The position numbers and the translations under genes were made by a program. Under the pieces are notes generated by a model, which saw only the letters and a list, made by a program, of their open reading frames with translations, was not told the origin of the DNA and did not search any database. From Agromyces protaetiae (GTDB lineage Bacteria > Actinomycetota > Actinomycetes > Actinomycetales > Microbacteriaceae), in contig NZ_CP133018.1 of the NCBI RefSeq assembly GCF_030866785.1, positions 2,480,001 through 2,544,000 on the forward strand: a DNA stretch of 64,000 nucleotides. The letters run 5' to 3'. Positions 1 through 64,000 of this stretch are shown here, one piece after another. Within the stretch, counting starts at the first letter, position 1; the number at the start of each line of letters is the position of its first letter.

Positions 1-1710
<1,710 letters not shown>

Positions 1711-1716
1711 CTCAGA

Positions 1717-1739
1717 AGTCTAAATACGACCACCGACAC
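1717..1739 (-). promoter_or_regulatory. uvrA promoter matching the RecA-independent DNA-damage motif
   Basis: On the minus strand the sequence reads GTGTCGGTG, eight bases, then TAGACT, with the GTG start codon of uvrA six bases after TAGACT. This fits the mycobacterial RecA-NDp consensus TTGTCRGTG-N8-TAnnnT (recognised by PafBC) at every fixed position except the first T. The same element, with identical spacing, precedes uvrB. Confidence 0.75.
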
Positions 1740-1765
1740 GGCCGACCGGATCGCACGTGCTCTCA

Positions 1766-1781
1766 GCGAACATACGTTCGA
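1766..1781. promoter_or_regulatory. LexA (SOS) box upstream of uvrA
   Basis: GCGAACATACGTTCGA matches the actinobacterial/Gram-positive LexA operator TCGAACRNNYGTTCGA at all but the first base, including the central A....C. It lies between the uvrB stop and uvrA, 27 bp upstream of the PafBC-type motif. It may cover a second uvrA promoter (TATGTT inside the box could act as a -10). I saw no other full box in the window. Confidence 0.75.
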
Positions 1782-1800
1782 ATCCCAGGCTCTCGCGTCG

Positions 1801-3867
<2,067 letters not shown>

Positions 3868-3874
3868 GCGACCA

Positions 3875-3897
3875 AGTCTATGGAGCCCCACCGACAC
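3875..3897 (-). promoter_or_regulatory. uvrB promoter matching the RecA-independent DNA-damage motif
   Basis: Minus-strand GTGTCGGTG-N8-TAGACT, then seven bases to ATG 3867. The core is identical to the uvrA element and fits TTGTCRGTG-N8-TAnnnT except for the first base. It sits in the 77-bp gap after coaE. No LexA box is visible here. Confidence 0.75.
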
Positions 3898-3944
3898 GTC
3901 GGCCGGGGTTCGCTGAGAGCGACCGCGGCCGAGGCATCCGCCCG

Positions 3945-4568
3945 CTAGGAACCCGCGAGGCGAGCCCGACGCTCGTCGCCGATCCGCGCCCAGAGCGCGT
4001 CGGTCTGACTCATGGTGTGCGCGAGCGAGCCCGACGTGTCGATGACCACGTCGGCGATCTTCCGGCGCTCCTCGTCGTCGATCTGCGAGTCGACGCGTGC
4101 CTCCGCGTGGATGGGGTCCATGCCTCGCTCCTCCACCAGGCGCTTGACCTGCTGTTTGCGTCCCGCGCTCGTCACGACGATCAGGTCGAACGGATGATCG
4201 ACGGATGCCTCGACGAGGAGCGGCACGTCATAGACCACGACCGCGTCGGGGTCGTCGCGCTCGGCGTCCGCGATGACCCGCTTCGACAGTTCCCGCACGG
4301 CGGGGTGCACAATCGCGTTGAGCTTCGCGCGGGCGGCGTCGTCATGGAACACGAGCTCGCCCAGCTTCGCCCGGTCGAGCGAGCCGTCTGCGCGCAGCAC
4401 GCCGGGCCCGAAGGTGTCGACGATCGCCTGCAACGCCGGCTTGCCCGGCTCGACCACCCGGCGGGCGAGCTGGTCGGCGTCGATGTGGACCGCGCCGTGC
4501 TCGTAGAGCCGCCGCGCCACCGTGGATTTGCCGGACGCGATGCCGCCGGTGAGCCCGATCAGATACAC
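3945..4568 (-). CDS. coaE: Dephospho-CoA kinase
   Basis: Phosphorylates dephospho-CoA at the ribose 3'-OH, the last step of CoA synthesis. 207 residues, the usual size for a stand-alone CoaE. The P-loop [12 protein letters not shown] is at residues 5-16, followed by the substrate motif [15 protein letters not shown] and the lid region [17 protein letters not shown]. The GTG start lies six bases after a TAGGCT -10 box, so the transcript is probably leaderless. It follows rpsA (terminated by a strong hairpin) and precedes uvrB, the common actinobacterial order rpsA-coaE-uvrB. coaBC, an earlier CoA-pathway gene, is also in this window at 35204-36517. Confidence 0.97.
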
Positions 4569-4574
4569 GCCATC

Positions 4575-4580
4575 AGCCTA
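4575..4580 (-). promoter_or_regulatory. -10 box of leaderless coaE
   Basis: TAGGCT on the minus strand, six bases before the GTG of coaE. No good -35 box is seen. The spacing matches that of several other genes here and supports the GTG start. Confidence 0.55.
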
Positions 4581-4737
4581 CTCACCGGCTCCGATCGGGT
4601 TCGAGCAGCCGGGCTCGCCGAAGCGGTTCGTGTCGGAAGTCGAGAAGTGGGTTGGAGTCCCGGAGAAGGCGCCTTCCTCCACACTTTCCGGCTTCCCACA
4701 CACCTTCGACCTCGACGGCGGCACGGGCCGGAACGGC

Positions 4738-4768
4738 GGAAGGCCGGCCCCGATGGGGCCGGCCTTCC
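4738..4768 (-). terminator. rpsA terminator hairpin
   Basis: A perfect 14-bp stem (4738-4751 with 4755-4768) with a 3-nt loop, 17 bp past the rpsA stop. There is no long T run. The rest of the 216-bp gap (4569-4737) holds only the coaE promoter and weak imperfect inverted repeats around an AAGGCGCCTT palindrome at 4669-4678. Confidence 0.8.
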
Positions 4769-4784
4769 GTGTATCGCGGTGCGA

Positions 4785-6248
4785 TCAGTTGCTGCTGGAG
4801 AGCTTCTCGCGCAGCGCCGCGAGCGACGCGTCGTCGGCGAGGGTGCCGCTGCCGGCCGTCTCGCTCGAGTACGAGGCCGAGCCTGAGCCGCCTGCGGGGG
4901 CGCCGAACGACTCGTCCGCCTGGGCGGCGAGCGTCGCGGCGACCTGCTTCTTGTGCGCCTCCCAGCGAGCCTGAGCGGCAGCGTACTGCTGCTCCCACTC
5001 TTCGCGCTGGGAGTCGAAGCCCTCGCGCCACTCGTTGGTCTCGGAGTCGAAGCCCTCGGGGAACTTGTAGTTGCCCTGCTCGTCGTACTCCGTGAGCATG
5101 CCGTAGAGCGCCGGGTCGAACTCGGTGCCCTCGGGGTCGACGCCCTCGTTCGCCTGCTTCAGCGAGAGCGAGATGCGGCGACGCTCGAGGTCGATGTCGA
5201 TGACCTTGACGAAAACCTCTTCGCCGACCGAGACGACCTGCTCGGCGAGCTCGACGTGCTTGGCCGAGAGCTCCGAGATGTGCACGAGGCCCTCGATGCC
5301 GTCGGCCACGCGGACGAACGCACCGAACGGCACGAGCTTCGTGACCTTGCCCGGCGCGACCTGACCGATCGCGTGCGTGCGGGCGAAGACCTGCCACGGG
5401 TCTTCCTGCGTCGCCTTGAGTGACAGCGAGACGCGCTCGCGGTCGAGCTCGACGGAGAGCACCTCGACGGTGACCTCCTGGCCGACCTCGACGACCTCGC
5501 TGGCGTGCTCGATGTGCTTCCACGACAGCTCGGAGACGTGCACGAGGCCGTCCACACCGCCGAGGTCGACGAACGCACCGAAGTTGACGATCGACGAGAT
5601 GACACCCTTGCGGATCTGGCCCGGGTGCAGGTTCGCGAGGAAGGTCGAACGCGACTCGGACTGCGTCTGCTCGAGCAGCGCGCGGCGCGAGAGCACGACG
5701 TTGTTGCGGTTCTTGTCGAGCTCGAGGATCTTCGCCTCGATCTCCTGGCCGAGGTACGGCGTGAGGTCGCGCACGCGGCGGAGCTCGATGAGCGACGCCG
5801 GGAGGAAGCCGCGGAGGCCGATGTCGACGATGAGGCCGCCCTTGACGACCTCGATGACCGAACCGGTCACGACGCCGTCGGACTCCTTGATCTTCTCCAC
5901 GTCGCCCCACGCGCGCTCGTACTGCGCACGCTTCTTGGACAGGATCAGACGGCCCTCTTTGTCCTCCTTCTGGAGAACGAGCGCCTCGACGGTGTCGCCG
6001 ACCTCGACGACCTCGCTGGGGTCGACGTCGTGCTTGATGGAAAGTTCGCGGGAGGGGATCACACCCTCGGTCTTGTAACCGACGTCGAGGAGGACCTCGT
6101 CACGGTCGATCTTGACAACGGTGCCTTCGATGAGGTCGCCGTCGTTGAAGAACTTGAGCGTCTTCTCGACCGCGGCGAGGAAATCGTCAGCAGATCCGAT
6201 GTCATTGATCGCGACCTGCTTGGGCGCCTTGGTCGTTACGGTGGTCAT
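4785..6248 (-). CDS. rpsA: 30S ribosomal protein S1
   Basis: RNA-binding protein of the small ribosomal subunit that helps load mRNA. 487 residues with four S1/OB repeats: DGDLIEGTVVKIDRDEVLLDVGYKTEGVIP, SVIEVVKGGLIVDIGLRGFLPASL, KGVISSIVNFGAFVDLGG and GKVTKLVPFGAFVRVADG. The four-repeat architecture is usual in Actinobacteria (six in E. coli). The acidic, Ala/Ser-rich tail after the fourth repeat resembles that of other actinobacterial S1 proteins. ATG 6248 (MTTVTTKAPKQV) matches the family start and has a CGGAG about 11 nt upstream; the frame is open 51 bp further, but that extension is not conserved-looking. It has its own promoter and is closed by a strong hairpin. Confidence 0.97.
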   Translation of the reverse strand: MTTVTTKAPKQVAINDIGSADDFLAAVEKTLKFFNDGDLIEGTVVKIDRDEVLLDVGYKTEGVIPSRELSIKHDVDPSEVVEVGDTVEALVLQKEDKEGRLILSKKRAQYERAWGDVEKIKESDGVVTGSVIEVVKGGLIVDIGLRGFLPASLIELRRVRDLTPYLGQEIEAKILELDKNRNNVVLSRRALLEQTQSESRSTFLANLHPGQIRKGVISSIVNFGAFVDLGGVDGLVHVSELSWKHIEHASEVVEVGQEVTVEVLSVELDRERVSLSLKATQEDPWQVFARTHAIGQVAPGKVTKLVPFGAFVRVADGIEGLVHISELSAKHVELAEQVVSVGEEVFVKVIDIDLERRRISLSLKQANEGVDPEGTEFDPALYGMLTEYDEQGNYKFPEGFDSETNEWREGFDSQREEWEQQYAAAQARWEAHKKQVAATLAAQADESFGAPAGGSGSASYSSETAGSGTLADDASLAALREKLSSSN

Positions 6249-6334
6249 GTAGTGGTTGCTCCGAAAGGACAGAATCAGGCCCATCGCCAGGTCGAGCAAG
6301 GTTGTGGTTCCGCGATGGGCATGCGGACATGGAT

Positions 6335-6348
6335 GTCACAAATGTGAC
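6335..6348. promoter_or_regulatory. Inverted repeat at the predicted rpsA transcription start
   Basis: GTCACA-AA-TGTGAC, 6-bp arms around two bases, placed 5-19 bp downstream of the predicted -10 box and so covering the likely transcription start. It could be an operator. The half-site TGTGAC/GTCACA resembles a CRP-family half-site, but in the inverted arrangement, so no regulator can be named. Confidence 0.35.
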
Positions 6349-6353
6349 GTTCA

Positions 6354-6383
6354 ATCCTAACGGACCCAGACGTGCGGCGGCAA
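6354..6383 (-). promoter_or_regulatory. Predicted rpsA promoter
   Basis: Minus-strand TTGCCG (6378-6383), 18 bp, TAGGAT (6354-6359): a housekeeping sigma-A type promoter giving a leader of about 100 nt before ATG 6248. Confidence 0.5.
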
Positions 6384-6409
6384 CCACCCGCCGGCCGCAC
6401 CGCAGCAGG

Positions 6410-8137
6410 TCAGCCGAGCACCGCGGTGCGGAGGGTGTCGAGCCGCACACCCCCGAGGTCGAGTGCGCGCTTGTGGAACGCCCGGACGTCGAACGATGCG
6501 CCCTCTCGGCGCCGGGTCTCCTCGCGAAGCTGCTCCCAGATGCGCTGCCCCACCTTGTACGACGGCGCCTGACCCGGCCATCCCAGGTACCGGTTGACCT
6601 CGAAGCGCACGAACTCCTCAGGCATGTTCACGTTGCCGAGCATGAACTCGAGCGCGTACTCCCCCGTCCACGCACCCGCTCCGTCGGGGCGCTGCTTCCC
6701 GAGGTGGACGCCGATGTCGAGGACGACCCGCGCGGCGCGCATGCGCTGACCGTCGAGCATGCCGAGCCGATCGGCCGGATCGTCCAGATACCCGAGTTCC
6801 GCCATGAGCCGTTCGGCGTAGAGCGCCCAGCCCTCGGCATGACCCGACGTGCCGGCGAGCTGTCGGCGCCAGGTGTTGAGCGTCCGGCGGTTGACGACCG
6901 CCTGGCCGATCTGCAGATGGTGGCCGGGCACCCCCTCGTGGTACACGGTCGTGAGCTCACGCCACGTGTCGAACTCGGTGACACCCTCCGGCACCGACCA
7001 CCACATCCGACCGGGCCGTGAGAAGTCGTCGGTCGGGCCGGTGTAGTAGATGCCGCCCTCCTGCGTCGGCGCGATGCGGCACTCGAGCGTGCGGATCTCG
7101 GCCGGGATGTCGAACTGCGTGGCGCCGAGCTCGGCCACGGCGCGATCGCTGGTCTCCTGCATCCAGCGCTGCAGGGCGTCGGTGCCGTGCAGCTTGCGAG
7201 CCGGGTCGGCTTCGAGATGGGCGACGGCTTCGGCGACGGATGCCCCGGGCAGGATCTCGTTCGCGATGGACTCCTGCTCGGCGACCATGCGGGCGAGCTC
7301 TTCGACGCCCCAGTCGTAGGTCTCGTCGAGGTCGACGATCGCACCGAGGAAATGCTGCGAGCGCAGCGCGTACAGGTCACGACCCACCGCGTCGGCGGTG
7401 TCCGCGTGCGGCGCGAGCTCGGTCTCGAGGAACTCGGCGAGCCCCTCGTACGCGCCCGCGGCTCGCGCGGCCGCTTCCTCGAGAGTCGTCGCGAGCGAGG
7501 CCGGAAGCGCGCCGCCGGACGCCGCCGCGCCACCCGTCGCGGCCCCGGCCGCGGCTGCGCCACCCGTCGCGGCCCCGGCCGCGAACCTGGCGAAGAACCC
7601 GTCGGGCTGCGCATAGCGGCGTGCCTGCACGGCGACCTCGCGGACCTGGCGGATCGCGGGGACGATCCCGCGCTCCGCGCCCGCGCGCAGCGTCGCGGCG
7701 TAGCCGCCGAGCGCGGCGGGCAGCTCGGCGAGCCTCGTGGCGATGCGCTCCCAGTCGTCGACCGTCTCGGTCGCCATGAGATCGAACACCTCGCGCAGCT
7801 CCTGCGCCGGGCTCGCGATGACGTTCAGGTCGCGCAGGTGCAGGCCCGCCTCATGCTCGGCGATCGCGAGCTCCAGCTCGCTGCCGAGGTCGGCGGCGGT
7901 GACGCGGTCGACCGCATCCAGGGGCGTTGCCTCACGGAGCGCGGCCAGCGTGTCGCGGGCGGCCTGCACCGCGCGTCCGTGCCCATCGGGCGAGAGATCG
8001 GGGAGCCGCGTGTCGGCCTCACGACGGCCGATGTACGTCCCCGTCGTCGGCGACAGCTCGACGAGCGTGTCGACCCACCCTTCGGCGATGCGGTCGATGC
8101 CGGTCGGAGTGCGCGTCTCAGCGTCCATGCGGTCCAT
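6410..8137 (-). CDS. DUF885 family putative zinc metallopeptidase
   Basis: 575 residues, full length for DUF885 proteins, which are thought to be zinc peptidases. The metal motif is in VYHEGVPGHHLQIGQ (about residues 395-410), followed by a conserved helix GHAEGWALYAERLMAELG. No signal peptide is seen, so it is probably cytoplasmic; the substrate is unknown. The start ATG 8137 (MDRMDAETR) is chosen because TAGGGT lies seven bases upstream; ATG 8128 is possible, and the frame is open to 8254. Residues around 190-215 form a Gly/Ala-rich loop encoded by a 30-bp tandem duplication (7527-7553 and 7557-7583). The gene stands alone between polA and rpsA. Confidence 0.85.
   Translation of the reverse strand: MDRMDAETRTPTGIDRIAEGWVDTLVELSPTTGTYIGRREADTRLPDLSPDGHGRAVQAARDTLAALREATPLDAVDRVTAADLGSELELAIAEHEAGLHLRDLNVIASPAQELREVFDLMATETVDDWERIATRLAELPAALGGYAATLRAGAERGIVPAIRQVREVAVQARRYAQPDGFFARFAAGAATGGAAAAGAATGGAAASGGALPASLATTLEEAAARAAGAYEGLAEFLETELAPHADTADAVGRDLYALRSQHFLGAIVDLDETYDWGVEELARMVAEQESIANEILPGASVAEAVAHLEADPARKLHGTDALQRWMQETSDRAVAELGATQFDIPAEIRTLECRIAPTQEGGIYYTGPTDDFSRPGRMWWSVPEGVTEFDTWRELTTVYHEGVPGHHLQIGQAVVNRRTLNTWRRQLAGTSGHAEGWALYAERLMAELGYLDDPADRLGMLDGQRMRAARVVLDIGVHLGKQRPDGAGAWTGEYALEFMLGNVNMPEEFVRFEVNRYLGWPGQAPSYKVGQRIWEQLREETRRREGASFDVRAFHKRALDLGGVRLDTLRTAVLG
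7527..7583 (-). repeat. 30-bp in-frame tandem duplication in the DUF885 gene
   Basis: Two copies of a 27-base unit at 30-bp period (7527-7553, 7557-7583) encode a repeated ten-residue AAGAATGGAA-type stretch. It is in frame and lies in a low-complexity loop, so it is probably neutral or a flexible linker. Confidence 0.8.
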
Positions 8138-8144
8138 GCGATCC

Positions 8145-8150
8145 ACCCTA
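8145..8150 (-). promoter_or_regulatory. -10 box of the DUF885 gene
   Basis: TAGGGT on the minus strand, seven bases before ATG 8137, consistent with a leaderless mRNA. No clear -35 box. The inverted-repeat element 8196-8285 begins 46 bp further upstream. Confidence 0.45.
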
Positions 8151-8195
8151 TGGTCGGCAGCTCGCGCGAGAGGACACCTTTCGTGGACCGCCAGT

Positions 8196-8285
8196 CGTGT
8201 GAGGACGACAATCGTGTGCATCCCAGCCCGAAGATGAACGAATGTCGTCCTCACACGTCGAGGCGTCGACGAATGTCGTCCTCAC
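8196..8285. repeat. Intergenic inverted/direct repeat element between polA and the DUF885 gene
   Basis: Arms 8196-8215 and 8238-8257 are inverted copies with one mismatch in 20 and a 22-nt loop. A third copy, in the same orientation as the second arm, lies at 8269-8285; ACGAATGTCGTCCTCAC is identical in both. It has no T run and no coding potential. It could end polA transcription or bind a protein upstream of the DUF885 promoter. Confidence 0.7.
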
Positions 8286-8328
8286 GCCGGGCGGGACCGG
8301 CGCGCGGGCGGGGCGGCGGTGGCCGGGC

Positions 8329-8385
8329 GGGGTGCCGGGGCCCCCGGGGGGGGTGCCGGGGGCCGGGGTCCGGGGGGTGCCGGGG
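8329..8385. repeat. G-rich triplicated 12-mer downstream of polA
   Basis: GGGGTGCCGGGG occurs three times (8329-8340, 8350-8361, 8374-8385) inside about 100 bp of nearly pure G/C next to the polA stop. The plus strand has many G3-G8 runs that could form a G-quadruplex; the polA mRNA would be C-rich here. It may act in polA 3'-end formation, or could be an expanded simple repeat. Confidence 0.7.
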
Positions 8386-8401
8386 CCCGGGGGTCTCGAC
8401 T

Positions 8402-11092
8402 CTAGTGCGCCGCGTCGTCCCAGCTCGCACCGCGGCCGATCTGCACGTCGAGCGGGACAAGCAGGTCGGCCGCGCGCGCCATGCGATCGCGGACGATCTC
8501 GGCGACCTGATCGGACTCGCCGGGCGCGACCTCGAAGATGAGCTCGTCGTGGACCTGCATGAGCATGCGCGAGCGCAGCCCCGCTTGGGTGAGCGCCCGC
8601 TCGGTGCTCACCATCGCGAGCTTGATCAGGTCGGCGGCCGAGCCCTGGATCGGCGAGTTGAGCGCGGCACGCTCGGCGTTCTCGCGCAGCACCCGGTTCG
8701 GGCTGTTCAGGTCGGGGAACGGCCGGCGACGGCCGAAGATCGTCTCGGTGAAGCCGTCGACCTTGGCCTGCTCGACCACGCCGCGCAGGTAGTCGCGCAC
8801 CGCACCGAACCGCTCGAAGTAGTCCTTCATGAGCTGGGTCGCCTCGGCACGGTCGATGCGCAGCTGCTTCGACAGGCCGAACGCGCTGAGGCCGTACGCG
8901 AGGCCGTAGGACATGGCCTTCACCTTCGTCCGCATGATCGGCGTGACGTCTTCGGGTGCGACCGAGAAGACGCGGGCGCCGACGAACCGGTGCAGATCTT
9001 CGCCGGCGTTGAACGCCTCGATGAGCGCGGGGTCGCCGGACAGGTGCGCCATGATCCGCATCTCGATCTGCGAGTAGTCGGCCGTCAGGAGTTCGGCGTA
9101 CTCGGGCGCATTGCGGAACGCCTCGCGGATGCGACGACCGTCTTCGGTACGGATCGGGATGTTCTGCAGGTTCGGGTCATTGCTCGACATGCGCCCGGTC
9201 GCCGCACCGACCTGCCCGTAGGTGGTGTGGATGCGCCCGTCAGAGCCGATCGCCTTGTCGAGGGCATCGACGATCTGGCGGAGCTTCGTCGCGTCGCGGT
9301 GCTCGAGCAGGAGCCCGAGGAAGGGATGCGGACTCGACTCCTGCAGGTCGGCCAGCGCGCTGGCGTCGGTCGAGTACCCGGTCTTGGTGGCGCGTGTCTT
9401 CGGCATGCCGAGCTGTTCGAAGAGCACCTCCTGCAGTTGCTTCGGCGACCCGAGGTTCACCTCGCGCCCGATCTCGGCGAACGCCGAGGCGGCCAAGGCC
9501 GCCGCTCGCTCGCCCAGTTCCGACGAGAGCTCGGCCAGACGCTCGTGCGACACGGCGACGCCACGCAGCTCCATGGCGGCGAGGACCGGCACGAGCGGCA
9601 TCTCGATGTCGGCGAGGACGCGTCGCGTGCCATCGCTCATCGCCGCGAGCACGGCTGGCGCGAGGCGCACGCTGTACCACGCGAACTCCGGGACGCCTGC
9701 ACCCTCGCCGTCGACGGCGAGCAGCTGCGACGGGTCCGTTTCGGCGACCGACTCGCCCAGGTACCGCTGCACCAGGTCGGCGAGGGTCTTCTCCTGCAGG
9801 TTCGGCCGGAGCAGCCAGCCCGCGACGAGCGGGTCGACGACGAGACCGTCGAAGGGCAGCCCCGAGCGGGAGAGCGCCTTGAGCTGACCCTTGGCGTCGG
9901 TCACGATCTTCGGCGCGTCGCTCGCGAGCCACGCCTCGAACGGCGCGAGCTCGGCGTCGCCGGCGCGCCACTGCACGTCGAGCGTCTCGGACTTCGTCGC
10001 GACGCCGGCACCGATGACCTTCCCGTCGAGCACGTCGAGGTGCAGGCCGAGGCCGGCCGGCTCGGCGGCGACGGCACGTGCGAGCCAGGCCTCGAGCTCC
10101 ACGCCGACGACTCGCGCCGGCTTCGGCGTCTCGGGCGCGGGCTCGGTGCCGAGGATCTCGAGCGGTGGCGTGGGCGTCGCGAGCTGCCCGGTCGTGGAGC
10201 CGGTCTGCACGAGCTTGGTGAGCCGGTCCATGAGCGTGCGGAACTCGAGCCTCGTGAACATCTCGCGCACGGCCTCGAGGTCGAACGGCTTCGACTCGAG
10301 GGCGTCGAGCTCGACCTCCACCGGGGCGTCGCACACGAGCCGGTTGAGCCGTCGATTGCGCTCGGCGTGCTCGCGCTCGCGGCGCAGGTTCTCGCCCACG
10401 ACGCCCTTGATCTCGTCGGCGTGCGCGAGGATGCCCTCGAGGTCGCCGTAGAGTCCGAGCCACTTCACCGCGGTCTTCTCGCCGACCTTGGTGATGCCGG
10501 GCAGGTTGTCGCTCGTCTCGCCGACGAGCGCGGCCACGTCGGGGTACTGCTCGGGCCGGATGCCGTAGCGCTCGACCACGGCGGCCGGGTCGTAGCGCTT
10601 CAGCTGCGAGACGCCCTGCGTGTTCGGGTAGAGCAGCGTGACGTCGTCGTTGACCAGCTGGATGACGTCACGGTCGCCCGACACGAGCAGCACGCGATAC
10701 CCGTCGGCCACGCCGCGGGTCGCGAGCGTCGCGAGGATGTCGTCGGCCTCGTAGTCGTCGAGCTCGAGCACCGTGATGCCCATGGTCTTGAGGGTCTCTT
10801 GCAGGAGGGGCACCTGGCCCTTGAACTCCGGGGGCGTCTCGCCGCGGTTGCCCTTGTACTCCTCGTACTCGCGCGTGCGGAACGACACCCGTGACTTGTC
10901 GAACGCGACCGCGATGTGCGTGGGCTTCTCGTTCTGCAGCAGGATGAGCAGCATCGACAGGAAGCCGTGGATGGCGTTCGTGTGCTGCCCGTCACGGGTA
11001 CTGAAACTGTCGACGGGGAGGGCGTAGAACGCCCGGAACGCGAGCGAGTGCCCATCGATGACGAGGAGGGTGGGCTTCTGGGGGTCCGACAC
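8402..11092 (-). CDS. polA: DNA polymerase I
   Basis: Repair and Okazaki-fragment polymerase. 896 residues in three parts: a 5'-3' exonuclease/flap domain (about 1-300; DGHSLAFRAFYALP, SGDRDVIQLV), a central domain (about 320-500) and the family A polymerase domain (about 510-896). Motif A DYSQIEMRIM is near 672, the fingers helix RTKVKAMSYGLAYG near 721 and motif C VHDEL near 847. The central domain lacks the DxE and other metal ligands of a proofreading exonuclease, as in Mycobacterium and Taq enzymes. GTG 11092 is preferred over adjacent GTG 11095 because it lies six bases after the TAGGCT -10 box. It is followed by a G-rich repeat and an inverted-repeat element. Confidence 0.97.
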   Translation of the reverse strand: MSDPQKPTLLVIDGHSLAFRAFYALPVDSFSTRDGQHTNAIHGFLSMLLILLQNEKPTHIAVAFDKSRVSFRTREYEEYKGNRGETPPEFKGQVPLLQETLKTMGITVLELDDYEADDILATLATRGVADGYRVLLVSGDRDVIQLVNDDVTLLYPNTQGVSQLKRYDPAAVVERYGIRPEQYPDVAALVGETSDNLPGITKVGEKTAVKWLGLYGDLEGILAHADEIKGVVGENLRREREHAERNRRLNRLVCDAPVEVELDALESKPFDLEAVREMFTRLEFRTLMDRLTKLVQTGSTTGQLATPTPPLEILGTEPAPETPKPARVVGVELEAWLARAVAAEPAGLGLHLDVLDGKVIGAGVATKSETLDVQWRAGDAELAPFEAWLASDAPKIVTDAKGQLKALSRSGLPFDGLVVDPLVAGWLLRPNLQEKTLADLVQRYLGESVAETDPSQLLAVDGEGAGVPEFAWYSVRLAPAVLAAMSDGTRRVLADIEMPLVPVLAAMELRGVAVSHERLAELSSELGERAAALAASAFAEIGREVNLGSPKQLQEVLFEQLGMPKTRATKTGYSTDASALADLQESSPHPFLGLLLEHRDATKLRQIVDALDKAIGSDGRIHTTYGQVGAATGRMSSNDPNLQNIPIRTEDGRRIREAFRNAPEYAELLTADYSQIEMRIMAHLSGDPALIEAFNAGEDLHRFVGARVFSVAPEDVTPIMRTKVKAMSYGLAYGLSAFGLSKQLRIDRAEATQLMKDYFERFGAVRDYLRGVVEQAKVDGFTETIFGRRRPFPDLNSPNRVLRENAERAALNSPIQGSAADLIKLAMVSTERALTQAGLRSRMLMQVHDELIFEVAPGESDQVAEIVRDRMARAADLLVPLDVQIGRGASWDDAAH

Positions 11093-11098
11093 CACAAC

Positions 11099-11121
11099 AG
11101 CCTACAAGCGCCCTCCGACAG
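11099..11121 (-). promoter_or_regulatory. polA promoter, weak match to the RecA-independent DNA-damage motif
   Basis: Minus-strand CTGTCGGAG-N8-TAGGCT. Compared with TTGTCRGTG-N8-TAnnnT it differs at two positions but keeps the spacing and the TGTCGG core. The GTG at 11092 lies six bases after TAGGCT. Confidence 0.45.
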
Positions 11122-11167
11122 CACACGACGGGACCGCACAGGCGGTCGCACCGACGGCCCACCAACG

Positions 11168-11204
11168 ACGGATGCCGCGGCGAATCACTCGCCGCGGCAT
11201 CCGT
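11168..11204 (-). terminator. Hairpin between the ANTAR regulator and polA
   Basis: A perfect 16-bp stem (11168-11183 with 11189-11204) and 5-nt loop, 20 bp past the stop of the upstream regulator gene. No T run. It probably ends the regulator transcript and insulates polA. Confidence 0.75.
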
Positions 11205-11223
11205 TCTTGGTCGTGTCTAGGGG

Positions 11224-11829
11224 TTACTTCTTGGCCGAGAGCTGCTCGATGATGGCCTGGGACACGTCGCGCATCGTGAGCCGGCGGTCCATGGAGGCCT
11301 TCTGGATCCAGCGGAACGCCTCGGGCTCGGACAGGCCCATCTTCTCGTTGAGGAGCCCCTTGGCCCGGTCGACGAGCTTGCGGGTCTCGAACCGCTCGAC
11401 GAGGTCGCCGACCTCGGCCTCGAGGGCGATGATCTGCGCGTGCCTGGCCAGCGCGATCTCGATCGCGGGCAGCAGGTCGTTCGGCGTGAACGGCTTCACG
11501 ACGTAGGCGAGGGCACCGGCCTCGCTCGCGCGCTCGACGAGCTCTTTCTGGCTGAACGCGGTCAGCAGGACGACGGGCGCGATATGACCCTTCGAGAGCC
11601 GCTCGGCGGCCGAGATGCCGTCGAGCTGGGGCATCTTCACGTCCATGATCACGAGGTCTGGGCGTAGCTCGGTCGCGAGGGCGACGGCGGTCTCACCGTC
11701 TCCGGCCTCGCCGACGACCTCGTACCCGTTGTCCCGGAGGATCTCCACGATGTCGAGGCGGATGAGTGACTCATCCTCGGCCACGACGACGCGCCGGGGC
11801 GCCGTCTGGGGTGCTTCGCTGTCTGTCAC
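11224..11829 (-). CDS. pdtaR: ANTAR-domain response regulator (PdtaR type)
   Basis: 201-residue cytoplasmic regulator resembling M. tuberculosis PdtaR (Rv1626). The N-terminal receiver domain has acidic residues in VVVAEDESLIRLD, phospho-acceptor Asp in LVIMDVKMPQLDG, Thr in VLLTAFS and Lys in YVVKPF. A coiled segment leads to a C-terminal ANTAR RNA-binding domain (AKGLLNEKMGLSEPEAFRWIQKASMDRRLTM). ANTAR proteins bind dual-hairpin RNAs to prevent termination. The partner kinase is not in the window. The frame is open to 11952 through the tRNA, but GTG 11829 fits the family start and lies seven bases after a TAGGCT -10 box. It is divergent from tRNA-Leu. Confidence 0.9.
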   Translation of the reverse strand: MTDSEAPQTAPRRVVVAEDESLIRLDIVEILRDNGYEVVGEAGDGETAVALATELRPDLVIMDVKMPQLDGISAAERLSKGHIAPVVLLTAFSQKELVERASEAGALAYVVKPFTPNDLLPAIEIALARHAQIIALEAEVGDLVERFETRKLVDRAKGLLNEKMGLSEPEAFRWIQKASMDRRLTMRDVSQAIIEQLSAKK

Positions 11830-11851
11830 GACTGAAAGCCTACGGTATTCT
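11823..11851 (+). promoter_or_regulatory. tRNA-Leu promoter
   Basis: CTGTCA (11823-11828), 17 bp, TATTCT (11846-11851), followed by the mature tRNA 15 bp later. The spacing is ideal for a housekeeping promoter. It overlaps the pdtaR start region on the other strand. Confidence 0.55.
11837..11842 (-). promoter_or_regulatory. -10 box of leaderless pdtaR
   Basis: TAGGCT on the minus strand, seven bases before GTG 11829. It overlaps the spacer of the divergent tRNA-Leu promoter, so the two promoters share the same DNA and may compete. Confidence 0.55.
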
Positions 11852-11865
11852 GACGTGGCCCCCTG

Positions 11866-11951
11866 GCCGGTGTGGCGGAATGGCAGACGCGGAGCACTCA
11901 AAATGCTTTGCCCGAAAGGGCGTGTGGGTTCGACCCCCACCACCGGCACCA
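11866..11951 (+). tRNA. tRNA-Leu (anticodon CAA)
   Basis: 86 nt including encoded CCA. The acceptor stem GCCGGTG pairs with CACCGGC, discriminator A, then CCA. The D-arm begins TGGCGGAATGGCAGACGC; the anticodon loop is CTCAAAA, giving CAA (reads UUG); a long variable arm follows (TTTGCCCGAAAGGGC), and the T-arm loop contains GGTTCGACCCC. The long variable arm and A discriminator fit leucine identity. Confidence 0.95.
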
Positions 11952-11961
11952 CAGCACACGA

Positions 11962-12010
11962 CGAACGGCCCGGCCGGCGGGATCAGAGATCCTGCCGGCC
12001 GGGCCGTTCG
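11962..12010. terminator. Bidirectional terminator between tRNA-Leu and pyk
   Basis: A 23-bp stem with one G-T wobble (11962-11984 with 11988-12010) and 3-nt loop, lying between the 3' end of the tRNA (plus) and the stop of pyk (minus), so it can serve both converging transcripts. Confidence 0.85.
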
Positions 12011-12021
12011 TGTACGGGGTG

Positions 12022-13437
12022 TCAGAGCACATCGCCGACGCGGTGCACGCGCACGTCGTTGGTCGTGCCGGGGATTCCGGGGGGCGAACCCGAGATGATG
12101 ACGACGGTCTCGCCCTCGACGGCGCGGCCCGACTTCACGATGACCTCGTCGACCTGACCGACCATCTGGTCGGTGTGCGTCACCCGGTCGACCACGAAGG
12201 ACTCGACGCCCCAGAACAGCGACATGCGGCGCCGGATCGCGGGGTCGGGCGTGAACGCCAGGATCGGGATGGGGCTGCGCAGCCGGGACATCCGTCGCAC
12301 CGACTCGCCCGACTCGGTGAACACGCAGAGATACTTGGCGCTCACGAAGTCCGCGATGTCGACCGCCGCAGCGGTGATCGCCCCCGACTGGGTGCGCGGG
12401 CGCGTGCCGAGCTTCGGCACGCGCTCGAGCCCGTGCTGCTCGGTGGACTCGACGATGCGGGCCATGGTCTTCACCGTGACGACGGGGTACTCCCCCACGC
12501 TCGTCTCGCCCGACAGCATGACCGCGTCGGTGCCGTCGAGCACCGCGTTCGCGACGTCGGAGGTCTCGGCACGGGTGGGCACCGGACTGTGGATCATCGA
12601 CTCGAGCATCTGCGTGGCCACGATGACGGGCTTCGCGAGCCGACGCGCGATCTCGACCGCCTTCTTCTGCACGATCGGCACGGCTTCGAGCGGCAGCTCG
12701 ACACCGAGGTCGCCACGGGCGACCATGATGGCGTCGAAGGCCTCGATGATCTCCTCGAGGTGATCGACCGCCTGCGGCTTCTCGATCTTGGCGACGACCG
12801 GTACGCGCCGGCCGACCTCGTCCATGATCTCGTGCACTCGCGTGATGTCGGCGGCGTTCCGGACGAACGAGAGCGCGATGAGGTCGGCGCCCAGCTCGAG
12901 CCCCCACCGCAGGTCGGCCTCGTCCTTCTCGGAGAGCGCCGGCACGTTGACCGCGACGCCCGGGAGGTTGATGCCCTTGTTGTTCGACACCGGGCCGGCG
13001 ACGACGACCCTCGTGGTCACGACGGTTCCGTCGGTCTCGACGACCTCGACTCGAACCTTGCCGTCGTCGATGAGCAGTGGGTCGCCGGGCTTCACGTCGC
13101 CGGGCAGCCCCTTGAACGTGGTGCCGACGATCTCCTTGTTGCCGACGATCTCTTCCGTGGTGATCTTGAAGATGTCACCCTCGGCCAGCTCGTACGGCCC
13201 GCCCTCGAACTTGCCCAGCCGGATCTTCGGCCCCTGGAGGTCGACGAGCACGGCGATCGCCCGGCCGGAGTCGCTCGCGGCCTTCCGCACGTTCTGGTAG
13301 ACGCCCTCGTGGACCTCGTAGCTGCCGTGGCTGAGGTTCATGCGTGCAACGTCGACACCCGCATCGATGATCGCGCGGATCTGGTCATAGCTCGACGTCG
13401 CCGGGCCGAGGGTTGCGACGATTTTCGCTCGTCTCAT
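12022..13437 (-). CDS. pyk: Pyruvate kinase
   Basis: Last step of glycolysis: phosphoenolpyruvate + ADP to pyruvate + ATP. 471 residues. N-terminal MRRAKIVATLGPAT, catalytic NLSHGSYE, the Lys/Glu/Asp site KIEKPQAVDH...MVARGDLGVELP, and LDGTDAVMLSGETSVGEYPV are present, followed by the C-terminal allosteric domain. A single-gene unit: it converges on the tRNA-Leu terminator and lies 80 bp downstream of gltD, with no obvious terminator between, so some read-through from gltBD is possible. Confidence 0.97.
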   Translation of the reverse strand: MRRAKIVATLGPATSSYDQIRAIIDAGVDVARMNLSHGSYEVHEGVYQNVRKAASDSGRAIAVLVDLQGPKIRLGKFEGGPYELAEGDIFKITTEEIVGNKEIVGTTFKGLPGDVKPGDPLLIDDGKVRVEVVETDGTVVTTRVVVAGPVSNNKGINLPGVAVNVPALSEKDEADLRWGLELGADLIALSFVRNAADITRVHEIMDEVGRRVPVVAKIEKPQAVDHLEEIIEAFDAIMVARGDLGVELPLEAVPIVQKKAVEIARRLAKPVIVATQMLESMIHSPVPTRAETSDVANAVLDGTDAVMLSGETSVGEYPVVTVKTMARIVESTEQHGLERVPKLGTRPRTQSGAITAAAVDIADFVSAKYLCVFTESGESVRRMSRLRSPIPILAFTPDPAIRRRMSLFWGVESFVVDRVTHTDQMVGQVDEVIVKSGRAVEGETVVIISGSPPGIPGTTNDVRVHRVGDVL

Positions 13438-13517
13438 GTCGTGGTGTGCTCCCAGATGGTTCGCGCGGAACCCGCGCAGGTCGGTGGTCGGAATGGACGC
13501 CCGATGGCGTTGGGGGG

Positions 13518-14975
13518 TCAGACGGCGAATGCCCGGTCACTTGCGCGGACCGGACTCGGAAGCCGCGTCCCGCCTTCAAGGTACCGGTCGACGGCCGAAG
13601 CCGCAGCCCGGCCTTCGGCGATCGCCCAGACGATGAGCGACTGCCCGCGGCCGGCGTCGCCGGCCACGAACACGCCGGGCGTGCTCGTCGCATAGGCGTC
13701 GTCGCGCTCGATGTTGCCGCGGCCCGTCACCGACAGGCTGAGCTGCTCATCGAGCTCGGCGGTCTCGGGCCCGGTGAAGCCGAGCGCGAGCAGCACGAGG
13801 TCCGCGGGGATCTCGCGCTCGGTGCCCGCCTTCGGCACGCGCCTTCCGTCGAGGTACTCGGTCTCGGCCACACGGATCGCGCGCACCTCGCCGGCGTCGT
13901 TGCGCAGGAACTCGACGGTGGACGCGAGGTACTCGCGCGTGCCGCCCTCCTCATGCGCGGACTGCACCTCGAACAGCGTCGGATGCATCGGCCAGGGCTG
14001 ATCCGTGGACCGGACCTCGCCCGGCTGCTTGCCGATCGCGAGGTTCGTGACGGTCAGCGCGCCCTGACGGTGCGCGGTGCCGATGCAGTCGGCACCGGTG
14101 TCGCCACCGCCGAGGACCACGACATGCTTGCCCTCGGCCGTGATCTGGTCGAACACGTCGTCGCCGGCCACCGCTCGGTTCGACTGCGTGAGGTACTCCA
14201 TGGCGAAGTGCACGCCGGGCAGGTCGCGCCCGGGGATCGGCAGGTCGCGGGGCACGATCGCGCCCGTGGCGATGACCACCGCGTCATACCGCTCGCGCAG
14301 CTGAGCCCAGGTGATGTCCACGCCGATATTGACGCCGGCCCGGAACCGGGTGCCCTCGGCCGTCATCTGCGCGAGGCGCAGATCGATGTGCTTCTTCTCC
14401 ATCTTGAAGTCGGGGATCCCGTACCGGAGCAGGCCGCCGATGCGGTCATCGCGTTCGAACACGGCGACGGTGTGTCCGGCACGCGTGAGCTGCTGCGCGG
14501 CCGCGAGGCCCGCGGGACCCGAGCCGACGACCGCGACGGTCTTGCCCGTGAGCCGTCCGGGCGGCTGAGGCTCCACCCAGCCGTTGCCGAACGCCTGGTC
14601 GATGATGGAGACCTCGACCTGCTTGATTGTCACGGCGGGCTGATTGATGCTCAGCACGCACGCCGACTCGCACGGCGCCGGGCAGAGCCGGCCCGTGAAC
14701 TCGGGGAAGTTGTTGGTCGCGTGGAGCCGCTCGATCGCCGCGCGGCCTTCGCCGCGCCACGTGAGGTCGTTCCACTCGGGGATGAGGTTGCCGAGCGGGC
14801 AGCCCTGATGGCAGAACGGCACGCCGCAGTCCATGCAGCGGCCAGCCTGCCGGCGGAGCACGGCGGAGTCGCCCGGCTCGTAGACCTCTTTCCAGTCCAT
14901 GATGCGCACCGGAACGGGCCGCCGCTTCGGCAGCTCACGCTCGGTGACCTTCAAGAAGCCCTTCGGGTCAGCCAT
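13518..14975 (-). CDS. gltD: Glutamate synthase (NADPH), small subunit
   Basis: Iron-sulphur flavoprotein that passes electrons from NADPH to GltB for glutamate synthesis from glutamine and 2-oxoglutarate. 485 residues. N-terminal cysteine clusters CMDCGVPFCHQGCP (near 47-60) and CPAPCESAC (near 97-105) hold 4Fe-4S centres. The FAD motif VVGSGPAGLAAAQQL is near 150 and an NAD(P) Rossmann motif VVLGGGDTGADC near 290. The start is 53 bp after gltB, so the two form an operon. Confidence 0.97.
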   Translation of the reverse strand: MADPKGFLKVTERELPKRRPVPVRIMDWKEVYEPGDSAVLRRQAGRCMDCGVPFCHQGCPLGNLIPEWNDLTWRGEGRAAIERLHATNNFPEFTGRLCPAPCESACVLSINQPAVTIKQVEVSIIDQAFGNGWVEPQPPGRLTGKTVAVVGSGPAGLAAAQQLTRAGHTVAVFERDDRIGGLLRYGIPDFKMEKKHIDLRLAQMTAEGTRFRAGVNIGVDITWAQLRERYDAVVIATGAIVPRDLPIPGRDLPGVHFAMEYLTQSNRAVAGDDVFDQITAEGKHVVVLGGGDTGADCIGTAHRQGALTVTNLAIGKQPGEVRSTDQPWPMHPTLFEVQSAHEEGGTREYLASTVEFLRNDAGEVRAIRVAETEYLDGRRVPKAGTEREIPADLVLLALGFTGPETAELDEQLSLSVTGRGNIERDDAYATSTPGVFVAGDAGRGQSLIVWAIAEGRAAASAVDRYLEGGTRLPSPVRASDRAFAV

Positions 14976-15028
14976 TCGCCACCTCCATGCCGTTCACGAG
15001 CTCGGCCATGTCCATGCCAGCCATCTGC

Positions 15029-19666
<4,638 letters not shown>

Positions 19667-19750
19667 CAACTGTAGGTGGCGGGGGACGACGTCGGCCCTT
19701 GAAGTGGGGTGGCGACGCGCAAGTGATGACGTCGCGTCGAGAGCGTGTTG

Positions 19751-20764
19751 CTACTCGACGGCAGACCGGCCTGGGCTTGTGGCCGCCGTGGTGCCGGGCT
19801 GGTTCTCAGCCTCGACCTCGTCGTCGAGCAAGTCGGAATCGGACTCGGAGCCTTCAGAGTCTACCTCAGCGTCGGCGCCAGGCCATTCACGGCCGGGAAC
19901 GTACACGCTGGGCTCGAGTCCGGGGTGCCGGCGGCGCTGCACGATGATCAGCACGATGCCGACCACGACCGCGGCCCACGCCGCCCAGACATTGACCCGG
20001 ACGCCGAGGAACATCTCGCTCGGGTCGACGCGGATCGACTCGAAGAACGAACGGCCGGCGCCGTACCAGATCAGGTAGACGGCGAACGCGCGACCCCAGC
20101 GCAGGTGGAACCGCTTCTCGAGGACGAACACGATCAGCGCGGCGCCCGCGAGGTTCCAGAGGAGCTCGTAGAGGAACGTCGGGTGGAACAGGACCCCCTC
20201 GGGCAGCCCCGCGGGATAGGCGGGGTTGCTCGACTCGATCTCGAGGCCCCACGGCAGGTCGGTGGGCAGGCCGTAGAGCTCGTGGTTGAACCAGTTGCCG
20301 ATGCGGCCGACGGCCTGTGCGACCAGGAGCCCGGGCGCGAGCGCGTCGGCGAAGGAGAGGAACCGCAGACCGGTCATGCGGCAGCCGATGAACGCGCCGA
20401 TGCCGCCGCCGATCAACGCGCCGAAGATCGCGTTGCCACCCTCCCAGATGTTCCAGATCGCGCCGGGCTGGAACGGATTCCAGATGTTCGCGCCCTCGTA
20501 GAAGTAGTCGCCCGGATGCGTGAACACGTGGTACAGCCGGGCCCCGAGGATTCCGAGCACCACGGCCCACAGCGAGACGTCGAACACGACGCCCGGCTCG
20601 GCGCCGCGCTTGGTGAGCCGACGCGAGGTGATGGCGATCGCGAGGATGATGCCGAGCAGGATCCACAGGGCATAGATGTGGATGTTCAGCGTCCACCCGA
20701 AGATGGGAATCTCCCAGACCTGCCAGCCGTAGTCGGGGCTCGGAATGCTGAGGGGTGCGATCAC
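19751..20764 (-). CDS. lgt: Prolipoprotein diacylglyceryl transferase
   Basis: Integral membrane enzyme that attaches diacylglycerol to the lipobox Cys of prolipoproteins. 337 residues with about seven transmembrane helices. Family motifs ARLYHVFTHP, GGNAIFGALIGG (Lgt signature region), VAQAVGRIGNWFNHELYGLPTDLPWGL and FLYELLWN are seen. The C-terminal 50 residues form a cytosolic acidic tail (DSEGSESDSDLLDDEVEAEN), a common variable extension in actinobacterial Lgt. GTG start with GAAAGGCG upstream. It follows trpA by 77 bp, a gap with only a weak 7-bp hairpin (20813-20828), so it is probably co-transcribed with trpCBA. Confidence 0.97.
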   Translation of the reverse strand: MIAPLSIPSPDYGWQVWEIPIFGWTLNIHIYALWILLGIILAIAITSRRLTKRGAEPGVVFDVSLWAVVLGILGARLYHVFTHPGDYFYEGANIWNPFQPGAIWNIWEGGNAIFGALIGGGIGAFIGCRMTGLRFLSFADALAPGLLVAQAVGRIGNWFNHELYGLPTDLPWGLEIESSNPAYPAGLPEGVLFHPTFLYELLWNLAGAALIVFVLEKRFHLRWGRAFAVYLIWYGAGRSFFESIRVDPSEMFLGVRVNVWAAWAAVVVGIVLIIVQRRRHPGLEPSVYVPGREWPGADAEVDSEGSESDSDLLDDEVEAENQPGTTAATSPGRSAVE

Positions 20765-20841
20765 GCCGGGTGCGCCTTTCTCACAGACGGGTGGGCCGTC
20801 TCACGGGAACGAGGGCCGCTCGCGGCCCCATCGAGCGTACT

Positions 20842-21627
20842 TCACTCGCGGCGCGTGCCGCGCGCGAGCTCGGCCGCGAGCTCCGCGACCGCGTCGACGC
20901 CGCCGCGAGCGAGCGCGGCGACGAGCGCCGAGCCGACGATGGCGCCCTCGGCGTACTCGAGCACCTCGGCGACCTGGGCGGCCGTGGAGATGCCGATGCC
21001 GACGCACGCCGCGGGCGCGTCGGCGTCGTGCAGCCGGCGCACGAGCGTGCGTGCGGCCTGATCGACGTCGGATCGGGCGCCCGTGATCCCCATCGTGGAC
21101 ACCGTGTACACGAATCCGCGACTCGACTCGACCGCCAGCCTGATGCGCGCATCGCTCGATGTGGGAGCGGCCAGGAAGACCCGGTCGAGCCCTTCGCGCT
21201 CGGATGCGGCGATCCAGTCGGCGCCCTCGTCGGGGATCAGGTCGGGGGTGATCAGCCCGGCTCCCCCGGCGGCCTTGAGGTCGGCCGCGAAGCGGTCGAC
21301 CCCGTACTGCACGACGGGGTTCCAATAGGTCATGATCAGCACGGGGGCATCCACCCGCTCGGTGATCCGCCGCACCGCCTCGAACCCGACCGCGAGCCGG
21401 AAGCCGTTCGCGAGCGCCTGCTGCGTCGCGGCCTGGATGACCGGCCCGTCCATGACGGGATCCGAGTACGGCAGGCCGAGCTCGAGCACGTCGACGCCCT
21501 GCTCGACGATCGCGACCGCGGCGTCGACGCTCGTGTCGAGATCGGGGAAGCCGACCGGCAGATAGCCGATGAGGGCACCCCCGGCCTCGTCATTGCGCCG
21601 TGCGATCACGGGAGCGACGGAGGTCAT
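20842..21627 (-). CDS. trpA: Tryptophan synthase alpha chain
   Basis: Cleaves indole-3-glycerol phosphate to indole and glyceraldehyde 3-phosphate. 261 residues, TIM barrel. [15 protein letters not shown] and [20 protein letters not shown] (catalytic Glu and Asp) are seen, with the phosphate loop near the C-terminus ([13 protein letters not shown]). The start overlaps the trpB stop by four bases (ATGA), typical of translational coupling. Confidence 0.97.
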
Positions 21628-22847
21628 GCCCTGGCCTCCTCAGCCTCGTCGTCGTACAGACCGAACCACTGGGCGGCCGTGTCCATGTCTTTGTCGCCAC
21701 GCCCGGAGAGGCTCACGAGGATCGTCGCGTCCGGGCCGAGCTCGTGACCGAGCTCGATCGCGCCCGCGAGTGCGTGCGCCGACTCGATCGCCGGGATGAT
21801 GCCCTCGGTGCGCGTGAGCAGCCGCAGCGCCTCCATGGCGGCCGCGTCCGTCACCGGGCGGTACTCCGCGCGCCCCAGCGCAGCGAGCCACGAGTGCTCA
21901 GGACCCACCCCCGGGTAGTCGAGACCCGCCGAGATCGAGTGCGACTCGATCGTCTGGCCGTCCTCGTCTTGCAGCATCATGCTGCGTGCGCCGTGCAGCA
22001 CGCCCGGCCGGCCCTTGGTGATGGTCGCCGCGTGCCGGGGCGTCTCGGCGCCCTCGCCGCCCGCCTCGAACCCGTACAGCCCGACCTCGGCGTCGTCGAG
22101 GAACGCATGGAAGATGCCGATCGCGTTCGAACCACCGCCGACGCACGCGGCGACGGCCGTGGGCAGCCCGCCGGTGAGCTCGAGCACCTGCGCCCTCGCC
22201 TCTTCACCGACGATCTTCTGGAAGTCGCGCACCATCTCGGGGAACGGATGCGGGCCCGCGACCGTGCCGAACACGTAGTTCGTGGTCGCGACGTTCGTGA
22301 CCCAGTCGCGCATGGCCTCGTTGATCGCGTCCTTGAGCGTGCGCGAGCCGGCCGTGACCGCGACCACCTCGGCGCCGAGCAGCCGCATGCGGGCGACGTT
22401 CAGCGCCTGCCGCTCGGTGTCGACCTCGCCCATGTAGATCGTGCAGTCGAGGCCGAAGAGCGCGGCCGCGGTGGCCGTTGCGACGCCGTGCTGGCCCGCG
22501 CCGGTCTCCGCGATCACGCGCTGCTTGCCGATGCGCTTGGTCAGGAGCGCCTGGCCCAGCACGTTGTTGATCTTGTGCGAGCCGGTGTGGTTCAGGTCCT
22601 CGCGCTTCAGGATGATGCGCGCGCCGTTCGCATGCTCGGCGAAGCGCGGCACCTCCGTGATGATGGACGGGCGACCCGTATAGCTGCGGCCGAGCTCGGT
22701 GAGCTCGGCGGCGAACGCCGGGTCGAGTTTCGCCAGCGTGTACGCCTCGCCGAGCTCGTCGAGCGCGGCGACGAGCGACTCGGGCACGAAGCGCCCGCCG
22801 AACTCGCCGAAATAGGGACCGGACTGGTCGCGCAGAGCCATGATCAC
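21624..22847 (-). CDS. trpB: Tryptophan synthase beta chain
   Basis: PLP enzyme that condenses indole with serine. 407 residues. N-terminal [16 protein letters not shown], the PLP lysine in [15 protein letters not shown], and the phosphate-binding [10 protein letters not shown] are present. The GTG at 22847 overlaps the trpC stop (GTGA); ATG 22841, two codons later, is the alternative start. Coupled to trpC upstream and trpA downstream. Confidence 0.97.
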
Positions 22848-23614
22848 ACCGCCAGGAATGCCGAGAGGTTCGCAATGGGGTCGCCCGTGACGAGCGCTTC
22901 GCCCACGAGAACCGCATCGGCGCCCGCCCGGCGATAGTGCGCCACGTCGTCGGGCGAGAGCACCGCCGATTCCGCGACGCGGATCGCGTCGTCGGGGAAC
23001 CGGTCGGCGAGCCGGCCGAACAGGTCGCGGTCGAGCTCGAAGGTCGAGAGGTCGCGCGCGTTCACGCCGATGAGCTTCGCGCCGAGCGCGGCCGCACGGT
23101 CGAGCTCCTCAGCCGAATGCGTCTCGACGAGAGGCGTCATGCCGAGCTCGACGATCAGCCGGTAGAGCCGGGCGAGGGTCGCGTCGTCGAGCGCGGCGAC
23201 GATGAGCAGCACCAGGTCGGCACCCGCCGCCCGTGCCTCGAACACCTGGTACGGCGTCGCGATGAAGTCCTTGCGGAGCACGGGGAGCGCGACCGCGGCC
23301 CGCACGGCCTCGAGATCGGCGAGCGAGCCGCCGAACTTGCGCCCTTCGGTGAGCACGCTGATCGCGCTCGCGCCGCCGAGCTCGTAGCTTCGTGCCAGCT
23401 CCGCCGGGTCGACGATGTCGGCCAGCGCGCCACGGGACGGGCTCGACCGCTTGATCTCGGCGATGATTTTGATGCGCTCGCCGGGTGCGAGCACCGTGAG
23501 CGCGTCGATCGCGGCCGGGCGCGCGAGCGCCGCCGCCTCGACCTCGGAGAGCGGGCGCTGGGCCTCGCGGGCGCGCGCGTCTGCGACGGCGTTCGCCGTC
23601 AGTTCGTCGAGCAC
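22844..23614 (-). CDS. trpC: Indole-3-glycerol phosphate synthase
   Basis: Closes the indole ring in tryptophan synthesis. 256 residues, TIM barrel. [51 protein letters not shown] and [10 protein letters not shown] carry the family's catalytic Lys, Glu and Asn residues. The frame is open further upstream, but GTG 23614, three bases past the stop of the HGxxPAAW gene, gives the family-typical N-terminus [19 protein letters not shown]. Confidence 0.95.
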
Positions 23615-23619
23615 GTCGG

Positions 23620-23853
23620 TCAGTGCACCTTCGGCGGAGCGGTCTTCACGCCGCCCACCCCGTAGCCGGCGCGCGCGAGCACCCAGCCGACCAGCAGACC
23701 CACGACGAGCAGCCCCGCGGACGCCCACACGAGCCACGGCACCTCGAACCAGAACGCGAAGGTCCCGAGCGTGAAGGCGACCAGCATGATCGTGACGGCC
23801 GTCCATGCCGCGGGCGAGTGTCCGTGGCCGGGTTCGTCGGTCTCAGTGCTCAT
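23620..23853 (-). CDS. HGxxPAAW family small membrane protein
   Basis: 77-residue protein of an uncharacterised actinobacterial family, named for its N-terminal [11 protein letters not shown] motif (residues 10-20). Two hydrophobic helices (about 18-37 and 41-61) suggest a hairpin in the membrane with both ends on one side. ATG 23853 has an AAGGAG five bases upstream. It lies directly before trpC, as is usual for the family, and after the Trp-associated membrane protein, suggesting a link with tryptophan metabolism, but the function is unknown. Confidence 0.88.
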
Positions 23854-23884
23854 GTCGCTCCTTATGTTGCGGGGGTCGGCAGCC

Positions 23885-23890
23885 AGTCTA
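23885..23890 (-). promoter_or_regulatory. Predicted promoter of the HGxxPAAW-trpCBA unit
   Basis: TAGACT -10 box on the minus strand, about 31 bp before ATG 23853, leaving room for the AAGGAG ribosome site. It lies in the 85-bp gap after the Trp-associated membrane protein. No convincing -35 box, terminator or leader peptide was seen. Confidence 0.4.
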
Positions 23891-23938
23891 GCGGTCGCGA
23901 GGATGCGGCTCCGTGCGCCGGCCTCGGGAGCGCGCCGC

Positions 23939-24646
23939 TCAGCGGGTCGGGTCGTCGCCCCGGCTGAGATCGTCCCAGTCGTCGATGGCCCGGTCGGATG
24001 CCCCGTGCTGATCGCTCGCGGGCGCGGGGTCGTCGCCCGCCGGATCGGCATCGGCCGCACCCTCGCCCCGCGCGCCTCCGGCTCCCGGCGCATCCGGCCC
24101 GGACGCCTCGGCGAACCGGGCGCGTCGCGCGTCGCGGTACCGCCGCGACGACGCGGGCCAGGCCAGGCCGGTCGCGAGGACGAGCACGCCCGCCGCGACC
24201 ACCAGGATTCCGCCGGCGATCGCGACGACCGGCCAGAAGGTCGATTCGGCCGACGCCACGAGCTCGGCGGTGGGCCCGGCACCGGCCACCCCCGTGGCAT
24301 CCGTCACCGCGGGTCCGACCGCGGCCGTCGGATCGCCGAGCGTGACCCAGGAGGCCAGCACCACGCACCCTCCGAGCAGCACGCCGAGCACGCCGAGCAC
24401 CATGCGGATGCCGGGACCGGCGATCGCCAGCGCGCCGCCGAGCGCGAGCGCAGCCAGGCCGAGGGCCGCGACCGCCGGCGAGGCGATCTGGCCGGCGACC
24501 GCGATCGGCTCGCCGCCCCCGCTGCCCGCCCCGGCGCCCGCCGTCAGCACGAGATCGAACCAGGTCTGGCTCCACGCCAGCAGTGCGAGTCCGCCGCCGA
24601 CGATCGCGAGCAGGATCGCCGGCAGCTTCATCCGGGTGCGACGCAC
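23939..24646 (-). CDS. Trp biosynthesis-associated membrane protein (Trp_oprn_chp)
   Basis: 235 residues of the actinobacterial Trp_oprn_chp family, found almost only beside trp genes. About four hydrophobic helices (near 8-28, 50-72, 78-102 and 135-160), then a polar, acidic C-terminal tail (AGDDPAPASDQHGASDRAIDDWDD). An early segment LLAWSQTWFDLVL is typical of the family. The GTG start directly abuts the trpE stop (TGAGTG); ATG 24631 is the alternative. Function unknown; transport or scaffolding linked to tryptophan synthesis has been proposed only from context. Confidence 0.85.
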   Translation of the reverse strand: MRRTRMKLPAILLAIVGGGLALLAWSQTWFDLVLTAGAGAGSGGGEPIAVAGQIASPAVAALGLAALALGGALAIAGPGIRMVLGVLGVLLGGCVVLASWVTLGDPTAAVGPAVTDATGVAGAGPTAELVASAESTFWPVVAIAGGILVVAAGVLVLATGLAWPASSRRYRDARRARFAEASGPDAPGAGGARGEGAADADPAGDDPAPASDQHGASDRAIDDWDDLSRGDDPTR

Positions 24647-26176
24647 TCAGCCAACCCTTCGCATCGCGTTGGCGACGGCGACCGCGCGGAGCGGCGCCGC
24701 AGCCTTGTTCCGCGACTCCTCGTATTCCGACTCGGGATCCGAGTCGGCGACGAGCCCCCCACCGGCCTGCACCCGGGCGACGCCGCCGGAGATCGTGGCG
24801 GTGCGGATCGCGATGGCGAGATCGGCGTCGCCGCCGAAGCCGAAGTAGCCGACCACTCCCCCGTACACCCCGCGCTGCGCGGGTTCGAGCTCGTCGATGA
24901 TCTCGAGCGCGCGCGGCTTCGGCGCGCCCGACAGCGTGCCGGCCGGGAAGGTCGCCCGGAACACATCGATCGCGTTCCGCCCGCCCGAGAGGTCACCCTG
25001 GACCGACGACACGAGGTGCATGATGTGGCTGAACCGCTCGACCCGCATGAACTCGGTCACCTCGACCGTGCCCGCCTCGCACACCTTCGCGAGGTCGTTG
25101 CGGGCGAGATCGACGAGCATGAGGTGCTCGGCCTGCTCCTTGGGGTCGTCGACGAGCTCGGCCTCGAGGTCGGCGTCGGCCTCAGGCGTCGCCCCACGCG
25201 GCTTCGAACCCGCGATCGGGTGCGTGTAGACGCGTCCGTCCTCGACCTTCACGAGCGCCTCGGGCGAGGACCCGACGATCCAGTACGGCTCACCGTCGGT
25301 GTCCTCGAGGTGCAGCAGATACATGTACGGGCTCGGGTTGAGGCTGCGCAGCACGCGGTACACGTCGATCGGGTGCGCGGTCGACTCCTGCTCGAAGCGC
25401 TGCGAGATCACCACCTGGAAGATGTCGCCCTCGCGGATGTACTCCTTCGAGCGTTCCACGGCCGCGAGGAAGTCCGCCTTCTCGGTCCGGTGCCGTGGCG
25501 TACCCGTCGCCGAGAGGTCGATCTCCGCGAGCCAGGCCTCGGCCGGCGCGGCGAGCGCCGCCTGCATGCGGTCGAGGCGCCGTTGCGCATCCGCCCACAG
25601 CCCCGAGGCATCCTGCTCGCCGTCATTCAGCGCCGACGCGACCAGCTGGACCGTTCCCGTGCGGTGATCGATGACCACGAGCTCGGAGACGAACGTGAAC
25701 GCCTGACCGGGCACCGCGAAGTCGGCCGGCGGCCGGTTCGGCAGATGCTCGATCTGCCGGATGGCGTCCCAGCCGATGAACCCGACGAGCCCGCCGGTCA
25801 GCGGCGGCGCGCCCGGCACGTCGGCGGTCGCCCAGCGCTCATAGAGCGCCTCGAGCGCGGCGAGCGGCGCGAGATCGGATGCCTCGCCGAGGGCGCGCGC
25901 CGCGGACAGGCCGTGATCCTGCCAGACCACGCGGCCGTCGCGCTCGGTGAGCACGCCGTACGAGGCGACGCCGACGAACGAATAGCGCGACCAGATGCCA
26001 CCCTGCTCGGCGGACTCGAGCAGGAACGTTCCGGGCCGACCCGCCGCCAGTTTGCGATAGATGCCGACCGGCGTCTCGCCGTCGGCGAAGAGCTCGCGGA
26101 CCACCGGAACCACCCTGCGGCCCTCGAGGAGCGCACCGAAGTCCTCGAACCTGGTGGTGGCGGACGTGGCGGTCAT
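24647..26176 (-). CDS. trpE: Anthranilate synthase component I
   Basis: Makes anthranilate from chorismate and ammonia or glutamine, the first committed step to tryptophan. 509 residues. N-terminal feedback domain contains LLESAEQGGIWSRYSFVG; the chorismate-binding domain shows QRFEQES, PSPYMYLLHLED, SPEALVKVEDGRVYTHPIAGSKPRG, HLMLVDLARNDLAKV and GTLSGAPKPRALEII. The glutamine amidotransferase partner (trpG) and trpD are not in the window. ATG 26176 has a GGAG six bases upstream. It lies 34 bp after hisI, so it probably shares the his transcript; there is no room for a trp attenuator. Confidence 0.96.
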   Translation of the reverse strand: MTATSATTRFEDFGALLEGRRVVPVVRELFADGETPVGIYRKLAAGRPGTFLLESAEQGGIWSRYSFVGVASYGVLTERDGRVVWQDHGLSAARALGEASDLAPLAALEALYERWATADVPGAPPLTGGLVGFIGWDAIRQIEHLPNRPPADFAVPGQAFTFVSELVVIDHRTGTVQLVASALNDGEQDASGLWADAQRRLDRMQAALAAPAEAWLAEIDLSATGTPRHRTEKADFLAAVERSKEYIREGDIFQVVISQRFEQESTAHPIDVYRVLRSLNPSPYMYLLHLEDTDGEPYWIVGSSPEALVKVEDGRVYTHPIAGSKPRGATPEADADLEAELVDDPKEQAEHLMLVDLARNDLAKVCEAGTVEVTEFMRVERFSHIMHLVSSVQGDLSGGRNAIDVFRATFPAGTLSGAPKPRALEIIDELEPAQRGVYGGVVGYFGFGGDADLAIAIRTATISGGVARVQAGGGLVADSDPESEYEESRNKAAAPLRAVAVANAMRRVG

Positions 26177-26210
26177 CGGGGCTCCAGTCGGTCGGTTGCG
26201 GTACGGGTCG

Positions 26211-26653
26211 TCAGTCGGTCTCGGCGGGGTCGCCCTGCGCGACGCGAAGCCGGTCGGCGTCGAAACAGGTGCGGGTGCCGGTGTGGCAGGCCGCGCCGAT
26301 CTGCTCGACGCGCACCAGCAGCGTATCGGCGTCGCAGTCCAGCGCCGCGCTCTTCACGTACTGCGCGTGGCCGGACGTGTCGCCCTTGCGCCAGTACTCC
26401 TGTCGCGAACGGGACCAGAACGTGACGCGACCCTCGGTCAGCGTGCGCCGCATGGCCTCGCGGTCCATCCAGCCGAGCATGAGCACCTCGCCCGTGTCCC
26501 ACTGCTGGATGATCGCGGGCAGCAGCCCGTCGGCGTTGAACGCCGCGCGATCGATCGCGGTCTCGTCGGGCGACCAGGGCTCCCGGTCGCGCTCGAGCTC
26601 CTCGTCGCCGGGATCCGGCGAGGCATCCGTGGCGCGTGCGCCAGTGGCATCCG

Positions 26654-26657
<4 letters not shown>
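26211..26657 (-). CDS. hisI: Phosphoribosyl-AMP cyclohydrolase
   Basis: Third step of histidine synthesis: opens the adenine ring of PR-AMP. 148 residues. Motifs [38 protein letters not shown], the metal site [12 protein letters not shown] and the zinc ligands CHTGTRTC are complete. An N-terminal extension of about 35 acidic residues precedes the core. The start overlaps the hisF stop by four bases (ATGA). It is the single-domain form; the partner HisE is separate at 28316-28579. Confidence 0.96.
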
Positions 26658-27415
<758 letters not shown>

Positions 27416-27423
27416 CGCCGGCC

Positions 27424-28266
27424 TCACAGCCTCGCGGCGTGGATCGCGGAGACGAGGATCGCGCGCGCGCCGATCTCGTAGAGCTCGTCCATGACGTGGT
27501 TCATGTCGGTGCGCGGGATCATGACCCGCACGGCCACCCACTCGGGGTCGTGCAGCGGCGAGACCGTCGGCGACTCGAAGCCGGGCGCAGCCGCCGTCGC
27601 GCGCTCGAGGTGGGCGACGGGCACGTCGTAGTCGAGGAGCACGTACTGGCGCGCGACGAGCACGCCCTGCAGCCGCCGCAGGAGTGTCTGCGCACCGGGC
27701 TGCTCGGTGCCCGACCCGATCAGCACGGCCTCGGACTCGAGGATGACCGGGCCGAAGATCTCGAGGCCCGCCTTCCGCAGCGTGCCGCCCGTCGAGACGA
27801 CGTCGGCGACCGCGTCGGCCACGCCGAGGCGTACGGCCGACTCGACCGCGCCGTCGAGCTTCACGAGCTTGGCGGTCACGCCCTGCCGGGCGAGGAAGTC
27901 GCCCACGAGGCCCGGGTAGCTCGTGGCCACCCGCACCCCCTCGAGATCGGTGAGCTCGGCGAAGCCGCCGCCGGTCGGCGCGGCGAACCGGAACGTCGAG
28001 TCGCCGAATCCGAGCGAGGCGATCTCGGGCGCCTCGGAGCCGGAGTCGAGCAGCAGGTCGCGGCCCGTGATGCCGACGTCGAGCGCACCCGAGCCGACGT
28101 AGGTGGCGATGTCGCGCGGGCGGAGGTAGAAGAACTCCACCCCGTTGCGCGGGTCGGCGACGACGAGCTCGCGCTGGTCGCGGCGGCCGGTGTACCCGGC
28201 CTCGTAGAGCATCTGCGCGGCGGTGTCGGAGAGCGAGCCCTTGTTGGGCACGGCGATTCGGAGCAT
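27424..28266 (-). CDS. hisG: ATP phosphoribosyltransferase (long form)
   Basis: First and feedback-controlled step of histidine synthesis. 280 residues, with the C-terminal regulatory domain of the long, HisZ-independent form. Start [16 protein letters not shown], the PRPP site region [25 protein letters not shown], and [14 protein letters not shown] are seen. ATG 28266 is chosen because families begin at [10 protein letters not shown]; an upstream ATG at 28302 would add 12 residues. It follows hisE by 49 bp. Confidence 0.95.
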
Positions 28267-28315
28267 GTCAGGCTTTCGTGTCGACGAGAAGAGATCGGTC
28301 ATGAGGTGGTCCGAT

Positions 28316-28579
28316 CTACAGATGTCGGTACACGTCGGCCGGCGTGAGCCCCTTCGCGAGCATGAGCACCTGCAGGTGGTAGAGCAGCTGCGAGATCTCT
28401 TCAGCGGTCTCGTCGTCGGTCTGGTACTCGGCGGCCATCCAGACCTCGGCCGCCTCTTCGACGATCTTCTTGCCGATGGCGTGCACGCCCGCGTCGAGCT
28501 GACGCACGGTGCCGGAACCCTCGGGGCGGGTGGCGGCGTTGTGGCTCAGCTCGACGAAGAGGTCGTCGAAGGTCTTCAC
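28316..28579 (-). CDS. hisE: Phosphoribosyl-ATP pyrophosphatase
   Basis: Second step of histidine synthesis. 87 residues, the usual size. The MazG-like metal motif [36 protein letters not shown] is complete. GTG start seven bases after a TAGGCT box, implying a leaderless mRNA. It is the first gene of the hisE-hisG-hisF-hisI-trpE run. Confidence 0.96.
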
Positions 28580-28586
28580 GCGGACC

Positions 28587-28592
28587 AGCCTA
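28587..28592 (-). promoter_or_regulatory. -10 box of leaderless hisE
   Basis: TAGGCT on the minus strand, seven bases before GTG 28579, in the 27-bp gap after rpe. This marks the start of the his-trp transcription unit; no T-box or attenuator leader fits in the space. Confidence 0.55.
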
Positions 28593-28606
28593 CCGGTGCG
28601 GCAGGG

Positions 28607-29269
28607 TCACTCGTGGCGGTGGGCCGCCACGGCCGCACGGAGCTCGGCGATGCGCTCGGCCGGCTCGCCGCCGTACACGGCCGACCCCGCGACGAACGTG
28701 TTCGCGCCGGCCTCGGCCGCGATGCCGATGGTGTCCTCGGTGATGCCGCCGTCGACCTGCAGCCAGACGTCGAGGCCCGCCGTGCGGACCGCGTCGGCGA
28801 CGCGCCGGAGCTTCGGCATGGTCTCGGGGATGAACGACTGGCCGCCGAACCCCGGCTCGACGGTCATGATGAGCACCTGGTCGAACTCGGGCAGGAGATC
28901 GAGGTAGGGCGTGGCATCCGTGCCGGGCTTGAGCGCGATGCCCGCCCGCGCGCCGATCTCCCGGAGCCGGCGCGCGAGCGCGACGGGCTCGCCGGCGGCC
29001 TCGGCATGGAACGTCACCGACTGCGCGCCCGCCTCGGCGTAGCTCGGCGCCCAGCGGTCGGGGTCGTCGATCATGAGATGGACGTCGAGCGGGATCGGCG
29101 AGACCTGCTGCAGGCGCTCGACCATCGGCAACCCGAACGTGAGGTTCGGCACGAAGTGGTTGTCCATGATGTCGACGTGCACGAGGTCGGCGGTCGCGAT
29201 GCGCCCGAGCTCACGCTCGAAGTTGGCGAAGTCGGCGGCGAGGATGCTCGGGTTGATGCGCGTCGTCAC
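28607..29269 (-). CDS. rpe: Ribulose-phosphate 3-epimerase
   Basis: Interconverts ribulose 5-phosphate and xylulose 5-phosphate in the pentose phosphate pathway. 220 residues, TIM barrel. [16 protein letters not shown], the metal site [38 protein letters not shown] and the metal/phosphate site [11 protein letters not shown] are present. GTG start six bases after a TAGGCT box. An inverted-repeat cluster lies just upstream of this promoter. Confidence 0.97.
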
Positions 29270-29275
29270 CCGGCC

Positions 29276-29281
29276 AGCCTA
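29276..29281 (-). promoter_or_regulatory. -10 box of leaderless rpe
   Basis: TAGGCT on the minus strand, six bases before GTG 29269. The repeat element 29315-29388 starts 34 bp upstream, abutting the expected -35 position. Confidence 0.55.
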
Positions 29282-29314
29282 CCGAGCGCCGGCACAGTAC
29301 TGCGGCGCACAGTC

Positions 29315-29388
29315 CGCGCCACTTCTGCACTGCCGCGCCACTTCTGGTCGCCAGAAGTGGCGCAGTGGTGCAGAACTGGCGCAGCAGG
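29315..29388. repeat. Nested direct and inverted repeats between rsmB and rpe
   Basis: Two 19-bp-period direct copies of CGCGCCACTTCTG (29315-29327, 29334-29346) are followed by two inverted copies, CAGAAGTGGCGCAG (29352-29365) and CAGAACTGGCGCAG (29371-29384), also at 19-bp period. The central pair forms a perfect 13-bp hairpin (29335-29347 with 29351-29363, loop 3). It is 8 bp past the rsmB stop and upstream of the rpe promoter. Terminator or protein-binding array. Confidence 0.7.
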
Positions 29389-29396
29389 CGACGAAC

Positions 29397-30956
29397 TCAC
29401 CCGGCCCGGCGCACCAGGGCGATGAACATCGCGTCGGTGCCGTGCCGGTGCGGCCAGAGCTGCGCGGTGCGGCCGTCGCCGGCGAGATCGAGCGGATGCC
29501 TCGACAGCGCCTCGAGCGCCGCGCGCGTGTCGACGGGCTCCAGCTCGTCGCCCCAGCGGCCGATTGCGGCCGTGAGCGACCCGTGGGTCTCGGCCGTGTG
29601 CGGCGAGCAGGTCACGTAGGCGAGCAGGCCGCCCGGCCTGAGCGCGCGCACCGCGGCGTCGATGAGTTCGCCCTGCAACGCGGTGAGCTCGCCGACGTCG
29701 GACGGCGCTTTGCGCCAGCGCGCCTCGGGTCGGCGGCGCAGGGCGCCGAGCCCGGTGCACGGTGCGTCGAGCAGGATGCGGTCGAAGCCCTCGGGCGCGC
29801 CGAGCGCCGCCGGGTCGAGCTCGCGGCCGTCGCCGACGCGCACGTGGACGTCGAGCGGAACGCCCGCGATCGAGCGGCGCACGAGCTCGGCCCGCGCCGG
29901 TGCGAGCTCGTTGGCGACGAGTGTGGCGTCGCCCGCGAGCGCCTCGGCCGCGAGCACGGCGGTCTTGCCGCCGGGGCCCGCGCAGAGGTCGAGCCAGCGC
30001 TCCCCGGGCTCGATCGGCCGGGCGCGCGTCAGCGCGAGCGCCGCGAGCTGCGAGCCCTCATCTTGGACGCGCACCCGCCCCTCGTGCGCGGCGACGAGCG
30101 CGAGCGGATGCTCCGCGGTGATCCCGATCGGCGAGAACCGGTTCGGGTCGCCGAGCTCGTCGGGCGTCTCGTCGCCGAGTCCGGGCAGCACGGCGAGATT
30201 GACCCGTGGCGACGCATTGTCGGCCTCGAGCAGGGACTCGAGCTCGCCGGCGCGACCGTCGCGGTCGAGCGCGGTGCGGAGTGCCCGGACCACCCACTGC
30301 GGGTGCGAGTGCAGCACCGCCAGGCGGGCGTCCTCGGTGCTGGTCTCCTCCGCCACGAGCCGGCGCCATTCGGTCACGTCCGTGCGCGAGATCTTCCGGA
30401 GGACGGCATTCACGAACCCCGCCGCAGCCGGTGCGACCCGGTGCGCGAGCGCGACCTGCTCGTGCACGGCCGCGTGGGTGGGCACGCGGGTCGCGAGGAG
30501 CTGATGCGCACCGAGCCTGAGCACGTCGAGCACGGCCGGGTCGATGTGCTCGGGCGGCCGGTTCGCCGCGAGCTCGATGACCGCGTCGTAGTACCCCTGG
30601 AGACGGAGCGTGCCGTACGTGAGCTCGGTCGCGAGCCGAGCATCGGCCTCGTTCAGGTGCGCGCGCTCGATGCGCGCCGGAAGCAGCAGGTTCGCGTACG
30701 CCTCGTCGGCGCGGACCGCTTCGAGCACGTCGAAGGCGACCTGACGTGCCGGGGCGACCTGGCGGGATGCCGGGGACGCTCGGCGACGGTTCGGCGCCGC
30801 GTCGTCGCGACGCGGGCCGTTGCCGCCCGACCGCTCCGGGCGATCGCCGTCGCGCCGGCCGGCCCCGCCCGAACCACGACCGCGGTCCGCATCGTCGCGG
30901 CCGCGGCGGTCCGCATCGTCGCGGCCGCGGCGGTTCGCGCCCTCGCGGCCGCTCAT
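29397..30956 (-). CDS. rsmB: 16S rRNA (cytosine-967-C5)-methyltransferase (RsmB/NOL1-NOP2 family)
   Basis: 519 residues. An N-terminal basic, disordered extension (about 1-65, rich in Arg/Gly/Asp) contains a 24-bp DNA tandem duplication (30883-30930). It is followed by a NusB-like RNA-binding domain (about 68-205) and a SAM methyltransferase domain: LDLCAGPGGKTAVLAAEAL near 335, DAPCTGLGALRRRPEARWRK near 397, and catalytic Cys in YVTCSPHTAETHG near 447. The start overlaps the fmt stop (ATGA), so fmt-rsmB are coupled. The extension probably aids RNA binding. Repeat 29315-29388 follows the stop. Confidence 0.94.
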   Translation of the reverse strand: MSGREGANRRGRDDADRRGRDDADRGRGSGGAGRRDGDRPERSGGNGPRRDDAAPNRRRASPASRQVAPARQVAFDVLEAVRADEAYANLLLPARIERAHLNEADARLATELTYGTLRLQGYYDAVIELAANRPPEHIDPAVLDVLRLGAHQLLATRVPTHAAVHEQVALAHRVAPAAAGFVNAVLRKISRTDVTEWRRLVAEETSTEDARLAVLHSHPQWVVRALRTALDRDGRAGELESLLEADNASPRVNLAVLPGLGDETPDELGDPNRFSPIGITAEHPLALVAAHEGRVRVQDEGSQLAALALTRARPIEPGERWLDLCAGPGGKTAVLAAEALAGDATLVANELAPARAELVRRSIAGVPLDVHVRVGDGRELDPAALGAPEGFDRILLDAPCTGLGALRRRPEARWRKAPSDVGELTALQGELIDAAVRALRPGGLLAYVTCSPHTAETHGSLTAAIGRWGDELEPVDTRAALEALSRHPLDLAGDGRTAQLWPHRHGTDAMFIALVRRAG

Positions 30957-31900
30957 CGAGCGATCACCTCATCGGCCGACATCCCGCGCCACCAGTCGGC
31001 GGCGTCCATCACGTTGCGGCCGGCGGGCTGCACGCGGAGCAGTTCCATCGCCCCGTCAGCGGTGCCGACGAGGACCCGCCTGCCGACCGTGGAGATGCGC
31101 CCGGGGGTGCGGGTGGGCGCGGTGTCGATCGCGGCGACAGCCTGCTCAGCGGGCCGCGCCTCGAGGATCTTCAGCCGCATGGCGTCGAGCTCGGTGAACG
31201 CACCCGGTTCGGGCGTCACGCCGCGGAAGCGTGCGTCGACCTCGGCCGTCGAGCGGGTCCAATCGAGCCGGGCGTCCTCGATCGCGAGCTTGGGGGCGAA
31301 CGACGGCTCGCCCTGCTGGGGCACAGCCCTGGCCGAGCCGTCGGCGATGCGGTCGGTCACATCCGCGACGAGTCCCGCACCGTCTTCGGCGAGCGCGGCG
31401 AGCAGATGGCCCGCGGTCTCGTGCGGCGCCACCTCACGGCGGAACTCGCCGTACACGTCCCCCGCGTCGAGTTCGGGCACCAGATGGAACACCGACGCCC
31501 CGGTCACCCGGTCGCCCGCGATGAGCGCGTGCTGCACTGGCGCGGCGCCGCGCCACGCGGGCAGCAGCGAGAAGTGGAGGTTGATCCAGCCGTGCGCCGG
31601 CCGCGAGAGCAACGGCTCGCGCACGAGCCCACCGTAGGCGACGATCACGCCGAGGTCTGGCTCGAGCGCACCGATGCGCTCGGTCGCCGTCTCATCGAGC
31701 CGCGCCGCCTCGATCACGGGCAGGCCGAGCTCCTCGGCGGCGGCGTGCACGGCCGACGGCGTGAGCACGCGCTTCCGCCCGAGCGGTGCCGGCGGGCGTG
31801 TGACCACCCCGACGACCTCGTGCGGGCCCGCAGCGAGACGGCGCAGCGTGGGCACGGCGGGCGCGGGCGTTCCCGCGAAGACGATCCGGAGCTGTGGCAC
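30953..31900 (-). CDS. fmt: Methionyl-tRNA formyltransferase
   Basis: Formylates initiator Met-tRNA with 10-formyl-tetrahydrofolate. 315 residues. N-terminal LRIVFAGTPAPAVPTLRRL, the folate/catalytic site INLHFSLLPAWRGAAPVQHALIAGD with GASVFHLVPELDAGDV, and a C-terminal tRNA-binding domain are seen. The frame is open to an ATG at 31969 inside the inverted repeat, but GTG 31900 gives the family N-terminus VPQLRIVFAGTP. Upstream gene is priA, across a long hairpin element. Confidence 0.95.
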   Translation of the reverse strand: MPQLRIVFAGTPAPAVPTLRRLAAGPHEVVGVVTRPPAPLGRKRVLTPSAVHAAAEELGLPVIEAARLDETATERIGALEPDLGVIVAYGGLVREPLLSRPAHGWINLHFSLLPAWRGAAPVQHALIAGDRVTGASVFHLVPELDAGDVYGEFRREVAPHETAGHLLAALAEDGAGLVADVTDRIADGSARAVPQQGEPSFAPKLAIEDARLDWTRSTAEVDARFRGVTPEPGAFTELDAMRLKILEARPAEQAVAAIDTAPTRTPGRISTVGRRVLVGTADGAMELLRVQPAGRNVMDAADWWRGMSADEVIAR

Positions 31901-31945
31901 ACCCCATTCTCCCAGCCTCTCCACCCTCCGAGGTTCGCCCCCTGT

Positions 31946-32019
31946 CGCGTTGGAGGACAGAATTCGCATGAGAGGTCGGTATCGTTCGACCTCTCATGCG
32001 AATTCTGTCCTCCATCGCG
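31946..32019. repeat. Long perfect inverted repeat between priA and fmt
   Basis: A perfect 28-bp palindrome arm pair (31951-31978 with 31987-32014, loop 8) that extends to 33 bp with one mismatch (31946-32019). It includes GAATTC in each arm and is less GC-rich than its surroundings. It is 15 bp past the priA stop and 46 bp before the fmt GTG. No T run follows. It may be a terminator, a protein-binding site or a small mobile/palindromic element. Confidence 0.8.
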
Positions 32020-32034
32020 TCAGGGCGGGCGGGG

Positions 32035-34011
32035 TCAGGGGAGGTCGGGGTCGTCGAAGCGGACGCGGAGCACGGGCGGGCGGCCCGGGCCGCGGCCGGC
32101 GACCGGACGGCGGCGCTCGGTCGCGGTGCGGATGGTCTCGGCCTTGAGCGCGGCCGCGACGGCGTGCCCCGCGCCGTAGTCGAAGCGAACGACCGCACGC
32201 TCGAGCCCGTCGTCGAGCGGCATCGGACCGAGGAGGTCGACGCCCGGTGCCGCGTCGCGGGCCAGCTCGGTCGCGCGGGCGAGGCGGTCGGGCGCGGCCG
32301 TCACGCTCGCCATGCGTACCGCGGGCGGGAAGCGCACGGCACGGCGCCCAGCGAGCTCTTCCGCGGCCCACTCGGGCTGTCGCCAGGTCGCGAGCGCCGT
32401 GCCGAGCGCGCCCGCGACGCCCACCAGGAAGACGGATGCCCCCGGCGCCGCGAGCGCCGCGGTGTTCGACCACCAGCGCAGGCAGTCTTCGGCGACGCGC
32501 AGGGACTCGCGCAGGAGCATCCGCTCGCCGTCGAGGAGCAGCACCGCACGATAGCCGCCGTCGGCGACCGGCTCAGCCCCGCGCGTGGCGACGACGAGCG
32601 CGGGCTCGGGCCCCACGCGGAGCACCTGCCGCTCGCCGTCGGCGAGGATCACGCGGGCCCGCGGGAAGGCGCGACCGAGCTCTTCGGCGGTGCGCGTCGC
32701 GCCGATCGTCGCCGCCCGGAGCTTGGTCGACTCGCACACCGGGCACTTCCAGCCGGCGGTGCCGGTGCCGCACAGGTCGCAGCGCGGCGCCCCGCCCGAC
32801 GCCGGCACCTCGATGCGCCCACCGCACGCCGCGCATTTGGCCGGCTCGCGGCAGCGATCGCAGACCAGGAGTGGGGTGTGCCCAGGCCGCGCGACCTGGA
32901 CGAGCACCGGCCCCTCGGTGACCGCCTGCTGCGCCTGCCGCCACGCCGACGACGGGATGCGCGCGGACCCGGGCTCGGGCGACGCCTGCTGCTCGGTGAG
33001 CACGATCCTCGGCCGCACGTGTCTCACCGGGTCGATCTCGTGCACCCAGCCGAGCTCGACGAGCCGGGTGACCTCGACGCTCCGCGTGTGCCCGAGGAAC
33101 AGCAACGCCGCACCCGACTGCTCCTGCCGGATGAGCGCCGCATCGCGCGCGTGGACGCCGGGTGCCAAGGGCTCGGCGTACAGCGGGTCGCCGTCGTCCC
33201 AGATCGCGATCAGCCCGAGCCGCGCGGCCGGCGCATAGACCGTCGATCGATTGCCGATGATCACGCGCGCCGCCTCGCCGGTGGCGTCGAGGAACGCGCG
33301 GTACCGGTCGCCGCCGGACTGTCTCGCGTCGGTGCGCAGCACCCGCCGGGCGTCGACGACGTCGGCGAGCGCGGCCTCGAGCTGCTCCTGATCGCGGTGG
33401 TCGGGCACGACGAGCAGGCTCGACCGGTCGGCCGCGAGGGCCGTGCGCGCGACCTGCGCGAGCGTCACCGCCCACGAGCCCACCCACGTCCCGGAGTCGA
33501 GGCGGAGGAGCCGGGGATTCGCGGCGAGAGACATCCGCTCGCCGCGTTCGATGCCCGACTCGACCCGACCCGGCTCGAACCCCTCGACCGGCGCGACCTC
33601 GGGCAGTGGGCCGGGCTCGCCGTCGCCCGCGCCTTCGCCTGCGCCCGCGGCGAGCCAGGACCGTTCGACCCGCACGTAGCGCGACGGGATCGCGAGCCGC
33701 AGGATGTCGCTCGCATTGCCGGCAGCGCGGTCCGCGGCCGCGCGGGCCAGCCGCCAGACCTCGGGGGTGAGCAACGGGACCCCGCCGACGACGTCCTCCA
33801 GGTCGCTCAGCCGGCCGCCGTACTCGCTCGTGTCGACGAGCTCGACGATCCATCCCTGCGCGATCCGGCCGCCGGTGCGCAGCGGCACCTTCACCCGCAC
33901 ACCGGCCCGCGCGACGTCACGAAGCCGCTCGGGCACGCGGTAGTCGAACAGCTGGTCGAGCTGCGGCAGCGGCGAGTCCACGAGGACCCGCGCCACCGGC
34001 CCCTCGGCCAC
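32035..34011 (-). CDS. priA: PriA-like primosomal protein N', helicase motifs degenerate
   Basis: 658 residues. The N-terminal DNA-fork-binding domain (RVLVDSPLPQLDQLFDYRVPE, about 8-110) and the zinc-binding region (CDRCREPAKCAACG...CDLCG...CPVCES, about 390-440) are kept. The ATPase centre is not: where PriA has GVTGSGKT this protein has WAVTLAQVARTALA, and the DEEH box reads IWDDGD. Actinobacterial PriA proteins commonly lack helicase activity; it probably acts as a replication-restart loading factor rather than a motor. The start is 2 bp after metK, so it is co-transcribed with metK-coaBC. Confidence 0.9.
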   Translation of the reverse strand: MAEGPVARVLVDSPLPQLDQLFDYRVPERLRDVARAGVRVKVPLRTGGRIAQGWIVELVDTSEYGGRLSDLEDVVGGVPLLTPEVWRLARAAADRAAGNASDILRLAIPSRYVRVERSWLAAGAGEGAGDGEPGPLPEVAPVEGFEPGRVESGIERGERMSLAANPRLLRLDSGTWVGSWAVTLAQVARTALAADRSSLLVVPDHRDQEQLEAALADVVDARRVLRTDARQSGGDRYRAFLDATGEAARVIIGNRSTVYAPAARLGLIAIWDDGDPLYAEPLAPGVHARDAALIRQEQSGAALLFLGHTRSVEVTRLVELGWVHEIDPVRHVRPRIVLTEQQASPEPGSARIPSSAWRQAQQAVTEGPVLVQVARPGHTPLLVCDRCREPAKCAACGGRIEVPASGGAPRCDLCGTGTAGWKCPVCESTKLRAATIGATRTAEELGRAFPRARVILADGERQVLRVGPEPALVVATRGAEPVADGGYRAVLLLDGERMLLRESLRVAEDCLRWWSNTAALAAPGASVFLVGVAGALGTALATWRQPEWAAEELAGRRAVRFPPAVRMASVTAAPDRLARATELARDAAPGVDLLGPMPLDDGLERAVVRFDYGAGHAVAAALKAETIRTATERRRPVAGRGPGRPPVLRVRFDDPDLP

Positions 34012-34013
34012 GC

Positions 34014-35203
<1,190 letters not shown>

Positions 35204-35207
<4 letters not shown>

Positions 35208-36517
35208 CGGGGGTCGGACTCCTCATCGGTGGTGCGGGCCGGTCGGCCGGCGGTCGGTTCGCGCTCGGTCGAACTGCGGTCGGTCAGAACCGAGACAACC
35301 ACGTCGAGGATGCCGTGTGCCACCGACACCTTCGTTCCGTGAAGTTCGGTGACGACCGCGCCGTCTTCGCCGACGACCGTCGCACGGTTGTCGTCGCCGG
35401 CGAACCCTTCGTGCCAGCCGACGCGATTGACCACGATCAGATCGGCACCCTTCGCTGCGCGCTTCTCGCGGCCGAGCTCGACGAGCCGCACGTCGTCGGG
35501 CTCGGTCTCGGCGGCGAAGCCGACCAGCACCGTGCCGTCGTGCGGCGCGTGGCCGAGCTCGGCGAGGATGTCGGGGTTGCGGACCAGTTCGAGCGTGAGC
35601 CCCGCATCGCCGGGCGTCTTCTTGAGCTTCGCCTCGCTCACCGCCGCCGGGCGGTAATCGGCCACCGCGGCCGCCATGACGACCACGTCGGCGCCGACGG
35701 CCGCTTCGCGGATCGCGTCGCGCAGCTCGAGCGCGGTCGAGACCTGCCGCACCGCGCACCCAGTGGGCTCGGCGATCTCGAGATTGGCCGCGACGAGCGT
35801 CACGGATGCCCCGCGGGCGCGCGCCGCCTCGGCGATGGCCACACCCTGTTTGCCGCTCGAGCGATTGCCCAGGAAGCGCACGGGATCGAGCGGTTCCCGA
35901 GTGCCGCCGGCGGACACCACGATGCGCCGGCCCGCGAGATCGTGGGACCTGGCGACTCCGGCGCCGGTTCCAGACGGAGCATCCGTCTCACCCACGACCG
36001 CGAGCGCGGCGCGCACGATCGCCTCGGGCTCTTCCATGCGGCCCGGCCCGGAGTCGGCGCCGGTGAGCTGTCCGACCGCGGGACCGACGACGGTGACCCC
36101 CCGGGCGAGGAGCGTGTCGATGTTCGCCTGGGTCGCCGGATGACGCCACATCTCGGTGTGCATCGCGGGCGCGATGACGAGCGGCGCCTCGCTCGCCAGG
36201 ACGGTGTTGCCGAGCAGGTCGTCGGCGAGTCCGGTCGCGAGCTTCGCGATGCTGTTCGCCGTCGCCGGGGCGATGACGATCAGATCGGCCGCCTGGCCGA
36301 TCGCCACGTGCCGCACCTCGGAGACGCCCTCGTACAGGTCGGTGTGCACCGGATTGCGCGAGATCGCCTCGAGCGTCGGCCTGCCGACGAATCGCAGCGC
36401 ACCCTCGGTCGGCACGACGTGGACGTCGTGCCCCGCGAGCACGAGCGCGCGCACGACGCCGACGGCCTTGTAGGCGGCGATGCCGCCGGTGATGCCGACG
36501 ACGACGTTCAGCGGCAC
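35204..36517 (-). CDS. coaBC: Bifunctional phosphopantothenoylcysteine decarboxylase/phosphopantothenate-cysteine ligase
   Basis: Two steps of CoA synthesis. 437 residues. The CoaC flavoprotein half (about 1-185) shows [34 protein letters not shown] and APAMHTEMW; the CoaB half (about 190-400) shows [37 protein letters not shown] and KKTPG. A short Ser/Arg/Thr-rich tail follows. It lies between rpoZ (13 bp) and metK (overlap), the standard actinobacterial order. Confidence 0.97.
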
Positions 36518-36530
36518 GGACGCGCCCGGA

Positions 36531-36788
36531 CTACTCGCCGACGGGGCGGATGCGGAGCTTGTCCTCGTTGATCTCGTGCATGGCCACGGTGAGCGGCTTG
36601 TCGTCGATCGACGAGTCCACGAGCGGGCCGACGTTGTCGAACAGGCTGCCCTCGTGCAGGTCGGCGTAGTAGTCGTTGATCTGACGCGCGCGCTTCGACG
36701 CGAAGATCACGAGCTGATACTTCGAGTCGACCTTCGAGAGCAGGTCGTCGATGGGCGGGTCGATGATGCCGGAAAGCTTCTCAGCCAT
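36531..36788 (-). CDS. rpoZ: DNA-directed RNA polymerase omega subunit
   Basis: 85 residues. Helps assemble and stabilise RNA polymerase around beta-prime. [29 protein letters not shown] is the conserved core. It is 13 bp after gmk and 13 bp before coaBC within one operon. Confidence 0.96.
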
Positions 36789-36801
36789 GAACGTGGACTC
36801 C

Positions 36802-37797
36802 TCAGTTCGCGGGGTGCGCAGGACCGGTGCGCGGAAGATCGTGGCGGAGGGCGGCGGGTCGCCGGCCCTTCCGAGGCCGCATCAAGTCTACGACCTTTCG
36901 CGCGGCCTCGCCGACGTCGCGGTTCACGACCTGGTGATCGAACTCCTCGACGGCCGCCAGCTCGACCTTCGCGGTCTCGAGCCGGCGCTGCTGCTCGGCG
37001 GGCGTCTCGGTGCCGCGACCGACCAGCCGGCGCACGAGCTCCTCCCAGGTCGGCGGCAGCAGGAAGACCAGCGTGGCGTCGGGCATCGCCCGGCGGACCG
37101 AGCGAGCGCCCTGGATGTCGATCTCGAGCAGCACCCGGTCACCGGCGCGGATCGCCGCCTCGACCGGGCCACGCGGCGTACCGTACCGGTACGCGTTGTG
37201 GACGGTCGCCCACTCGAGCAACTCGCCCGCCGCGACCAGCCGATCGAACTCGGCGTCGTCGACGAAGTAGTAGTGCTCGCCCTCGATCTCGCCCGGCCGC
37301 GGCGGCCGGGTCGTCGCCGACACCGAGAGCCGCACCTCGGGGTGGTGCGTGCGGATGTAGTTCGCGACGGTGCCCTTGCCGACCGCCGTGGGCCCGGCGA
37401 GCACCACGAGCCGGTCGCCGAAGCCGCCGTGCGAGGCCACCCAGTCGGCGACGAACTCGCGCAGCCGGCGGCGCTGCAGGCGGCCGAGCCCGCCGAGCCG
37501 CTTGGCGTCGGCGATCTGCAGCTCCGTCATGATGCGGGCGGTCTTCGTCTCGCCGATCGCGGGGATCGCGCCCAGGAACTCGGTCGCGCGCAGGCGGCCC
37601 TCGACCCCGTCGGGATCGGTGAACGCGGCACGCAGGACGTCGAGCGGGCTGCGCACGCCGTCGGCGATCTCACGCTTCACGGCGGCTCGGGCGCGCCGGG
37701 CCGCGACGGCGGCGCGCGATGCGGCGACCCGGTCGACCTCGGGCGGCGTCCTCGTCGACGTGGATCCGGTCGTGGCCGGCTCGATCGGTTCAGGCAC
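36802..37797 (-). CDS. gmk: Integration host factor (mIHF) domain fused to guanylate kinase
   Basis: 331 residues in one uninterrupted frame. Residues 1-24 are a low-complexity leader; about 25-112 form an actinobacterial integration-host-factor domain ([47 protein letters not shown] with its helix-hairpin-helix-like DNA-binding segment). About 127-325 form guanylate kinase: P-loop GPTAVGKGT (135-143), [28 protein letters not shown], and [16 protein letters not shown]. The kinase makes GDP from GMP; the mIHF part should bind DNA. Start GTG 37797 overlaps the pyrF stop by eight bases. Elsewhere in Actinobacteria mihF and gmk are adjacent genes; an internal GTG at residue 120 has no visible ribosome site. 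Confidence 0.9.
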
Positions 37798-38668
37798 CTG
37801 CAACTCCCACTTCGTCGACCCGGCGCGCGATGACGTCGGCGAGGCCGTCTGGCCCCGCCGCGAGGATCGAACGCGATTCGCTGACGAGCACGCCGCCCGC
37901 GAGCGCACCGAAGATCCCGCGGTACTCGGATGCGGCGGCGCCCTGGTGGCCGAAGCCCGGCGCAAGCACCGGCAGGCCCGGCCGCGGCGGCTCGCCATCG
38001 CGGTCGATGCCCGCGGCCGCGAGGTCGACGGTCGCGCCGATGACGACGCCGATCGAGCCCATGGCCCGGTTCGAGGCATCCGGCAGACCCTGATTCCAGG
38101 CCGTGACGCCGGACACGATCGCACCGCCGACGGACTCCCCGGCCCGGCTGGACTGCTGCAGCACCGCACGCTGGATCGCCGCCGCCTCGGGGTTCGACGT
38201 CGCCGCGAGCACGAACACGCCTTTGCCCGCGGATTCGGCGAGCCGCAGGACCGACTCGAGCGAGCCGAGCCCCTGGTAGGGGCTCACGGTGATCGCGTCG
38301 GCCTCGAGCGACGAGCCGGGCGTGAGCCAGGCCTCGCCGTACGCCTCGACGCTCGAGCCGATGTCGCCGCGCTTGACGTCCGCGATGACCTCGAGGCCGG
38401 CATCGCGGGCCTCGTGCAGCACGCGCTCGAGCGCAGCGTACCCGGCGACGCCGTGGCGCTCGTAGAACGCCACCTGCGGCTTCACGACGCCGGCCAGACC
38501 CGCGGCGGCGCCGACGACGCGCAGACCGAACTCTCGCGCACCCTCTGCAGAGTCGGGCAGTCCCCACCGGTCGAGCAATCCGGCGTGCGGGTCGATGCCG
38601 ACGCACAGGCGTCCGGTCGAGGCGAAGACCGCCGCGAGCCGCTCGCCGAACGGCGTCACCGCCGTCAT
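37790..38668 (-). CDS. pyrF: Orotidine 5'-phosphate decarboxylase (actinobacterial/type 2)
   Basis: Last step of UMP synthesis. 292 residues, longer than the E. coli type. [33 protein letters not shown], the catalytic Lys-Asp segment [13 protein letters not shown], and [10 protein letters not shown] mark the type-2 family. The start overlaps the carB stop (ATGA). It closes the pyr part of the operon and overlaps the gmk fusion gene. Confidence 0.96.
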
Positions 38669-41600
38669 ACGGTGACCTCGCGACGGGCCTGGTACTCCTG
38701 CAGGCTCGTGACCTCGAAGCCGTGTTCACCCGCGTCGAGCGAGGCGACGGCCGCCGAGAGCTCGGCGATGGTGGTGAAGATCGGGATGCCGGCCGCGACC
38801 GCGGATGCGCGGATCTCGTAGCCGTCGGCCCGCGCCGACCGGCCGCTCGGCGTGTTGACCACCACGTGCACGTCGCCCTGGTGGATGAGCTCGACGATGC
38901 TCGTCGCCTCGGGCGTCGGCTTGTCGTGGTACTTCAGCACGAGACCGGCCTCGATGCCGTTGCGGCGCAGTACTTCGGCCGTGCCCTCGGTCGCCGTGAT
39001 CCGGAACCCGAGCTGCTGCAGGCGGAGCACCGGCAGGATCGCGGCTCGCTTGTCGCGGTCGGACACCGACACGAAGACCGTGCCCGTCGCCGGCATGCCG
39101 CCGTACGCGGCGAGCTGGCTCTTCGCGAACGCGGTCGGGAAGTCCTTGTCGATGCCCATGACCTCACCGGTCGAGCGCATCTCGGGCCCGAGCACCGAGT
39201 CGACCATGGTGCCCTCGCGCGTGCGGAACCGGTTGAACGGCAGCACGGCCTCCTTCACCGCGACCGGCGCGTCGAGCGGCACGCGCGAACCGTCCTGCTC
39301 GGGCAGCATGCCCTCCGCGATGAGCTCCTGCACCGATGCGCCGACCATGATGCGGCTCGCGGCCTTCGCGAGCGGGATGCCGAGCGCTTTCGACACGAAC
39401 GGCACGGTCCGGCTCGCGCGCGGATTCGCCTCGAGCACATAGAGCACGCCTGCGCCGATCGCGAACTGCACGTTCAGCAGGCCGCGCACGCCGATGCCCT
39501 CGGCGATCAGGCGCGTCGCGTCGCGGACCCGGTCGACCTCGGCACGGCCGAGCGTCACCGGCGGCAGCGTGCAGCTGGAGTCGCCCGAGTGCACCCCCGC
39601 CTCCTCGATGTGCTCCATCACGCCGCCGACGTACAGGTCGGTGCCGTCGTAGAGGGCGTCGACGTCGATCTCGATCGCGTCGTCGAGGAAGCGGTCGACG
39701 AGCAGCGGATGCGTCGGGCCCACGATGCCCTGACCCTCGATGCGCGTGAAGTAGTCGGTGAGGTTCGCGGTGTCGAACACGATCTCCATGCCGCGGCCGC
39801 CGAGCACGAAGCTCGGGCGGACGAGCACCGGATAGCCGATGCCCTCGGCCACCTGCACGGCGGTCGCGAGATCGGTCGCGGTGCCGTTGCGCGGCGCCAG
39901 GAGTCCGGCGTCCTCGAGGATGGCCGCGAACTGGCCGCGCTCCTCGGCCAGGTCGATGGCGTCGGGCGTCGTGCCGAGAATCGGCACGCCCGCCGCCTCG
40001 AGCCCCTTGGCGAGCCCGAGCGCCGTCTGCCCGCCGAGCTGCACGACGACGCCCACGAGCTCGCCGGACTGCGACTCGGCGTGGATGACCTCGAGCACGT
40101 CTTCGAGCGTGAGCGGTTCGAAGTAGAGGCGGTCGCTCGTGTCGTAGTCCGTCGAGACCGTCTCGGGGTTGCAGTTGATCATGATCGTCTCGAACCCTGC
40201 GTCCGAGAGCGCGAACGAGGCATGCACGCACGAGTAGTCGAACTCGACACCCTGGCCGATGCGGTTCGGTCCCGAGCCGAGGATGACGACCTTGCGCCGA
40301 TCGCTCGGCGCGACCTCGGTCTCGATGTCGTAGCTCGAGTAGTGGTACGGCGTGAGCGCCGGGAACTCCCCCGCACAGGTGTCGACCGTCTTGTACACGG
40401 GCCGGATGCCGAGGATGTGCCGTACCTCACGCGCGTCGGCCTCGCTGCCGAAGCCCCGGAGCTCGGCGATCTGCGCGTCCGAGAACCCGTGGTCCTTCGC
40501 GAGCAGCAGGGTGGCGTGATCGAGCGACTCGGCCGCGGCCACCTGCTCGGCGACCTCGTTGATCAGCTGGATCTGGTCGAGGAACCACGGGTCGATCTTG
40601 GTCGCCTCGAACGCCTGCTCGATGGTCGCGCCCTTGCGCAGCGCCTGCTGCACGAGCACGATGCGGCCGTCGGTCGGCACGCGGGCGCCCTCGAGCAACT
40701 CGTCGGCGCTGCGCTCCTCCGCGCCCCAGTGGAAGGACGAGCCGCGCTTCTCGAGCGAGCGCAGGGCCTTCTGCAACGCCGTGCTGTAGTTGCGGCCGAT
40801 GGCCATCGCCTCGCCGACCGACTTCATGGTGGTGGTGAGGGTCGGGTCGGCGGCCGGGAACTTCTCGAACGCGAACCGGGGCACCTTCACGACCACGTAG
40901 TCGAGCGTCGGCTCGAAGCTCGCGGGGGTCACCTTGGTGATGTCGTTCGGGATCTCGTCGAGCCGGTACCCGATGGCGAGCTTCGCGGCGATCTTCGCGA
41001 TCGGGAAGCCCGTGGCCTTGGACGCGAGCGCCGACGAACGCGACACGCGCGGGTTCATCTCGATGACGATGACGCGGCCGTTCTCGGGGTCGACCGCGAA
41101 CTGGATGTTGCAGCCGCCCGTGTCGACGCCCACCGCGCGGATGATGTCGATGCCGATGTCGCGGAGCTTCTGGTACTCGCGGTCGGTGAGCGTCAGCGCG
41201 GGTGCGACCGTGATCGAGTCGCCGGTGTGCACGCCGACCGGGTCGACGTTCTCGATCGAGCAGACCACGACCGTGTTGTCGGCCGTGTCGCGCATGAGCT
41301 CGAGCTCGTACTCCTTCCAGCCGAGGATGGACTCCTCGAGGAGCACCTCGGTGGTCGGCGAGTCGTGCAGGCCTGCGCCGGCGATCCGGCGCAGATCGTC
41401 CTCGTCGTAGGCGAAGCCCGAGCCGAGCCCGCCCATGGTGAACGAGGGGCGCACGACGAGCGGGTAGCCGAGGTCGTCGGCCGCCGCGAGGACCTCGTCC
41501 ATGGTGTGCGCGATGTGCGAACGCGCGACGTCGGCGCCGCACTCCACGACGAGCTCCTTGAACAGCTGCCGGTCCTCGCCCTTGCGGATGGCGTCGACCT

Positions 41601-41955
41601 TCGCGCCGATGAGCTCGACGCCGTGCTTCTCGAGGATGCCGGCGTCGTGCAGGGCGATGGCCGCATTGAGCGCGGTCTGGCCGCCGAGCGTCGGCAGCAC
41701 CGCGTCGGGCTTCTCCTTGACGATGATCGACTCGATGATCTCGGGTGTGATCGGTTCGACGTAGGTCGCGTCGGCGAAGTCGGGGTCGGTCATGATCGTG
41801 GCCGGGTTCGGGTTCACGAGGATGACGCGCACGCCCTCGGCACGCAGCACGCGGCAGGCCTGCGTGCCGGAGTAGTCGAACTCGGCCGCCTGGCCGATGA
41901 CGATCGGGCCGGACCCGATGACGAGGACGGAGGTGATGTCGTCGCGCTTGGGCAT
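38665..41955 (-). CDS. carB: Carbamoyl-phosphate synthase large subunit
   Basis: 1096 residues. Two homologous ATP-grasp halves: the first begins [26 protein letters not shown], the second [27 protein letters not shown]-binding loops [17 protein letters not shown] and [17 protein letters not shown] are seen. The C-terminal MGS-like allosteric domain ([26 protein letters not shown]) senses UMP/ornithine-type effectors. It overlaps carA by one base (TGATG) and pyrF by four. Confidence 0.98.
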
Positions 41956-43112
41956 CAGGCGTTGGACTCCTTGTTGGCGACCACGAGGTCGCGGAAACGA
42001 TCGAAGAGGTAGTTGGCGTCGTGCGGACCGGCCGCCGACTCGGGGTGGTACTGCACGCTGAACGCCGGGATGTCGAGGCAGTTGAGGCCCTCGACGACGT
42101 CGTCGTTCAGGTCGACGTGGCTCACTTCGACGCGGCCGAAGCCCTCGCTCGACTCGGTGATCTCGCCGATCGGTGCGTCGACCGCGAAGCCGTGGTTGTG
42201 CGAGGTGATCTCGACACGGCCGGTGGCCCTGTCGAGCACGGGCTGGTTGATGCCCCGGTGACCGAACGGCAGCTTGTAGGTGTCGAAGCCGAGCGCACGG
42301 CCGAGCAGCTGGTTGCCGAAGCAGATGCCGAAGTAGGGCCGGCCGTCGCGCAGTGAGTCGCGGAGCAGCTCGACGTGCCGGTCGGACGCGCTCGGGTCGC
42401 CCGGCCCGTTCGAGAAGAACAGCGCGTCGGGCGCCAGGTCGCGGATCTCGTCGATCGACACGGTCTGCGGCACCACGTGCACGTCGAAGCCGCGGGCCGC
42501 GAGGTACTTCAGGGTAGACGTCTTGACGCCCAGGTCGAGCACCGCGACCGAGCCGACCCGCTCGCCCTCGGCGGGGAGCGTGTACCGCTCGACGGTCGAG
42601 ACGGTGCCCGACAGGTTCTGGCCGGCCATCTCGGCGCCGCTGCGCACGAGATCGAGCTGCTCGCCCGCGCTCAGGAGCGCGTCGTCGCCGGAGAACACGC
42701 CGGCGCGCATGGCGCCGGCCGAGCGGATGTGCCGCGTCACGGCCCGCGTGTCGATGCCGGAGATGCCGACGACGCCTGCCTCCACGAGGTCGTCGTCGAG
42801 ACGGCGCTGGGAGCGGAAGTTGGACACGACCCGGGCGGGGTCGCGCACGATGAACCCGGCCACCCAGATGCGGGCGGACTCGGTGTCCTCGTCGTTCATA
42901 CCGGTGTTGCCGATGTGCGGCGCGGTCATGAGGACGATCTGCCCCGCGTACGAGGGGTCGGTGAGCGTCTCCTGGTACCCGGTCATGCCGGTCGCGAAGA
43001 CGGCCTCGCCGAGCGTGCGCCCACGCGCGCCGTAGGCGCGCCCCTCGTATCGCGTCCCGTCTTCGAGGACGAGCACCGCGGGATCGCTCGTCAGCGGGGT
43101 CGGCTCAGTCAT
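41955..43112 (-). CDS. carA: Carbamoyl-phosphate synthase small (glutaminase) subunit
   Basis: 385 residues. Supplies ammonia from glutamine to CarB. N-terminal [15 protein letters not shown] and [16 protein letters not shown], then a class I amidotransferase domain with nucleophile Cys in [16 protein letters not shown] and His/Glu in [11 protein letters not shown]. The frame is open to 43475, but ATG 43112 ([10 protein letters not shown]) fits and overlaps the previous stop by eight bases (ATGACTGA). Confidence 0.97.
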
Positions 43113-43704
43113 TCGTGTCTCGTTCTTTCGCTTCGGGCCGCGGGACGGATGCCACCGCGGCGAGATCGGAGACGGCCGCGATGAGGCGGGCCGCGTCGCC
43201 CGGATACCGGGCTCTGAAGTAGCTGTCGACCTGGACCGGCGGCGGTGCCGCGGTCGCGGCGGCTGCGGATGCCCCGGCAGCACCGGATGCCTCGACCGCA
43301 CCCGATGCCTCGGGGCGCCAGGTGATGGCGACGAGTCCCTCGGGCTCGACCCCGCGATCGATCGCGTAGGTCGCCGTGCCCGCACCGGCCAGCGCCGCCG
43401 AGGGGATGAAGCTCGGCTGCTCCCCCACGATCCGGAGCAGGACGCCCTCCGCATGGACCTCGACGTGCGCGGCACCGCGGAAGGCCAGCCCGGCCAGCGC
43501 GAGGCGCTCGAGCGGGCTGCCGACGGGCGTCGTCGCGACGTAGAGCGCCTCGATGTCGAGCTCGGCCGTGCCGAGCCCCGCGGGCACCGCGTACGTCCCG
43601 TAGGCGGCGTCGCGTCGCGCGCGCCGACGCCATGAGCGCCACATCAGCGCGGCGGCCGCGCCGATCACGAGGGCGGCGACGAGGCCGCCGACCAGCTCAG
43701 CCAT
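43105..43704 (-). CDS. Membrane-anchored PH-like domain protein of the pyr operon
   Basis: 199 residues of unknown function. One N-terminal helix ([19 protein letters not shown], about 4-22) is followed by a basic stop-transfer RRRARR, then a soluble part (about 45-135) containing [21 protein letters not shown] that resembles bacterial PH-like domains, and an Ala/Ser linker before a short C-terminal segment. Proteins of this kind commonly sit between pyrC and carA in Actinobacteria. It overlaps both neighbours by eight bases, so it is translated with the pyrimidine enzymes. A regulatory or assembly role at the membrane is only an inference. Confidence 0.75.
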
Positions 43705-45040
43705 GCGCGACCCCGGCGGCCTGAGCCGCGAGCTCGGCGATCTCGGCGGCCGGCCGCACCGCGCCGTCGAGCATGGTCGGGTAGCCGGCGTGCACGGTCG
43801 CGACGACCCGGCCGGGGAGCTGCATGCCGAGGTACGGCGAGTTGCCGCTTCGTCCCGCCAGCCGGGCGGTGTCGAACATGGCCGACGCGGCGGGGTCGTA
43901 GAGCGTGAGCTCGGCCGGCGCCCCCGCCGCGAGCGCGGCGCCCTGGCCGCCGAGCCGGCCGATGCGCGCGGGCGCCTCTGACATGACGCGGGCGACGCCC
44001 GCCCAGTCGAGGAGACCGGTCTCGACCATCGCCTGATGCACGACCGAGAGCGCGGACTCGAGCCCGACCATGCCGTTCGCGGCGGCGTCCCACTCGCTCT
44101 CCTTCGCCTCGACCGGGTGCGGGGCGTGATCGGTCGCGACGATGTCGATCGTGCCGTCGGCGAGCGCCGCGCGCAGCGCCTCGACGTCCTCCGATCGGCG
44201 GAGCGGCGGATTCACCTTGTACCGGGCGTCGTAGGTCGCCACGAGGTCTTCGGTGAGCAGCAGGTGGTGCGGCGTGACCTCGGCGGTCACGGGGATACCG
44301 CGGGCCTTGGCCCAGCGGATGACCTCGACCGAGCCGGCGGTCGAGACGTGGCAGACGTGCAGCCTGGAGCCCACGTGCTCGGCGAGCAGCACGTCGCGCG
44401 CGATGATCGACTCCTCGGCGACCGCGGGCCAGCCGGTGAGGCCGAGTTCGGCGGAGCGCGCGCCCTCGTTCATCTGCGCCCCCACGGTGAGCCTCGGCTC
44501 CTGGGCGTGCTGCGCGATGACGCCGTCGAACGCCTTGACGTACTCGAGGGCCCGGCGCATGAGCACCGGGTCGGCGACGCAGATGCCGTCGTCGGAGAAG
44601 ACGCGCACGTTCGCCCGCGAGGTGGCCATAGCGCCGAGCTCGGCGAGGCGCTCGCCCGCGAGGCCCACTGTGACGGCGCCGATCGGCTGCACCGTCGCGT
44701 AGCCCGCGGCCCGGCCGAGGCTCGCGACCTGCTCGACGACGCCCGCCGTGTCGGCCACGGGGAACGTGTTCGCCATCGGGAAGACCGCCGTGTACCCGCC
44801 GGCGGCGGCGGCCTGGGTGCCCGTGAGCACGGTCTCGCTCTGCTCGTACCCCGGCTCGCGGAGGTGCGTGTGCAGGTCGACGAGGCCGGGCAGTGCGAGC
44901 AGGCCGTCGGCGTCGATGACGGTGGCGCCCGAGGCATCCGTCACCTGACCGACCTCGAGGATCTCACCTCCGGCGATCAGCAGGTCGGCGCGCTCGCCAC
45001 CCGGCAACGTCGCGCCGCGGACCAGGATGCGCCCGCTCAT
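43697..45040 (-). CDS. pyrC: Dihydroorotase (multifunctional complex type)
   Basis: Closes carbamoyl-aspartate to dihydroorotate. 447 residues, class I amidohydrolase. Zinc ligands [15 protein letters not shown] (about 58-72), the carbamylated-Lys-type region, [14 protein letters not shown], and Asp in [15 protein letters not shown] are present. ATG 45040 overlaps the pyrB stop (ATGA); the frame is open further upstream only by chance. The stop overlaps the PH-like gene by eight bases. Confidence 0.96.
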
Positions 45041-45987
45041 GCGTCGCTCCGTTCGCCGGACAGCAGCATGTACAGGGCAGCCATTCTCACTGAAACTCCG
45101 TTCGCAACCTGCTCGCGCACCGTGGACTGCGGGGAGTCGGCGGCGCGGGCGGCGATCTCGAGCCCACGGTTCATCGGGCCCGGATGCATCACCATCGTAG
45201 TCGTGGGCAGCCGGTCGAACCGGGCGTCGTCGAGCCCCCAGGTCCTCGCATACTCTCGGCTGTTCGGGAAGAACGCGTCGTGCATGCGCTCGGCCTGCAC
45301 CCGCAGCATCATGACCACGTCGGGCGCGTCGGCGAGCGCCGCGTCGAGGTCGTAGCCGACCCGGGCCGGCCATGAGCCGGTCTCGACCGGCAGCAGGGTC
45401 GGCGGGGCGACGAGCTGCACGTCCGCGCCGAGCGTCTCGAGCAGCCACACGTTCGAGCGCGCCACGCGCGAGTGGAGGATGTCGCCGACGATGACGACAC
45501 CCACGCCGTCGAGCCCTCGCCCGCGGGAAGCGGCGCCGTGGAGCCGGCGCCGCATGGTGAACGCGTCGAGCAGCGCCTGCGTGGGGTGCTCGTGCGTGCC
45601 GTCGCCGGCGTTCACGACGCCCGCGTCGATCCATCCGCTCGTGGCGAGCACCTGTGGCGCTCCCGAGGCGTGATGCCTGATGACGACGCCGTCGGCACCC
45701 ATCGCCTGGAGGGTCTGTGCGGTGTCTTTGAGGGATTCGCCCTTCGAGACGCTCGACCCCTTGGCGCTGAAGGTGATGACGTCGGCCGAGAGCCGCTTCG
45801 CGGCGGCCTCGAACGAGATGCGCGTGCGCGTGGAGTCCTCGAAGAACAGGTTGACGACGGTCTTGCCCCGGAGCGTCGGGAGCTTCTTCACCTCGCGCTC
45901 CTGCACGGCCGCCATGTCTTCGGCGATGTCGAGCAGCGCGATCGCCCGCTCGCGCGGAAGGCCCTTCGTGCCGAGCAGATGCCTCAT
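45037..45987 (-). CDS. pyrB: Aspartate carbamoyltransferase catalytic subunit
   Basis: 316 residues. The carbamoyl phosphate site [19 protein letters not shown] (about 49-67), [14 protein letters not shown], and [11 protein letters not shown] are complete. No pyrI regulatory subunit is seen, as usual in Actinobacteria; control is by PyrR. The start overlaps the pyrR stop (ATGA). Confidence 0.97.
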
Positions 45988-46526
45988 ACGTCGCCCCCCT
46001 CGATCGTCACGGCGTCCTCGCCGTCGGACTCGACGAGCCGGACGTTCACGCGCTCCTGCTTGGAACTCGGCAGGTTCTTGCCGACGAAGTCGGCGCGGAT
46101 CGGGAACTCGCGGTGCCCGCGGTCGACGAGCACCGCGAGCCGGACGGCTTTCGCGCGTCCGAGGTCGCTGAGCGCGTCGAACGCGGCGCGGATCGTGCGG
46201 CCCGAGTACAGCACGTCGTCGACGAGCACGACGGTCTTGCCGTCGATGCCGCCGGCCGGGAGCCGGGTGGGCGACGGCGTGCGCGTGCGGGTGCGGCCCA
46301 GGTCGTCGCGGTACATCGTGACGTCGAGCGCGCCAGCGAGATCCGCCGGGGCATCGGGCTCGATGCGCGAGATGGTGTCCGCGATCCGGCGGGCGAGGAA
46401 CACGCCCCTGGTCGGGATGCCGAGGATGACGAGATCGGCCGCTCCGCGGTTGGACTCGAGGATCTCGTGCGAGATGCGGGTCAACGCCCGCGAGACGTCA
46501 GCGTGAGTGAGCACGGCACGTGCCAT
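45984..46526 (-). CDS. pyrR: PyrR bifunctional pyrimidine regulator/uracil phosphoribosyltransferase
   Basis: 180 residues. Binds pyr mRNA when UMP/UTP is high and has uracil phosphoribosyltransferase activity. The PRPP loop [17 protein letters not shown] (about 97-113) and basic RNA-binding face residues ([33 protein letters not shown]) are present. First gene of the pyr operon. Its leader carries a PyrR-binding loop overlapping the ribosome-binding site (46543-46558), pointing to translational feedback. Confidence 0.97.
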
Positions 46527-46542
46527 CCACCGACTCCCTTCT

Positions 46543-46558
46543 CCGCCTCACAGGACGG
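46543..46558 (-). promoter_or_regulatory. PyrR-binding RNA element in the pyr leader
   Basis: Minus-strand CCGTCCTGTGAGGCGG, followed by AGAAGGGAG and then ATG 46526. It contains UCCUGUGAGG, which fits the PyrR binding-loop consensus UCCNGNGAGG, flanked by complementary CCG/CGG. Lying just before the ribosome-binding site with no terminator between, it matches the mycobacterial type of PyrR-dependent translational repression rather than Bacillus-type attenuation. Confidence 0.75.
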
Positions 46559-46583
46559 CCTTAAAGGTTGCCAAACTCCCCCG

Positions 46584-46589
46584 AGCCTA
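46584..46589 (-). promoter_or_regulatory. Predicted pyr operon -10 box
   Basis: TAGGCT on the minus strand, giving a leader of about 50 nt that includes the PyrR element. The -35 region (TGAGGC or nearby) is weak. Confidence 0.45.
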
Positions 46590-46633
46590 CCAGCGTGACC
46601 GCCCCGCCTCATTCCTTGCTCAGGAATCACGAC

Positions 46634-46674
46634 GGCCCCGTCGGCGTGTCGGTGGGCGACACGCCGGCGGGGCC
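46634..46674 (-). terminator. Terminator after the DoxX gene
   Basis: An 18-bp stem with one G-T wobble (46634-46651 with 46657-46674) and 5-nt loop, between the doxX stop and the pyr promoter. It insulates the pyr operon. Confidence 0.75.
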
Positions 46675-46711
46675 GGTGATCTTCCTGAGTTGCGAGGTGA
46701 GGAACAGCGCT

Positions 46712-46760
46712 TCGGGCGGGCGGATGCCTCGGGCGGGCGGATGCCTCGGGGGGCGGGTGT
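46712..46760. repeat. 17-bp tandem repeat just after the DoxX gene
   Basis: Two exact copies of TCGGGCGGGCGGATGCC (46712-46728, 46729-46745) and a degenerate third (to 46760), ending one base from the doxX stop. Each exact copy contributes a copy of the 11-mer CGGATGCCTCG found throughout the window. Confidence 0.75.
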
Positions 46761-46761
46761 C

Positions 46762-47280
46762 TCAGGCGCGGCGTCCGATCGGGCGGCGCAGCGCGCCGGC
46801 CGCGACGACCATCGCGGCCGCGACGAGGATGACGTCCTTCAGGATGTACTGGGCCGTCAGGCTCGGCCCGGCGGTCGTGAGCAGCTCGCCCGCGAAGAAC
46901 ACGAGCGGCGAGAAGATCCCGACGAAGGTCGCCGCGAGGGCGAGCAGACCGACGCGGAACAGCACGCCCGTGACGAGCGTGAGTCCGACGAAGACCTCGA
47001 GGCCCGCGGTGAGCGCCATAGCGGCGTAGCCGTCGATCAGGCCGAACGAGAGCGCATTCCAGGTCCGGGTGACGAGCGCCTCGACCGGGCTGACGCCCGG
47101 GAAGAATTTCAGGGCGCCGAACACGAGGAACACGAGGCCGAGCGAGATCCGCAGCGCGGGCACGCCGGCTCGGGCCAGGAACCGCTGGACGACGGCCTGC
47201 GCCGCGTTCGCCCGGTCGAGGACGGTGTCGAGTCCGGCCGCGGTGGAGGCGCGTCCGGTGCCGAGAGTGGTGGTGGACAT
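46762..47280 (-). CDS. DoxX family membrane protein
   Basis: 172 residues with four hydrophobic helices. The first holds the family motif LRISLGLVFLVFGALKFFPG (about 42-61), followed by GYAAMALTAGLEVFVGLTL, a third helix and LKDVILVAAAMVVAAGAL. DoxX-like proteins are small inner-membrane proteins linked in some species to redox stress, but the exact role here is unknown. ATG 47280 has GGAG seven bases upstream. Single-gene unit with its own terminator and a palindromic site upstream. Confidence 0.85.
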   Translation of the reverse strand: MSTTTLGTGRASTAAGLDTVLDRANAAQAVVQRFLARAGVPALRISLGLVFLVFGALKFFPGVSPVEALVTRTWNALSFGLIDGYAAMALTAGLEVFVGLTLVTGVLFRVGLLALAATFVGIFSPLVFFAGELLTTAGPSLTAQYILKDVILVAAAMVVAAGALRRPIGRRA

Positions 47281-47387
47281 GAGGGTGCTCCTTCGAGAGC
47301 TTCGGGTGAGTCGCAGCCGGATGCGGCAGCACACTCATCCCATCGCTCGGACACCCCGCGGTCGCCCGGAACACCGCTGATCTCCAC

Positions 47388-47403
47388 TCGGGGATATCCC
47401 CGA
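47388..47403. promoter_or_regulatory. Perfect 16-bp palindrome upstream of the DoxX gene
   Basis: TCGGGGATATCCCCGA, a perfect palindrome 108 bp upstream of the doxX start, just past the nusB terminator. Its size and symmetry suit a dimeric repressor. The regulator is unknown. Confidence 0.45.
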
Positions 47404-47410
47404 ACGGAAA

Positions 47411-47428
47411 CCGGGACCTGCGTCCCGG
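47411..47428 (-). terminator. Probable nusB terminator
   Basis: CCGGGAC paired with GTCCCGG across a 4-nt loop, followed on the minus strand by TTTCC, 27 bp past the nusB stop. It overlaps the first of three 11-bp tandem copies of CGTCCCGGYGR (47421-47453). Confidence 0.5.
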
Positions 47429-47454
47429 TGGCGTCCCGGCGACGTCCCGGCGGG

Positions 47455-47868
47455 TCAGCCCTTCGAGTGGGAGACCGCGGCGAGCAGGCCGTTCACGAAG
47501 CCCGCCGAGTCATCCGTCGACAGCACCGTGGCCGCCTCGACGGCCTCGCTGATCGCGACCGCGTCGGGGACCTCGTCGTTGTGCAGGATCTCCCACACGC
47601 CGATGCGCAGGAGCGCGCGGTCGACCGCGGGCATGCGCTCGAGCGTCCACCCGCGCGAGTGCGTCTCGATCAGCTCGTCGATCTCGTCGCGGTGGTCGAC
47701 GATGCCGTCGACGATCTCGCGCGCGTACAGCCACGACGCCTGACGCTCGGGCTCGTTCACCGCGCGCTCGGCCTCGGTCGCGAGCATCTGCTCGACCGGC
47801 ACCTGACGCATGTCGGCGGAGTACAGCAGGTCGAGGGCGCGCTTGCGCGCCTTCGTGCGGGCACTCAC
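47455..47868 (-). CDS. nusB: Transcription antitermination factor NusB
   Basis: 137 residues, all helical. N-terminal ARTKARKRALDLLYSADMR (Arg-rich RNA-binding helix), then YAREIVDGIVDHRDEIDELI and [16 protein letters not shown], all typical. With NusE it binds boxA in rRNA leaders. GTG start overlaps the efp stop by one base (TAGTG), so efp-nusB is a coupled pair as in other Gram-positives. Confidence 0.96.
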   Translation of the reverse strand: MSARTKARKRALDLLYSADMRQVPVEQMLATEAERAVNEPERQASWLYAREIVDGIVDHRDEIDELIETHSRGWTLERMPAVDRALLRIGVWEILHNDEVPDAVAISEAVEAATVLSTDDSAGFVNGLLAAVSHSKG

Positions 47869-48431
47869 TAGTCGTTCACACGCCCGAGGTAATCGCCCGT
47901 CCGGGTGTCGACCTTGACCTTCGTTCCGGTCTCGAGGAACAGCGGCACCTGGATCTCGTAGCCGGTCTGGACGGTCGCGGGCTTGGTGCCGCCGGTCGAG
48001 CGGTCGCCCTGGAGGCCCGGCTCGGTGTAGGTGATCTCGAGCACGACCGACGCGGGGAGCTCCACGTAGAGGGGGTTGCCGTTGTTCAGCGCGATCGTGA
48101 CGGGCTGGTTCTCGAGCATGAAGTTCGCGGCGTCGCCGACGGTCGCGGCGGGCACCGTGAGCTGGTCGTAGTCGGTCTGGTCCATGAACACGAAGCCGTC
48201 GCCGTCGTTGTACAGGTAGGTGAAGTCGCGACGGTCGACGTTCTCGATGTCGACCTTGGCGCCCGCGTTGTAGGTCTTGTCGACGACCTTGCCGGTGAGG
48301 ACGTTCTTCATCTTGGTGCGCACGAACGCGCCGCCCTTGCCCGGCTTGACGTGCTGGAACTCGATGACGCTCCAGAGCTGGCCGTCGATGTTCAGGACGA
48401 CGCCGTTCTTGATGTCTGCGGTCGATGCCAT
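47868..48431 (-). CDS. efp: Elongation factor P
   Basis: 187 residues, three beta domains. Relieves ribosome stalling at polyproline. N-terminal loop [17 protein letters not shown] carries Lys32 at the tip, the modified residue in other species; no epmA/epmB is in the window, and actinobacterial EF-P often works unmodified. ATG 48431. A -10 box TACACT lies about 95 bp upstream. MltG, encoded nearby, contains a polyproline-rich region. Confidence 0.97.
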
Positions 48432-48525
48432 GGGAAAACTGATCCGATCGGTTGGAGGAAGTCGAAGGCTCGGTGGCCGGCGGAGCTGGTCGGTCGGCGG
48501 CGATACGCGCGCGTGCGACTGATCG

Positions 48526-48531
48526 AGTGTA
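48526..48531 (-). promoter_or_regulatory. Predicted efp-nusB -10 box
   Basis: TACACT on the minus strand, seven bases past the aroQ stop, giving a leader of about 90 nt. No clear -35 box. The remaining leader has no obvious hairpin. Confidence 0.35.
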
Positions 48532-48537
48532 GTCGAC

Positions 48538-48981
48538 TCAGCCGCGCGCCCGCAGAAGCCAGTCGATCGCGAGCCGGTACGACTCGGCGCCGAACCCGGC
48601 GATCACACCCGAGGCGACGCCCGAGATGACGCTCGTGTGCCGGAACGTCTCACGGCTGTGCGGATTGCTCAGGTGGACCTCGACGAGCGGGATGCCGGCC
48701 TGCTTGAGCAGCGCCGCCGCATCGCGCAACCCGTAGCTGTAGTGCGTGAACGCGGCCGGGTTCAGCACGACGGGCAGCTCGCGGTCGACCGCCTCGTGCA
48801 GCCAGCCGATGAGCTCGCCCTCGTCGTCGGTCTGCCGCAGCTCGATCTCGACTTCGTCGGGCACGGATGCCTCGAGCTGCGCTCCGATGTCCGCGAGCGT
48901 GTCACTGCCGTAGACCTCGGGCTCGCGCGAGCCCAGCCGGCCGAGGTTCGGGCCGTTCAGGACGAGGATCGTGGTGGTCAC
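48538..48981 (-). CDS. aroQ: Type II 3-dehydroquinate dehydratase
   Basis: Third step of the shikimate pathway. 147 residues. [21 protein letters not shown] (catalytic Arg/Tyr loop), [15 protein letters not shown] (Asn/His) and [19 protein letters not shown] (His, Arg) are complete. GTG start six bases after a TAGGCT box; probably leaderless. It is separated by 58 bp from aroB and has its own promoter, so it is not strictly part of the aroECKB operon. Confidence 0.97.
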
Positions 48982-48987
48982 TCCGGA

Positions 48988-48993
48988 AGCCTA
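48988..48993 (-). promoter_or_regulatory. -10 box of leaderless aroQ
   Basis: TAGGCT on the minus strand, six bases before GTG 48981. A CGGATGCCTCG copy (48998-49008, opposite strand) overlaps the upstream spacer. Confidence 0.55.
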
Positions 48994-49039
48994 TCGGCGA
49001 GGCATCCGGTCACGAGCGTCGCGTGCCTCGGCGCCGCGC

Positions 49040-50122
49040 TCAGGACGCGATCTCCTGGTACGCGGCGAACAGCAGGGACTGGTCGGGCGCCTGCATGGCC
49101 GTCGGCTTCGCGAGGTCGTCGAGCACGATGAATCTCAGCTGGCCGCCGCGCGCCTTCTTGTCGCGCTGCATGGTCGCGAGCAACGTGTTCCAGCGACCGG
49201 CCGGGTAGCTCGTGGGCAGGCTCAGCAGGTCGAGGACGTGCCGGTGCCGGTCGGCGACCTCGTCGGAGAGCCGGCCGCTCAGCCGGCCGAGCTCCGCGGC
49301 GAACATCATGCCGACCGCGATCGCCGCACCGTGCCGCCACTGGTAGCGCTCGGCGTGCTCGACCGCGTGCCCCAGCGTGTGACCGTAGTTCAGGATCTCC
49401 CGGATGCCGGCCTCGCGGAAGTCCTCGCTGACCACGTCGGCCTTCATCTGGATGGCGAGCTCGACGACCCGGCGGAACTGGGGCGTCGTCGGGTCGGTCG
49501 CGGCCTCGGGATCGGCCTCGATCACGTTGAGGATCTCGGGGTACCGGATGAACCCGGCCTTCACGATCTCGGCGAAGCCCGCCAGGATCTCGTTCTTCGG
49601 CAACGTGTCGAGCAGCTCGAGATCGCACAGCACCGCCGCGGGCGCGTGGAAGGCGCCGACGAGGTTCTTGCCCTCGTTCGTGTTGATGCCGGTCTTGCCG
49701 CCGATCGCGGCATCGACCATGCCGAGCACGGACGTGGGCACGAGCACGAACCGGACCCCTCGCAGCCAGGTGGCCGCGACGAAGCCGGCCACGTCGGTCG
49801 CCGCGCCGCCGCCGATCCCCACGATCGCGTCGCTCCGCGTGAAGTCGGCCTGTCCGAGGATCTGCCAGCAGAACGCCGCGACCTCGACGCGCTTGCCAGC
49901 CTCGGCGTCGGGGATCTCGGCGAGCAGCACCTCGAACCGATCGCTGAGCTCCTCGCGGATCGCCGCGGCGCGCGCCCCAAGGGTGGAGGGGTGCACCACC
50001 AGCACCTTGCGCACGGCGGGTCCGAGCGCGTCGCCGAGCTCGCCGACCACGCCGCGGCCGACCACGACGTCGTACCCCTCGTCGCCGCCGACCCTGATCA
50101 CGGTGCGGTCTTCGGTCGTCAT
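49040..50122 (-). CDS. aroB: 3-dehydroquinate synthase
   Basis: Second step of the shikimate pathway. 360 residues. NAD-binding GIGGGAATDVAGFVAATWLRGV, PTSVLGMVDAAIGGKTGIN with KNLVGAFHAP, and zinc-ligand histidines in NYGHTLGHAVEHAERY are present. Start ATG 50122 overlaps the aroK stop (ATGA). Confidence 0.97.
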   Translation of the reverse strand: MTTEDRTVIRVGGDEGYDVVVGRGVVGELGDALGPAVRKVLVVHPSTLGARAAAIREELSDRFEVLLAEIPDAEAGKRVEVAAFCWQILGQADFTRSDAIVGIGGGAATDVAGFVAATWLRGVRFVLVPTSVLGMVDAAIGGKTGINTNEGKNLVGAFHAPAAVLCDLELLDTLPKNEILAGFAEIVKAGFIRYPEILNVIEADPEAATDPTTPQFRRVVELAIQMKADVVSEDFREAGIREILNYGHTLGHAVEHAERYQWRHGAAIAVGMMFAAELGRLSGRLSDEVADRHRHVLDLLSLPTSYPAGRWNTLLATMQRDKKARGGQLRFIVLDDLAKPTAMQAPDQSLLFAAYQEIAS

Positions 50123-50637
50123 TCCAGCTCTCCCAGGCGTCCGGTGACGTCGGCGACGATCCGCGCGACCGGACGGCGCGAGGTGTCGATGTCGAGATCG
50201 GCCAATGCCTCGTAGATCGGGAGGCGCTCGGCGAGGATGCGCTCCCAGCGCTCGAGACCGCCCTCGGCGAGGAGCGGGCGGGCCCCGCCCGCGAGCCGCG
50301 GTTCGACCGCTGCGGCGTCGACCCTGAGCAGCACGACCGAGAGCGGCTCGAGGTCGGCCTGGGTCTCAGGGTGCAGCACCGCTCCCCCGCCGAGCGCCAC
50401 GACCGCGGGCTCGCGCAGCGCCTCGGCGACGACCTCCCGCTCGATGACGCGGAAGTAGTCCTCGCCCTCGCGCGCGAAGATGTCGGCGATCGGCCCGTAG
50501 CGTGCGACGATGCGCTGGTCGGTGTCGATGAACGGCGCACCGAGCACCGTGGCGAGACGCCCGCCGATGCGCGACTTGCCGGCGCCCATCGGGCCGATGA
50601 GCACGACCGGGAGCGCGACGGCGGCCGCGTCAGCCAC
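50119..50637 (-). CDS. aroK: Shikimate kinase
   Basis: 172 residues. P-loop [15 protein letters not shown], shikimate-binding [21 protein letters not shown] segment and [10 protein letters not shown] are seen. The frame is open further upstream, but GTG 50637 overlaps the aroC stop by eight bases (GTGGCTGA) and gives a protein of normal length. Confidence 0.96.
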
Positions 50638-51838
50638 GATCGGAGACGGCGCCCGCGGTCGCGAGCGCATCGGGGATGGCCGCGAGGTACCCCTGCAGGT
50701 TCCGAGCGGTCTCGCCGACCGAGTCGCCGCCGAACTTCTCGAGTACCGCGTTCGCGAGCGTGAGCGCGACCATCGCCTCGGCGACGACGCCCGCCGCGGG
50801 CACGGCACAGACGTCTGAACGCTGATGGTGGGCCGGCGCCGGCTCCCCCGTCGCCACGTCGACCGTGGGCAGGGCGCGCGGGACCGTGGCGATGGGCTTC
50901 ATGCCGGCGCGAACGCGCAGGAGGTCGCCGGTCGACATGCCGCCTTCGGTGCCGCCGGAACGGTTGCCGTCACGGACGATGCGATCGCCCTCGAGGTGCA
51001 GCGGGTCGTGCGCCTCGGATCCGCGCCGGGTCGTCGTGAGGAAGCCGTCGCCGACCTCCACGCCCTTGATCGCCTGGATGCCCATGAGCGCCGCCGCCAG
51101 CTGCGCATCGAGCCGGCGGTCCCAGTGCACGTAGGACCCGAGCCCCGGCGGAACCCCGTACGCGAGGACCTCGACGACGCCGCCGAGGGTCTCGCCCTCC
51201 TTGTGCGCGGCATCGACCTCGGCGACCATCGCCGCGCTCGTCGCCTCGTCGAAGCAGCGCAGCGGGTCGGCGTCGAGCCGGTCGACGTCGTCGGGGTGCG
51301 GCAACGGCGCGTCCTCGGGGACGCGCACCGGCCCGATCGCGAGCGTGTGCGACACGAGGCGGATGCCGAGTTCGGCGAGGAACGCGCGCGCGACGGCGCC
51401 GAGCGCGACGCGGGCCGCGGTCTCTCTCGCGCTCGCGCGCTCGAGCACCGGGCGCGCCTCGTCGAAGTCGTACTTCTGCATGCCGACGAGGTCGGCGTGG
51501 CCCGGGCGGGGGCGGGTCAGCGGTGCGCCGCGCCCGCGGCCGAGCTTCGACGGGTCGACGGGCTCCGCGCTCATGACCTCCTGCCACTTCGGCCACTCGC
51601 TGTTGCCGATGCGCAGCGCGACAGGGCTGCCGAGCGTGCGCCCGTGCACGACACCGCCCGAGATCGCGAGCTCGTCCTGTTCGAACTTCATACGCGCACC
51701 CCGGCCGTAGCCGAGCTTCCGGCGCGCGAGATCGGCGCGGATCTGGTCGAGCGAGACGGGGGTGCCGGCGGGAAGACCCTCGAGGATCGCCACGAGCTCA
51801 GGGCCGTGCGATTCTCCGGCGGTGAGCCAACGGAGCAT
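50630..51838 (-). CDS. aroC: Chorismate synthase
   Basis: Final step to chorismate, using reduced FMN. 402 residues. [20 protein letters not shown] (signature 1), [21 protein letters not shown] region with catalytic His, and [20 protein letters not shown] (signature 3) are present. ATG 51838 has GGAGG nine bases upstream; an ATG three codons earlier overlaps that ribosome site and is less likely. It lies 23 bp after aroE. Confidence 0.96.
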
Positions 51839-51861
51839 GTCCCTCATCCTCCCACAGGCGC

Positions 51862-52692
51862 TCAGCCCAGGGCGTCGCGCATGGCGGCGAGGACGTCGTC
51901 CTCTCCGGGAAGCTCCGCCGTCGGGTCGCCCGCGACGAAGATGCGCACCTGGAGGAGCGCCTGGTGCAGCAGCATCCCGAGACCATGGATGACGCGGCCG
52001 TCGGCGGCCAGCCAGCTCGCGGCCAGTCGACTCGGCCAGGGGTCGTAGGCCACGTCGAAGAGCGCCGCCTCGGTGCGCAGGGCGACGGATGCCTCGTGCG
52101 GGAGCTCGGTTCCGCCGGGCACCGTGCTCACGACGAGGTCGGCGCCGGGCGCGCGGCCGAGTGTGTCGAGCGTCTCGACGCGCACGTCGACGCCCAGGCG
52201 TTCGCCCAGCGCGCGAAGCGTCGTCGCCCGCGAGGGTGTGCGCGCGAAGACCGAGACATGCCTGGCTCCCAGCTCCTGCATGGCCACGAGCGCGGACGCC
52301 GCGGTCGCGCCGGCACCGACGATGACGCCACGGGTGACCCCGGAGCATCCGCCCTCGCGCACTGCACGGACCAGGCCGCCGACGTCCGTGTTGAACCCGA
52401 GCCGGCGCCCGTCGTCGGCGAGCAACAGGGTGTTGACCGCTCCGGTCAGCTGTCCGACGCGATCGACCTCGTCGGTCAGCGGCAGCACGTCCTGCTTCAG
52501 CGGCATCGTGAGCGAGAGACCGCGCCAGCTCGCATCGAGGCCGCCAAGGAATCCGGGCAGGGCGGGGCCGTCGACCTCGACCGCGTCGTACGACCAGTCG
52601 AGCCCGAGCCGCCGGTAGGCCGCTCGGTGCAACGCCGGGCTCTTGGAGTGCGAGATCGGGCTGCCGAGTACGGCGAGCCGGCGATCAGCCAT
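51862..52692 (-). CDS. aroE: Shikimate dehydrogenase
   Basis: NADP-dependent reduction of 3-dehydroshikimate. 276 residues. Shikimate site [35 protein letters not shown] with catalytic Lys, FNTDVGG, and the Rossmann motif [16 protein letters not shown] (family GAGGxxxA variant). ATG 52692 overlaps the mltG stop by eight bases (ATGGCTGA); a GTG two codons upstream is possible. Confidence 0.95.
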
Positions 52693-54343
52693 CGCCACGC
52701 TCCTGGAGCCACCGGTAGAACTGCTGCGCCGCCGCCTCGTGCTCGGCGTAGGTCGTCGAGAAGACCGTCTCGCCCGTGTCGGGGTTCACCGTGACGAAAT
52801 AGAACCACGGACCGTCCTCGGGGTTCAGCGCGGCCTGGATGGCCGCGACGCCCGGGTTGCCGATCGGACCCGGCGGCAGACCGGTATGCGCATACGTGTT
52901 GTACGGGTTGCCGGCGTCGGCCCGCTCCGCGTCGGACGTGGTCACGTCGGAGTGGTCGGCGATGCCGTAGTGCACGGTCGAGTCGAACTGCAGCGGCATG
53001 CCGTCGTCGAGCCGGTTCTGGATGACCCGCGAGACCTTGCCGAAGTCCTGCGGGAGGGCCTCGCGTTCGATCAGCGCGGCGATCGTCGCGACCCGGTACC
53101 GGTCCTCCGGTGCGACGCCGGCCTCGTCGAAGGAGCGCAGGCTGAGATCGACCATCTGCTGCAGCACCTGCTGGGCCGTGACGCCGGGATCGAACGTGTA
53201 CGTGTCGGGGAACAGGAACCCTTCGAGCGTGGTCGCCTCGGGGGGCAGCCCGAGCGCCTGCGGGTTCGCCGCAACCGCCTGGAGCTCCTCCATCGGGATC
53301 TCGAGCACGGCCGAGACCTCGGCGAGCACGTCGTCGGCCCACATGCCCTCACGGATCAGGATGGTGTTCTCGAGCCGGTTGGATTGGTCGGTGAGTCCGG
53401 CGAGGGCGGCCTCGGCGCTCATCTGCTGAGCAAGCCGGAAGACGCCCGGATAGAACGTCACCGCGGTGGGCGCGTCGTCGATCGCTTCGAGGAACGCCGC
53501 CTCTGACGCGACGATGTCCTGCTCGACGAGGCGCGTGCCGATGCTCGACCCGCTGTCGCCCTCCTCGACCTGGAACAACACCTCACCGGTGCCCTGGCCG
53601 GAGTAGTTCTCGGCGGGCGTGAATCGATCGATGAGCGCCGTGATCGGCCCCTGCAAGACGAAGAACGCGCCGACCGCGAGCGCGAGCACCACGACCAGCC
53701 CGATGAGACACCCGAGCGCGCCGCGGCGCCGGCGTGGCGGCTCGGCGGCGTCGTGCGGGTGGCTCGCCGCGGCTCGGCGCTCGGCACGACTCGGGCGACG
53801 GCCGGAGGGCGGCTCGTCGTCGAAGTCGATGAGATCTGCGAGCCCGGTGCGGGTCGCCGTGTGCATACGCTCGGCGGGCTCGCCCGACTCGTGGGACGCG
53901 GCGGCGACCTCGGTTCGGACCCCGACCGACGACGCCGCAGCGCCACTCGCGGCGGCGCCCGGCTGCTCGACGTCGGCCTCGACGATGAGCCGGATGGCCT
54001 CGGCCTCGGCGAACTCGCGCTGCTCGACCTCGCGTAGCTCGCGGCGCGTCAGCGGGCGGTCCGACGCCGACGCGTCGGAGGAAGGCCTGGCGGGCTCAGC
54101 CGAAGCGGCGTGCGCCGGCTCGGGTCGTGCCGGTTGCGTGGGGCGTGGCTGCGCGGGGCCCGGTTGCGCGGGGCCCGGTTGCGCCGGGCCCGGTTGCGCG
54201 GGGCCGGGTTGCGCGGGGCCCGGTTGCGCCGGCGACCGGCGCGATGCCGGACGCGGCGGAAGCTCGCCGCGCAGGAGCGCGTGCCACTCGTCGCCGTCGC
54301 CGTCGTCGTGAGGATCGCGTGGCGCAGGGGGGAGCTGGGTCAC
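52685..54343 (-). CDS. mltG: Endolytic murein transglycosylase MltG (YceG-like)
   Basis: Cuts nascent glycan strands in the periplasm/outer face. 552 residues. A long cytosolic N-terminus includes a Pro/Gln/Gly repeat PAQPG (about 38-66, encoded by a 15-bp tandem repeat) and an Arg-rich stretch. One transmembrane helix (about 209-231) follows. Then come a LysM-like subdomain and the YceG domain with catalytic Glu (about 426) in ATIAALIEREALPQDFGKVSRVIQNRLDDGMPLQFDSTVHYG. GTG start overlaps the ruvX stop (GTGA). Grouping with alaS-ruvX-aro genes is typical of Actinobacteria. Confidence 0.94.
   Translation of the reverse strand: MTQLPPAPRDPHDDGDGDEWHALLRGELPPRPASRRSPAQPGPAQPGPAQPGPAQPGPAQPGPAQPRPTQPARPEPAHAASAEPARPSSDASASDRPLTRRELREVEQREFAEAEAIRLIVEADVEQPGAAASGAAASSVGVRTEVAAASHESGEPAERMHTATRTGLADLIDFDDEPPSGRRPSRAERRAAASHPHDAAEPPRRRRGALGCLIGLVVVLALAVGAFFVLQGPITALIDRFTPAENYSGQGTGEVLFQVEEGDSGSSIGTRLVEQDIVASEAAFLEAIDDAPTAVTFYPGVFRLAQQMSAEAALAGLTDQSNRLENTILIREGMWADDVLAEVSAVLEIPMEELQAVAANPQALGLPPEATTLEGFLFPDTYTFDPGVTAQQVLQQMVDLSLRSFDEAGVAPEDRYRVATIAALIEREALPQDFGKVSRVIQNRLDDGMPLQFDSTVHYGIADHSDVTTSDAERADAGNPYNTYAHTGLPPGPIGNPGVAAIQAALNPEDGPWFYFVTVNPDTGETVFSTTYAEHEAAAQQFYRWLQERGDG
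54151..54225 (-). repeat. 15-bp tandem repeat coding for PAQPG units in MltG
   Basis: Five in-frame 15-bp units at 54151-54225 (consensus on the plus strand GCGCGGGGCCCGGTT), with degenerate copies on both sides (54136-54150 and 54226-54240). Each unit codes for five residues, so copy-number change keeps the frame. Confidence 0.85.
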
Positions 54344-54825
54344 GGGGGAACTGGCCCTTCGTCGCTGGAAAGCACCCGGCCGGGTGCGCTGCCCGACGCC
54401 CGCTCGGCATCGATTGCATGCTGAAGAATGATAACCGCGGCCGCCTGATCGATCACCGGACGCTGCTGGCGAGCCTTCTTTCCGGTCGCACGCAGGTGCT
54501 GCTGTGCGGTGACCGTCGACAGCCGTTCGTCGACGAGCCGCACCGGGCGGTCCTCGCCCACCGCGATCGCGAGCCGCGCCGCGAATGCGATGGCGTCCTC
54601 GGTCGATGCGGTGACCGCACCGGACAGCGACAACGGGTTGCCGACCACGAGCTCGACCGCGCCGTGCTCGTCGGCGAGCTCGACGATCCGCCGGACGTCG
54701 TCATCACCGTCGGCGCTCCGCGCCACGGTCTCCACCGGGACCGCGAGCACCGCGGCCGAGTCGCTGCGGGCGACGCCCACCCGCGCCCGCCCGACGTCGA
54801 TGCCCAGCCGCACCCCTGGCCGCAT
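54340..54825 (-). CDS. ruvX: RuvX/YqgF-type Holliday junction resolvase
   Basis: 161 residues, RNase H-like fold; in several bacteria it acts in pre-16S rRNA 5' processing as well as being named a putative resolvase. LGIDVGRARVGVARSD (first catalytic Asp), VVGNPLSLSG, VDERLSTVTAQ and the last Asp in IDQAAAVIILQHAID are kept. The start is 2 bp after alaS; the stop overlaps mltG. Confidence 0.94.
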   Translation of the reverse strand: MRPGVRLGIDVGRARVGVARSDSAAVLAVPVETVARSADGDDDVRRIVELADEHGAVELVVGNPLSLSGAVTASTEDAIAFAARLAIAVGEDRPVRLVDERLSTVTAQQHLRATGKKARQQRPVIDQAAAVIILQHAIDAERASGSAPGRVLSSDEGPVPP

Positions 54826-54827
54826 GG

Positions 54828-57482
54828 CTACCGCCCGAACTCCGCTCGGACCGCTTCGAGCGCGGCGGGGATCGCGGACACGTCGTTGCCACCGCCCTGC
54901 GCGAGGTCGGGCTTTCCGCCGCCGCCGCCGCCGAGCGTCTTCGCCATCGCCTTGGCCAGTGCGCCGGCGTTCGCACCGGCATCGCGGGCGGCGGGCGAGG
55001 TCGCGACGATCGCCACGGGCTTACCGCCGACCTCGGCCGCGAGGGCGACCACGGACGCCGCGTCGCCGAGCCGGCCGCGTACCGCGGTCGCGAGCGACCG
55101 CAGCTCGTCGCCGGAGCCGAGGGTGCCCACCGACTCGGCGACGAGCAGCACGTCGCCGACACGCACCGCCCGGTCGGCGAGAGCCGGCACGCGATCGTTC
55201 AGGGCCTTGGCCTCGAACGCCTGGATCTTCCGCTCCGCGGACTTGAGGCTGCCCACGAGCTCGGACACGCGGTCGACCAGCTGATCGGGGCGGGTCTTCA
55301 GGCTCTGGGTCAGTTCGGTGACCAGTGCGCGCTCCGCGGCGAACTGCCGGAACGCCTCCGCGCCGACGAGCGACTCGACGCGTCGGTTCGAGGCGCCGAC
55401 CGAGGACTCCCCGACGATATTGATCAGGCCGACCTCGGCGCTCGTGGAGACGTGCGTGCCCGCGCAGAGCTCCCGCGACCAGGGTCCGCCGATGTCGACC
55501 ACGCGCACGACGTCGCCGTACTTCTCGCCGAAGAGCGCCATGGCCCCGAGGGACTTGGCCTCATCGAGCGGCATCTCGCGCGTCACGACCTGGAGGTTCG
55601 ACCGGATGGCGTTGTTCGAGACCTCCTCGATCTCGCTCCGCGTCTCGGGCGAGATCGACTGGTTCCAGCCGTAGTCGAGCCGCAGGTAGCCGGCCTTGTT
55701 GAACGAACCGGACTGGTGCGCCGAGGGCCCGAGCACCTCCCGGAGCGCCGCGTGCACGAGGTGCGTGCCCGAGTGCGCCTGCGTCGCACCACGGCGGTAG
55801 TCCTCGTCGACGAGCGACGTGGCGGGGACCCCGACGCCCACCTCGCCGCGGGTGACCTTGACCGTGTGGCTGATGAGGCCCTTCACGGGCTTCTGCACGT
55901 CGAGCACCTCGAGCTCGAATCCGTCGCCCACGATCCGGCCGCGGTCGGGGGCCTGGCCGCCCGACTCGGCGTACAGCGAGGTCTCGGCGAGGATGATCTC
56001 GGCGGTCTGCCCCGCGGTCGCGAGCTGCGCAGGACGACCGTCGACGAGGATGCCGAGCACCGTCGACTCGGTCGCCAGGTCGGTGTACCCGCGGAAGATC
56101 GTCTCGCCCAGCGCCCGGAACTCGCCGTACACCGAGAGGTCCGCGAGCACCTTCTTCTTCGACTTGGCGTCGGCCTTCGCGCGCGTGCGCTGTTCGGTCA
56201 TGAGCGCGTCGAACGCCGGCCGGTCCACGGAGAGGCCGGCCTCCTCGGCGATCTCGAGCGTGAGCTCGATCGGGAACCCGTACGTGTCGTGCAGGAGGAA
56301 CGCGGTGTCACCCGGGAGCGCGCCGCCGGCGTGCTTGGTCTGCTCGACGGCGACGTCGAGGATCTCGGTGCCGGCCTCGAGGGTCCGCAGGAAGATCGCC
56401 TCCTCACCGAGCGCGAGCCGCTCGATGTGGGCGTAGTCGCGCTCGACCTCGGGGTACGCGGCCTTCATGGCGTCGCGGGACGCTGCGAACAGCTCGCGGA
56501 ACGACGGCCCCTCGACCCCGAGCAGGCGCATCGCGCGGATCGACCGGCGGAGCAGGCGACGCAGGATATAGCCGCGACCCTCGTTCGACGGGGTCACGCC
56601 GTCGCTCATGAGCATCAGCGAAGACCGAACATGGTCGGCGATGACGCGCATGCGCACGTCGTCTTCGTGGTCGGCGCCGTACCGGCGGCCCGAGATCTCG
56701 GCGGCGGCGTCGAGCACGGGCCGCACCTGGTCGATCTCGTACATGTTGTCGACGCCCTGCTTGATGAACGCGACGCGCTCGAGCCCCATACCGGTGTCGA
56801 TGTTCTTCTTCGGCAGTTCCTTGACGATCCGGAAGTCGGTCTTGGACTTCACGTCGTCGATCAGGTACTGCATGAAGACCAGGTTCCAGATCTCCACGTA
56901 GCGGTCGTCATCGGTCGCGGGACCGCCGTCGGCGCCGTACTCGGGGCCGCGGTCGAAGAAGATCTCCGAGCAGGGGCCCGCGGGGCCGGGCTGGCCCGTG
57001 TGCCAGTAGTTCGTGTCCTTGCCGAGCCGCTGGATGCGCTCGGGCGGCAGGCCCGCGACCCGTTCCCAGATCTGGATGGCCTCGTCGTCGTCCTCGTAGA
57101 CGGTGACCCACAGCGCCTCCGGGTCGAACCCGTAGCCTCCGTCGGCCTCGGGGGTCGTCAGCAGCTCCCACGCGAACGAGATCGCACCCTCTTTGAAGTA
57201 GTCGCCGAAGGAGAAGTTGCCGTTCATCTGGAAGAACGTGCCGTGGCGGGGGGTCTTGCCGACCTCTTCGATGTCGTTCGTCCTGATGCACTTCTGCACG
57301 CTCGTCGCCCGCGGGTACGGCGCAGGGACGACCCCCGTGAGATACGGCACGAAGGGCACCATGCCGGCGACGGTGAAGAGGAGCGTCGGGTCGTCGGACA
57401 CGAGCGAGGCCGAGGGCACGACCGTGTGGCCGCGCGCCGCGAAGAAGTCCAGCCAGCGCTGGCGGATGTCGGCAGTCTGCAT
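54828..57482 (-). CDS. alaS: Alanyl-tRNA synthetase
   Basis: 884 residues. Catalytic domain (motif 1 region FTVAGMVPFVPYLTG, RTNDIEEVGKTPRHGTFFQMNGNFSFGDYFK), tRNA-binding part, editing domain with HSGTHLVHAALRE and CAGTHVSTSAEVG zinc ligands, and a C-terminal DHHA1-like domain ending in GGGGGKPDLAQGGG. ATG 57482. The upstream 67 bp hold no T-box. First clear gene of the alaS-ruvX-mltG-aroECKB run. Confidence 0.98.
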   Translation of the reverse strand: MQTADIRQRWLDFFAARGHTVVPSASLVSDDPTLLFTVAGMVPFVPYLTGVVPAPYPRATSVQKCIRTNDIEEVGKTPRHGTFFQMNGNFSFGDYFKEGAISFAWELLTTPEADGGYGFDPEALWVTVYEDDDEAIQIWERVAGLPPERIQRLGKDTNYWHTGQPGPAGPCSEIFFDRGPEYGADGGPATDDDRYVEIWNLVFMQYLIDDVKSKTDFRIVKELPKKNIDTGMGLERVAFIKQGVDNMYEIDQVRPVLDAAAEISGRRYGADHEDDVRMRVIADHVRSSLMLMSDGVTPSNEGRGYILRRLLRRSIRAMRLLGVEGPSFRELFAASRDAMKAAYPEVERDYAHIERLALGEEAIFLRTLEAGTEILDVAVEQTKHAGGALPGDTAFLLHDTYGFPIELTLEIAEEAGLSVDRPAFDALMTEQRTRAKADAKSKKKVLADLSVYGEFRALGETIFRGYTDLATESTVLGILVDGRPAQLATAGQTAEIILAETSLYAESGGQAPDRGRIVGDGFELEVLDVQKPVKGLISHTVKVTRGEVGVGVPATSLVDEDYRRGATQAHSGTHLVHAALREVLGPSAHQSGSFNKAGYLRLDYGWNQSISPETRSEIEEVSNNAIRSNLQVVTREMPLDEAKSLGAMALFGEKYGDVVRVVDIGGPWSRELCAGTHVSTSAEVGLINIVGESSVGASNRRVESLVGAEAFRQFAAERALVTELTQSLKTRPDQLVDRVSELVGSLKSAERKIQAFEAKALNDRVPALADRAVRVGDVLLVAESVGTLGSGDELRSLATAVRGRLGDAASVVALAAEVGGKPVAIVATSPAARDAGANAGALAKAMAKTLGGGGGGKPDLAQGGGNDVSAIPAALEAVRAEFGR

Positions 57483-57549
57483 GGTTCCGTATCTGTCGGG
57501 ATCGGTCGGATCGGCCGGTGGGCGGACCCTGGTGCGGGCGGCTCGCCCG

Positions 57550-57747
57550 TCAGTCGGCGGTGGGCGCGCCGGTCGCGCGCAGCTCGGCGTCGCGTTCGTG
57601 ATAGCCCTCGGCGATCGCCTGACCGAACGCCCTGGCCTTGGCGTTCACGCCGGCGAAGAACTCGCGGCCGGGTTCGGTCTTGTTGAACTGATGCGCCGCG
57701 ACGAACCCCGCCGCCACGCCCGCGGCGAACCACAGCATGTTCTTCAC
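57550..57747 (-). CDS. Small protein of unknown function with an N-terminal membrane segment
   Basis: 65 residues: MKNMLWFAAGVAAGFVAAHQ suggests a short membrane anchor with Gly-zipper-like spacing, followed by a polar, charged region (KTEPGREFFAGVNAKARAFGQAIAEGYHERDAEL). GTG start with GGGAG eight bases upstream and a TAGACT box 76 bp upstream. Small genes of this kind are often seen just before alaS in Actinobacteria. I do not recognise a characterised function. Confidence 0.75.
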   Translation of the reverse strand: MKNMLWFAAGVAAGFVAAHQFNKTEPGREFFAGVNAKARAFGQAIAEGYHERDAELRATGAPTAD

Positions 57748-57822
57748 GAGAATGCTCCCTGATCGTCTGCGCCGGCGCCGGGCGCCGACGGCTCCGGGCG
57801 GTGCCGGAGGGTCTGAGCACCC

Positions 57823-57828
57823 AGTCTA
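57823..57828 (-). promoter_or_regulatory. Predicted -10 box of the small gene before alaS
   Basis: TAGACT on the minus strand, 75 bp before GTG 57747, in the 202-bp gap between rpsD and the small gene. The gap otherwise holds the rpsD terminator and no open frame worth calling. Confidence 0.35.
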
Positions 57829-57903
57829 GTGGCGACGGATGCCACGGCAGCCGCGGCGGCCGGGTGCACCCGGCGCCCGGCAGGGCACGTCGTGGAACGC
57901 GAA

Positions 57904-57934
57904 ACGGGGGCCGCGGGAAACCCGCGACCCCCGT
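57904..57934 (-). terminator. rpsD terminator
   Basis: A 14-bp stem with one mismatch (57904-57917 with 57921-57934), 3-nt loop, followed on the minus strand by TTTCG, 15 bp past the rpsD stop. Confidence 0.75.
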
Positions 57935-57949
57935 CCTCGACGTGAGACG

Positions 57950-58573
57950 TCAGCGAGCGGCGTAGTACTCGACGACCAGCTGCACGTCACAGGTGACGGG
58001 AACCTCGGCGCGCTTCGGACGACGCACGAGCGTGGCCTGGAGCTTGTCGAGCTCGACCTCGAGGTAGCCCGGGGTCTTGGGCAGCACGTCGACGTGACCG
58101 CCGGCCGCGGCGACCTGGAAGGGCTCGGTGCCCTCGGAACGCTGCTTGACACCGATGACCTGGCCGGGCTTGACGCGGAACGAGGGGCGGTCGACGAGAC
58201 GGCCGTCGACGGTGATGTGGCGGTGCACCACGAACTGGCGGGCCTGCGTGATCGTACGGGCGAAGCCGGCGCGGAGCACGAGCGCGTCGAGACGCATCTC
58301 GAGCAGCTCGACGAGGTTCTCACCGGTCAGGCCGTCGGTGCGACGGGCCTCGTTGAACGCGATGCGGAGCTGCTTCTCGCGGATGCCGTACTGGGCGCGG
58401 AGACGCTGCTTCTCGCGGAGCCGGACGGCGTAGTCGCTGTCCTGCTTGCGCTTGGTGCGGCCGTGCTCGCCGGGGGCGTACGGGCGCTTCTCCATGATGC
58501 GGGCGGCCTTCGGGGTGAGGGCGACGCCGAGCGCGCGGGAGAGGCGCGTCTTGCTGCGTGACTGGTTCGACAC
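57950..58573 (-). CDS. rpsD: 30S ribosomal protein S4
   Basis: 207 residues. N-terminal SRSKTRLSRALGVALTPKAARIMEKRPYAPGEHG is the zinc-less form; the S4 RNA-binding domain is LDALVLRAGFARTITQARQFVVHRHITVDGRLVDRPSF. A stand-alone copy, away from the rpsM-rpsK-rpoA operon, as in many Actinobacteria and Firmicutes. GTG start (MSNQSRSK) with AAAGGA nine bases upstream. The 187-bp leader contains a near-direct repeat GTCTTGTCAGAG/CTCTTGTGAGAG (plus strand 58631-58660) that could be an autoregulatory S4 site. Confidence 0.96.
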   Translation of the reverse strand: MSNQSRSKTRLSRALGVALTPKAARIMEKRPYAPGEHGRTKRKQDSDYAVRLREKQRLRAQYGIREKQLRIAFNEARRTDGLTGENLVELLEMRLDALVLRAGFARTITQARQFVVHRHITVDGRLVDRPSFRVKPGQVIGVKQRSEGTEPFQVAAAGGHVDVLPKTPGYLEVELDKLQATLVRRPKRAEVPVTCDVQLVVEYYAAR

Positions 58574-58754
58574 GGATGTGTCCTTTCAAAGATTTCTCGA
58601 ACGGTGGGTCCCGGGCGCATGACGCGCCGGAAGTCTTGTCAGAGCCGAAACTCTTGTGAGAGGGATCCGCCACGGGGCGACCGGCTACAGGTCGCACCCC
58701 TTCGCCGGCGATCCCGCGCAGCCGCACGCGAGATCTGGCTTCAGGCCGTCGACC

Positions 58755-58760
58755 ATGCTA
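58755..58760 (-). promoter_or_regulatory. Possible rpsD -10 box
   Basis: TAGCAT on the minus strand, directly before the rarA stop, giving a leader of about 175 nt. The -35 box is not convincing. Confidence 0.3.
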
Positions 58761-60179
58761 TCACGAGCGGTCACCGCGCACGATGCGCCGGAGCTTGGAG
58801 AGCCGCGCCGACACGTCGCGCTCGTTGCCGTGCTCGGTCGGCCGGTAGTACACGGCACCGGTGAGCCCCTCGGGCAGGTACTGCTGCTCGACCACACCGA
58901 TCGCCTCGTCGTGCGGGTACCGATAGCCCTTGCCGTGGCCGAGGCGCTTCGCGCCCGGATAGTGCGCATCGCGAAGATGCTTCGGCACCCGGCCGGCCCG
59001 GCCCTCGCGGACATCGGCAATGGCCTGGTTGATGCCGAGATAGGCCGCGTTCGACTTCGGCGCGGTGGCGAGGTGCACGACCGCCTGCGCGAGCGGGATC
59101 CGCCCCTCCGGCATGCCGATGAACTGCACCGCGTCGGCCGCAGCCACCGCCACCCCCAGCGCAGTGGGGTCCGCCATGCCGATGTCTTCGCTCGCGAGCA
59201 CGATGATGCGGCGCGCGATGAAGCGCGGATCCTCGCCGGCCTCGATCATGCGGGCGAGATAGTGCAGGGACGCATCGACATCGCTGCCGCGGACCGACTT
59301 GATGAACGCGCTGATGACGTCGTAGTGCTCGTCGCCGGCGCGGTCGTATCGGAGCAGGGCCCGGTCGACCGCGCGTGACACGATCTCGGCGGTGATGACC
59401 GGCCCCGAGGCATCCGCCGCATCCTCACCGCCGTCGTCGCCCTCGACGTGACCGCCGCCGTCGTCCGCATCACCGCCGTCGCCGGCCTCCTCGGCCTGCA
59501 CGCCGGCCGCCGAGACCGAGGCCGCCTCGAGCGCGGTCAGCGCTCGACGCGCGTCGCCCGACGCGAGCCTCACGATGGCCGCGCGCGCTTCGGCGTCGAG
59601 CACGAAACGCCCGCCGAGTCCGCGCGGATCTTCGACCGCCCGGTCGACGAGCACACCGAGGTCCTCGTCGGACAGGGTCTCGAGCGTGAGCAGCAGCGAG
59701 CGCGACAGCAGCGGCGAGATGACCGAGAACGACGGGTTCTCGGTCGTCGCCGCGACGAGGATGACCCAGCCGTTCTCGACGCCCGGCAGCAGGGCGTCTT
59801 GCTGCGCCTTCGTGAACCGGTGGATCTCGTCGAGGAAGAGCACGGTCGACAGGCCGTAGAGATCGCGGCTGGACTGCGCCTCCTCCATGACCTGGCGCAC
59901 ATCGCGGACGCCGGCGGTCACGGCCGAGAGCTCGACGAACTTCCGCCCGGACGAGCGCGCGATCGCCTGGGCGATCGTGGTCTTGCCCGTGCCGGGCGGA
60001 CCCCACAGGATGACCGACACCGAGCCTGTCGTGCCGGCGCGATCGCCGGCGAGGGCCCGGAGCGGCGAGCCGGGGCTGAGCAGATGACGCTGACCCGCGA
60101 CCTCGTCGAGACTCGTCGGACGCATGCGCACCGCGAGCGGGGTCGCCCCCGTGCGCAATCCCGGGCCGGACTCCACCAT
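58761..60179 (-). CDS. rarA: Replication-associated recombination protein A (MgsA/RarA AAA+ ATPase)
   Basis: 472 residues. Clamp-loader-like AAA+ ATPase acting at stalled forks. P-loop GPPGTGKTT (60-68), Walker [10 protein letters not shown] (114-122), sensor AATTENPSF, an arginine-finger helix and the C-terminal tetramerisation domain ([22 protein letters not shown]) are present. An acidic Gly/Asp insert (about 229-259) separates the lid from the C-terminal domain; it looks like a variable linker. ATG 60179 is seven bases after TACGCT, so the mRNA is probably leaderless; the frame is open upstream. Its promoter matches the DNA-damage motif. Confidence 0.95.
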
Positions 60180-60186
60180 GACGACC

Positions 60187-60209
60187 AGCGTAACCGGGCC
60201 CGCCGACAC
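60187..60209 (-). promoter_or_regulatory. rarA promoter, match to the RecA-independent DNA-damage motif
   Basis: Minus-strand GTGTCGGCG-N8-TACGCT, then seven bases to ATG 60179. It differs from TTGTCRGTG-N8-TAnnnT at two positions and keeps the exact spacing seen at uvrA and uvrB. Confidence 0.6.
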
Positions 60210-60226
60210 GGGCCCCGCTCGGGGAA

Positions 60227-60256
60227 TTGAACAGGCACCCCTCGCCCCCGTACGAT
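60227..60256 (+). promoter_or_regulatory. Promoter of the cyclophilin gene
   Basis: TTGAAC (60227-60232), 18 bp, TACGAT (60251-60256) on the plus strand; a good housekeeping promoter. It lies back to back with the rarA promoter. The leader is about 54 nt and consists largely of a tandem repeat. Confidence 0.6.
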
Positions 60257-60266
60257 CTCGTCGCAG

Positions 60267-60308
60267 GAGTCCGGAAGCCGGAGTCCGGAGCCCGGAGTCC
60301 GGAAAAAG
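60267..60308 (+). repeat. Three tandem 14-bp repeats in the cyclophilin leader
   Basis: GAGTCCGGAAGCCG, GAGTCCGGAGCCCG and GAGTCCGGAAAAAG, head to tail (60267-60308). The last copy runs into the AAAAAGGAG ribosome site. Copy number would alter leader length and possibly translation. Confidence 0.8.
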
Positions 60309-60316
60309 GAGCACGC

Positions 60317-61117
60317 GTGGCAGCGAACGACCGTCAGGCCCGAGAGGAACGCGCCCGGCTGCGCACCTACCAGGCACGTCAAGAGGTGCACCGGCGGAAG
60401 CAGCGCCGGCGGGTCCGCGACAACGTGATCGCCGCGGGCGCGCTCGTCGTGGTGCTCGTGCTCGCCGTCTCGGCCCAGCTGTTCTTCTTCGACGGCGGCC
60501 CCGGCGGCTCAGCGGCCTCCCCGTCGGCGAGCCCCGACCCGAGCGCCACTCCGGATGCGGATGAGCCCGATGCCGATGCGAACGCCGGCGAGGTCCCCTC
60601 CCCCGACCTCGCCGAGGATCGCACCTGGACGGGCGAGCTCACGCTCAACGGCATCCCGCTCGGCGTGGAGCTCGATGGCGCCGCCGCACCGCAGGCCGTG
60701 GCCTCCACGGTGAGCCTCACGCAATCCGGGTTCTACGACGGCGTGAGCTGTCACCGGCTGACCACGGCCGGCATCTTCGTGCTCCAGTGCGGCGATCCCG
60801 CCGGCGACGGCACCGGCGGGCCCGGCTACTCGTACGGACCGGTCGAGAACGCCCCGGCCGACAACGTCTACCCCGCCGGCACCCTCGCCATGGCGCGGCA
60901 GGGCGGCAACGCCTCGAGCCAGGGCAGCCAGTTCTTCGTCGTCTACGAGGACTCGACGATCCCCTCGGACCAGGCGGGTGGGTACACGGTCATCGGGCGT
61001 GTGACGAGCGGACTCGACGAGTTGCGCACGGCGGTGATCGACCCGGGCGTGACCGGCGGCGCCACCGACGGCGCTCCAGCCGTCCCGGTCACCATCGACG
61101 CCTTCACGCTCGAGTGA
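60317..61117 (+). CDS. Membrane-anchored cyclophilin-type peptidyl-prolyl isomerase
   Basis: 266 residues. A basic N-terminus ([28 protein letters not shown]) is followed by one transmembrane helix (about 36-58), an acidic Pro/Ser/Asp linker (about 62-100) and a cyclophilin domain (about 102-266): [64 protein letters not shown], and [10 protein letters not shown]. Folding helper outside the membrane. GTG 60317 is preferred because it has an AAAAAGGAG eight bases upstream. Followed by DUF349 and rel in the order seen in many Actinobacteria. Confidence 0.92.
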
Positions 61118-61171
61118 CCCCAGCCGCGGCCCGGCGCGATTCCCGACCGATCCGCGTGCGCCGCCGTGCAA

Positions 61172-61177
61172 TAGGCT
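61172..61177 (+). promoter_or_regulatory. Predicted -10 box of the DUF349 gene
   Basis: TAGGCT on the plus strand, 49 bp before GTG 61227, in the 109-bp gap after the cyclophilin gene. No clear -35 box and no strong terminator in between. Confidence 0.4.
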
Positions 61178-61226
61178 GGTTCCAGTGCGCCGCCGAGGGC
61201 GGCATCCGACCACGACAGGTGAGGCC

Positions 61227-62459
61227 GTGACCGATTCAGTGCAGCAACCTTGGGGCCGCGTCGATGAGACGGGGACCGTCTTCGTGCGGACGGAGGACGG
61301 CGAGCGCGTCGTCGGACAGTACCCCGATGGCACCGCTGAGGAGGCCCTGGCCTACTTCGAGCGCAAGTACGCCGACCTCGCGGGTCAGGTGAGCCTGCTC
61401 GAGCAGCGAGTGCGACGCGGCGCCCCGGCGGCCGACGTCGCGAAGGCGGTCGCCCGGCTGCAGGAGTCGGTCGCGAATGCCAACGCGGTGGGCGACCTCG
61501 GCGCACTGTCCACGCGACTCGAGGCGCTCTCCGGCTCCGCGAAGGAGTTGACCGAGCAGCAGCACGCCGAGGCCAAGGCCGCGCTCGACGAGGCGATCGT
61601 CGAGCGCACCGCGATCGTGGAGGCCGCCGAGCGGCTGGCGGCGCAAGATCCCGCGAAGACGCAGTGGAAGCAGACGACGAGCGAGCTCGACGCGCTGTTC
61701 ACGCGGTGGCAGAAGCACCAGCAAGACGGCCCCCGGCTCCCGAAGAACGAGGCCAACGAGCTCTGGAAGCGGTTCCGGACCGCGCGTTCGACGATCGAGC
61801 AGCACCGGAAGAGTTTCTTCGCCGAGCTCGACGCCGCACACCGCGACGTGCGCGCGCGCAAGCAGCAGCTCGTCGAGCGCGCCGAGGCGCTCGCCCCGCG
61901 CGGCGCCGACGGCGTCGGCGACTATCGCGCCCTGCTCGACGAGTGGAAGCTCGCGGGCCGCGCGGGCAAGAAGGTCGACGATGCGCTCTGGGCACGGTTC
62001 AAGGCCGCCGGCGATGTGCTCTTCCACGCGAAGGCCGAGATCGATGCGCAGGAAGACGAGGCCTACCGCGCCAATCTGGAGCAGAAGCTCGCCCTGCTGA
62101 CCGAGGCCGAACCGCTGCTCACGGCGACCGACCCGGGTGCCGCGCGAACCACCCTGAGCCGGATCCAGCGGCAGTGGGACGAGATCGGCCGGGTCCCCCG
62201 CGACCAGGTCCGCCCGGTCGAGGACCGCTTGCGGAAGATCGAGCAGCACGTGCGCTCGCTCGAGGACGAGCGCTGGCAGCGCGAGGATCCCGAGAAGAAG
62301 GCCCGCTCGGAGGGGCTCGCCGGGCAGCTGCAGGACGCCATCGAGAAGCTCGAGTCGGAGCTCTCCGACGCCGAGGCGAGCGGGGATGCGAACGCGGCGG
62401 CCACCGCGCGGGAGGCGCTCGAGGCGCGTCGCGCGTGGCTCAAGGCCGTCGGCGGCTGA
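61227..62459 (+). CDS. DUF349 domain protein
   Basis: 410 residues, almost wholly helical and charged. The N-terminus (VDETGTVFVRTEDGERVVGQYPDGTAEEALAYFERKYADL) is typical of actinobacterial members. Then come DUF349 repeats with the W-x-x-x-x-R-x-x-x pattern (ANELWKRFRTARSTIEQHRKSFFAELD, DDALWARFKAAGDVLFHAKAEIDAQ) and a long C-terminal coiled coil. Function unknown; linked by context to the rel gene. GTG 61227 has GGTGAGG just upstream. Confidence 0.88.
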   Translation: MTDSVQQPWGRVDETGTVFVRTEDGERVVGQYPDGTAEEALAYFERKYADLAGQVSLLEQRVRRGAPAADVAKAVARLQESVANANAVGDLGALSTRLEALSGSAKELTEQQHAEAKAALDEAIVERTAIVEAAERLAAQDPAKTQWKQTTSELDALFTRWQKHQQDGPRLPKNEANELWKRFRTARSTIEQHRKSFFAELDAAHRDVRARKQQLVERAEALAPRGADGVGDYRALLDEWKLAGRAGKKVDDALWARFKAAGDVLFHAKAEIDAQEDEAYRANLEQKLALLTEAEPLLTATDPGAARTTLSRIQRQWDEIGRVPRDQVRPVEDRLRKIEQHVRSLEDERWQREDPEKKARSEGLAGQLQDAIEKLESELSDAEASGDANAAATAREALEARRAWLKAVGG

Positions 62460-62559
62460 CTCCGCCTGCGCGGTCCTCCACAGCGCACCGGCGAACGGAC
62501 TCTCCACAGCTTCCTCGCGGATCGCGAGCCGTCGGCGCGCCGTGCCTCACGATGGACGG

Positions 62560-63126
62560 ATGACCCGGATCCCGAGTGTGCTCGGCACTGACGACCTCTC
62601 CCTCGCCGAGCTCTGCGCGGCACGGATCGACGGCGATGTCGGCGCCATGCACGGCGTGTTCGTCCCGGTCGATGAGCCGGACCTGCCGGCGCTCCGGGCT
62701 GCGGCACTCGCGGTCGGCATCGACCGGTCGCTCATCCTCGACCGCCGCTCGGCAGCCTGGGTGCACGGCGCGCTCCCGGTGCCGCCGCACGAGCTCCAGC
62801 TGTGCCGGTCGTCGACCGCACGGAGCACCGCGCACCCGGGCGAGCCCCGCATCCGCGAGCTCGTCATCGCCGAAGACGAGCTCGTCGAGTATCTGGGCGT
62901 GCGCTGCACCTCGCCGGCGCGGACCGCCTTCGACCTGCTCCGCGACCCGGAGGAACCATCCCATGAGGTCGAGCAGATCGTCGGGCGCCTGCTGGCGACC
63001 CACGGCGACGTCGAACGCGAGCTCCGGGCGCGTCTGGTGACCTCAGCGAGGTTGCCGTACCGCGCCCTCGCCGTCGGCCGCCTCGCGCGTGCGCTCGACG
63101 CGGCTCACCCGTCGGCGACTCGATAG
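62560..63126 (+). CDS. AbiEi-like protein of unknown function, overlapping rel
   Basis: 188 residues. The segment [30 protein letters not shown] resembles the core of AbiEi-type (type IV antitoxin-like) and DUF559-associated proteins, and [25 protein letters not shown] matches the region that follows in that family. The N-terminal winged helix and any C-terminal nuclease domain are missing, and no AbiEii toxin gene is next to it, so an antitoxin role is doubtful. ATG 62560; the frame is open further upstream. Its last 22 bases overlap the end of rel on the other strand. Cysteine content and codon use are like the neighbours. Confidence 0.6.
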
Positions 63127-64000
63127 ACGTCGTACACGGCATCGATGCGGCGAACGGCGTTCAGGACCCGGTCGAGATGGGTCGTGTCGCCCATCTCAAA
63201 GACGAACTTGCTCAGTGCCAGTCGATCGGTCGACGTCGAGACGTTTGCGGAGAGGATGTTGACGTGGTGCTCCGACAGCACCCGGGTGACGTCGGAGAGC
63301 AGGCCGGCGCGGTCGAGCGCTTCGATCTGGATCTGCACCAGGAAGACGCTCTTCGAGCTCGGCGCCCATTCCACGTCGATCATGCGCTCGGGCTCGCGCA
63401 GCAGCGACTGCACGTTGTGGCAGCTCGCCTGATGCACCGAGACGCCTGCGCCGCGCGTGACGAAGCCGACGATCTCGTCGCCCGGCACCGGCGTGCAACA
63501 CCGCGCGAGCTTGACGAGGATGTCGGGTGCGCCGCGAACGAGGACGCCCGAGTCGCTCCGCGGCAGCTGGCGCGGCCTCGCCGAGATCGGCAGACCGGGC
63601 TCGTCGCTCTCGTCGACCTCGCGCACCTGCGCGAGCACCTTCTCGAGCACCGACTGGGTCGACACGTGCCCTTCGCCGACGGCCGCGTACAGCGCGGACA
63701 CGTCGTCGTAGCGCAGCTGCGCGGCGACCTCGGCGAACGACTCCTGGCTCATCAGCTTCTGCAGGGGCAGGTTCTGTTTGCGCATGGCGCGCGCGATCGC
63801 GTCGCGGCCGTGCTCGATCGCCTCGTCGCGGCGCTCCTTCGTGAACCACTGACGGATCTTGTTCCGCGCCCGCGGACTCTTGACGAAGGTGAGCCAGTCT
63901 TTGCTCGGCCCGGAGTCGGGGTTCTTCGAGGTGAACACCTCGACCACGTCACCGCTCGACAGCTCGCTCTCGAGCGGTACGAGCCGGCCGTTCACCTTGG
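63105..64000 (-). CDS. rel: Bifunctional (p)ppGpp synthetase/hydrolase Rel, C-terminal part (cut by window end)
   Basis: The last ~298 residues of a ~750-residue protein; the catalytic hydrolase and synthetase domains lie beyond the window. Visible: the end of the TGS domain ([35 protein letters not shown]), a helical region, the conserved zinc-finger/RIS module ([31 protein letters not shown]) and a C-terminal ACT domain ([33 protein letters not shown]). This part senses ribosome state and amino acids. The frame has no start within the window that fits the family. Confidence 0.96.

Follow-up and report, generated by a model that had tools for sequence, protein, structure and literature searches.

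PafBC is activated by single-stranded DNA and lets RNA polymerase carrying sigma-A use promoters with a -26 motif, PafB touching the motif and PafC sigma domain 4 (PMC11804915); the consensus of these promoters has been quoted as TGTCRGTG-N8-TANNNT (PMC5656591). Recognition of the RecA-independent P1 promoter by ClgR has been reported (Wang 2011, cited in PMC5656591), a statement that comes there with no mention of a separate operator, and in 2017 the relation between PafBC and ClgR was left open among independent action, concerted binding and an indirect effect (PMC5656591). For ClgR, an operator consensus, WNNWMGCYNNNRGCGWWS, and a clpC1 site, GGTTCGCCGCCAGCGAACG, have been described (PMC2905415). 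A review names recA, uvrA and uvrC as mycobacterial genes under both PafBC and SOS control (PMC8223512), in line with a preliminary description of the DNA studied here, which mentioned such dual control for a few mycobacterial genes, so that control of uvrA by both LexA and PafBC belongs to a type already described. What appears to be new, judging from the sequence, is the overlap of a LexA box with a ClgR-type operator, together with the pairing of ClgR-type and PafBC-type sites at uvrA and uvrB in Microbacteriaceae. A full-text literature search judged by titles, with most subscription journals outside its scope, returned no case of overlapping LexA and ClgR operators.

The window, that is, the whole 64,000-nucleotide stretch of Agromyces protaetiae DNA analysed, contains the 5' part of uvrA and, next to it, uvrB (Table 1). 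The 90 bp between the two genes hold a LexA box and a PafBC-type motif on the minus strand, in the order TCGAACGTATGTTCGC, then TGTCGGTG-N8-TAGACT, six nucleotides and the GTG of uvrA. Since a TAG in the uvrA frame sits inside the -10 hexamer, an earlier start is ruled out and this GTG is the only uvrA start there. The locus was compared with an Agromyces-like group, defined as the 60 genomes of the genus-level group of the window genome (itself G000), and with 31 regions with flanks (the window and 30 loci) from it. A family set of 100 Microbacteriaceae genomes yielded uvrA in 96, with 34 of these 96 loci placed by match coordinates or a looser expression, and a set of 80 loci from named genomes left 50 that passed the filter, families being taken from record titles and a locus titled Planococcus (L016) counted as Microbacteriaceae. 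Among the 80 named loci listed, the closest named relative is Agromyces italicus (95% over 200 aa).

Table 1. Genes and candidate regulatory sites of the uvrA–uvrB region (window coordinates).
Feature	Position	Strand	Remarks
uvrA, 5' part	1..1710	-	Runs off the window; GTG start 1708-1710; NCBIfam TIGR00630 UvrA, 772 bits on the 569 aa present
-10 element TAGACT	1717..1722	-	6 nt before GTG, leaderless geometry; 6 nt in 31/31 group regions
-26 element TGTCGG of PafBC-type promoter	1733..1738	-	Exact consensus; whole motif 1717-1738
ClgR-type operator GTTCGCTGAGAGCACGT	1755..1771	-	Strong arm GTTCGC 1766-1771; 16 bp upstream of PafBC motif; 10.6 bits
LexA box TCGAACGTATGTTCGC	1766..1781	-	One mismatch to TCGAACNNNNGTTCGA; 11/12 specified bases; 1766-1771 common to ClgR-type operator
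uvrB	1801..3867	-	ATG 3865-3867; NCBIfam UvrB, 1059 bits
Exact PafBC-type motif of uvrB	3875..3896	-	7 nt before ATG 3867; genome 2483875-2483896
ClgR-type operator GGTCGCTCTCAGCGAAC	3908..3924	-	11 bp upstream of uvrB PafBC motif; strict consensus match; 8.5 bits

The preliminary description had a PafBC-type promoter leading directly into the uvrA GTG, and its coordinates proved right and its leaderless geometry is supported: the motif matches the consensus exactly, in the orientation of the gene and with its -10 element at a distance from the start that is the same in every group region with flanks. With +1 assumed at 1710, TGTCGG falls at -28 to -23. The 4.18-Mb genome has ten exact matches to the consensus, two of them in the window ahead of uvrA and uvrB, and 93 with up to one mismatch, against 16 for the pattern written backwards; from these genome rates we estimate the chance of an exact motif on the right strand of a 90-bp gap at about 1e-4. 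The site is confirmed as sequence, and binding of PafBC to it is predicted. A weak terminator-like stem at 1732-1746 of the minus strand covers the -26 region and points at uvrA.

Across the family, 63 of the 96 uvrA genes are preceded by TGTC[ACG]G-N9/10-TAnnnT with an in-frame start 4-10 nt further on, a reversed motif gave 0/96, and the -10 element is separated from the start by 6 or 7 nt in 61 of the 63. A leaderless PafBC-type promoter therefore looks like an old feature of uvrA in Microbacteriaceae. Sixteen of the 63 (L203, L210, L216, L232 and others) have the shorter spacing TGTCGGTG-N7 before the -10 element, 14 of them with 7 nt to the start; the start still comes 28 nt after TGTC, so only the -10 element shifts, by one base. 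Other variants were seen at uvrA of the named genomes. In Curtobacterium, Brevibacterium, Kutzneria and a Streptomyces (L013, L020, L046, L048, L082) the form is TGTCRGAC-N8-TAnnnT, which may be the PafBC site there, and in four Micrococcaceae (L031, L033, L041, L042), in which no PafBC motif was found at uvrA with up to two mismatches, a palindrome like TCGAAGAAGTTTTCGA stands directly before a -10-like hexamer. Exact PafBC motifs also occur at other kinds of genes: one ends 6 nt before the start of a gene for an AlkZ-like DNA glycosylase (L085, 1529-2614), and another (L084, 1501-1522, minus strand) precedes a small gene of unknown function, with TCGAACGTAGGTT, most of a LexA box, in its spacer and -10 element.

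The near-perfect LexA box of the preliminary description also holds, both in its 11 of 12 bases and in its conservation in the group, and its distance from the promoter is the described 27 bp when counted from TGTC, or 26 bp from the GTGTC with which that description began the motif. LexA boxes with up to one mismatch number 85 in the genome against 9 for the control, and the chance of one falling in the 90-bp gap is about 2e-3, again estimated from genome rates. As sequence the box is confirmed, and its binding by LexA and the resulting repression are predicted. It occupies -71 to -56 if +1 is 1710; lying 56-71 bp before the putative start, it is upstream of the core promoter, beyond the -26 and -10 elements.

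Conservation is stronger evidence than either chance estimate. The combined pattern (GAACnnnnGTTC, 20-40 bp, TGTCnGnG-N8-TAnnnT) is present at uvrA in 50 of the 60 group genomes and never when reversed, with a total length of 63 bp in 44 of the 50 and 62 bp in the other 6, and GTTC and TGTC are separated by 29 bp in 27 of the 31 regions with flanks and by 28 bp in the remaining 4. In the same 31 regions the box lies anywhere from 1 to 93 bp beyond the uvrB stop, so that indels are common beside the sites and not between them. Mean pairwise identity over the variable part of the gap is 55%, so the gap keeps its length and drifts in sequence. Such fixed spacing could reflect a constraint on each element rather than an interplay between them. 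Ten genomes lack the exact pattern: one pairs a LexA box with a PafBC motif changed at two bases (G023), two have TCGAAG in place of TCGAAC in the box (G041, G050), four have a PafBC motif without the left half of the box (G005, G006, G015, G039), one has a PafBC motif only (G030) and one neither site (G017), and in the last one (G056) UvrA had no match at the cut-off used.

Beyond the group the double arrangement is rarer. With up to two mismatches allowed in the LexA box, the 96 family uvrA regions divide into 58 with PafBC only, 10 with LexA only, 5 with both and 23 with neither; in two of the five (G112, G131) the box overlaps the PafBC motif and looks like a chance match, leaving the window genome, G023 and G067. 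The two-site pattern occurs in 30 of 398 genomes and 11 of 85 genera of the family (reversed control 2), one member of another genus (G422) having the identical 63-bp layout at uvrA, and other matches stand before genes resembling, by eye, ruvA, radA and that of an SOS-associated peptidase. In two loci of another genus (L177, L178) a LexA-type core lies 19 bp before a PafBC motif that ends 6 nt from the ATG of a ruvA-like gene (by eye). A universal spacing rule for LexA and PafBC sites was rejected, as the 18 double sites fetched from genes other than uvrA have gaps of 19 to 44 bp; eight of them are at 27-29 bp, four of these being relatives of one oxidoreductase-like gene in which the LexA box is doubtful.

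The right half of the LexA box, the six bases GTTCGC, is at the same time the strong arm of a ClgR-type operator, placed at -61 to -45 if +1 is 1710. Directly right of the LexA core, GCT and AGC are invariant in all 44 aligned 63-bp sequences (GTTCGCTnnnAGC), and where the invariant GCT stands a LexA box would call for GTTCGA (GA). Five of the six 62-bp forms read GTTCGCCnnnAGC (GCCnnnAGC), and one (G028) is without the element, according to a reading of the pattern listing. Only one arm of the uvrA element is strong, the distal one (GCACGT) departing from GCGAAC, and in the window genome the element fails the strict ClgR consensus at the last base; asymmetry is also seen in the clpP1 sites. 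So that the scoring motif would not come from uvrA itself, a profile was trained on 15 clpP1 promoter sites, with the template NNNYGCYNNNRGCGAAC chosen after an earlier round of clpP1 matches had been viewed. A ClgR-type site lies upstream of clpP1 in all 15 genomes (13 exact to the template, 2 with one mismatch), and 12 clpP1 loci have a best match within three mismatches of GTTCGCYNNNRGCGAAC, which is expected in 7.4% of shuffled 400-bp stretches.

This clpP1 profile reaches at least 8 bits at 23 of the 63 Microbacteriaceae uvrA promoters (0.85 expected; 1/63 in a control window), and 17 of the 23 matches are centred 20-21 or 24-25 bp before TGTC. A strict 14-base core stands upstream of the PafBC motif in 16/63 (0.30 expected with a maximum of 3 in 500 simulations, control window 2/63), and the excess is smaller for the looser 11-base core MGCYNNNRGCG (21/63, null mean 3.7 and maximum 12, control window 7/63). 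Within the group, 26 of the 31 regions score at least 8 bits and 29 best matches begin at -33 or -32, and among named genomes with a PafBC motif at uvrA the element is present in 11 of 22 Microbacteriaceae versus 3 of 28 other actinomycetes, two of the latter being Cellulomonas. Counting against a ClgR reading, 40 of the 63 family promoters and 5 of the 31 group regions (one without any match) stay below 8 bits, the A. italicus element scores 7.7 bits, and 1.8% of 2086 70-bp windows of the genome reach 8 bits as background. A one-mismatch pattern of the element is no commoner in the whole window than chance (5 matches, 6.2 expected), and the case for ClgR therefore rests on position and conservation, not on rarity; a genome-wide pattern allowing three mismatches gave too many matches (1310 against 379 in the control) and was left unused. 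None of the other eight exact PafBC motifs of the genome has an element of at least 8 bits (best 6.3), so the idea that the element is a general feature of PafBC promoters is not borne out in this genome (0/8).

The four group genomes without the LexA left half (G005, G006, G015, G039) have unrelated bases at its position and keep the element at the same distance (28-29 bp from GTTC to TGTC), with 9.5 to 15.6 bits. Taken with the occurrence of the element in other genera, this points to the ClgR-type site as the older one and to a LexA box made by adding TCGAAC on its left; a possible alternative order is that the LexA half was lost in these four. At uvrA of two Cellulomonas genomes (L061, L066) a LexA-like box lies 1-2 bp before the PafBC motif and overlaps a weak ClgR-type match, with TCGAAC common to both, perhaps an independent case of LexA/ClgR overlap.

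At uvrB the ClgR-type element is inverted relative to that of uvrA, and no LexA box with up to two mismatches was found near the uvrB start. Among the best-scoring 30 of 97 genomes with a match, 29 have the uvrB PafBC motif and, as a raw count, 7 the strict ClgR core.

The genome encodes LexA (230 bits, NCBIfam) and RecA (574 bits), and further LexA boxes with one mismatch are located ahead of recA and close to the lexA start. A PafB-like protein and PafC are encoded by adjacent genes, both with WYL and WCX domains and the second with HTH_PafC. A ClgR-like protein has ClgR as its best NCBIfam match (101.7 bits, below the curated cut-off of 170), and its gene follows pgsA- and cinA-like genes and precedes recA (names by eye). 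Linkage of pafBC with Pup genes is typical and is not required for the promoter; a search of the genome for PF05639 and PF03136 (Pup and the Pup ligase PafA) gave no match. PafBC-type promoters are thus kept in a genome in which neither Pup nor Pup ligase was found.

From the sites, their conservation, spacing and overlap, we infer the scheme that follows, including its binding events, where transcription starts, the competition and the sign of each effect, and we give it an even chance: LexA would compete with ClgR upstream of a leaderless PafBC promoter at uvrA. After damage, PafBC activated by single-stranded DNA would recruit sigma-A RNA polymerase to the -26/-10 element, and ClgR would activate from its operator further upstream, contributing an input from proteolytic stress. 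In the Agromyces-like group a LexA half-site stands directly left of this operator, and because both sites share GTTCGC, LexA and ClgR are expected to exclude each other. The main effect of LexA would then be to exclude ClgR, or to interfere with upstream contacts of the polymerase, with no second promoter being blocked, and DNA damage would both cleave LexA and activate PafBC. Put more broadly, a ClgR operator beside a PafBC promoter may have become a site of LexA/ClgR competition through one LexA half-site on the shared GTTCGC, so that proteolytic stress and both damage pathways would converge on uvrA in a genome in which no Pup was found; this three-input switch is put forward tentatively, with a probability that we place a little short of even. 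The earlier account of uvrA in terms of two damage-response sites stands as far as it goes, and it had missed both the ClgR-type operator sharing GTTCGC and the PafBC and ClgR-type pair at uvrB.

One alternative is that uvrA has two independent promoters like mycobacterial recA, in which P1 is the PafBC promoter and P2 the LexA/RecA one (PMC11804915), LexA repressing a P2 near 1766-1800 and PafBC driving the leaderless P1. A -10-like TATGTT does lie inside the LexA box and is kept in 36 of the 50 genomes, but it is altered in the other 14, a simple sigma-70 consensus scan of 1690-1900 found no promoter-like pair, and in the 31 group regions no column ahead of the box's invariant TC carries more than 0.83 bits, and the best match to a -35 element, looked for 15-19 bp before the centre of the box, has just 1-4 of 6 bases. 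Furthermore, by eye, the leader of such a P2 would have no ribosome site, and P2 would need no fixed spacing of 28-29 bp to P1. The lack of a promoter-like pair and of conserved sequence upstream of the box makes the recA-like model less likely at uvrA, and we consider it improbable. The preliminary description had LexA blocking one promoter while PafBC drove the leaderless one, and only the latter half of this finds a counterpart in the sequence.

We think it equally improbable that the LexA box is real and GTTCGCTnnnAGC an extended LexA site, or that of an unknown factor, control being by LexA and PafBC only. The weak distal arm in the group and an assignment to ClgR made from motif likeness alone would agree with this, but the element occurs without a LexA box in many genera, in four sister genomes and at uvrB of the window, and it matches the clpP1 sites of the same family. 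Less likely still is that the box is weakly bound or silent and uvrA responds in practice to PafBC only, as the overproduction of M. tuberculosis UvrA in a recA deletion (PMC8151990) and the 58 family regions with a PafBC motif and no box might indicate, against which 50 of the 60 group genomes retain the LexA core, with near-fixed spacing, amid drifting flanking DNA.

The competition of LexA with ClgR beside a PafBC promoter would mean that several alarm systems may compete to switch on one repair gene, uvrA. Separate ClgR-type operators at preferred distances from the PafBC motifs of uvrA and uvrB make the question of ClgR and PafBC directly testable in this family, and the Agromyces-like group, where some genomes have the LexA half-site and others lack it, is a natural series in which it could be followed how a repressor site may grow from an activator site.

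Compared with the P1 and P2 promoters of mycobacterial recA, the locus is alike in that both damage systems would act on one repair gene, and recA of this same genome, with a LexA box upstream and a PafBC motif starting 90 bp after the box start, resembles its mycobacterial counterpart. Mycobacterial recA is described as having two promoters, whereas uvrA here has no conserved second promoter, a gap of 28-29 bp and a start codon at the putative transcript start. In S. venezuelae, uvrA has a LexA ChIP peak and box, as here it has a box, but unlike here the initial search of that work found the PafBC motif not conserved (PMC9380542). With mycobacterial uvrA the locus shares the gene and the same two systems, as that gene is presented in the review (PMC8223512); at the present locus a near-perfect box stands next to a ClgR-type site. 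Ten Mycobacterium-type uvrA loci of the named set have a PafBC motif with up to one mismatch in 7 cases and a LexA box with up to two mismatches within 330 bp in none, which sits uneasily with that review. With respect to the ClgR regulon (clpP1P2, clpC1), the elements at uvrA and uvrB, like the 15 clpP1 sites, are similar to the consensus WNNWMGCYNNNRGCGWWS, and what sets uvrA apart is the position of the putative operator next to a PafBC motif and a LexA box.
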